The translations under genes were made by a program, and so were the position numbers. Below the pieces are notes generated by a model. The model searched no databases. It was not told the DNA's origin and saw only the letters and a program-made list of their open reading frames with translations. Of a stretch of DNA of 37,584 nucleotides, positions 1 through 37,584 are shown in pieces. Numbering within the stretch: position 1 is the stretch's first letter; each line of letters begins with the position of its first letter. This stretch comes from Bacteroidota bacterium. GTDB taxonomy: Bacteria; Bacteroidota; Ignavibacteria; UBA10030; SZUA-254. The DNA lies in contig JAGVIE010000034.1 in assembly GCA_020056225.1 (NCBI GenBank), forward strand, positions 1-37,584, written 5' to 3'.

Positions 1-1
1 A

Positions 2-1051
2 CTTGAACTGCGAGAGTTTGAGCGTGAGCGAACAAAACTTGACGAAGTGAAATTGTTGGCAGTTGACCATGCACTGAATACCGATATTGCCGTGCTTCCT
101 GAAGGTGAGATCGTTGAGTATATCCCTGCATACAGACTTGTGAAGGATCAAGACAACGACCTTTTTGAAAACCTTATGGCACTTGAAGGGCAAACAAATA
201 TTGCAACGAAAGGCGATCAATATGTCCTTCATTTCGAACCGACTCTTGAGGAATACAGTTCGATGGATAATTTAGAAGGCGGAGTGCTCCTCGGAGGCTG
301 GGTAATTCATGATGGAATAACAACGAGTAGTATTATCGATCCGAAGAAACAATCGGTGGGTATTGTTGGAAATGGAAACAAAGGTCTTGTTGGCACATCA
401 TCACCGTTTACATTCCGTGAGCGGGCAACACTTGTCTATGTTCCGCTTGAAAGATTAGAGCCGGAAATAAATATCAGTTTCACAGAGAAGGTTGCATTTG
501 ATTTTGCTTCACTCGTTGTCAAGGTTAATAATCCCACCTATAAGGTTCACGAATTAAACCTTGATGAAGCAAAACACTCGAAGCTTGGAAACATTACCAA
601 TACCATTAATACAAAAGATGGTCTTACGGAAGAAATCTATCCGGGTGAGTCGATCAAGCTAAAATTCTCCGCTCCACCGGTCGAGCAAGGACATACGAGA
701 AGCTTTATACTTGTTTCGAATGGAAGGTATGAAAGGATTAAAGAAGGCGAACTTCTTACAAGAATACCGAAGGAATTTCAATTAGATCAAAACTATCCTA
801 ACCCATTCAATCCACAAACCACATTGCGTTATCAGCTTGCTAAACCGGGTCATGTTGCAATCTCTATTTACAACCAACTTGGGCAAGAAGTCGCAATGCT
901 CGTCGATGAATTTAAAGAGGCAGGATATTATGAAACGGTTTGGGATGCTAATAGCACACCAAGTGGAATTTATTATCTTCGCATGTCTGTTGCAGATCAA
1001 TTCGGTAAACAATTATATCTTGATACGAAGAAGGTTGTGGTGATGAAGTAG
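2..1051 (+). CDS. T9SS type A sorting domain protein, 5'-truncated by window edge
   Basis: This is the 3' part of a gene for an exported protein. The frame is open from base 2 and no in-frame stop precedes the GTG at 47, so the true start almost certainly lies outside the window. The last ~90 residues are a T9SS C-terminal sorting domain: an FQLDQNYPNPFNP opening, an AxSIYNxLGQEV beta segment, and a GxYxxxWD...SGIYYLRM ending followed by a basic tail. In this family the domain directs export through the outer membrane by the Por system and is then cleaved. The upstream ~250 residues look like beta-rich extracellular sequence with no enzyme motif I recognise, so the passenger function is unknown. 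A strong hairpin terminator follows the TAG stop. Confidence 0.88.
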   Translation, partial: LELREFERERTKLDEVKLLAVDHALNTDIAVLPEGEIVEYIPAYRLVKDQDNDLFENLMALEGQTNIATKGDQYVLHFEPTLEEYSSMDNLEGGVLLGGWVIHDGITTSSIIDPKKQSVGIVGNGNKGLVGTSSPFTFRERATLVYVPLERLEPEINISFTEKVAFDFASLVVKVNNPTYKVHELNLDEAKHSKLGNITNTINTKDGLTEEIYPGESIKLKFSAPPVEQGHTRSFILVSNGRYERIKEGELLTRIPKEFQLDQNYPNPFNPQTTLRYQLAKPGHVAISIYNQLGQEVAMLVDEFKEAGYYETVWDANSTPSGIYYLRMSVADQFGKQLYLDTKKVVVMK

Positions 1052-1074
1052 TATTCTAATTTCGTGCGAGGTGC

Positions 1075-1116
1075 AAAAGACCTAACAGGCTAAAATAAAA
1101 ATCTGTTAGGTCTTTT
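1075..1116. terminator. Bidirectional intrinsic terminator between converging genes
   Basis: A perfect 14-bp stem (AAAAGACCTAACAG paired with CTGTTAGGTCTTTT) encloses a 14-base loop. The A-run on one side and T-run on the other give a U-tract in both directions. It sits between the T9SS gene (+) and apt (-), only 2 bases from the apt stop, and should end both transcripts. Confidence 0.93.
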
Positions 1117-1118
1117 TA

Positions 1119-1655
1119 TTATTCAGAATCGTACGAGATTATCGAGAAGATGTCATATCCTTTTAGCTTCTCTCTACCGTTCAGAAATGAAAGCTCAATG
1201 AGAAATGCTATCCCCACAATTACTCCCCCCAACTTTTCAACAAGTTTGCACGTGGCTTGAACGGTTCCACCTGTTGCTAAAAGATCATCTACAATCAGCA
1301 CCTTCTCCCCTTTCTTTATTGCGTCTATGTGTATCTCAAGTGAGTCGGTCCCATATTCAAGCTGGTATTCTTCTCTAATGGTTTTTGATGGGAGTTTTTT
1401 TGGTTTACGTACAGGAACAAATCCAGTATTTAGCCTGTATGCGAGCACGCTTCCAAAAATAAATCCGCGTGATTCAACACTAACCACTTTATCAATATGC
1501 GCTGTTTTATATTTATCATACAATATATCGATGGTTTGCTTGAAGGCATACTTATCTTTTAGAAGTGTCGTGATATCTCTGAAGACAATTCCTTTTTTAG
1601 GAAAATCAGGAACATTGCGGATAAAATCACGAAGATCATCTGATGGATTCACCAT
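1119..1655 (-). CDS. apt: Adenine phosphoribosyltransferase
   Basis: The 178-residue protein makes AMP from adenine and PRPP in purine salvage in the cytoplasm. The N-terminal DFPKKGIVFRDITTLL segment is diagnostic of Apt, and the PRPP-binding loop VLIVDDLLATGGT lies at about residues 119-131. ESRGFIFG near residue 61 is the other conserved Apt block. Length is normal for the family (170-180). Its ATG overlaps the stop of the upstream enoyl-CoA hydratase-like gene by 7 bases, indicating translational coupling. It is the last gene of its transcript and runs directly into the bidirectional terminator. A purine salvage enzyme also occurs across the divergent promoter (punA), but in a separate operon. 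Confidence 0.95.
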   Translation of the reverse strand: MVNPSDDLRDFIRNVPDFPKKGIVFRDITTLLKDKYAFKQTIDILYDKYKTAHIDKVVSVESRGFIFGSVLAYRLNTGFVPVRKPKKLPSKTIREEYQLEYGTDSLEIHIDAIKKGEKVLIVDDLLATGGTVQATCKLVEKLGGVIVGIAFLIELSFLNGREKLKGYDIFSIISYDSE

Positions 1656-2431
1656 TCTATCTTCTCTTTCTTTAGAAATGAATCTATTCCCTTTTTAAAG
1701 TCATCAGTCTTGCGAATGAGCGCGTTGAGGTTTGCGGCATATTCCATAACATCTTTGAGATTCATCTCGGAATATCTTGAGAATAAATCCTTAATAAGAG
1801 TAATAGATGCCGGGCTTGTTGTGCGCGCAAGCTCACCCGCAAATTCATATACCCTCTCGTTTAACCGATCATCGTCAACAACTTCAGATACAAGTCCTTT
1901 TTGCATTGCAGTAGTAGCATCTAAAATATCACCACGAAGCGAAAATTCCTTTGCAGAACCTTCGCCCATCCTTTTGATCAAAAAACCTATAATGACAGCC
2001 GGAATAAAACCTAAGCGAACTTCTGGAACGCCAATTTTGGCTTTGTGTTTACCGGCGAAGACAAAGTCGCACGCCGCGGCAATACCACAGCCGCCGCCGA
2101 GCGCCGGACCGTTAACCATCGCAATCACGGGTTTCCTGAGATTGGGGATGAGTAGCAGCATCTTCATCAGATTCCGGGCATCTTCGAGATTTTGTTCGTG
2201 AGGTAACTCTGAGTATGTCTTCAGATAATCCAAATTCATACCTGCACAGAATGAGTTGCCTTCACCTGTTATAACCACAATACGCGATTGGGTATTACGG
2301 TTAACATTGGATAGAACATCCGAGAGTTCCCTGATCATTATATCGTCAAGCGCATTGCGCCGATCCGGTCTGTTCAGTGTAATCGTCGATATACGATTTT
2401 CAGTCGAGTATTTAAGTGATGTATAATTCAT
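1649..2431 (-). CDS. Enoyl-CoA hydratase/isomerase family protein (methylglutaconyl-CoA hydratase-like)
   Basis: This is a 260-residue crotonase-fold enzyme. The oxyanion-hole segments are clear: SFCAGMNL and GPALGGGCGIAAACDF. The second catalytic glutamate is in PEVRLGFIPA. The first glutamate of classical hydratases (GGGCELA) is replaced by glycine in GGGCGIA, a pattern seen in the methylglutaconyl-CoA hydratase and AtuE-like groups, which suggests leucine or isoprenoid acid breakdown rather than ordinary beta-oxidation. That assignment is inference. I place the start at the ATG at 2431; an upstream TTG at 2440 adds only three residues. The gene overlaps apt by 7 bases and is 110 bases downstream of glnA, with a hairpin between. 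Confidence 0.85.
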   Translation of the reverse strand: MNYTSLKYSTENRISTITLNRPDRRNALDDIMIRELSDVLSNVNRNTQSRIVVITGEGNSFCAGMNLDYLKTYSELPHEQNLEDARNLMKMLLLIPNLRKPVIAMVNGPALGGGCGIAAACDFVFAGKHKAKIGVPEVRLGFIPAVIIGFLIKRMGEGSAKEFSLRGDILDATTAMQKGLVSEVVDDDRLNERVYEFAGELARTTSPASITLIKDLFSRYSEMNLKDVMEYAANLNALIRKTDDFKKGIDSFLKKEKIEW

Positions 2432-2483
2432 GGAGCACAAATTAAGAAACTTCTTTTTGATTCACAAGTTTTCTTTAAATGTC

Positions 2484-2515
2484 GAAGCCCGCGCCTCAAT
2501 ATGCGGCGGGGCTTC
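2484..2515 (-). terminator. Hairpin after glnA, possible weak terminator
   Basis: GAAGCCC pairs with GGGCTTC, continued by four more G-C pairs across a one-base bulge, 26 bases after the glnA stop. There is no proper U-tract on the - strand (CGACATTTAAAG follows), so it may be an mRNA-stabilising or processing hairpin rather than a full terminator. Confidence 0.45.
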
Positions 2516-2541
2516 ATAAGAATTAAGAATGCTTCTTTCAA

Positions 2542-3912
2542 TCAATACTTTTCGAGGTATTGGTCGATTTCCCATTGTGTAACTTGCATACGATATTCAT
2601 CCCATTCCCGTATTTTTAGAGTACGGAATTTCTCGAATGCAAACTCTCCTAATGCACCCCGGATAACTTTATCTTCCTCAAGATGAGTTATGGCTTCGAT
2701 GATATCCCGTGAGAGTACATCGACCTGCCTTCGCTCAGCTTCTTCCCGGGAGAATTCATATATATTCTCTTCAATCGGTACCGGCGGCATTTTTTTCTTC
2801 TCGATTCCGTCCAGACCTGCGGCTAACATAACTGCAAAAGCAAGATAAGGATTCGCGGAAGGATCAGGACAGCGAAGTTCTGCTCTGACCGATTTCTCAC
2901 GTCCAGGAGTATATCGTGGTATCCGAATCAAAGCCGAACGATTACGCTGTCCCCATGCGATATAAACCGGCGCTTCATAACCTACTACCAGACGTTTGTA
3001 AGAATTGATAGTTGGGTTAAGAATCGCATTCATTGCTTTGACGTGATTTAGCTGACCCTGCACGAAGTACCGTGCGATCTTGGAAAGATGGTAATCGTCT
3101 TTGGGATCGTAAAAAAGATTTTTTCCTTCTTTATTGAAAAAACTCTGGTGAACATGCATGCCTGATCCATTAATACCTGCAATCGGTTTCGGCATGAACG
3201 TAGCGTGAAGATTATGGTGCGCCGCAATCCATTTTAACGTGAACTTGAAAGTTACAGCCTGATCGGCAATTCTCAAAGCATCCCCGTATCGGAAATCGAT
3301 TTCGTGTTGACCGACAGCTACTTCATGATGCAGTGCTTCTACATCAATGCCAAAACCTTGAAGCGCAGTCGTCATCTCCTGCCTGATCTCCATTGCTAAA
3401 TCAGTAGTCTGATCGAAATACCCGGCTGTATCGTGCGGTAACGGTTCAAGTTTTTCGTTCTCTTTCCGAAATAGGAAAAATTCGAGTTCAGGACCGACGT
3501 TGAATACATATCCAAGTTTTTCAGCCCGCTTCAATTGCCTCTTCAAGATATATCGAGGGTCCCCTTCAAAAGGAGAGCCATCGGGCATATAAACATCGCA
3601 CATGAAACGAGCCACTATGGAATACGACGCGCTATCTTTAGTCCATGGTATAATCGCATAAGTATCCAGATCAAGTTTCAGATACATATCGCTCTCAAAT
3701 ATCCGCGTAAAACCCTCGATCGAAGATCCATCGAACCATATACCATCTTCCAGCGCTGCTTCTAATTTTGTTACCGGGATTGTAACTCCCTTCATATGGC
3801 CGTTAAGATCCGTGAACTGCAATTGAATAAACTCAACATGTTCATCCTTTGCGAGCTTCAGGATTTCTTTTGCTGATTTTTTGCTTTTATCAGCGATCAT
3901 TTTTTTTGCCAT
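2542..3912 (-). CDS. glnA: Type I glutamine synthetase, alpha (Bacillus-like) subtype
   Basis: The enzyme makes glutamine from glutamate, ammonia and ATP and is the main entry of ammonium into metabolism. Its 456 residues match GSI. Visible motifs are DGSSIEGF (61-68), PELEFF with metal-binding glutamates (about 141-146), EVAVGQHEID (197-206), the NGSGMHVHQS block (248-257) and NPYLAFAVMLAAGLDG. The adenylylation motif of beta-type enzymes (NLYDLP) is absent; the aligned segment reads NIYEFS, as in Bacillus-type GSI, and the tail WEIDQYLEKY also resembles that subtype. Control by adenylylation is therefore unlikely. A strong GGAGG Shine-Dalgarno (3920-3924) sits 7 bases before the ATG. It lies 36 bases after rpe and is probably co-transcribed with it. 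Confidence 0.96.
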   Translation of the reverse strand: MAKKMIADKSKKSAKEILKLAKDEHVEFIQLQFTDLNGHMKGVTIPVTKLEAALEDGIWFDGSSIEGFTRIFESDMYLKLDLDTYAIIPWTKDSASYSIVARFMCDVYMPDGSPFEGDPRYILKRQLKRAEKLGYVFNVGPELEFFLFRKENEKLEPLPHDTAGYFDQTTDLAMEIRQEMTTALQGFGIDVEALHHEVAVGQHEIDFRYGDALRIADQAVTFKFTLKWIAAHHNLHATFMPKPIAGINGSGMHVHQSFFNKEGKNLFYDPKDDYHLSKIARYFVQGQLNHVKAMNAILNPTINSYKRLVVGYEAPVYIAWGQRNRSALIRIPRYTPGREKSVRAELRCPDPSANPYLAFAVMLAAGLDGIEKKKMPPVPIEENIYEFSREEAERRQVDVLSRDIIEAITHLEEDKVIRGALGEFAFEKFRTLKIREWDEYRMQVTQWEIDQYLEKY

Positions 3913-3948
3913 GATACATCCTCCAAATAAGAGTGTTTATCGATTCAG

Positions 3949-4620
3949 TTATTTATTAGTCTTTGAGTTTAGAGCTGCATTTCTAAGATCACGCACTGCC
4001 TTCGAGATATTTTTCTTGGAGAAAATCGAATGTCCGGCTACGATGACAGTAACACCGGAGTCAACAAGATCGCGTGCATTCGTTGCATCAATTCCTCCAT
4101 CTACTTCAAGCTCAATATCTTTTTCCGTCTCAATAATCATCTGTGAAACTTCTTTTATTTTTTTCATCGTGGACTGGATTAATTTTTGTCCGCCAAATCC
4201 CGGATTTACTGTCATTACTAGAACTTGATCGACAGTCGGCAAAATTTCTTTTAATTCTGAGACATGAGTGACAGGATTTAAACTGACTCCGGCTTTCATC
4301 CCCAACTCTTTAATACGTTGAATCGTTCGATGAAGATGGACACATGCTTCAACATGCACCGTGAGCCGGTTAGTTCCTGCCTTATTAAATATTTCGAGAT
4401 ACCTATCAGGATTTTCTATCATTAAGTGAGCATCGAGAGGTAATTTAGTGATGGCGCGGATCGCTTTCACGACAATCGGACCAAAAGTAATATTCGGCAC
4501 GAAGTGCCCGTCCATAATGTCAAGATGAATCCAATCTGCACCGCCTTTTTCAATTTGACGTATTTGTTGCTCTAGATTTCTAAAATCTGCCGATAGGATT
4601 GATGGTGCAATTTTTATCAT
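3949..4620 (-). CDS. rpe: Ribulose-phosphate 3-epimerase
   Basis: The 223-residue TIM-barrel enzyme interconverts ribulose 5-phosphate and xylulose 5-phosphate in the pentose phosphate pathway. It has the full set of family motifs: APSILSADF at the N-terminus, LDIMDGHFVPNITFG with metal-binding His and Asp, VNPGFGGQ in the phosphate loop region, and VDGGI with the catalytic Asp. Length is standard. It starts 20 bases after the stop of the PASTA gene and ends 36 bases before glnA, so the three are likely one transcript from the promoter at 5442-5470. Confidence 0.96.
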   Translation of the reverse strand: MIKIAPSILSADFRNLEQQIRQIEKGGADWIHLDIMDGHFVPNITFGPIVVKAIRAITKLPLDAHLMIENPDRYLEIFNKAGTNRLTVHVEACVHLHRTIQRIKELGMKAGVSLNPVTHVSELKEILPTVDQVLVMTVNPGFGGQKLIQSTMKKIKEVSQMIIETEKDIELEVDGGIDATNARDLVDSGVTVIVAGHSIFSKKNISKAVRDLRNAALNSKTNK

Positions 4621-4640
4621 ATGTTCGTCATTAAGTTCAG

Positions 4641-5417
4641 TCAGTTTTCAAAAAGGTTTTCTTTCTTCTCGCCGCCTTGCACAACAATAAGATCAACTAC
4701 TTGTCCCTTAACAATCATCTCCCCGGATCTCGGATACTGATCTACAATTGTATTGGGTAACAGATCCGGAGTTGGAACGTACGTGATGTTGCCGGGTTTC
4801 AACCCGATCCCGATCAATATCTTTTCTGCTTCCTGAAGTGTCTTACCTGTCAAATCGGGGACAGATATTTTTTCTGAGATCGATCCCTGACTAATTACGA
4901 TTGAAACATAAACATTTTTCTTAACTTTATATCCGGCAGATAGTTTTTGTTCGACAACAGTATTCTCAGGAAATTCGTCCGAAGACTGGTACTCGATTGC
5001 GCCAAGTTTCAGCCCTTCCCTTTCCAGCATAAATCTCGCATCACGTAATGTTCTACCTTTTATATTTGGAACCGCAACAAGTAATTCACCGCCGCTTACA
5101 GTTAGATATACTCTTCGTCCTTTTTTAACAGCCGCCCCGGTCAGGGGATTTTGAATAATCACAATTCCGGCAGGATGTTCACGGTCAATTCGAACATCGC
5201 CTTTATGCGTTTCAAAGCCAAGAGAATCTAACTTTGTCTTTGCATCTTCGTATTTCAGTCCGATAACGGATGGTACTTCGATAATTCCTCCGGCATTTGC
5301 ATACCACGGCATGAAGAGATCGTTAAAGGCAAAAAACAAGACAAGGCAAAGAGCAAGAATCAGATATATTTTCTTCGCTCGGTCAGATGTAAAATATTTT
5401 TTGTAGTTGACGCTCAC
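4641..5417 (-). CDS. Membrane-anchored triple PASTA-domain protein without kinase domain
   Basis: A short basic cytoplasmic N-terminus is followed by one transmembrane helix (IYLILALCLVLFFAF) and then three consecutive PASTA domains, each opening with a VPxVxG/VPNIKG/VPDLTG block and ending with a xGxxVxLxVS-type strand. PASTA domains bind peptidoglycan or act as spacers in Ser/Thr kinases and PBPs; here no kinase or transpeptidase domain is attached, so the role is probably envelope sensing or scaffolding. I start it at GTG 5417 rather than ATG 5486, because a good promoter (5442-5470) lies between them and the GTG version places the helix after a short basic stretch. That gives 258 residues. 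Confidence 0.82.
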   Translation of the reverse strand: MSVNYKKYFTSDRAKKIYLILALCLVLFFAFNDLFMPWYANAGGIIEVPSVIGLKYEDAKTKLDSLGFETHKGDVRIDREHPAGIVIIQNPLTGAAVKKGRRVYLTVSGGELLVAVPNIKGRTLRDARFMLEREGLKLGAIEYQSSDEFPENTVVEQKLSAGYKVKKNVYVSIVISQGSISEKISVPDLTGKTLQEAEKILIGIGLKPGNITYVPTPDLLPNTIVDQYPRSGEMIVKGQVVDLIVVQGGEKKENLFEN

Positions 5418-5441
5418 AATATAATTTAAGTTATGTGCAAA

Positions 5442-5470
5442 AATATAGGAAATACTTTGTTGAACTTCAA
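5442..5470 (-). promoter_or_regulatory. Sigma-70-type promoter for the PASTA-rpe-glnA operon
   Basis: On the - strand, TTGAAG (5465-5470) and TATATT (5442-5447) are separated by exactly 17 bases. Predicted transcription starts near 5435, leaving a leader of about 18 bases before GTG 5417. Its -35 box lies only 3 bases from the -35 box of the divergent cdd promoter. Confidence 0.7.
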
Positions 5471-5473
5471 ATC

Positions 5474-5502
5474 TTGCTTCTAACATCCAATTTATCTATA
5501 TT
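5474..5502 (+). promoter_or_regulatory. Sigma-70-type promoter for the cdd-tdk-nupC-punA operon
   Basis: TTGCTT (5474-5479) and TATATT (5497-5502) are separated by 17 bases on the + strand. A transcript starting near 5509 would reach the cdd Shine-Dalgarno AAGGAA at 5525-5530 and GTG at 5535. It abuts the divergent PASTA promoter, so two polymerases could probably not bind at once. Confidence 0.7.
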
Positions 5503-5534
5503 TTGCCTATCCTATTCAATATCTAAGGAAATAT

Positions 5535-5933
5535 GTGAAGTATCAAAAGCTTATTGAGGCTTCAAAGCGAGCAAAAAAATATTCGTATTCGCCTCACTCT
5601 AATTTTAGAGTGGGTGCTGCGCTTCTGTCGAAGACCGGGAAGATATTTACCGGCTGTAACATAGAAAACAGTTCATACAGTCTGACAATTTGCGCAGAGC
5701 GGACAGCAATTTTTAAAGCCATCTCTGAGGGTCAACGAAAATTCAGAGCCATAGCGATATCAACAGATTTGAAAGAGATTATCCCGCCTTGCGGAGCATG
5801 CAGGCAGGTGCTAATGGATCTTGCACCAGAAATAGATGTTATACTAAGCGGATCTGGTAAGAAGCAAATCATCATCAAACTCAGTGAACTTTTACCGATG
5901 CCCTTTGATAGCTCAATGTTAACTAATCATTAA
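5535..5933 (+). CDS. cdd: Cytidine deaminase (tetrameric type)
   Basis: The 132-residue enzyme converts cytidine and deoxycytidine to uridine and deoxyuridine. The zinc site is complete: C53-A-E55 in the CAERTA motif (Glu55 is the proton shuttle) and PPCGACRQ with C86 and C89. The substrate motif CNIENSSYSLT is also present. The size is that of the small homotetrameric CDAs, not the long E. coli dimeric form. The start is GTG at 5535, supported by an AAGGAA ribosome site with 4-base spacing. It is the first gene of the salvage operon and is followed after 12 bases by tdk. Confidence 0.95.
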   Translation: MKYQKLIEASKRAKKYSYSPHSNFRVGAALLSKTGKIFTGCNIENSSYSLTICAERTAIFKAISEGQRKFRAIAISTDLKEIIPPCGACRQVLMDLAPEIDVILSGSGKKQIIIKLSELLPMPFDSSMLTNH

Positions 5934-5945
5934 TTTGGAAATTAT

Positions 5946-6524
5946 ATGGAAGTAGCAACTTTGCACAATATGCCTCATAATACAGGTTGGATTGAAGTTG
6001 TTTGTGGATGCATGTACAGCGGAAAAACGGAAGAACTAATTAGACGCTTACGCCGTGCACAAATTGCAAAGCAAAGAGTGATGATCTTCAAGCCGCGTAT
6101 CGACAATCGCTATAGTGCCGACCAAATAGTATCACATAGTGAGCAAGCTTTACCATCAACTGTAGTTGATAAGCCGGTTGAAATATTATCGTTAGCTAAA
6201 GATGCTCAAGTTGTTGGTGTGGACGAAGCCCAATTTTTCACTCACGATATCGTTCAAGTCTGTGAGGAACTTGCGTCTCAGGGAAAGCGTGTTATCGTTG
6301 CGGGACTTGATCAAGATTATCGCGGCAAACCATTCGAACCCGTTCCCCAATTACTCGCACTTGCTGAATACATAACAAAGACATTAGCTATCTGTATGGT
6401 ATGCGGAAATCCTGCAGATCGTACACAACGGATCACAGACCAACAGGAACGAGTTGTTGTTGGAGCACGCGGTGTATATGAAGCCCGATGCCGTAAATGT
6501 TTCGTTCCTCCAACCGCCGATTGA
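5946..6524 (+). CDS. tdk: Thymidine kinase, type II
   Basis: The 192-residue enzyme phosphorylates thymidine with ATP to dTMP. The P-loop GCMYSGKT is at 21-28, the catalytic Glu94 is in VGVDEAQFF, and the structural zinc ribbon uses C150, C153, C182 and C185 (CMVC and CRKC). The GARGVYEARC lasso segment binds thymidine. Family length is normal. It lies between cdd and the nucleoside transporter gene, 12 bases after the first and 7 before the second, which places it firmly in the salvage operon. Confidence 0.96.
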   Translation: MEVATLHNMPHNTGWIEVVCGCMYSGKTEELIRRLRRAQIAKQRVMIFKPRIDNRYSADQIVSHSEQALPSTVVDKPVEILSLAKDAQVVGVDEAQFFTHDIVQVCEELASQGKRVIVAGLDQDYRGKPFEPVPQLLALAEYITKTLAICMVCGNPADRTQRITDQQERVVVGARGVYEARCRKCFVPPTAD

Positions 6525-6531
6525 ATTAGCT

Positions 6532-7881
6532 ATGGATATATCAACGATACTGCGCGGGCTATTAGGCATCATTGTAATTTTGGGAATCGCATTTTTATTT
6601 TCCAATAATAAGAAACGTATAAATTGGAAATTAGTCGCATCGGGTTTAGGGATACAAATTACATTTGCGATTTTAATTATCCTACATGAACCTTTAACTG
6701 CTTTCTTCTATCCGCTTGGGTTGCCGAAACTTATAATCGATTGGTTAGGAAGCGCTGTTGTTAGTTTATTAGGATTCACGATTGAAGGCGCTAAATTTGT
6801 TTTTGGAAATTTAGCAGTTAATTATGGACCTGAAAGCTTAGGATTTTTCTTCGCGTTTCAAGTCCTTCCAACTATTATTTTTGTATCTTCTCTGACATCT
6901 GTTCTGTATTACATCGGTATATTGCAACAGGTGGTGAAGGGAATGGCGTGGTTGATGGCAAAATTGATGGGAACGAGCGGAGCAGAATCTTTATCGAACA
7001 CAGGAAATATATTCGTTGGTCAAACTGAAGCTCCCCTTCTAATACGTCCATACATATCAACAATGACACAATCAGAATTGCTGACGATAATGGTCGGAGG
7101 TATGGCAACGATTGCAGGTGGGGTTATGGCGGCGTACATCCAAATGCTGGGACATTCGTTTGCAACAATCCATGGGACAGATATAGCAACTGCCCAATTA
7201 AATTTTGCAGTAAAGTTGTTAGCCGCCAGCGTAATGGCGGCGCCTGCCTCTTTAGCCATTTCTAAAATAATATACCCTGAAGTTGGAGAACCTTTAACCA
7301 AGGGTACAGTGAAATTAAAAATAGAACAAAAATCATCGAACGTCATTGAAGCGGCGGCAACCGGCGCTTCAGATGGACTTCAATTAGCGTTAAATGTCGG
7401 TGGTATGTTATTGGCATTCATCGCTTTCATAGCAATGCTTAATTATCTTCTTTTACAATTCGGCGACATTACAGGAATTAATTCTTATCTAATGTCAACA
7501 ATCAAACAACCACTTAGCATGCAAGTAGTTTTCGGCACGATATTGCAATACTTGGCATTTGCGATTGGCGTGCCTTGGAATGATTCATTCATATTTGGAA
7601 GTTTATTAGGAACCAAAGTAGTGCTCAACGAATTTGTTGCCTATCTTGATCTTGCCGCGTTCATTAAGCAAGGAATCATGTCTGAAAAAGCTATCACGAT
7701 GGCAACATTCGCTCTTTGCGGATTTGCCAATTTTTCCTCAATCGCTATACAAATCGGCGGTATTAGTCCAATGGCTCCCGAAAGAAAAAAAGATTTAGCA
7801 TCGTTAGGACTACGGGCTGTTCTTGGTGGCACATTATCAACATTGCTTACTGCAACAATAGCGGGAATTTTATTGGGATGA
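6532..7881 (+). CDS. nupC: Concentrative nucleoside transporter, NupC/CNT family
   Basis: This is a 449-residue inner-membrane symporter expected to import nucleosides with H+ or Na+. Recognisable CNT features are GNIFVGQTEAPLLIRPY, the helical hairpin MxVGGMATIAGGVMAAY, EAAATGASDGLQLALNVGGML and the closing CGFANFSSIAIQIGG block. About eight to ten hydrophobic segments run along the length. I start it at ATG 6532, 7 bases after tdk, because the longer reading frame from 6454 would overlap tdk heavily and its first 26 residues look non-native. Its stop overlaps the punA start in an ATGA. Substrate range cannot be read from sequence, but the neighbours suggest both pyrimidine and purine nucleosides. 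Confidence 0.92.
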   Translation: MDISTILRGLLGIIVILGIAFLFSNNKKRINWKLVASGLGIQITFAILIILHEPLTAFFYPLGLPKLIIDWLGSAVVSLLGFTIEGAKFVFGNLAVNYGPESLGFFFAFQVLPTIIFVSSLTSVLYYIGILQQVVKGMAWLMAKLMGTSGAESLSNTGNIFVGQTEAPLLIRPYISTMTQSELLTIMVGGMATIAGGVMAAYIQMLGHSFATIHGTDIATAQLNFAVKLLAASVMAAPASLAISKIIYPEVGEPLTKGTVKLKIEQKSSNVIEAAATGASDGLQLALNVGGMLLAFIAFIAMLNYLLLQFGDITGINSYLMSTIKQPLSMQVVFGTILQYLAFAIGVPWNDSFIFGSLLGTKVVLNEFVAYLDLAAFIKQGIMSEKAITMATFALCGFANFSSIAIQIGGISPMAPERKKDLASLGLRAVLGGTLSTLLTATIAGILLG

Positions 7882-8708
7882 AAATAGTTCGACCAAAAAC
7901 ATTGGAAGATAATTTAAAGGAATCTATCAAGGCAATTCGAAGCCAAACAAAGCTGAAGCCAAAAATAGCTATAATTCTTGGGTCGGGTTTGGGAGAATTT
8001 GCAGAAACCATTTCATCTTCTACAGTTATCGATACTCAATCTATTCCTCACTACCCTCATTCTTCTGTCGAAGGACATAAAGGCAGATTAATATTTGGTA
8101 AAATTGGTAAAGTTAAACTATTGGCTTTTCAGGGTCGGGTACATTTTTATGAGACCGGAAATATTGAAACAATTTTATATCCCATCCGTGTTGCGCACGC
8201 TTTAGGGATTAAAACTTTGGTTGTAACAAATGCCGCAGGCGGTATCAACAAACAATTTACACCCGGTGATCTAATGTTGATTACTGATCATATCAATTTG
8301 ACATTCGAAAATCCGTTTATCGATCAAAATAAATCGGCGACATCTCATCAGTTATATGATAAGCCGATGCAGAATCTGATCAAAGCTTCCGCACAAGAAG
8401 AAAGCATTCCTATCCGTGAAGGTATTTATTGTGGAATCAAAGGACCAAGTTACGAAACTGCCGCAGAAGTCCAGATGATCCGTTTTTTCGGCGCCGATGC
8501 CGTTGGAATGTCGACCGTGAATGAAGTAAGTCTCGCAAATGCCTTCGGCATGCGTGTCGGTGGAATTTCGTGTATAACCAACCTGTCAACTGGCATACTC
8601 GATCAAAAATTATCTCACAAGGAAGTTACTGAAATAGCAAATTTAGTAAAAGGTCCATTCGGGCAATTACTACGGGCAATAATAGTAAAATTGGGAAATA
8701 AATTTTAA
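7878..8708 (+). CDS. punA: Purine-nucleoside phosphorylase, trimeric type
   Basis: The 276-residue enzyme splits inosine and guanosine by phosphate into base and ribose 1-phosphate. Family blocks in order are LGSGLGEF (phosphate site), EGHKGRL, FQGRVHFYE, TNAAGGIN, GIKGPSYETAAE with the substrate-binding Glu, and DAVGMSTVNE. An Asn in CITNLSTG at the base pocket is the residue associated with 6-oxopurine specificity in this family, so hypoxanthine and guanine nucleosides are the likely substrates. The ATG overlaps the nupC stop by 4 bases (ATGA), which implies translational coupling of uptake and phosphorolysis. It closes the cdd-tdk-nupC-punA operon. Confidence 0.94.
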   Translation: MKIVRPKTLEDNLKESIKAIRSQTKLKPKIAIILGSGLGEFAETISSSTVIDTQSIPHYPHSSVEGHKGRLIFGKIGKVKLLAFQGRVHFYETGNIETILYPIRVAHALGIKTLVVTNAAGGINKQFTPGDLMLITDHINLTFENPFIDQNKSATSHQLYDKPMQNLIKASAQEESIPIREGIYCGIKGPSYETAAEVQMIRFFGADAVGMSTVNEVSLANAFGMRVGGISCITNLSTGILDQKLSHKEVTEIANLVKGPFGQLLRAIIVKLGNKF

Positions 8709-8774
8709 CCGTGTACTATTTGTACATCTGGAATAAAAAATCAATTTAACTTAAAATCTTCCACCTATACGACA

Positions 8775-10424
8775 ATGAATACATTACAATGGATAAATTA
8801 TGCCGACCTTCCACGCACTGAAGGCGGTTTCACGCAATTGTATCGCGATTATATAAACGATTATCAAAAAGTCGGGCATTACTTCGAGACAGATTTCCAT
8901 TCATTTGATTCGGTGAAGAGATACGCACACCGGATTTCACAACGAATTCGCCACCGTTCGACTCTCGTAGAAGTATTACTCGAACAGAACATCGGCTATG
9001 GCGTTGGGGATAATTCCATTAACAATATCCAATCGCTAATTGATGATAATACATTCGCAATTGTTACAGGTCAGCAGGTAGGAATTTTAGGTGGACCATT
9101 GTACACTGTTTACAAAACAATAACGGCGATTAAACTTGCTAAGCAACTTACATCTGTATTTCCTGAATATAAATTCGTCCCGATTTTCTGGCTCGAAGGT
9201 GAGGATCATGATTACGATGAAATTAATAAAATAGGGATTCTCAATCAGGAGCATTCCCCTGCCGTGATAGAATATCTTTTGAATGGCAAACCAGTTACAA
9301 AGAATGTCGGCGCAGTCGGAGAGATTGTTCTCGATAATTATCTCGATGCGTTTTTTGAAATACTTCAAAAAACATTGGGCCACTCTGAATTCCGTCAATC
9401 ACTTATCGATATTTTTAAGAATGCTTATTCCTCCGGAAGAACCCTTAATCATGCATTTGCTTCTTTAATGAATAAATTATTTGAGGGCGAGGGATTGGTA
9501 TTTATCTCATCAAATGATAAGCGCTTAAAACAACTTGTCTCACCGGTCTTCATAAAAGAGTTATCGGAATTCCCTCGTGTCTCACAGCTTATCATCGAAC
9601 AGAGCGCAGAACTTGAGGAGAAATATCACGCACAAATAAAAACTAAAGCGCTGAATCTATTCCATTTCTACAAAGAAGGCAGATATTTTATCGAACCGAG
9701 GGAAAATGATTTCAACATAAAAGGAACAAGATCCCAGATTACAAAAGAGGAAATTCTCAGGATCGCACATGAGAACCCTGAACTTTTAAGTCCGAATGTT
9801 GCCCTCCGCCCGATCTGCCAGGATACGATATTACCAACACTTGCATACGTTGCCGGACCATCAGAGATAGCGTACTTTGCACAGTTAAAAAAAGTTTATC
9901 AGTACTTCGACCTGACAATGCCGATGATTTATCCGCGTGCCAGCGTTACTCTTGTTGAGGAAAAAGTTGAACGGACACTGGATAAATATCAACTGGAATT
10001 GCTTGAATTCTTCGGTGACCCGGGAAAAATCGAAAAGAAGGTAATAGAGATGGTTTCAGAGGTGAAAATTGATGAGATGTTTGCAGAGGCGACACAACGT
10101 ATCTTCGATCTGACAAATGAAATGAAATTCGGCATTAACTATATTGATTCAACTCTTCTCGGTTCGCTCGAGAATACACGTTTAAAGATAGAACAGCAAC
10201 TTTCAGGATTAAAAGAAAAAGTAATCGAAGCGCAGAAACGTAAACATGAAATCGGTCTTCGTCAGATCGCTAAGGTAATCAATTCAATCTTCCCGAATAG
10301 AAATTATCAGGAGCGGGAATTAAATATCGGTCAATTCATGAACAAACACGGACTCGATCTTGTTCAATCTCTTCAATCCGAAATTTCAATCGATCAATTC
10401 AAGCATCAGGTAATTCGATTATAG
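8775..10424 (+). CDS. bshC: Putative cysteine ligase BshC of bacillithiol synthesis
   Basis: The 549-residue protein belongs to the BshC family, which attaches cysteine to glucosaminyl-malate in the last step of bacillithiol synthesis. The family signature FAIVTGQQVGILGGPLYTVYK (about residues 95-115) is intact, as are FWLEGEDHDYDEIN and the later RPICQDTILPTLAYVAGPSEI core. A long helical C-terminal stretch (about 400-500) fits the coiled coil of the family. It is full length. The 66-base spacer after punA holds only a small TGTAC-TATTT-GTACA inverted repeat (8712-8726), so whether it is read from the upstream operon is unclear. BshA and BshB are not in this window. Confidence 0.93.
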   Translation: MNTLQWINYADLPRTEGGFTQLYRDYINDYQKVGHYFETDFHSFDSVKRYAHRISQRIRHRSTLVEVLLEQNIGYGVGDNSINNIQSLIDDNTFAIVTGQQVGILGGPLYTVYKTITAIKLAKQLTSVFPEYKFVPIFWLEGEDHDYDEINKIGILNQEHSPAVIEYLLNGKPVTKNVGAVGEIVLDNYLDAFFEILQKTLGHSEFRQSLIDIFKNAYSSGRTLNHAFASLMNKLFEGEGLVFISSNDKRLKQLVSPVFIKELSEFPRVSQLIIEQSAELEEKYHAQIKTKALNLFHFYKEGRYFIEPRENDFNIKGTRSQITKEEILRIAHENPELLSPNVALRPICQDTILPTLAYVAGPSEIAYFAQLKKVYQYFDLTMPMIYPRASVTLVEEKVERTLDKYQLELLEFFGDPGKIEKKVIEMVSEVKIDEMFAEATQRIFDLTNEMKFGINYIDSTLLGSLENTRLKIEQQLSGLKEKVIEAQKRKHEIGLRQIAKVINSIFPNRNYQERELNIGQFMNKHGLDLVQSLQSEISIDQFKHQVIRL

Positions 10425-10432
10425 TTATGTGC

Positions 10433-10463
10433 ACCGGCTCAAATATTTTGTTCGTTGAGCGGT
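10433..10463. terminator. Hairpin between converging bshC and gpmI
   Basis: ACC-GCTCAA pairs with TTGAGC-GGT across a one-base bulge, with a 12-base loop. It lies in the 56-base gap between two convergent stops, where a terminator is expected. No good U-tract is present on either strand, so efficiency is doubtful. Confidence 0.4.
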
Positions 10464-10480
10464 AACTTCAAGAGATATCA

Positions 10481-12019
10481 CTAATGAGTAACAGCCAACG
10501 GTGTGCCGTCCATCTCAGTTGGTTTAGGAATGCCCATAACTTGTAAAATAGTTGGCGCAATATCAGCGAGTTTACCATTTTGTTGTAATATTGGTTTAAA
10601 GTCATCCTCAACGAAAATAATCGGTACCAAGTTTGTGGTATGTGCTGTGTGCGGTCCTCCATCATCGTCTATCATCTTGTCTGCATTTCCATGGTCGGCA
10701 GTAACTAATATAAAATATCCGTTCTCTTGAGCTACAGGAATTAATTTACTCAAGCAATCATCAATCACTTCAACTGCCTTTACTGCGGCTGCCATCTTAC
10801 CGGAGTGTCCTACCATATCGCAATTGGCATAGTTCATCACAATGAAATCATATTTTGATGCCGTAACAGCCTCTATTGCTTTACCGGTGACTTCATGTGC
10901 ACTCATCTCAGGTTTCAAATCGTATGTAGCAACACCGCGCGGTGATGGAATGAGTATTCGGTCTTCACCTGGAAGAATTTCTTCCCGTCCGCCATTGAAG
11001 AAGAAAGTTACATGAGCATATTTCTCTGTTTCTGCAAGTCGTAATTGTTTCATCCCGAGATCTGAAACTATTTCACCCAATGTTTTAGTTAGAAATTGCG
11101 GCGGAAAGGCAATAGGGAATTTAAAATCCTCGTGATACTGTGTCATAGTCACAAAATGTAAATTCATTTTGTGATGAGGGAATTTATCGAACTGATCATC
11201 AGTCAGTGATCGGGTCAGTTGGCGTGTACGATCTGTTCGGAAATTATAAAAAATAACAGAATCGTGTTCTTTTATTACCGCTTTAGGCCAACCTTCTTTT
11301 GTAGCGATTATGGGAAGAACGAACTCATCTGAGAGGTTTTGCTTATAAGATGTACGCACAGCTTCTACCGGGTTATCTGCGCTATACCCAGCGCCTTCAG
11401 TTAAAGCACGGTATGCTTTTTCTGTACGATCCCAGCGGTTATCGCGATCCATCCCATAATATCGTCCCATCACGGTTGCAATTTCTCCAATACCAATTTC
11501 TTCAATCTTTTGTTGAAGTTCCGTAATATAGCCAACACCCGATTCAGGTGGCGTATCGCGTCCATCGAGTATCACATGGATGAAAACATTTTTTAGCTGA
11601 TGTGTTTTTGCTAACGCAAGAAGAGCATAAAGATGGGTGTTCATGCTATGAACGCCGCCGTCGGACAATAATCCGATAAGGTGAAGCGCTGAATTGTATT
11701 TTTTAGCATTTTCGATTGCACCAAGGAATGCAGGTTTCTCAAAGAAATCACCCGACCGTATTGAACGATCTATCCGTGTAATTTCCTGCCACACTATTCT
11801 CCCGGCACCGATATTCATGTGACCTACTTCGGAATTACCCATCTGTCCGGTCGGTAATCCTACGTCCTCACCGGAAGCATTGATTGAAGTCCATGGATAT
11901 TTTCTAAATAAAGAATTAATGAAAGGCTTTTTCGCTTGATGGATAGCATCGTACTCGGGGATCTTTCCAATCCCAAATCCATCGAGAATAATCAATAATA
12001 TTTGTTTGTCGGTGTGCAT
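10481..12019 (-). CDS. gpmI: 2,3-bisphosphoglycerate-independent phosphoglycerate mutase
   Basis: The 512-residue metalloenzyme interconverts 3- and 2-phosphoglycerate in glycolysis and gluconeogenesis. It shows the alkaline-phosphatase-fold metal motifs ILDGFGIG (Asp13), the catalytic Ser63 in GQMGNSEVGHMNIGAGR, the RGVATYDLKPEMSA block and the C-terminal ANCDMVGHSG and TADHGNADKM metal ligands. The insertion domain carries HVILDGRDTPP and GRYYGMDRD. Length is exactly that of the family. It stands alone on the - strand, separated from pnp by a strong terminator and converging on bshC. Confidence 0.97.
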   Translation of the reverse strand: MHTDKQILLIILDGFGIGKIPEYDAIHQAKKPFINSLFRKYPWTSINASGEDVGLPTGQMGNSEVGHMNIGAGRIVWQEITRIDRSIRSGDFFEKPAFLGAIENAKKYNSALHLIGLLSDGGVHSMNTHLYALLALAKTHQLKNVFIHVILDGRDTPPESGVGYITELQQKIEEIGIGEIATVMGRYYGMDRDNRWDRTEKAYRALTEGAGYSADNPVEAVRTSYKQNLSDEFVLPIIATKEGWPKAVIKEHDSVIFYNFRTDRTRQLTRSLTDDQFDKFPHHKMNLHFVTMTQYHEDFKFPIAFPPQFLTKTLGEIVSDLGMKQLRLAETEKYAHVTFFFNGGREEILPGEDRILIPSPRGVATYDLKPEMSAHEVTGKAIEAVTASKYDFIVMNYANCDMVGHSGKMAAAVKAVEVIDDCLSKLIPVAQENGYFILVTADHGNADKMIDDDGGPHTAHTTNLVPIIFVEDDFKPILQQNGKLADIAPTILQVMGIPKPTEMDGTPLAVTH

Positions 12020-12060
12020 TGAGTAATTATAAACTTATCATTGAACATTACTTGCAGATA

Positions 12061-12100
12061 AAAAAATTCCCGTGGGCGCACTTACGCATGTTCCCACGGG
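12061..12100 (-). terminator. Intrinsic terminator after pnp
   Basis: On the - strand an 8-bp CCCGTGGG/CCCACGGG stem with a 16-base loop is followed by AATTTTTTT. It lies 18 bases after the pnp stop and ends the rimP-to-pnp operon before gpmI. Confidence 0.87.
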
Positions 12101-12118
12101 TTAATTCATTTGATCTTA

Positions 12119-14392
12119 CTAATCGCGATGCGAACGGTGATGTCCTCCACCACCTCGGTGACCGCCATTACGATCTCCGTCTCGCCGTGGGGGGCGGTCT
12201 CTTTTTCGTTCTGCTTCGCGCAGTGCTTCCTGTTCAGGATCATAACCTGGCATCAATGCTTTACGGCTAAGATTATTTCTGCCTTCGTCGTCAATTTTAA
12301 TTAACTTGACTTCAATTTCATCTCCAACCTTCAGAATATCGGAAACTTTATTCACACGATTAACGTCCAGATGCGAAATGTGAACAAGCCCTTCTTTGCC
12401 GGGCAGGAATTCAACAAATGCGCCGAAATCCATTAGTCTAGTGACTTTCCCTTTATAAGTCTTTCCAACTACCGGAGCTTCTACGAGCTTGCTGATAATT
12501 TGCTGTGCTTTGTCGGATCCCTCAGCACTAACTGAAGCAATCACTATTGTGCCATCGTCTTCAATATTTATTTCTGCACCGGTATCCTTCACGATCTGGC
12601 GAATCATCTTTCCGCCCGGACCTATAACCGTTCCAATCATATCAACCGGAATCTTGAGTGTTGTTAATCGTGGCGCATACTTTGATAATTCCTTTCGCGG
12701 TTCATTTATTGTTTGTTCCATGATTCCAAGTATGTGGAAACGTCCGTCCTTCGCTTGCATCAGCGCTCGCTCGATAATATCGAACGATATTCCCTGAATC
12801 TTTATATCCATCTGTAAACCGGTAATACCATCTCTCGTACCAGAGACTTTAAAATCCATATCACCGAGATGATCTTCATTGCCCAAGATATCGCTTAGTA
12901 CCGCAACTTTATCTGCTTCTTTGATAAGTCCCATCGCAATGCCAGCGACCGGTTTTTTAATCGGAACACCTGCATCCATTAAAGCGAGAGTTCCGGCACA
13001 TACCGTTGCCATCGATGAAGAACCGTTCGATTCAAGAATATCAGAAACGATACGGATAGTATATGGAAATTCTTCCTCCAGAGGAAGGACGTTCTTAAGA
13101 GAACGCTCAGCAAGGTTGCCGTGACCGATTTCTCGTCTGCCGGTGCTGCCAAGTCTACCAACTTCACCAACAGAAAATGGCGGGAAATTGTAGTGCAACA
13201 TGAAGCGTTTGGTTGATTCGGGCTGTAATCCATCGAGGATTTGTTCATCTAACTTAGTTCCCAATGTTGCCGAGGTTAAACTTTGAGTCTCACCGCGCGT
13301 GAAAAGCGCCGAGCCGTGAGTTCGCGGCAATAAGCCGATCTCACATGTGATAGGACGAACGTCTTTCACGCCTCTTCCATCGAGACGCTTGCCTTCATCA
13401 AGGATCATTTTTCTCATCTCTTCATATTCGATATCGTGGAGGATATCTGCGATAAGATCTTTTTTATCTTCAACAAATGCCGCCGGGCTTTCATGATAGA
13501 GAGCATTATCTTTATCGTTAAGTTTAAGCGCGACAGAAGTAATCGCTGATTTCAGTCCTTCGATCGTAGTCAGTAGGATTTCTTCGTTCGCTTTGCTTCT
13601 TTCTTCCTTCATCAATATTTGATGTGTAGCGGTACGGACTTTATCGCGTGCAATTTTTGAGACGGCATCATTCAGTTGATTCTTCAGTTGATTGACCGGG
13701 ATTTCACGTTTAGGGCGATTAGATTCGTTTTGAAATTCGATCTGAAGGGCGCATAATTTCTTGATATTTTCCTGTGCGAATCGGAGAGCTTCGAGCATAT
13801 CCTGTTCGGATATTTCTTTTGTCTCTCCTTCAACCATCACGATTGAAGTTGTTGTCCCCGCCACCATGATGTCCATACTGCTTGAAGGCAATTGGCTGAA
13901 TGTTGGGTTGACGATAAGATTGCCGTCGATTTTTCCAACACGCACCTCAGCGATAGGACCCGAAAAAGGGATATCCGAAATCATTAACGCAGATGAAGCG
14001 CCCAAAGCTCCGAGAAAATCTGCATCGTTTTCCTGATCCGATGAAAACACAGTTAATAATATCTGTGTTTCACTTTTATAACCTTCAGGAAACATGGGTC
14101 TGATAGGTCGATCAATCAGACGGGAAGAGAGAATTTCTTTTTCAGTGGGCCGCCCTTCCCTTTTGAAAAATCCGCCTGGAATTTTTCCTGCCGCCGCAGT
14201 TTTTTCACGATACTCTACCTGAAGCGGAAGAAAATCCTGTCCCTCCACAATTTCTTTTTTAGCAACAACAGAAGCCAGTACCATCGTGTCACCATATCGA
14301 ACCATTACTGCTCCATCTGCTTGTTTAGCATACTTACCTGTTTCGATGGAGAGAATTCTTCCACCAATTTCAATTTCTTTTCTTATTACCAT
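12119..14392 (-). CDS. pnp: Polyribonucleotide nucleotidyltransferase (PNPase)
   Basis: The 757-residue 3'-5' phosphorolytic exoribonuclease works in RNA decay. Domains in order are RNase PH 1 (about 1-220), an all-helical linker, RNase PH 2 (about 320-545, with GETQSLTSATLG and SNGSSSMATVCAGTLALMDAG), a KH domain (about 555-615, IGPGGKMIRQI) and an S1 domain (about 625-695, GKVTRLMDFGAFVEFLPGKEGLVHIS). The end is a short Arg/Gly/His-rich tail (PPRRDGDRNGGHRGGGG), a low-complexity RNA-binding-like extension. It is the last gene of the operon, 51 bases after rpsO, the same order as in E. coli, where the rpsO-pnp transcript is cut by RNase III and PNPase represses its own synthesis. Confidence 0.97.
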   Translation of the reverse strand: MVIRKEIEIGGRILSIETGKYAKQADGAVMVRYGDTMVLASVVAKKEIVEGQDFLPLQVEYREKTAAAGKIPGGFFKREGRPTEKEILSSRLIDRPIRPMFPEGYKSETQILLTVFSSDQENDADFLGALGASSALMISDIPFSGPIAEVRVGKIDGNLIVNPTFSQLPSSSMDIMVAGTTTSIVMVEGETKEISEQDMLEALRFAQENIKKLCALQIEFQNESNRPKREIPVNQLKNQLNDAVSKIARDKVRTATHQILMKEERSKANEEILLTTIEGLKSAITSVALKLNDKDNALYHESPAAFVEDKKDLIADILHDIEYEEMRKMILDEGKRLDGRGVKDVRPITCEIGLLPRTHGSALFTRGETQSLTSATLGTKLDEQILDGLQPESTKRFMLHYNFPPFSVGEVGRLGSTGRREIGHGNLAERSLKNVLPLEEEFPYTIRIVSDILESNGSSSMATVCAGTLALMDAGVPIKKPVAGIAMGLIKEADKVAVLSDILGNEDHLGDMDFKVSGTRDGITGLQMDIKIQGISFDIIERALMQAKDGRFHILGIMEQTINEPRKELSKYAPRLTTLKIPVDMIGTVIGPGGKMIRQIVKDTGAEINIEDDGTIVIASVSAEGSDKAQQIISKLVEAPVVGKTYKGKVTRLMDFGAFVEFLPGKEGLVHISHLDVNRVNKVSDILKVGDEIEVKLIKIDDEGRNNLSRKALMPGYDPEQEALREAERKRDRPPRRDGDRNGGHRGGGGHHRSHRD

Positions 14393-14443
14393 CTGATTTC
14401 TTCCAATTTCAATTTATGATTATTTTTATTTTCGATTACACGC

Positions 14444-14713
14444 TTATTTGCGCAGTTCGAGTTCCTGGATTATTTTCCGGTATCGATCCATATTTTTATT
14501 TTGCAGATATACCAATAATCTGCGCCTTTTACCTACCATCTTGAGCAAACCGTATCTTGAGTGATGGTCTTTCACGGCTTTGTTAAAATGTGATGAAAGA
14601 TCGTTTATGCGGTTCGTTAGAATCGCAATCTGAACTTCCGGTGAACCTGAATCAGCGGGCGTTTTGCCGAACTTATTCATAAGCTCTTGTTTCTTCTCTT
14701 TTGTTAATGGCAT
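14444..14713 (-). CDS. rpsO: 30S ribosomal protein S15
   Basis: The 89-residue primary 16S rRNA-binding protein has the conserved [22 protein letters not shown] block, [18 protein letters not shown] and the terminal [12 protein letters not shown]. Length matches the family exactly. A good ribosome site (GGAGAAG) precedes the ATG by 4 bases. It lies between ribF and pnp, the order found in many bacteria. Confidence 0.98.
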
Positions 14714-14739
14714 TTTACTTCTCCTTTAAAACTAATCTG

Positions 14740-15675
14740 TTATTGTTGAACTTTATTAATAAACTTCATGCACAACTCTCTATCATTGTGCAACTGTGTA
14801 ACTAATTCTTCTTTTGATGAAAATTTTATTTCCGATCTAATTCTTCTTAAAAAATTAACTGTTATTTCTTTTCCGTAAAGTACATCGTTTATGCCGAAAA
14901 TATTAGCTTCTATTATCCTTTGTCCGTCTGGTTTAAACGTGGGCCTAACACCGATATTTAACATACCATAAAAAATATTCCCGTCAAATTCTAACGAAAC
15001 AAAATATACTCCGTTTTGAGGTACCACTTTACTGCCTGACTGCGGCTGTATATTAGCAGTTGGGAAATTAAGTGTTTTTCCTCTTCTATCTCCTTCTACG
15101 ACTTGACCTTTCATCGAATATGGGCGATCAAGATATTTCGCAGCACGTTCAACATCACCCTGAGATAAAAGATTTCGGATTTTTGTACTGCTTATTATCT
15201 CTCCTTCCGATGAAACGGGTTCAAGGACATCTACGTCAAAATGCGAATCTTTTCCCATTTGTCTTAGCTCATCGATATTCGATTTACGATCTCTTCCGAA
15301 CATATGATCATGTCCTACAATTACGCTTCGCACACCTGTACCATGCAGGATATAGCGCTCATAGAACTCACGAGATGTTTGTCGTGAAAAATCAAATGTA
15401 AACTCTATTACGTATACCAGATCAACTCCAATATTTTTCATCAGTTCAAGGCGCTCATCAAGAGTACTCAATAACTTCACCGGACCTTTTCCAACAACTT
15501 CACGGGGATGGGGTTCGAAAGTGACAATAATACTCCGGGCATTGTACTCGGTTGCACGCTCATGTAATCTGCGGAAGATCAATTTATGGCCGAGATGCAC
15601 ACCATCAAATGTGCCTATTGTTATGACTGAATTTGAATCGCGTGTAATATCTTCTAATTTGCGCACAACGATCAT
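14740..15675 (-). CDS. ribF: Bifunctional riboflavin kinase / FAD synthetase
   Basis: The protein phosphorylates riboflavin to FMN and then adenylylates FMN to FAD. The N-terminal nucleotidyltransferase domain has TIGTFDGVHLGHK and SIIVTFEPHP and VIVGHDHMFGRDR; the C-terminal kinase domain has GDRRGKTLNFPTANI and YGMLNIGVRPTF. I prefer ATG 15675 (311 residues), which begins at the usual place. An ATG at 15726 would add 17 residues and overlap rbfA by 26 bases. It follows rbfA directly; the truB gene that usually lies between is absent. rpsO follows after 26 bases. Confidence 0.93.
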   Translation of the reverse strand: MIVVRKLEDITRDSNSVITIGTFDGVHLGHKLIFRRLHERATEYNARSIIVTFEPHPREVVGKGPVKLLSTLDERLELMKNIGVDLVYVIEFTFDFSRQTSREFYERYILHGTGVRSVIVGHDHMFGRDRKSNIDELRQMGKDSHFDVDVLEPVSSEGEIISSTKIRNLLSQGDVERAAKYLDRPYSMKGQVVEGDRRGKTLNFPTANIQPQSGSKVVPQNGVYFVSLEFDGNIFYGMLNIGVRPTFKPDGQRIIEANIFGINDVLYGKEITVNFLRRIRSEIKFSSKEELVTQLHNDRELCMKFINKVQQ

Positions 15676-15700
15676 TGCAAAATTCCCGTGAATGAGGATA

Positions 15701-16063
15701 TCACTCAGGACCCTTCGTTGCGTCATCTTTGTGAATTTGTCTGATCAGGTTATTGATCTTCTCTACGCGATCGAGAGTTTCATCCACATAAAATTGAATT
15801 GCCGGTGTGAATTTCAATCTGATAGTCGAACCTATGAACGACCTTATCTCGCCTTTGTGATCTTCAAGCATCTTCAAAGTAGCCGCCTTTACATCAGGTG
15901 ATCCCATTATACTAACATAGATTTTTGCTATTTTAAGATCAGGCGTTACGTGTACTTCGGTAACAGTGATAAAACCATAAGCAGGGTCACGAAATTCACG
16001 CGTGAAATACATTCCGATTTCTTCTTTTATGAGCGAAGCGACTTTTTCGGTACGCAATGACAT
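15701..16063 (-). CDS. rbfA: 30S ribosome-binding factor RbfA
   Basis: The 120-residue KH-fold factor helps late maturation of the 30S subunit and 16S rRNA 5' end. It opens with the typical RTEKVASLIKEEIGMYFTRE and carries ITVTEVHVTPDLKIAKIYVS, then the LRFTPAIQFYVDETLD-like segment (here RLKFTPAIQFYVDETLDRV). Length is normal. It begins 11 bases after infB. Confidence 0.96.
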   Translation of the reverse strand: MSLRTEKVASLIKEEIGMYFTREFRDPAYGFITVTEVHVTPDLKIAKIYVSIMGSPDVKAATLKMLEDHKGEIRSFIGSTIRLKFTPAIQFYVDETLDRVEKINNLIRQIHKDDATKGPE

Positions 16064-16074
16064 GCTATGAATTC

Positions 16075-18813
16075 CTATGCAAGCTTTCTGAGTGTTTCGA
16101 CAATTTTAAACGCTTCGATAGTATCACCCGCCTTAATATCATGGTATCCATCCAAGCCAATACCGCACTCAAAACCGGATTCAACTTCTCTGACATCTTC
16201 TTTAAAACGCTTGAGCGATGCAAGACCACCTTCGAAGATAACAATACCGTCACGAAGCAAACGTACTTTATTTCCGCGTGCAATTTTACCGTCTTGCACC
16301 TGGCATCCGGCAATTGTGCCGATCTTTGGGATCTTAAAGACGTCGCGTACTTCTACTGTCGCAGTTATCTCTTCATTCTTCTCAGGGGCAAGTAATCCTT
16401 CGAGCGCCTTTCTCACATCCTCAATTGCATTATATATGATGTTGTAAATACGGATATCTACTTTCTCCTGCTCCGCAAGTCTGCGCGCATTCAAGTTGGG
16501 CCTGACATGGAAACCAATTATAACCGCATTAGATGCCGCCGCAAGAAGCACATCTGACTCCGATATTGTCCCTACAGCGCGATGAATAACATTAACCCTG
16601 ACTTCTTCATGTACAATTTTCATTAACGAATCTGCAAGCGCACCAACTGATCCATCAACGTCGCCTTTCACGATCATTTTTAACTCTTTGATCTGTCCAT
16701 CTTTGATTTTTTGTGAGAGGTCATTCAACGTGACACTGTGAATAAGACGGAAATCCTGTTCCCGTTTTAATTGTTGTCGGCGAATGCTGATCGTTCTTGC
16801 TTCACGCTCATTTTCAACAACAACATAATTATCGCCTGCCTGCGGAATGCCGTCAAACCCGATAATTTGAACCGGAGTGGATGGCTTTGCTATCTCAACA
16901 CGATTTCCTCGTTCATCATACATCGCGCGAACTTTTCCGCTTTGTACGCCGGCAACAAAAGAATCGCCTATTTTCAACATTCCTTTTTGAACAAGTACCG
17001 TCGAGACAGTTCCTTTTCCTTTATCGACTTTAGCTTCCAGAACTACACCACGTGCGGTTTTGTTAGGATTTGCTTTTAGATCGAGAACATCCGCCTCGAG
17101 TAATATTTTTTCGAGCAGGACTTCTACATTTTTTCCCGTTTTTGCAGATAGTTCAACACACTGATATTTTCCACCCCATTCTTCAACCAGAACATTTTTA
17201 TCTGATAACTGTTGGCGTATCCTGTCGGCGTTAGCATCACCCTTATCTGTTTTATTGATTGCTATGATGATAGGAACGTTTGCAGCTTGCGCATGGCTGA
17301 TTGCTTCAACAGTTTGCGGCATAACGCTGTCATCGGCGGCAACCACAAGCACAACAATATCGGTAATCTGGGCACCGCGCGCGCGCATAGCTGTAAACGC
17401 TTCATGTCCCGGAGTATCGAGAAATGTAATATTTTTATTTTCATTCACGCTCACCATATATGCGCCTATGTGCTGCGTGATTCCGCCGGCTTCACCCGCA
17501 ACGACATTGCTTCTCCTGATATAATCGAGCAATGAAGTTTTTCCGTGATCTACATGTCCCATAATTGTCACAACAGGAGGACGAAGTTGGAGATCATCCT
17601 CGGCATCAGGTTCATCAACTACAATATCTTCAGCCAGTTCCGAAAAGAATTTTACCTCAAGTCCGTATTCATCTGCAACAAGGGTTATAGTATCTTTATC
17701 GAGTCTCTGATTGATGGATACCATCAAACCGAGTTCGATACATTTTTTTATGACTTCAGCAACGCTCACTCCCATGAGATTGGAAAGCTCATTCACAGAT
17801 ACAAATTCGGTAACTCTTAGGATCGATTTATCTTTTTCTAATTGTTCGAGTTGTTTCTGCTCTTCTATTAATCGCTTTTCTTTTCTTTTTTTCTTGAATG
17901 CTGCGCGTTGGGTAACAACTCCGGCATCGTCAATTTCCGCAAGCGTTCTTTTTATAGCTTCATCGACTTCTTCCTGGTCCACTTCGCGGTATTTCAATTT
18001 GCGTTTCTTCTTAGCCTTACGGAGCAATTCATCCGATTCTTCTTTCGGCGCCGCTACCGCTTCTGTTTTGATCCTTTTCTTTTTCTTTTTCTTTTTCTTG
18101 AGATCATCCGCAGTTTCGTCCTTAGATGCAGTTGGAGCTGTCCCCTCATGAATCGCAGCCGCACGCCTAACTTCAGCGAGATCAATCTTTCCCTTAATTG
18201 TCAATCCCATTTTGGGTGTAAGCCTGGGATGAAGTTCCGTTGCTTTTTTAACCGGTTTTTTTATTTTTTCCGCCTCTACTGGCAGTTTCTGTGTGATGAC
18301 CGGTTGTTCTTCTAATTTTACTTCTTCAACTGGAACTGGCCTTTCCTCCAGAACAGGAACCTCTAACTTTGTAGTAGACTCTGGCGGAGGAACGATACTG
18401 CTCGTATCTTGAATTGGCTCAACTTCTTTAATTTCGGATTGAATTTCCACTTGTGGCTGTGTTACCGGTTCTATTTCTTGAACAACTTCCACCGGAACTG
18501 CTGGTTCCTCGGTCTTACGTTTTTTAGAAGGTTTCACTGGCGGTTGCTCCTCTACAAGCGGAGCCGCCTTAACTTCGCTCTTCTTACGAGAATCGCGATA
18601 TGTTTGAACTTTCTTCTGATGTTTTTCCGCTACCTCCTTATCTTTTTTGAAATGAGATAAGATATCATGCATCATAGCATCATCGACTAGAGACATGTGG
18701 CTCTTGATCTCGTGCCCTCTCTTTTTCAGATATTCCATCAATGTCTCATGTGAGATATTGATTTCCTTTGCTATCTGGTATATTTTTTTCTTTGATTGAG
18801 GTTTTTCGGTCAT
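16075..18813 (-). CDS. infB: Translation initiation factor IF-2
   Basis: The 912-residue GTPase brings fMet-tRNA to the 30S subunit. Order: an N-terminal IF2_N helix domain (about 5-55), a long charged Pro/Glu/Lys/Val-rich linker (about 65-330), a second IF2_N domain, the G domain with [12 protein letters not shown] (G1), [12 protein letters not shown] (G2), DTPGHEAF (G3) and NKTDK (G4), then the beta-barrel and C1/C2 domains. The linker contains eight lysines in a row (about 240) coded by strictly alternating AAG and AAA. The reverse strand of this linker shows several open frames; these are artefacts of its composition. It sits 24 bases after nusA and 11 before rbfA. Confidence 0.97.
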
Positions 18814-18837
18814 AGAAATAATAATTGATCCTTATAA

Positions 18838-20205
18838 TTAGGATTTATTTCCTTCATCAGTTATTGTTGTTTCACCCGTCTCGGCGTTTTCAACAGATTC
18901 TTTTTGTACAGTAGTTTCAGCTTTTGAAGAAATAAACTTTTCGAGATCCTTCTCTCCGGCATCCTCATCAACTTCCGCTTCTTCGTATTCGCGTTGCATC
19001 ATTTCCCTAAGCGATTTAATTCTATCTTCTGATAAGCCATCGATTTCCAGTAAATCATCTAAATCGGCTTCTAAGACGGCGCGTGCGGTTGTATAGCCTT
19101 CGTCAACCAATCTTTCATAAAGCGGCTCGCCCAATTCTTCCCTGAATTCATCAAGGTCCATATCGTATTCTTCCTCACCGCCTTCCTTGATAAGGTTGAT
19201 TTCGTAACCGGTAAGCTGAGAGGCAAGTCGGATATTCTGTCCGTTGCGTCCGATTGCAAGAGATACTTGATCTTTATCGACTACCACAGTTGCAATTTTA
19301 GTGGATTCATCGATTGAAACGCTTTTGAGTTTAGCGGGAGCAAGCGCACGTTGAATATAAACCGTTGAATTATCTGAAAAATTGATTACATCTATGTTTT
19401 CATTATTCATCTCGCGCACTATCGCATGAATGCGTACACCTTTCATTCCGACACAGGCACCAACTGCATCGATACGGTCATCGTGCGATTCGACTGCGAC
19501 TTTGGACCGCTCTCCGGCTTCACGAACTACTGCTTTGATTTCAATAATACCGTCATATATTTCAGGAATTTCAGTTTCAAATAATTTTGCCAGAAATTTG
19601 GGGTCTGCTCTTGAAATTATCACCATCGGGGTCGCGACATTTTTCCGCACTTCCTTGATGATCGCCCGAATCGTTTCTCCTTTGCGATATCGCTCTTTTG
19701 CGATCTGTTCATTCTTGGGAAGAATCAGCTCGTTACGATTATGATTTATCAATATTTCACCCTTGCGAATCTGATATATTTCACCTACGATGATTTCACC
19801 AACCGCGTTGTTATATTCGTTGAATACGACTTCCTTCTCAACCTCTTTGATCCGCTGATTGAGATTTTGTTTTGCGCTGATTACAAGTCGCCTTCCAAAA
19901 CTTTGAAGGTTGATAACTTCGACAAAATCATCTCCGATATCCAATTGCTCATCTGTTTTCTTTCTAACAGTTGCAAGATCGATCTGGGTGGAAGGATCGG
20001 TGACAGTTTCAACTATTACCTTTTCGAGATAGATTTCAATATCACCCTTATCCATATTAACAACGACATCGAACCGTGCCTCCATACCGTATTTCTTGCG
20101 TACCATCATAGAAAAAACATCTTCGATGATACTGGTTAACATATCTTTGTCAATTCTTTTTTCCCGAACCATCTGAGAAAATGATTCAACAATTTCGTAA
20201 TTCAT
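18838..20205 (-). CDS. nusA: Transcription termination/antitermination factor NusA
   Basis: The 455-residue RNA-polymerase-binding factor controls pausing, termination and antitermination. Order: N-terminal polymerase-binding domain (1-130), S1 domain (about 135-200, VGEIIVGEIYQIRKGEILI), KH1 and KH2 (about 200-345, GACVGMKGVRIHAI and LAIGRNGQNIRLASQLTGYEI), then a helix-hairpin-helix-like segment (about 370-415, DLDDLLEIDGLSEDRIKSL) and an acidic tail. The two C-terminal acidic repeats of E. coli are reduced to one HhH-like unit. It lies between rimP and infB. A terminator hairpin in the leader of this operon may make NusA its own regulator (see findings). Confidence 0.97.
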   Translation of the reverse strand: MNYEIVESFSQMVREKRIDKDMLTSIIEDVFSMMVRKKYGMEARFDVVVNMDKGDIEIYLEKVIVETVTDPSTQIDLATVRKKTDEQLDIGDDFVEVINLQSFGRRLVISAKQNLNQRIKEVEKEVVFNEYNNAVGEIIVGEIYQIRKGEILINHNRNELILPKNEQIAKERYRKGETIRAIIKEVRKNVATPMVIISRADPKFLAKLFETEIPEIYDGIIEIKAVVREAGERSKVAVESHDDRIDAVGACVGMKGVRIHAIVREMNNENIDVINFSDNSTVYIQRALAPAKLKSVSIDESTKIATVVVDKDQVSLAIGRNGQNIRLASQLTGYEINLIKEGGEEEYDMDLDEFREELGEPLYERLVDEGYTTARAVLEADLDDLLEIDGLSEDRIKSLREMMQREYEEAEVDEDAGEKDLEKFISSKAETTVQKESVENAETGETTITDEGNKS

Positions 20206-20245
20206 CCTATTTCCTTAAATTTTATCAATAACAATATCTGTATTC

Positions 20246-20698
20246 TTACAACGAAGCTATTACTCGTGCTTCAATAATTTCACTAAATATAACTTTTCGT
20301 TCAGAGCCTTCTTTTGTTCGAATTGTGATCTCACCAGAACTTACCGCAGATAAAATCCCTTGAACTCTATCCACACCTTTTTCTGTATTATATTTTACCA
20401 AAAATTCTCTTCCAATGTTCTTAGGATATTGTCTGGAGTATTTTATCGGTCTTTCAATTCCTGGTGATGATACGACAAGGTAATATCTTTGTTGAAGTAT
20501 GCTTGCAGTATCAATCATTGGAGAAATCTCTCGACTAATCTTGGCACATAGATCAGTCGTAATTCCTTCATCGTTATCGATGAATATTTCGACAATCTTT
20601 CCTGACTGACTTCCCCTGATTTCGATATCAACGAGAAAAGCATTGTATGAGTCTATGACAGGCTCAATAATGTCTTTGATTTTTTGAATTATTTGCAC
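20246..20698 (-). CDS. rimP: Ribosome maturation factor RimP
   Basis: The 150-residue protein assists 30S assembly. It has the N-terminal IIEPVIDSYNAFLVDIEIRG block, VEIFIDNDEGITTDLCAKISREIS, and YYLVVSSPGIERPIK, the hallmark of the family, followed by the SH3-like C-terminal barrel. No ATG is available at the N-terminus. I use GTG 20698, which gives the usual family start; a TTG at 20719 would add seven hydrophobic residues. No clear Shine-Dalgarno is visible for either. It is the first gene of the rimP-nusA-infB-rbfA-ribF-rpsO-pnp operon. Confidence 0.93.
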   Translation of the reverse strand: MQIIQKIKDIIEPVIDSYNAFLVDIEIRGSQSGKIVEIFIDNDEGITTDLCAKISREISPMIDTASILQQRYYLVVSSPGIERPIKYSRQYPKNIGREFLVKYNTEKGVDRVQGILSAVSSGEITIRTKEGSERKVIFSEIIEARVIASL

Positions 20699-20740
20699 AA
20701 AAAAGAACTCAAATGGCAAAATAGTGTTTAAAATCGGCTC

Positions 20741-20768
20741 AAAAAAAAAGTCCCATATGTGGGACTTT
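20741..20768 (-). terminator. Intrinsic terminator / possible attenuator in the rimP-nusA leader
   Basis: On the - strand a perfect 9-bp stem AAAGTCCCA/TGGGACTTT with a 4-base loop runs into a T-tract of nine. It lies 168 bases after ltaE and only 21-42 bases before rimP. Because a promoter is found just upstream (20785-20813), the hairpin would be within the first ~40 bases of the rimP-nusA transcript. It can therefore stop read-through from ltaE, attenuate the nusA operon, or both. Confidence 0.85.
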
Positions 20769-20784
20769 CTTTCGAGGATATGTT

Positions 20785-20813
20785 AATATACTAATCCTTT
20801 TTTCCAATAGCAA
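20785..20813 (-). promoter_or_regulatory. Sigma-70-type promoter for the rimP-nusA-infB operon
   Basis: TTGCTA (20808-20813) and TATATT (20785-20790) on the - strand with a 17-base spacer. Transcription would begin near 20778, about 10 bases before the terminator-type hairpin. The rest of the 216-base gap up to ltaE (20814-20935) shows nothing else I can name. Confidence 0.68.
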
Positions 20814-20935
20814 GAAAAATATTAAGGCACTAATGTTCTTATGGGCTGAAGATAGCTCTATTTTTACACATCTTAGGCGGACTATGCTCCGAAAAAAATT
20901 TTGGAATTATCTATTTAATTCATCATAGCCTTAAC

Positions 20936-21967
20936 TTATTTAAAAAATGATTTAAAAACTTTAACTGCCTCTTTCACATGAAGCAAAGAAGCATTCATGT
21001 GCATCACCGCTCTTATAGATGTGTTACGTTCAGGAGTCAACAGTATCCCTTTACTTTTCAATAGCTTTAAAACTTCTTTTTGAGTTTTTCCTGTAGGATG
21101 AATGTCGATTATAACCATATTAGTTTGTACTTCATCCATATTAATTGATAACTTGCGAAGTGTACTAAGTTCAGTTGCAAAGTAGGATGCTTTTTGATGA
21201 TCTTCGTTTAACCTGTCGATGTTATTATCAAGCGCATACAATGCAGCCGCAGCGAGAATACCAACCTGCCTCATTCCACCGCCGAATACCTTTCGATAAA
21301 CTCTTGCCTGCTCAACAATATCACTACTCCCGATAATAATCGAACCTATGGGAGCACCAAGTCCTTTAGAGAAACATACAGATATAGAATCAAAATATTG
21401 TGCGTATTTTTTCACTGAAATCCCTGAAGCCACCGATGCATTCCAGAGACGTGCACCGTCGAGATGCATTCGGATATTTTCTTCGGCAGCAAGGGCATGG
21501 ATATTCTTAATCTCATCTATAGGAATTATTGACCCGGCAGATCGCCCGTGAGTATTTTCTATGCAGATAAGTTTTGTAGTTGGAAGATAATACGCCTTGG
21601 GCCGAATCGCCCGCTTAATCTGTTCGGCTGTCATATTACCGCTTTTACCGGCAATCGGATTCATCTGAACACCGGCGAGAAGAGAAGGTCCTGCGGTTTC
21701 GTACACGAATATGTGGGAATCCTGTTCGACGATTATCTCATCTCCGGGATGGGTATGCACCTTGATACAAACTTCATTTCCCATAGTTCCGCTCGGTACG
21801 AATAGCGCATCTTCCTTACCGAACATCTTGGCGATTCTTTTTTGCAGTTTATTCACTGTAGGATCCTCACCATAGACATCATCACCAACATCAGCGCCAA
21901 CCATAGCTTTCAGCATCCCAATTGACGGCTTTGTTACAGTGTCGCTTCTCAGATCAATGTACTTCAT
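20936..21967 (-). CDS. ltaE: Low-specificity L-threonine aldolase
   Basis: The 343-residue PLP enzyme cleaves threonine and allo-threonine to glycine and acetaldehyde. It begins with IDLRSDTVTKPS and has DVYGEDPTVNKLQ, FVPSGTMGNEV, ENTHGRSAGSIIP and HLDGARLWNA; the PLP-binding lysine is K201 in CFSKGLGAPIGS. Length is normal. Its start lies inside the end of lnt (14-base overlap), making it the last gene of the acyP-to-ltaE operon, although its function is unrelated to the lipid theme of its neighbours. Confidence 0.94.
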   Translation of the reverse strand: MKYIDLRSDTVTKPSIGMLKAMVGADVGDDVYGEDPTVNKLQKRIAKMFGKEDALFVPSGTMGNEVCIKVHTHPGDEIIVEQDSHIFVYETAGPSLLAGVQMNPIAGKSGNMTAEQIKRAIRPKAYYLPTTKLICIENTHGRSAGSIIPIDEIKNIHALAAEENIRMHLDGARLWNASVASGISVKKYAQYFDSISVCFSKGLGAPIGSIIIGSSDIVEQARVYRKVFGGGMRQVGILAAAALYALDNNIDRLNEDHQKASYFATELSTLRKLSINMDEVQTNMVIIDIHPTGKTQKEVLKLLKSKGILLTPERNTSIRAVMHMNASLLHVKEAVKVFKSFFK

Positions 21968-23591
21968 ACGAATCTTTCTGTCTAATCTTTTTATAAACTT
22001 TCTTACTAATTGCCGCTGAAAGAAAAAAGGCGGATATTATCAATGCTACTTCTGCCAGCCAATCACCATAGCGAGTATAAAAGGATTGTGACTCGATAAC
22101 CTGAACACTGCCGAATAATGTTGACTGCTCATACATATTCGTTGCCTGGGTGATATTTCCGTACGGATCTATAAATACTGAAATCCCGCCATTCGCGCAT
22201 TGAACAACCCAACGCCTGTTTTCAATCGCGCGCATGACGGCTATTTGTTTATGTTGGTATGCCCCTGATGTATTCCCCCACCAACTGTCATTCGTTATTA
22301 CCGTTAAGAATTGAGTGCCTCTTCGAACAAAGGCTGAAACCAACTGAGGATATACCGATTCATAACAGATCATATTAGAGAACTTTATTTTCCTGCCATC
22401 CTGCGTCATGCATTGGAAAACTGTAGTATCTTTGCCATGTGACCAACCACCGAGACCGAAATTCCACTGCATGGCATTCAAAATATTTAACGCTTCTGAG
22501 AAAGGAACCCGCTCCGCGAACGGTACAAGAATTATCTTAGCATATTTTTGAATGTCGTCTCTCTTCGGCTGTAACAACATAGAGCTATTGTATGTGTCGT
22601 AATGTTCACCGGCCAGAGATGTTTTGCTGGTCTTTGGTATATCATCGGTCTGTTTATAATATCTAATGTCCGGTATGCCGGTTAATAGATTGCAGTTTAT
22701 CGAATTTACCTGTAGTTTGAGTTTTTCGAGATATAATTTGTTAGCCGGATGTAAAATATAAAACGGTACGGCAGTCTCGGGCCAAAGAATAAGGTCGACT
22801 CCTTTATATAATATTTTGCCGGTTTGTTGTTGAATAATATCCAAAGATTTTTCCGGTCTTTCGTCCCATTTCTCAAATGGATCTATATTGGGCTGGATAA
22901 TTGCAATCTGAACAATTGCGCCAATGACAGGCTGGGTATTGTGTATAATCCGATCGCCAAAATATTTCGGGACAAAATAAATAACCAGAATACAGAACAT
23001 AGTAACCAAAGTAAATGGAGTTAATGGTTTCCATTCTTTAAGATAAATCTTAGTGAATAAAATAAAAGCCAAAACATTAAGCAAGAGAAGCCAGAAAGAT
23101 ACTCCGTAAACTCCTGTAATAGATGCGAATTGGATTATGGATAAATCGTATGTCTGCGTATTTCCTAGGATAAGCCATGGAAAACTTATCTCGGTCAAAG
23201 AATGGAGATATTCGAAGGCAACCCATAGAAAAGGAAACATCAGAACAGAAATTTTAAATCCTAATTGCCGCCTGATAAAAATCCATGCCATTATCGGCAC
23301 ACTGAAGAATATCGGATGAGCAATTAGAAGCAATATACCAGCAACCATCTGATACATATCTCTGCAGTATGCAAAACCGCCAGCCCAGTACAATGTAATC
23401 AGATTGAAGATGAAGAATGACAAGTATGAATAACGAAATCCGGTGCCGTATTTATCTATCGATTCGAAAAGAAGAAAAAATGGAACAAACGCGAATGCCG
23501 CTGTGATACCTGTAGGTACCGGCGGATATGCTAGACCGAGCATCAACCCGAATATCAGCGCAAGAAATAATCTGTATTGTCTGATATTCAT
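21954..23591 (-). CDS. lnt: Apolipoprotein N-acyltransferase
   Basis: The inner-membrane enzyme adds the third acyl chain to the N-terminal cysteine of lipoproteins. About seven hydrophobic segments (1-215) precede a periplasmic nitrilase-fold domain. The catalytic triad can be placed: E272 in ILWPETAVPF, K352 in YAKIILVPFAERVPF and C409 in NMICYESVYP. NDSWWGNTSGAYQH and the arginine-rich AIENRRWVVQ block are also present. A final hydrophobic helix and basic tail close it. I start at ATG 23591, which overlaps the stop of the PAP2 gene as ATGA; a frame open 60 codons further upstream lies inside that gene and lacks membrane character. Length is 545 residues. Confidence 0.94.
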   Translation of the reverse strand: MNIRQYRLFLALIFGLMLGLAYPPVPTGITAAFAFVPFFLLFESIDKYGTGFRYSYLSFFIFNLITLYWAGGFAYCRDMYQMVAGILLLIAHPIFFSVPIMAWIFIRRQLGFKISVLMFPFLWVAFEYLHSLTEISFPWLILGNTQTYDLSIIQFASITGVYGVSFWLLLLNVLAFILFTKIYLKEWKPLTPFTLVTMFCILVIYFVPKYFGDRIIHNTQPVIGAIVQIAIIQPNIDPFEKWDERPEKSLDIIQQQTGKILYKGVDLILWPETAVPFYILHPANKLYLEKLKLQVNSINCNLLTGIPDIRYYKQTDDIPKTSKTSLAGEHYDTYNSSMLLQPKRDDIQKYAKIILVPFAERVPFSEALNILNAMQWNFGLGGWSHGKDTTVFQCMTQDGRKIKFSNMICYESVYPQLVSAFVRRGTQFLTVITNDSWWGNTSGAYQHKQIAVMRAIENRRWVVQCANGGISVFIDPYGNITQATNMYEQSTLFGSVQVIESQSFYTRYGDWLAEVALIISAFFLSAAISKKVYKKIRQKDSYEVH

Positions 23592-24181
23592 TTTCTGCCG
23601 ATAGATAAAGCCGGATATGTTTTCGATAAACTTTCCCACATCATAATAATAATAAAAGCACAGAAGACACCGACTGTTATTCCTCCAAGCACATCCGATG
23701 GATAATGTACGCCGACGCTGATCCTGGAAAATCCCATAATGCCGGCATACGTGAAAGCCAGCCACGACCATCGACGATAGTAATAAGAGATGAATGCAGC
23801 AAACGCAAAATTATTTACAGCATGAGATGACGGGAATGAATATCCCGCCCCGCATGTGACAAGCAAATGAATGTTTTCTATAACTGGTAATCCATCAACA
23901 ATATGGCAGGGTCTTGGTCTGGCAAAAAGTGTTTTAATCACTGTACTGCTAATCTGGTCGCTAAGTAGAATTAATGGAATAAGTAAAAGACAGACTATCC
24001 TGCCCTTCTTTCCTCCTTTCCAGAAAAGTAACAGCCATAATCCTACGGCTAAGGTTAATCCGAACCATGATTGATTCCAGTTGGTCAAAGGCGGCATCAC
24101 GAAATCGAAAATCGGATTTGCCAAAGTTTGATTGCAAAAAATAAAAACCGCCCGGTCAATGTTGTAAATAAAATCTACCAT
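23588..24181 (-). CDS. PAP2-family membrane phosphatase (PgpB/undecaprenyl-PP phosphatase-like)
   Basis: The 197-residue membrane protein has the full three-part lipid phosphatase signature: K83-x4-R88-P89 in KTLFARP, the S-x-P-S-S-H120 motif in YSFPSSH, and S152-R153 to H159-D163 in SRISVGVHYPSD. Five or six hydrophobic segments surround it. Members remove phosphate from phosphatidylglycerol phosphate, phosphatidate or undecaprenyl pyrophosphate at the outer face of the inner membrane; the substrate cannot be fixed by sequence. Start ATG shares one base with the dedA stop (TAATG) and its stop overlaps lnt by 4 bases. The position next to dedA and ispF favours a polyprenyl-pyrophosphate substrate, which is inference. 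Confidence 0.92.
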   Translation of the reverse strand: MVDFIYNIDRAVFIFCNQTLANPIFDFVMPPLTNWNQSWFGLTLAVGLWLLLFWKGGKKGRIVCLLLIPLILLSDQISSTVIKTLFARPRPCHIVDGLPVIENIHLLVTCGAGYSFPSSHAVNNFAFAAFISYYYRRWSWLAFTYAGIMGFSRISVGVHYPSDVLGGITVGVFCAFIIIMMWESLSKTYPALSIGRK

Positions 24182-24792
24182 TAAGACTTCCGGTTCTTAC
24201 GTTTTTGGATATAAAACCTGATAACAGTTATTATTATGCCGATAATAACCAATGTCGTAATAGCAATGCTGTAAGTTTTCAAGTAAAACCCGATTCTTTC
24301 CCAGTGCTTCCCTAACGAATACCCGGCTGATATAAGTATAGCGTACCACAACGCCGAACTAATGAACGATAATATTGTTGTCCTCTTAAAATTTAATTCG
24401 GACATTCCGGCAAAGAAAGAAACGAATGCTCTGGTTCCGGTAAGAAATCTGTTGCCAACTATCAGCCAGAGCCCATACTTGGTAAACCATTTTTCGAACT
24501 TATGTAATGTTTCAAGTTTGATGAATTTTATTTTTCCTGTTTCCAGAATTCTTTCTCCGAACCACTTTCCGATTCCGTACATAGTCATAAAGCCCAATGT
24601 TGCTCCGAATGTACCGGCAACGAATGCGGCTAAGAAATGACCTCGCTCCATAGCCGCCAGTGCGCCGCCGAACACTACCAAAACATCGCTTGGCGCAGGC
24701 GGAAATAGATTTTCGATAAATGCAACAGCAAATATTATTACATATATCCAGACTGGATCAACGGTCGAGAGGTATTGGATGAATTCATTCAA
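24181..24792 (-). CDS. DedA family membrane protein
   Basis: The 203-residue protein has the DedA (SNARE-associated/VTT) fold: a re-entrant ENLFPPAPSDVLVVFGG loop with acidic residues, GTFGATLGFMTMYGIGKWFG, and the conserved NRFLTGTRAFVSFFAGMSE basic motif, followed by C-terminal helices. Several members have been shown to return undecaprenyl phosphate across the inner membrane (UptA/YngC/YghB group), and others affect membrane potential and drug resistance. It is 12 bases after ispF and overlaps the PAP2 gene by one base, so it is in the same operon. Confidence 0.92.
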   Translation of the reverse strand: MNEFIQYLSTVDPVWIYVIIFAVAFIENLFPPAPSDVLVVFGGALAAMERGHFLAAFVAGTFGATLGFMTMYGIGKWFGERILETGKIKFIKLETLHKFEKWFTKYGLWLIVGNRFLTGTRAFVSFFAGMSELNFKRTTILSFISSALWYAILISAGYSLGKHWERIGFYLKTYSIAITTLVIIGIIITVIRFYIQKRKNRKS

Positions 24793-24804
24793 GGGGGGTT
24801 GAGA

Positions 24805-25302
24805 CTATAGACCAAGATTCAAATTGATTGAACGGATAGAAGCAACGGCATATGCGGCAGCACCGTCACCCATACCGATATAACCGAGTTCTTCATTTGT
24901 AGTCGCCTTTACTGATACTTGATTCATGTGCAAACCCAGAGCCTGCGCTATATTCTCACGCATTTTCTTGACGTATGGATTAATCTTAGGCTGCTGGAGC
25001 AACAACGTTGAATCAACATTAACGATTTCGAAATTATTCGACCGCACCAAGCCGCCAACGTGACGAAGTAAAATCAGGCTGGAAATATCTTTGAAGCGCG
25101 TATCTGTGTCGGGAAAATGCTTGCCTATATCACCAAGCGCCGCCGCACCCAATAATGCATCGGCGAATGCATGACACAACACATCGGCGTCAGAGTGACC
25201 GACTAATCCTTTCAGGTATGGAATTTCAACACCGCCAAGAATTAACTTCCGATTAGTCACTAACCTGTGAACATCATACCCTATACCAAAGCGTACATCC
25301 AT
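24805..25302 (-). CDS. ispF: 2-C-methyl-D-erythritol 2,4-cyclodiphosphate synthase
   Basis: The 165-residue trimeric enzyme forms the cyclodiphosphate ring in the MEP isoprenoid pathway. Zinc ligands D10, H12 and H44 are present in GYDVHRL and CHAFADAL. Other family blocks are [23 protein letters not shown] and [21 protein letters not shown]. Length is standard. It starts 3 bases after acyP and is followed by dedA. Other MEP genes are not in the window. Confidence 0.97.
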
Positions 25303-25305
25303 AAT

Positions 25306-25578
25306 CTATCTTATCTCAAAATTATTAAAGTGCAGAACAGGTTGTATCCATTTAATTTTAACATCTGTTATTTGTGCCGCTCGTGGACCGATTTTTACTT
25401 CCCGAATCAACTCTTCTATGAAAGCCCTATCGCCGCTGGCTTCTATTTCAACATCTCCATTATACAAATTTTTCGTAAAGCCGCCGAGTCCTAATTTTGT
25501 TGCTCGCCTAAAAACAAAAAATCTGAAACCGACTCCCTGTACCATACCGCTAACTATGATGCGTGCGCTGACTTCCAT
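25306..25578 (-). CDS. acyP: Acylphosphatase
   Basis: This 90-residue enzyme hydrolyses acyl phosphates such as acetyl phosphate and carbamoyl phosphate. The active-site arginine R19 lies in GMVQGVGFRFF and the asparagine N37 in GFTKNLYNGDVEIEASG. I start at ATG 25578, which matches family length. A longer frame reaches back to 25635, but a strong promoter (25597-25625) sits inside that extension. An AAAAGG ribosome site lies just before the chosen ATG. It is the first gene of the acyP-ispF-dedA-pap2-lnt-ltaE operon. Confidence 0.92.
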   Translation of the reverse strand: MEVSARIIVSGMVQGVGFRFFVFRRATKLGLGGFTKNLYNGDVEIEASGDRAFIEELIREVKIGPRAAQITDVKIKWIQPVLHFNNFEIR

Positions 25579-25596
25579 ACCTTTTCTTTCATAAAA

Positions 25597-25625
25597 ATAA
25601 TACGAGGAAATTGATTCAAAGTCAA
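25597..25625 (-). promoter_or_regulatory. Sigma-70-type promoter for acyP-to-ltaE operon
   Basis: TTGACT (25620-25625) and TATTAT (25597-25602) on the - strand with a 17-base spacer: the closest match to canonical sigma-70 in the window. The start of transcription would be near 25590, 12 bases before the acyP ATG. Confidence 0.75.
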
Positions 25626-25688
25626 ACATGTTCAATATTGAAACGTCTTCTTAAAAATGAGTCGGTTTTCTTGCCGCCTTTTTCAAAT

Positions 25689-25717
25689 TTGAAATTAGTG
25701 TACATGAAGAGTATATT
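25689..25717 (+). promoter_or_regulatory. Sigma-70-type promoter for the histidine kinase operon
   Basis: TTGAAA (25689-25694) and TATATT (25712-25717) on the + strand with a 17-base spacer. It is divergent from the acyP promoter, with 63 bases between the two -35 boxes. Transcription would begin near 25724, about 44 bases before the TTG start. Confidence 0.72.
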
Positions 25718-25767
25718 CAATTGTTAATTAATGTTCTGATCTCTCAATATAGAAGAAAAACGACAAA

Positions 25768-27255
25768 TTGAAATCTCGTCGACCTGAAAATACTATCCAT
25801 AAATCCAATACTTACCAATGTAATTGGATGGATATTTGCAACGCTTTCCCGGATATGTGCTATATAGTCTCCGATAAAGGAACGCTCATAGAAGCAAATC
25901 AAAAGGGACTCGCGGTTATTAATGGCTTGCATGAATCACCGGTCAGTCTTCCATTCTCATTCTTTTTAACAAAGAATATACGGCAATATTTTGAGGATAA
26001 TCTAAAAGATGTTCTAAGCGATGATAAAACAATCAGGATTGAAGCTGAGATAGAGCAACTGAACAAAGTTCCATTAAGCGTCGAACTATATCTCAAAGCA
26101 CTACCCCTCGATATTAATTCGTCAAGAAAAGGATGTCTCGTTGTTGCGCGCGATATTTCCGATAGGAAAAGACAAGAACTCGACCTGCTTCGTTTCACAA
26201 ATCTCGCACAGTATACGGTTAACCCGATAGAAATTACCGACCCCGATGGTAAAATAATCTATGTGAATCCTGCATTCGAGCGCGCCAGCGGTTATCCGAA
26301 AGAGGAAGTACTCGGGAAGAATCCGAACATTTTTAGCAGTAACAAACATCCGCATGGTTTCTGGCAAAAAATGTGGCAGACTATATCTGCCGGAAAAGTA
26401 TGGGTTGGTGAAGTTGAAAATAAAAAACGCACCGGCGAGCCATTCTTCACACAGCTTCTGATCTCACCTATTGTGAACAACGATAGGAAAGTCGTCGGTT
26501 ACTTCGGTATTCATCGCGATTTATCCGACCAGAAATACCTTGAACAACAACTGGTTCATGCGCAGAAAATGGAAAGCATAGGTATGCTCGCCGCAGGTCT
26601 TGCACATGAGGTAGGAAATCCTTTAGCCTCGATATCCTCTCTCGTCCAAGTAATCCAACGAACTAATGATGATGAATTTACTCAGGAGAAGCTCGAACTG
26701 ATTAAAAGTCAGATCACGCGCATATCTCGTATTATCCGCGACCTCGTCGATTTCTCCCGGCGTTCTACATATGAAGTTCAGCTTACCGATATCAATAAAG
26801 TAATCCTTGACGCGATTGAGATCATCAAGGTAAGCAAGAAAGCAAAAGATATCTCCTTCAATTCGGCACTGGAAGATAATCTTCCGCTTCTACCACTAGT
26901 GCCCGATCAGATCGAGCAGGTCTTCATCAATTTATTGCTTAATGCTACCGATGCTCTTCTGGATCAAGCGCCCGGGGTTCCTCCTTACAAGGGATCTAAA
27001 ACAATCAATGTCAGTTCAACGCTCATGGACGATTCATTGTTGATTATGATAGAAGACAATGGCAAGGGAATACGACAAGAAGACCTTGGGAAAATATTTG
27101 AGCCATTTTATACGACGAAAAAAGTCGGCGAAGGAACGGGCCTCGGACTTTGGGTAAGTTATGGAATAATCAAAAGCTTCCGGGGTGAAATCAGGGTAAA
27201 AAGCATCGAGGGAAGAGGCACAACATTCACAATCCGCCTTCCCGCTCAATCATAG
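25768..27255 (+). CDS. Soluble PAS-PAS sensor histidine kinase (NtrB-like)
   Basis: The 495-residue kinase has no transmembrane segment, so it should sense a cytoplasmic signal. A degenerate N-terminal PAS (about 20-130) is followed by a clear PAS/PAC unit (about 140-260, EITDPDGKIIYVNPAFERASGY and VGYFGIHRDLSDQK). HisKA has the phosphorylated H280 in GLAHEVGNPLASI. The ATPase domain has the N-box INLLLNATDAL, G1 EDNGKG (429-434), the F-box FEPFYTTK and G2 GEGTGLGLW. The start is TTG 25768 without an obvious ribosome site; ATG 25828 is an alternative. It is 18 bases from the response regulator that must be its partner. Confidence 0.93.
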   Translation: MKSRRPENTIHKSNTYQCNWMDICNAFPDMCYIVSDKGTLIEANQKGLAVINGLHESPVSLPFSFFLTKNIRQYFEDNLKDVLSDDKTIRIEAEIEQLNKVPLSVELYLKALPLDINSSRKGCLVVARDISDRKRQELDLLRFTNLAQYTVNPIEITDPDGKIIYVNPAFERASGYPKEEVLGKNPNIFSSNKHPHGFWQKMWQTISAGKVWVGEVENKKRTGEPFFTQLLISPIVNNDRKVVGYFGIHRDLSDQKYLEQQLVHAQKMESIGMLAAGLAHEVGNPLASISSLVQVIQRTNDDEFTQEKLELIKSQITRISRIIRDLVDFSRRSTYEVQLTDINKVILDAIEIIKVSKKAKDISFNSALEDNLPLLPLVPDQIEQVFINLLLNATDALLDQAPGVPPYKGSKTINVSSTLMDDSLLIMIEDNGKGIRQEDLGKIFEPFYTTKKVGEGTGLGLWVSYGIIKSFRGEIRVKSIEGRGTTFTIRLPAQS

Positions 27256-27273
27256 GAATCTCAAAAAAAAATA

Positions 27274-28629
27274 ATGGCAGATAGAATATTAGTCGTTGAC
27301 GACGAAAAGATAATTCGTGAATCGATGTCCTTTATATTGAATAAAGAAGGTTACTCGGTTGTAGAAGCATCGAACGGCAGTGAAGCGTATCAAAAACTGC
27401 TTGAAGGCACATTCGATCTTCTAATCACAGATCTCGAGATGCCTGAGATGAAAGGAATCGAGCTTCTTGATAAGGCGATGCATTCGAGTCCGCAGACATC
27501 GGTTGTTGTGATAACTGCGTACGGTTCACTAGATACAGCAATATCGGCATTACGAAAAGGTGCGAGCGATTACGTACTGAAACCGATTGATTTTGACGAT
27601 CTCATCCTCCGAATCCGGCGGCTTCTCGGATATAAAAAACTTTCTCTCGAAAACCAGATTCTTCGCCGTGAACTTCATCAGGAATTTAATTTTGCGAACA
27701 TCATCGGGAAAAGTTCAGCGATGCAGAGAGTATTCCAGATGATCTCGATGGTGTCGCCAACCGATAGCACGGTTTTGATTACAGGTAAAAGCGGAACGGG
27801 TAAGGAACTAGTTGCCCGTGCGCTCCATTTCAACAGTCTGCGCAATACACAGCCATTTGTGGTAGTGAATTGCGGCGCGATTTCTGAAACTCTTATCGAG
27901 AGTGAACTTTTCGGACATAAGAGGGGCGCGTTCACCGGCGCGGTTGCAGACAAAATTGGTTACTTCAAAGCCGCAGACGGAGGAACTTTATATCTTGACG
28001 AAATAAGCGAGATGCCATTGCAACTTCAGGTGAAATTACTGCGGGCAATAGAACAAAAGGAAATAATTCCGGTAGGTGTTCCCAACTCGATAAATGTTGA
28101 TGTTCGAATTCTTGCTTCTACGAACAGAGATTTACGCAAAGAAGTCGAGGCGGGCAGATTCAGGGAAGATTTGTTCTACCGGCTCGACGTTGTAAACATT
28201 CACCTCCCTCCTCTTATCGAACGTGGCGACGATATTCCTTTGCTTGTAGAGCATTTTGTTGAGAAGTACCGCAGTCAGAATCGGAAAACAATCAAAGGTG
28301 TTGATAATGAAGTAATGCGCCGTTTGATGCAGCATGAATGGAAGGGCGAAATCCGTGAGCTTGAAAATATCATCGAGCGTGCGCTAATTTTTTGCAAGGG
28401 AGATTTTATCACAGTTTCCGATCTGCCCGACTCAGTCCATACTTCCCAACCGCTACACATGTTAAATGGCGGGCACTCTCTCGAAAGCGCAATGAACGAA
28501 TTAACCCGCCAGTATATCATCGCCTCACTCCAGCGAAATAATCACGATAAAGAAAAGACCGCACGTGAGTTGAAAATCAGTTTGCCGACTCTCTACCGCA
28601 GAATAAAAGAGTTGAATATTAATAAATAA
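27274..28629 (+). CDS. NtrC-family sigma-54-dependent response regulator
   Basis: The 451-residue regulator has three parts. The receiver domain (1-120) carries the phosphorylated D53 in LLITDLEMP, with acidic pocket VVDDE and K104. The AAA+ domain (about 140-375) has Walker A GKSGTGK (172-178), the GAFTGA sigma-54 contact loop (219-224) and Walker B GGTLYLDE (237-244). The C-terminal Fis-type helix-turn-helix (about 410-450) reads [21 protein letters not shown]. It should activate sigma-54 promoters when phosphorylated by the kinase encoded 18 bases upstream. I found no convincing GG-N10-GC promoter in the window, so its targets are probably elsewhere. Confidence 0.96.
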
Positions 28630-28645
28630 TACTACCTCTAATTTT

Positions 28646-30634
28646 TTGAAACATCTGCCCAAGCATATCGTTTTTCTATTCGCGGTCTATCTTCTCGGAA
28701 TCATTTTCTTTACGGCATTCAGAGTTGTATTATTGCTTTCAGAGATTAGGCAATTAGAACCGCTCCCCGATTCTTTCGGATTACTTACTCAGGCATTTAT
28801 TATGGGTTTCAGGTTCGATACGGTGATCTCGGGATACTTCCTCATTGTGCCGCTCCTGATTCTGTCGATCACATCGAGTTTGAGGTGGGAAGCAAAATGG
28901 TACTACAAACTAATCGGACTTTACATTATCGTAATATACTCCTTCGGCTTCCTTATTTATTCAATCGATATTCCATTCTTCAAATATTATTTTTCGCATG
29001 TCACGGTTATCATTTTTAACTGGACGGGTGATGCCGGTTTTATTTTCAAGATGATTTATGAAGAGATCGCTTATTTCATTTTCCTGTTTGTCTTTCTCAT
29101 CGCTGGATTTGTATTTTTTATTATCCTGCGAAAATTAAGGATCAGAATCTTAGAAGCTACTCCACTCCGTACCGAAACACAGTCGACGAAGGCGACAATT
29201 TATAATATCGCTGTCTCACTGGCGGCAGTTGCGCTGATGTTCATAGGAATTCGGGGGCGTTTGAATGAAAAATCTCCGATACGGGTTGGGACTGCATTTT
29301 TCTCGAACTACGCTTTCCCCAATCAATTAGGATTGAATCCGGTATTTACATTTATTCGAAGCGCGCTTGACGCAAATAGACCCGAGAATAAAACACTTCA
29401 TCTGATGAATGATCAAACTGCCATCGAGAATGCCAGACGATATTTCCAGATCGATTCTATATCGCAATATTCATCACCTGTCGCCCGTAAGGTTGTACCG
29501 CTATCTCAATCTCGTAATGCAAATGTGATTGTTGTAGTAATGGAAAGCATGTCGGCAAACAAGATGCTGCACTTCGGCAATAAAGATAATCTCACACCAT
29601 TTCTCGATAGTCTGGCGAATTCGTCCTACTGCTTTGATAATGCCTATACAGCCGGTATTCATACGTTTAACGGCGAATATGGAACATTATTCGCCTATCC
29701 TGCACTGCTCAAGCAGCATCCCATGAACACTGCTGTTATAGGGGAATACACCGGATTCCCGAACACACTTAAGGACCATGGTTATCAGTCAATATATTTC
29801 ACAACCCACGACGATCAATTTGATAATATCGGCGGATTCCTCAGCGCTAATAATTTTCAATTTATCGTTTCTCTAAAAGACTATCCATCGGAAAAAGTAT
29901 TAAGTACACTTGGAGTTCCGGATGATTATATGTTCGAATTTTCAATACCTAAACTTAATGATCTTTTTAAGGATGGAAAACCGTTCTTCGCCGCCTACAT
30001 GACTGCAAGCGACCATGGACCGCTAATCATTCCGGAGGATGTTCCATTCCACCCTCGTTCGAATGACATGCAGCACCAGATCGTCGAGTATGCCGATTGG
30101 TCGATTGAAAAGTTTATTAAATTAGCGTCGCTTCAGGAATGGTTTCGCAATACAATATTCGTTTTCGTTGCAGACCATGGCAGTGTTACCGAGAATAATA
30201 TCTATGATATGCCTCTCTCCTATCATCATACGCCGCTTATCATCTATGCTCCATATCTCCTGACGAGCGCTGAACATTTTTCCAGCCTTGGCGGACAAAT
30301 TGATATCTTCCCGACAGTCATGGGATTATTGAATATCGAATATATTAACAATACGATGGGAGTCGATTTACTGAGAGAACAAAGACCTTGTATTTATTTT
30401 TGTGCCGACAGTAAAATCGGCTGTCTCGATCAGGAATATTTTTATGTTTTCAGGGATAATGGAATCGAGTCGCTCTACAAATACCGAGACTCGGACGTGG
30501 CAAATTATTTCGATAAGAATAAGTCAAAAGCCGACAGTTTGAAAACTTACGCTTTCTCTATGATGCAAACAGCGCAGTGGTTGATATCAAACAATAAAAC
30601 AGGCAAGCAGAATAACCATTATAATATAAAGTAG
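28646..30634 (+). CDS. LTA synthase-family membrane sulfatase (phosphoglycerol/phosphoethanolamine transferase-like)
   Basis: The 662-residue protein has five N-terminal transmembrane helices (about 5-185) and a periplasmic sulfatase-fold domain (about 295-600). Metal-site and catalytic blocks visible are NVIVVVMESMSA, the AGIHTFNGEYGTL segment that holds the likely nucleophilic Thr, YMTASDHGPLIIP and FVFVADHGS. Relatives in Gram-negatives include OpgB- and EptA-like enzymes that put phosphoglycerol or phosphoethanolamine on glycans or lipids; the Gram-positive LtaS makes lipoteichoic acid. The acceptor here is unknown. Start is TTG 28646, without a clear ribosome site, 16 bases after the response regulator. 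The stop is only 2 bases from the stop of the convergent eamA gene. Confidence 0.9.
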   Translation: MKHLPKHIVFLFAVYLLGIIFFTAFRVVLLLSEIRQLEPLPDSFGLLTQAFIMGFRFDTVISGYFLIVPLLILSITSSLRWEAKWYYKLIGLYIIVIYSFGFLIYSIDIPFFKYYFSHVTVIIFNWTGDAGFIFKMIYEEIAYFIFLFVFLIAGFVFFIILRKLRIRILEATPLRTETQSTKATIYNIAVSLAAVALMFIGIRGRLNEKSPIRVGTAFFSNYAFPNQLGLNPVFTFIRSALDANRPENKTLHLMNDQTAIENARRYFQIDSISQYSSPVARKVVPLSQSRNANVIVVVMESMSANKMLHFGNKDNLTPFLDSLANSSYCFDNAYTAGIHTFNGEYGTLFAYPALLKQHPMNTAVIGEYTGFPNTLKDHGYQSIYFTTHDDQFDNIGGFLSANNFQFIVSLKDYPSEKVLSTLGVPDDYMFEFSIPKLNDLFKDGKPFFAAYMTASDHGPLIIPEDVPFHPRSNDMQHQIVEYADWSIEKFIKLASLQEWFRNTIFVFVADHGSVTENNIYDMPLSYHHTPLIIYAPYLLTSAEHFSSLGGQIDIFPTVMGLLNIEYINNTMGVDLLREQRPCIYFCADSKIGCLDQEYFYVFRDNGIESLYKYRDSDVANYFDKNKSKADSLKTYAFSMMQTAQWLISNNKTGKQNNHYNIK

Positions 30635-30636
30635 AA

Positions 30637-31542
30637 TTATGTTTCTCTAACCACGCTTTTCTTTAAACCCGGAATATAATCGGAGAATTCCGACAGAACC
30701 AATCCTGTCATTATAAAAACCCCGCCTGCAATTCCAAGCATACCAATATTTTCACCTCTTACATAATAAGCGAAGATCGCGGCAATGACAGGTTCAAGAG
30801 AAAATATCACAGCCGCACGCGTCGGTGTAGTATAGCCCTGGAAATGATTCTGCACCCACATTGATATTACCGTTGCAAAGATTACGAGATAGAGAAGTGA
30901 CCAGACAAAATTCGGAGTGAATTCCATTCTGATATCTTCAAAAAGCCACGCCGATAATAATCCGAGGATTCCACAAAAAACGAATTGTACGTAGGTTAGC
31001 TGCAGTTTATCAGGCTCTGATGACGCGAAATCAAGATACACGATGTATAACGCGAACATCAACGCACAACCGAGTGTCAACGCATCGCCCACATTGAAAG
31101 CCCCGCCAGATGGTGACGTGAGTAAATATAATCCGATGGCAGCACAGACGACTCCAAAAATGTTTCCATATTTTAGCGCCTTCCGAACAAGTTTTAAAAT
31201 GTTCTGGACGGAATAATGTACAATCGGCGTCAATACAACCAGCAATCCTGTAAAGAAAGCATTCTTTGACGCTGTCGTATATTGTAATCCGATTGTCTGA
31301 AGCGCAAAACCGAGAAACAACAAACCTCCTAAAACGGATCCTTTGATGATTGTCGATAATGGAATGACGCTAACTCTCCGGAAATATAAGGCTAAAACAA
31401 TTCCAGCTGCGAGCAGAAACCTTACGCCGCAATAAAATAATGGTGAAGCATGATCCAGCAGGGCTTTTGAGATAACGAATGTACTCCCCCAGATGACAGT
31501 GACAAATAAAAGATATAATTCCGATTTACGTTGCGCTGACAA
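30637..31542 (-). CDS. EamA/DMT-family transporter
   Basis: The 301-residue protein has ten hydrophobic helices in two EamA repeats (about 5-140 and 150-290). The typical AxxWGSTFVISK N-terminal motif, the FLLAAGIVL region and the second-repeat RAAVIFSLEPVIAAIFAYY and GGVFIMTGLVLSE blocks identify the drug/metabolite exporter superfamily. Substrate unknown. The only available start is TTG 31542; an in-frame stop lies just upstream. It is 91 bases after the DUF362 gene and may be the last member of that transcript. Confidence 0.9.
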   Translation of the reverse strand: MSAQRKSELYLLFVTVIWGSTFVISKALLDHASPLFYCGVRFLLAAGIVLALYFRRVSVIPLSTIIKGSVLGGLLFLGFALQTIGLQYTTASKNAFFTGLLVVLTPIVHYSVQNILKLVRKALKYGNIFGVVCAAIGLYLLTSPSGGAFNVGDALTLGCALMFALYIVYLDFASSEPDKLQLTYVQFVFCGILGLLSAWLFEDIRMEFTPNFVWSLLYLVIFATVISMWVQNHFQGYTTPTRAAVIFSLEPVIAAIFAYYVRGENIGMLGIAGGVFIMTGLVLSEFSDYIPGLKKSVVRET

Positions 31543-31633
31543 GGTTAGAATAATTTATGATTTCTGATGATTAACTGGACAATCTCTGAACGATAAAAAA
31601 ATGCGTAGAATATTTACCAAGAGCATCCGCACA

Positions 31634-32737
31634 TTATATCCATATCTCACCCGATCTGTATTTCTCGAAGAGTTGCCCCCAGTGTGTCGTGCGTTTCCAG
31701 TCTTCGAATACTTTCCGGTCTTTTATGGGCCAGCGGTAAAAATCATGGTAAGCTTCAGAGCCGAAAACGAACATATGCACCATAGGAGTGTGAAAGAAAA
31801 GTTTCTGCATAAACTTTAACGGTCCGAACCATGCAAGGTTGCCGAATAAGCTCACAGCATTGTTGCCAACTGAGAATCCCCATGATTCGTTCGATATATC
31901 ACTGCCTACAATTTCTATATCTCTAATATCACCTACTCCAAGTTTATCGTTGTGGGCAACATTGATGTACTCGATGCTCATCGGATCGAAGCCCATCATT
32001 TTTGCGGCTACCGCATCGATTGCAACCTGATCGGAACTGGCTAGCATATAATCTTTGATTACAGGAAACATCGTTCGCGGACCGGGACCATTACCAACCG
32101 TGGTACCATCCATTACGGCAAATATTCCGGAATGTATTTCTTTCTGAATAGCCAGTAAGTCAACAAGCGTTCTGTGAATCCACGAATGTGTGTAATGTCT
32201 CTTTGTGTTAAGCAATCCGCCGAATGCATTTTTCATCGCACCGGTTGTAGTCGTGTATATATGACACTTTACTGTTGGAAGATGAACTATATTTTTCCCC
32301 TCGAAATAGTCCGGTATAGTGATTCCTTCTGGATAAATTTTATTAAGAACGTGCATACGTGCCTTGGGTTTGAAGACGATCCATCGCATATCTTCATCCC
32401 TGAAATTATAAAGAACCGGAATATTATATCGTTTGAAGATCGGCACATAATTATTCAAATCCTCGCCTTTGAATGCATTCGTAACAACCGTTTTATTCTG
32501 CACACAGACTTGATCGTTGTAACCGGCGTTCTTCAAAGCAAGTATGGTTCCTTCCATCTGCCATGGAGTTGTATTCGCCGCGGGGAAAGGAAAATGCCAG
32601 GAGATATTATCTTTAAGGATGGTCGTTTTTCCTTTTGCTAATGTCTCTTGAACACCCGCCAGCATCATTAGTTGTTCGATATCTTTAAAGATCGTTTCTG
32701 GACGCGTTTTTATTACAGCTACTTTTGATTTTGCCAT
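31634..32737 (-). CDS. DUF362 domain-containing protein
   Basis: The 367-residue protein belongs to the DUF362 family. Typical segments are TILKDNISWHFPFP near the N-terminus, VHLPTVKCHIYTTTTGAMKNAFGG in the middle and AVMDGTTVGNGPGPR followed by SSDQVAIDAVAAKMMGFDP. No ferredoxin 4Fe-4S motif is attached, unlike many relatives. Biochemical function of the family is not settled; I do not assign one. The start is ATG 32737, 4 bases after the ubiA stop; an upstream frame extending into ubiA is not credible. It is probably translationally coupled to ubiA. Confidence 0.88.
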   Translation of the reverse strand: MAKSKVAVIKTRPETIFKDIEQLMMLAGVQETLAKGKTTILKDNISWHFPFPAANTTPWQMEGTILALKNAGYNDQVCVQNKTVVTNAFKGEDLNNYVPIFKRYNIPVLYNFRDEDMRWIVFKPKARMHVLNKIYPEGITIPDYFEGKNIVHLPTVKCHIYTTTTGAMKNAFGGLLNTKRHYTHSWIHRTLVDLLAIQKEIHSGIFAVMDGTTVGNGPGPRTMFPVIKDYMLASSDQVAIDAVAAKMMGFDPMSIEYINVAHNDKLGVGDIRDIEIVGSDISNESWGFSVGNNAVSLFGNLAWFGPLKFMQKLFFHTPMVHMFVFGSEAYHDFYRWPIKDRKVFEDWKRTTHWGQLFEKYRSGEIWI

Positions 32738-32741
32738 GATA

Positions 32742-33623
32742 TTATTTTCCGTAGATAATAATGGTGACGGTGATAATCCACAATACAATATTGAAAAGAA
32801 GCGGTAAATCTGTCAATGCCAACCTGGTGGGATCTCCGCCTTCATCTTTTTTATGTACAAGATATAAATACCGGAATATACCGTACAAAACAAACGGCAC
32901 CGTGTATATAAGATGTTTCGTCCCAAATTTATGAACCGTTTCATCCGAAATAGTATATAATGCATACGACATCACGGTCGTTGCGGTGACAATCCCGATC
33001 ATCTGATCGAGGAAGTATGGGCTGTAATGTTGTAAAACCGGCCGATGAGTGTTTGCACCATTTTCTAGGATCTTGATCTCATGCCGACGTTTACTGAATC
33101 CGAGGAATAATGACAGCAAGATCGTACAAATTATTAACCACTCGGATGAAGGAACACCTATGAGCACAGCACCGGCAATAACACGCAAAACGAATCCTGC
33201 CGCTATTGTCATAACATCTAATATGACCACCCTTTTTAACTGGTAAGTATACCAGATGTTGATGACAACGTATCCTAACAGTACAATACCAAATTCAAAT
33301 TTCAAATGAAATGAAACGAATATCCCAACGAATAAAAATAAGACTGATGCAACAATCGCATTCTTCACGGATAGCTTGCCTGACGGCAGTGCCCGTTTAG
33401 ATTTTATAGGATGCAGTTTATCCTTTTCTATATCGACGATATCGTTAAAAAGATAAACTCCGCTTGCCGTCAAACAGAAAATAAAAAAACCCTCAAGCGT
33501 GATGAGCACATCGGGATAATTGAAAAGATTAGCCGAAAATATTAAAGCGGCAAAGATAAAGAGGTTTTTTATCCACTGCTGAAACCTCATTGAGGCGACG
33601 ATATATCCTAAGGTATTATTCAT
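32742..33623 (-). CDS. UbiA-family prenyltransferase, decaprenyl-phosphate phosphoribosyltransferase-like
   Basis: The 293-residue integral membrane protein has eight to nine hydrophobic helices. The opening MRFQQWIKNLFIFAALIFS and first Asp-rich motif NDIVDIEKDKLHPIKSKRALPSG are those of the branch that transfers phosphoribose from PRPP to polyprenyl phosphate (Rv3806c-like), rather than quinone prenyltransferases. The second acidic motif is reduced to DVMTIAAGFVLRVIAGA. In actinobacteria this reaction feeds arabinan synthesis; in this group of bacteria the role is not known and no DprE1/E2-like gene is visible here. Start ATG 33623 is 2 bases after the mutase stop. Confidence 0.88.
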   Translation of the reverse strand: MNNTLGYIVASMRFQQWIKNLFIFAALIFSANLFNYPDVLITLEGFFIFCLTASGVYLFNDIVDIEKDKLHPIKSKRALPSGKLSVKNAIVASVLFLFVGIFVSFHLKFEFGIVLLGYVVINIWYTYQLKRVVILDVMTIAAGFVLRVIAGAVLIGVPSSEWLIICTILLSLFLGFSKRRHEIKILENGANTHRPVLQHYSPYFLDQMIGIVTATTVMSYALYTISDETVHKFGTKHLIYTVPFVLYGIFRYLYLVHKKDEGGDPTRLALTDLPLLFNIVLWIITVTIIIYGK

Positions 33624-33625
33624 TG

Positions 33626-35290
33626 TTAAAATACTGCGGGTTCTTCGTAGATTCCAAAAACTTCCGCCAACGTATTGCACATCTCACCCAAAGTTACATA
33701 CGCTTTAGTGCACTCGATAAGCGGCGGCATCAAATTCGATCCATCCTCCGCGGCACGGCGCAACGCATCCAACGATTCATTAACCTTCAGATTATCACGG
33801 GTATTACGAACCTGAGCAATCCTTTCACGCTGTTTAATCTCCACCTCAGGCGGTATAGATAAAATAGGAATATCTATTTTTTCATTGTCTTCAATATAAT
33901 CATTCATGCCGACGATAATCTTTTCTTTCCTATCCAATTCTAGTTGATAGCGATACGCCGACTCGGCAATCTCACGCTGGAAAAATCCTGCTTCAATCGC
34001 GGGAACCACACCACCGAGAGCGTCGATCTTATCGAAATATGCTTCCGCACCCTTTTCCATCTTATCTGTCAATGCCTCAACGAAATAACTTCCGCCTAAA
34101 GGATCGATAGTATTTGTAACGCCTGTTTCATGTGCAATAATTTGTTGAGTTCGTAATGCAATCTTAACAGCTTTTTCAGATGGCAAAGCAAGTGTCTCAT
34201 CCATCGAATTGGTATGGAGCGATTGCGTTCCGCCCAGAACACCGGCAAGCGCCTGATATGCTGTTCGGATAATATTGTTTTCCGGCTGTTGAGCTGTTAG
34301 TGTACATCCGGCAGTTTGTGTATGAAACCGGAGCGTCCATGACCTTGGATTCTTAGCGCCATATTTATCGCGCATTCGTTTTGCATAGATACGCCGTGCC
34401 GCACGGAACTTCGCTATCTCTTCAAAGAAATCCAGATGAGAATTGAAGAAGTATGACAATCGTGGCGCAAACTCATCTACATCCAAACCTTTTGCGATGC
34501 CGGCTTCAACATAAGCAAAGCCATCCGCAAGTGTGAATGCAAGTTCCTGAATTGCTGTTGCCCCGGCTTCCCTGATATGATACCCGCTAATTGAGATCGG
34601 ATTCCACTGCGGCATTTCTCTTGTGCAATACTCGAACATATCGGTAATAATCCGCATGGAAGGTAGCGGCGGATAAATCCATTCCTTCTGTGCAATATAC
34701 TCTTTGAGTATATCCGCTTGAATCGTTCCTCGTAATTGATCAGGTGAAGCGCCTTGCTTTTGTGCGACAACTATATAAAAAGCAAGAAGCATCGCCGCAG
34801 GCGCATTGATAGTCATCGATGTTGAAACGTCCGCAAGATTGATTCCTTTAAATAACACTTCCATATCAGCGAGGGAGCTAATCGCGACGCCGCATATACC
34901 GACTTCACCCAGCGATTGTGAATCGTCTGCATCCCTGCCCATTAATGTAGGAAGATCGAATGCAACAGAGAGACCGGTTTGCCCATGCTTGAGAAGATAA
35001 TGATAACGCTCGTTTGTATCTTCCGGCGTGCCGAAGCCTGCAAACTGACGCATAGTCCAGAGTCTGCCGCGATACATGTTGGAGTGGATTCCGCGAGTAT
35101 ACGGGAACTCACCGGGGAAACCAATATCAGAGAGATAATTCAAGTGCGCAATGTCATCGGGTGTGTAAAGCATTTCAATCGGTTCGTCCGAGACAGTGGT
35201 AAACTTTATGGGTAAGCTCTTAACCTTATTTGCTTTTTCAGTCCATGATTTCTTAGAAGACTTAATCTCATTCATATCATTCGTTTTCAT
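33626..35290 (-). CDS. icmA: B12-dependent acyl-CoA mutase large subunit, isobutyryl-CoA mutase type
   Basis: The 554-residue protein is the substrate-binding barrel of the methylmalonyl-CoA mutase family without the C-terminal B12 domain, so it needs a separate small subunit not encoded here. Family blocks: [39 protein letters not shown] with the catalytic His, [16 protein letters not shown] and [13 protein letters not shown]. The two residues that set substrate in this family are F83 and Q201 (counting from ATG 35290), spaced 118 apart in an ungapped match to Tyr89/Arg207 of methylmalonyl-CoA mutase. Phe/Gln is the isobutyryl-CoA mutase pair, so conversion between isobutyryl- and butyryl-CoA is more likely than methylmalonyl-CoA chemistry. 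GTG 35299 and ATG 35275 are alternative starts. Confidence 0.88.
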
Positions 35291-35318
35291 TTTCCACACA
35301 ATCGATATTTAGCTTATA

Positions 35319-35347
35319 ATCGTATTTATCATGTTAATCCTCGTCAA
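35319..35347 (-). promoter_or_regulatory. Probable promoter for the icmA-ubiA-DUF362 operon
   Basis: TTGACG (35342-35347) and TACGAT (35319-35324) on the - strand with a 17-base spacer. The -10 is a weaker match than in the other promoters. Transcription would start near 35312, about 22 bases before ATG 35290. The remaining bases up to the four-helix gene (35348-35465) show nothing else. Confidence 0.55.
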
Positions 35348-35465
35348 AGATACAAATTCTAGGATACTTTTCAAAGTTTGAATTCTAAGATAGCGGACGA
35401 GTTCCACAACGAAGTAAAAGAGGTAGGTTATTGTATACATTCAAAGTTTTCATTCAGTTATTTAT

Positions 35466-36035
35466 TCAGTTCTTCGACGATTTTCTCTTAGCATCTTGCC
35501 GAGCGTTGTAGAGCTTTTCAGTAAAGCCGCCTTCTTTCAGAAACTGCTGTTCGAGTTGGCGCAGTTGCTGATCGAGCAAATAGTTCGTCTGGTGTACAAT
35601 ACAGATAATAGTGTTTGCCGCAATTTCTTCTGGTCGTTTTTCAATATAAGTCATATAAGACTTATACGACCTATCACTGCGCGACCCAATTTTTCGAATC
35701 TCCTGGACTCTTGAATCATCCTTTCCCCACAATTGCAACCCGTGCTGTCTTAAAAAATCTTGGTAGTCCAGAAGCAGTTCTTCTAAACTTGCACGCGCAA
35801 CACTAACTAACTTGAGTTCTGTTTTCTTAGAAGTGCCGGATGCCATGCTGCCCTCCGCGATGTTTTGCTTACCACTGCGTGCTGCTTGTACCATTTGATC
35901 AACAGTTCGTGAGCGTTTGTCTATGAAACGCTCACAGAATTTCACAGTTGCATCGTAAGCAATCTCAGACATTTGATACGATTTCAATTTCTGATAACCA
36001 CCATGTGGTGGTATTATTTTAATTTCTTTGTCCAT
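35466..36035 (-). CDS. Four-helix-bundle protein with suffix domain
   Basis: The 189-residue protein belongs to the S23/four-helix-bundle group (the family first seen as 23S rRNA intervening-sequence proteins), in the longer version with a C-terminal suffix. The N-terminal GGYQKLKSYQMSEIAYDAT and TVDQMVQAARSGKQNIAEGSMASGTSKKTELKLVSVARAS are diagnostic; the basic tail (about 165-189) is the suffix, with KEGGFTEKLYNARQDAKRK. Molecular function is not established; related bundles act as accessory subunits (Avd) of diversity-generating retroelements, but no reverse transcriptase is present. A strong AAGGGAG ribosome site lies 9 bases before the ATG. It borders the AT-rich mobile region and may be acquired. 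Confidence 0.88.
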   Translation of the reverse strand: MDKEIKIIPPHGGYQKLKSYQMSEIAYDATVKFCERFIDKRSRTVDQMVQAARSGKQNIAEGSMASGTSKKTELKLVSVARASLEELLLDYQDFLRQHGLQLWGKDDSRVQEIRKIGSRSDRSYKSYMTYIEKRPEEIAANTIICIVHQTNYLLDQQLRQLEQQFLKEGGFTEKLYNARQDAKRKSSKN

Positions 36036-36188
36036 TCAGATTAGCTCCCTTCTAAACGCTTTTTGCAAATTCAGGAGTACATCTTCCGCTCGACGAGTCG
36101 AGTCTTCGACCATCCTTCTTGACCGCCTGCTTTCCGGTGGTTGAGCGGAACTACTTCACGGCATGGAGACTTTTTCCTTTTTAAAGTG
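36036..36188 (-). other. GC-richer leader block before the four-helix gene, with possible small ORF
   Basis: This gene-free block is clearly richer in G+C than both flanks. It contains a near-perfect CTCGAC-GA-GTCGAG palindrome (36089-36102). On the - strand a small reading frame from ATG 36113 encodes 25 residues, beginning MVEDSTRRAED and ending FRRELI; its TGA directly abuts the ATG of the four-helix gene (TGAATG), as in translational coupling. An AAGAAGG lies immediately before that ATG, too close for a normal ribosome site. It could be a leader peptide, a gene remnant or a structured RNA; I cannot decide. Confidence 0.3.
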
Positions 36189-36199
36189 GTTAGGCAACT
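36189..36199 (+). repeat. Inverted repeat copy 1 (GTTAGGCAACT), attC-like half site
   Basis: This 11-base sequence is exactly complementary to 37162-37172, and the two bracket the GIY-YIG-like gene. Read on the gene's strand it is AGTTGCCTAAC just after the stop, containing GCCTAAC, which fits the integron attC R'' consensus RYYYAAC. Confidence 0.6.
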
Positions 36200-36205
36200 G
36201 CTTTG

Positions 36206-37144
36206 TTATAGTTTTTTTATATGCAATACAAAATTTTTATCTAAATTGATTTTGTAGTGACCATTTTCCAAAATACTTTTTATTGGTTCAGATTTCGATA
36301 TTATGCTATTTAAATCTCTGGCAACCGCTGAACCGTCTGTATTATTACTTACAATACCGTTCCGATACTCTAGATTAAATGAAAATAATTTTCTATCGCC
36401 AGCTTCCTTAAATTTCTTTCCATCTAATGCAATTGTTTGTGATTCATTTGATTTAATTAACTTACTATGAATCTGATTTATATATCCACTCCACAAATCA
36501 TTATAAAGATTTTTAGAACCAGTTGACATTTTATTCACCTTTATTTTTTCTATTGGTTTATTTTTTCCAATTATTTCAAAATCTTTAAAAGCTAATTTTG
36601 CAGATTCTTTACGAATTTGTTTTAATAAACTATAAAATGGATTAGTCGGATTTTTATAATCAATATTTAAAATCGGTATTAATTTTTGGATTAAAGATGT
36701 TTCAAGTTTTTCAATTTCGCTTTTACCTTTAGAGTATTCAAAAAAAGATAAAGCTAAATTATTTTGCATCCATTCAGTTATAATCCTTTCACTTTTATCA
36801 TCAAATTTAAAGTGACTAAGTCGCTTCTTAAAATAATCAGAATTATTACGAGGTATAGGTTTTAATTTATGTTTAATTCTTAAAAGTGAACCAAAAGTTT
36901 TTCTAAGTGTTGAACTCCCAGTCTTACCGCTTTTGAAATGAGTTTTAGCATCTCGTTTTTCTTGACTAGATTCTGTTTTGCCTAAATAAATTATTTCATC
37001 TTTTGGGGGATTAACATTTTCTAATGGAAAGATTTTACCACAGAAAAAAACAGCATATATACCAGGAAGTTTTGAAAAAGAACTAATCTCTGAAAAATTT
37101 ATTTTGTTTTTTATTAGGTGTTCAATTATTTCATCTATTGACAT
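36206..37144 (-). CDS. GIY-YIG nuclease-like protein of unknown role
   Basis: The 312-residue protein has an N-terminal GIY-YIG-type domain: PGIYAVFF (G28-I-Y30), IIYLGKT (53-55 in place of YIG), R64 in EKRDAKTHF, the TGSSTLRKTFGSLL stretch and E148 in KLETSLIQKLIPILN, the expected metal-binding Glu. So all four catalytic positions appear present. The C-terminal ~130 residues are Lys/Ser/Asn rich and unknown to me. Target and role are undetermined; uncharacterised GIY-YIG proteins of this style are often found near restriction or mobile genes. The gene is far more AT-rich than the rest of the window, has an AAAAGG ribosome site 7 bases before the ATG, and is bracketed by inverted repeats: signs of transfer. 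Confidence 0.72.
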   Translation of the reverse strand: MSIDEIIEHLIKNKINFSEISSFSKLPGIYAVFFCGKIFPLENVNPPKDEIIYLGKTESSQEKRDAKTHFKSGKTGSSTLRKTFGSLLRIKHKLKPIPRNNSDYFKKRLSHFKFDDKSERIITEWMQNNLALSFFEYSKGKSEIEKLETSLIQKLIPILNIDYKNPTNPFYSLLKQIRKESAKLAFKDFEIIGKNKPIEKIKVNKMSTGSKNLYNDLWSGYINQIHSKLIKSNESQTIALDGKKFKEAGDRKLFSFNLEYRNGIVSNNTDGSAVARDLNSIISKSEPIKSILENGHYKINLDKNFVLHIKKL

Positions 37145-37488
37145 ATCAAAACCTTTTGTTTAGTTGCCTAACGGATGGCGGCTATCTGCCGCAACTATAA
37201 TTTCCAAATTCTTGTTGATCTCAATATTCCTTTTGTTTAATTAAATTACTTATTTAAAGATTCATAAACAAGAAATTGCACTTGTGCCTCTTCATTAATT
37301 AGCTGCAAAAAGAATTATGTAAAATATTGTAAGAATCTCATTATATGTTACCCGTACTCAACATTTAATTCAAAATGAGTTTTGTAACTTTTGATTAGGA
37401 GAGTTATCAACTTCTTGTTAAGACGAACATATTAGCATTCTATAGAATCTTTGGATGTTGATTTTCTTTTATATATATTAGCACGAAT
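37145..37488. other. Gene-free AT-rich stretch between nuclease gene and IS3 element
   Basis: No reading frame of interest is seen in these 344 bases. They contain the second inverted repeat (37162-37172), a small GC-rich hairpin (37178-37192), and an 11-base direct repeat CCTTTTGTTTA at 37152-37162 and 37229-37239, 77 bases apart. A weak promoter toward the nuclease gene could be read in the - strand around 37198-37227 (TTGAGA with TTATAG, 18-base spacer). The rest is plain AT-rich DNA with nothing I recognise. Confidence 0.6.
37162..37192 (+). repeat. Inverted repeat copy 2 (AGTTGCCTAAC) with adjoining hairpin
   Basis: AGTTGCCTAAC (37162-37172) is the complement of 36189-36199. On the gene's strand it reads GTTAGGCAACT just before the start codon; GTTAGGC fits the attC R' consensus GTTRRRY. 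Beside it GCGGC-TATCT-GCCGC (37178-37192) forms a 5-bp hairpin, and TAGTTGC (37161-37167) can pair with GCAACTA (37191-37197) around it, giving a folded site of about 37 bases. Confidence 0.55.
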
Positions 37489-37584
37489 TGATCTTGTCCC
37501 GATTTTCTGGACAACAAGTTAAGACAAAAAATTATTTAATTCAAATTGCACCGGTGATTGATAACCGATAGCAGAATGTCTCCG
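37489..37584 (-). mobile_element. End of an IS3-family insertion sequence, cut by window edge
   Basis: The element begins at TGATCTTGTCCCGATTTTC, a terminal inverted repeat of IS3 type (ends in TG/CA), 30 bases outside the stop of a transposase whose C-terminus is recognisable. The repeat contains TTGTCC (37494-37499) and GGACAA (37509-37514), a small internal palindrome. Only this transposase-proximal end is visible; the target duplication would be the bases just before 37489 (AAT or GAAT) and cannot be checked here. Confidence 0.82.
37519..37584 (-). CDS. IS3-family transposase (orfB/integrase core), C-terminal fragment
   Basis: Only the last 21 codons lie in the window. On the - strand they read RRHSAIGYQSPVQFE and a short tail before TAA at 37519. 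The HSAIGYxSPxxFE motif is the C-terminal end of the DDE integrase core of IS3-family OrfB proteins. The rest of the gene continues beyond base 37584. Confidence 0.88.
   Translation of the reverse strand, partial: RRHSAIGYQSPVQFELNNFLS

Follow-up and report, generated by a model that had tools for sequence, protein, structure and literature searches.

A conserved promoter-proximal hairpin ahead of rimP-nusA-infB in Ignavibacteria: a probable transcription attenuator with candidate NusA feedback

The rimP-nusA-infB operon on the minus strand of the window, i.e., the 37,584-nt stretch of DNA from a bacterium of the class Ignavibacteria that was analysed here, is preceded by an element which is probably a promoter-proximal transcription attenuator, meaning a leaky intrinsic terminator, most likely set by NusA feedback. 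The element has a defined anatomy of promoter, hairpin and T run, it is conserved among relatives, its stem covaries, it occurs independently of the neighbouring gene and it is positioned ahead of nusA in two genomes in which rimP was not detected.

Architecture of the leader

Family searches gave the gene order threonine-aldolase family, RimP, NusA, IF-2, RbfA, RibF, S15 and polynucleotide phosphorylase, whereby the first of these genes (ltaE-like) lies on the same strand as rimP and ends 167 nt upstream of the stem (Table 1). For rimP, a TTG codon at position 20719 is a further open start next to the GTG. Within positions 12119-20719, ribF, rpsO and pnp directly follow rbfA and truB is absent between them, an order which we take to differ from that of E. 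coli.

Table 1. Positions of the leader elements and of the flanking genes within the window
Feature	Position	Strand	Basis
-35 element TTGCTA of the rimP operon promoter	20808..20813	-	sequence and aligned column
-10 element TATATT, 17-nt spacer from -35	20785..20790	-	sequence and alignment
Likely transcription start	20778..20779	-	predicted from the -10 position
5' arm of the terminator-like hairpin, AAAGTCCCA	20760..20768	-	sequence, fold, covarying pairs
Hairpin loop CATA	20756..20759	-	sequence, fold
3' arm of the hairpin, TGGGACTTT	20747..20755	-	sequence, fold, covariation
Nine-T run, first three T may pair with AAA	20741..20749	-	sequence, conserved T columns
rimP, probable GTG start at 20698	20246..20698	-	RimP_N, E 4.6e-20; start picked by comparison with relatives
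nusA, probable feedback effector	18838..20205	-	TIGR01953, 363.7 bits
infB	16075..18813	-	TIGR00487, 813.2 bits
ltaE-like gene, threonine-aldolase family, upstream; not conserved along with the element	20936..21967	-	family search

The original prediction had placed a TTGCTA-17-TATATT promoter on the minus strand, followed about 10 nt past its likely start by a hairpin, and these coordinates proved to be correct. Read on this strand, the leader continues as AAAGTCCCA-CATA-TGGGACTTT, nine T and subsequently the rimP reading frame. Assuming that the end of the -10 box corresponds to position -7, transcription would start at about 20778, the stem would begin at about +11 and the final T would be reached at about +38. 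The hairpin had moreover been described as having nine base pairs along with a nine-T tract, and both are present; as separate features, however, they cannot be counted, as three of the T are paired in the 9-bp form.

A 61-nt stretch of the leader folds with -19.5 kcal/mol (z -5.7), a value matched by 0 of 200 shuffles, and the antisense of the same stretch folds less well (z -2.8). The isolated hairpin, with -11.2 kcal/mol, is of medium strength, as 28% of the 53 terminator-like hairpins identified after 565 ORF ends of the sampled genome are weaker. A lower stem (CCTC before, GAGG past the T run) was seen by eye in some leaders, albeit inconsistently. The RNA preceding the stem amounts to 0-14 nt in the 50 leaders of the order set, with +1 taken as the seventh base past the -10 box, and within the same leaders the longest complement to the 5' arm has a mean length of 2.26 nt versus 2.45 nt upon shuffling, hence giving no sign of an antiterminator. 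Riboswitch, leader peptide and antiterminator were rejected as candidates, since so short a stretch ahead of the stem leaves no room for any of them.

Conservation within the order and across the phylum

Of 60 genomes, with the own one counted, 51 yielded a RimP match, and 50 leaders from these 51 (own genome included) constitute the order alignment, while the genome G050 was examined separately. In the phylum sample 147 of 148 genomes possess RimP, and 87 loci out of the 147 matches were used (L051-L137, three of which duplicate earlier ones). A further scan for relatives gave no matches with RimP alone, and with the NusA alignment the best 80 of at least 593 matching stretches were taken. 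Altogether 217 loci yielded 207 distinct leaders of adequate length, after removal of L145, L150, L151 and L152 (no rimP by HMM), of five duplicates and of one leader that was too short. Two of the 207 (L155 and L162) stem from records named KSB1 and Calditrichaeota, hence by name from another phylum, and L138, from a record named 'Ignavibacteriae bacterium', has exactly the same leader as G002, which belongs to the window's family.

Within the order, the aligned -35 and -10 columns are separated without gaps in 50/50 leaders. The -35 column reads TTG in 49 and TTGC in 47 of the 50 rows, the -10 column is exactly TATATT in 34 of them, and 47 of the 50 combine TTG with TAnnnT; in one leader, L029, the aligned columns show neither of the two boxes. 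Four aligned T columns are invariant in all 50 rows; counted from the stem, the first two unpaired columns are T in 50/50 and the first three in 47/50. The CCC core is located 11-25 nt past the end of the -10 columns, and the distance from the hairpin to the start codon ranges from -1 to 48 nt. Across the order set, the spacing between hairpin and -10 box is thus steadier than that between hairpin and start codon, a pattern that links the hairpin to transcription and not to translation. Alignment of the leader in related genomes, which the original prediction had proposed as a check, therefore revealed that promoter and hairpin are both kept in the 50 order leaders.

Hairpin and T run are also kept phylum-wide: 201 of the 207 distinct leaders carry a terminator-like hairpin with a T run within 160 nt of rimP, as compared to 157 of 2070 random windows drawn from these loci and to 93 of 1035 dinucleotide shuffles. 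When only shorter loops were allowed, 177 of the 207 leaders still gave a hairpin, versus 166 of 2070 random windows. The leaders counted as misses (L095, L100, L149, L205, L211 and L216) have hairpins that were seen by eye just beyond the rule, and for L043, where the rule chose a different hairpin, the row used for alignment and polarity was placed manually. Beyond the order, the sequences show a less distinct promoter than within it: the best match to a -10 box is found 2-48 nt ahead of the hairpin core versus 1-49 nt in shuffles, a range barely tighter than chance, wherefore the fixed promoter-hairpin distance is a result at the level of the order only.

Covariation and polarity of the stem

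Across the 50 order leaders, 96.4% of the stem cells are paired and 79 cells are changed on both sides, as opposed to 31.5 upon shuffling and no more than 6 in slid controls. Two covariation measures failed against shuffles, namely the number of pairs with both sides changed (253/500) and that of further pair types (56/500). The changes T-A/G-C, G-C/A-T and A-T/T-A mostly split the families f5 and f6 from f1, f2 and f4; since they largely track one family-level split, three of the four covarying pairs may represent few events. The top stem pair varies more freely than the other covarying pairs.

In the order set the 5' arm contains CCC in 49 of 50 rows (the exception, L050, reads CTC) and the 3' arm contains GGG in 49 of 50 (the exception, L006, is shifted by one column). 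Among the 201 leaders of the wider sample, the 5' arm was labelled as C-rich in 83 and as G-rich in 118, and on a RimP tree of 196 rows, itself weak, the polarity requires at least 6 changes. Such differences between groups argue against a conserved contact of NusA with the stem sequence; they suggest that the position and the stability of the hairpin constitute the signal, and not its sequence.

Proposed mechanism and the part of NusA

From the arrangement described so far, we infer termination, partial read-through and NusA as the sensor. The mechanism suggested assumes that the promoter, which is of the sigma-70 type, initiates the RNA of the operon at about 20778 and that the polymerase reaches the intrinsic terminator within about 40 nt. 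Here, some polymerases would halt near +38, whereby an RNA of about 35-40 nt would be released, and the remaining ones would continue into rimP, nusA and infB. The share that stops would be set by the polymerase and by the proteins riding on it, most likely by NusA, which when abundant would favour termination and thereby limit its own operon. As almost no RNA precedes the stem, the decision to stop must rest with RNA polymerase and its factors.

A connection to nusA is indicated by genomes in which rimP was not detected. In G016 (97% complete) a leader composed of promoter and hairpin is located about 100 nt before nusA and scores 42.5 bits with the order-set model; neither a protein search nor the Pfam model found RimP in this genome, and the neighbour upstream of the leader shares its strand. 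In G162, which belongs to the same class and is 100% complete, TGGGCGAATAGCCCTTTTTT is found shortly before nusA, and the reading frame upstream of it is divergent by eye; here, a search of the genome with RimP as query gave none, nor did the local model reveal one at the nusA locus. Though few genomes are concerned, the occurrence of the leader before nusA in two of them points to NusA and not to RimP as the partner of the element. RimP_N was detectable in none of the three genomes of the family to which G016 belongs (G016, G021 and G026; L270 and L343), one of which is near complete; G021 and G026, which are 62-77% complete, gave no nusA. NusA loci were also obtained from two further genomes, G034 and G046.

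This link bears on another explanation, according to which the terminator is leaky without any NusA feedback and serves only to fix the ratio of expression or to release a very small RNA. The long T run, the medium hairpin and the lack of space for a regulatory RNA ahead of it agree with this idea, as a nine-T run combined with a stem of -11.2 kcal/mol could terminate without NusA. It is for the same reason, a medium hairpin followed by a long T run, that dependence on NusA is unreadable from the sequence, and a terminator located so early may meet the polymerase before NusA replaces sigma. However, NusA is itself encoded in the operon, the element stands before nusA also where rimP is not detectable, and feedback has been reported for B. 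subtilis (PMC12288461) and E. coli (PMC6511841). Consequently, a terminator without feedback is regarded as unlikely, though as deserving more weight than the other explanations considered below.

Independence of the element from its neighbours

The original prediction had itself named another candidate, that of a plain terminator belonging to the upstream ltaE operon, which would imply that rimP is transcribed from elsewhere. The ltaE-like gene indeed lies on the same strand shortly ahead of the stem, and same-strand neighbours are the commoner case, both in the order set (40/50) and elsewhere (88/151). Nevertheless, a conserved promoter precedes the hairpin in the order, and beyond the order set a crude length rule called the upstream ORF divergent in 59 of the 151 leaders. 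Ten of ten such ORFs, tested after having been chosen for variety, match Pfam families; the 7 'divergent' calls of the order set were excluded, as they resemble antisense shadow ORFs of GC-rich genomes. The persistence of the hairpin beside real divergent genes shows that it is not merely the ltaE terminator. In addition, 147 of 201 leaders have their start codon no more than 20 nt past the T run, which leaves no space for a second promoter in between and obliges transcripts from upstream to cross the hairpin on their way to rimP. With a conserved promoter upstream and the hairpin kept next to divergent genes, the explanation as a plain ltaE terminator fails and has become very improbable. The rimP hairpin may additionally end ltaE transcripts; on the minus strand, a single-sequence scan listed no other terminator-like sites in the 167 nt following ltaE.

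The tRNA-Gln (ttg) gene was observed upstream of the rimP hairpin in four loci (L183, L195, L197 and L201), the records of which are named Bacteroidales, Lentimicrobiaceae, Bacteroidota or Bacteroidetes. A parallel may be drawn to metY, which heads the E. coli operon.

Least probable of all is a 5' stem-loop without terminator function that protects or positions the mRNA (by stability or ribosome standby), since, even though the hairpin would head the mRNA and many relatives have the U-rich tract close to their start codon, the T columns following the stem are kept while their distance to the start codon varies widely.

Occurrence within the own genome and in lepA leaders

The attenuator-like leader of rimP was furthermore compared with other sites of its genome. 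In the single-sequence scan, promoter-like sites occur at chance level (38 versus 33.2 expected) and the rimP hairpin is absent from the 15 terminator-like sites listed, in our opinion because the T run is absorbed into the maximal stem. Sampling 835 kb of the own genome gave 260 promoter-like sites, 3 of which are immediately followed by any hairpin with a T run, which is no excess over the 2.3 obtained in shuffles. A score of at least 19.7, i.e., that of rimP and thus a threshold chosen afterwards, is reached by 2 of the 260 sites, rimP and lepA, as compared to 0.04 in shuffles and 12 of 20000 random segments. A narrower scan, confined to sites before called genes, retained rimP alone (1/58 sites, 0.1 expected) and missed lepA, which we attribute to crude start calls. 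A repeated generic terminator was rejected as an explanation, as the exact stem AGTCCC-N3-9-GGGACTTTTT occurs once in the genome.

With the covariance model, the rimP leader of the own genome scores 74.8 bits and the lepA leader 36.3 bits, and the other 27 matches score at most 30. The model matches 55 of 60 genomes (own included) at E <=0.1; as 50 leaders trained it, independent support is limited to the rest, mainly G016, G050 and G034, the last of which lies at a contig end.

The lepA (EF4) leader of the own genome (G000:C9:70431-70524; L224, L240) consists of TTGCAA-17-TATATT followed by a hairpin, ATCCCGCC..GGCGGGAT, with a weak T tract, and the adjoining gene is divergent by eye. Of 30 loci (L273-L302), 19 have a hairpin that passes the strict rule somewhere in the 160 nt ahead of lepA, and similar hairpins are visible in several further lepA loci. 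Secondary matches of the model in relatives (L220, L227, L229, L230, L232, L234, L235, L237 and L238) show the layout of a promoter followed by a hairpin and precede, by eye, gltX, typA, secG, rho, aspS and lon; they are weak to moderate (about 33-43 bits), and among the 20 inspected the others lie before tRNA genes or within a gene. It is conceivable, though rather doubtful, that promoter-proximal terminators form a small regulon in this lineage, comprising rimP-nusA, lepA and, in some relatives, typA, gltX, aspS, secG, lon and rho. The choice between stop and go would then fall within about 40 nt of the start, with sigma and NusA still exchanging. If true, the supply of NusA would link the amounts of several factors of translation and transcription by way of hairpins that come too early for any RNA switch.

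Comparison with known systems

For the rimP-leader described by Naville and Gautheret (2010, PMC2965389), NusA was proposed as regulator and no antiterminator was visible. The window's element resembles it in having a terminator hairpin with a T-stretch which precedes rimP-nusA-infB without antiterminator, 4-130 nt from the gene in the published description. Unlike the published leader, the 5' arm of which is G-rich (GGGc..gCCC), the 5' arms of the window's element and of the order set are C-rich (CCC..GGG). By the published motif, the element hence falls outside the general rimP-leader, yet it would work alike. Firmicutes and Gammaproteobacteria are the groups named there, and the word 'Bacteroidetes' is absent from the main text (PMC2965389). 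The tandem rimP leader of Gammaproteobacteria (CCCg..cGGG) has the same stem polarity as the window's element, which however possesses one hairpin only and lacks the second terminator and the antiterminator. At the gathering score, Rfam gave 0 matches in the window, and a lax E-value gave 13 weak ones, none of them at gathering; RF01770, the rimP leader of Gammaproteobacteria and thus assigned to the same gene, scored 17.7 bits on the wrong (plus) strand as opposed to a gathering score of 47 and is therefore no match.

Among characterized operons, that of Streptococcus agalactiae is reported to form a short and a long RNA of rimP-nusA from one start, and NusA feedback was proposed (PMC4448216); RNA-seq places termination 31 nt past the start, whereas about +38 is predicted for the leader in the window, from another phylum. 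In B. subtilis, NusA stimulates termination in its own leader, as summarized in a review (PMC12288461); that leader comprises about 180 nt (PMC2965389), whereas the leader in the window has about 10 nt ahead of its stem. A terminator between the start site and the first gene, as in the B. subtilis type, may also be present in the window, where a conserved promoter lies 5' of the hairpin and a start is predicted. For E. coli, two terminators ahead of rimP and control of the operon by NusA are described (PMC6511841). From Flavobacterium psychrophilum a structured 5' element before rimP was reported, present in other genera of the family and without Rfam match (PMC9723704); it concerns the same gene in a Bacteroidetes species.

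An account of the Ignavibacteria form was not found among the matches listed in the open-access literature. The new aspect is a promoter-locked variant in Ignavibacteria with the inverted stem polarity CCC..GGG, while the kind itself is known. The rimP/nusA attenuator is thereby extended to Ignavibacteria and the wider phylum and reduced to promoter, hairpin and T run, and a leader this minimal offers a clean test case for the action of NusA within the first 40 nt.
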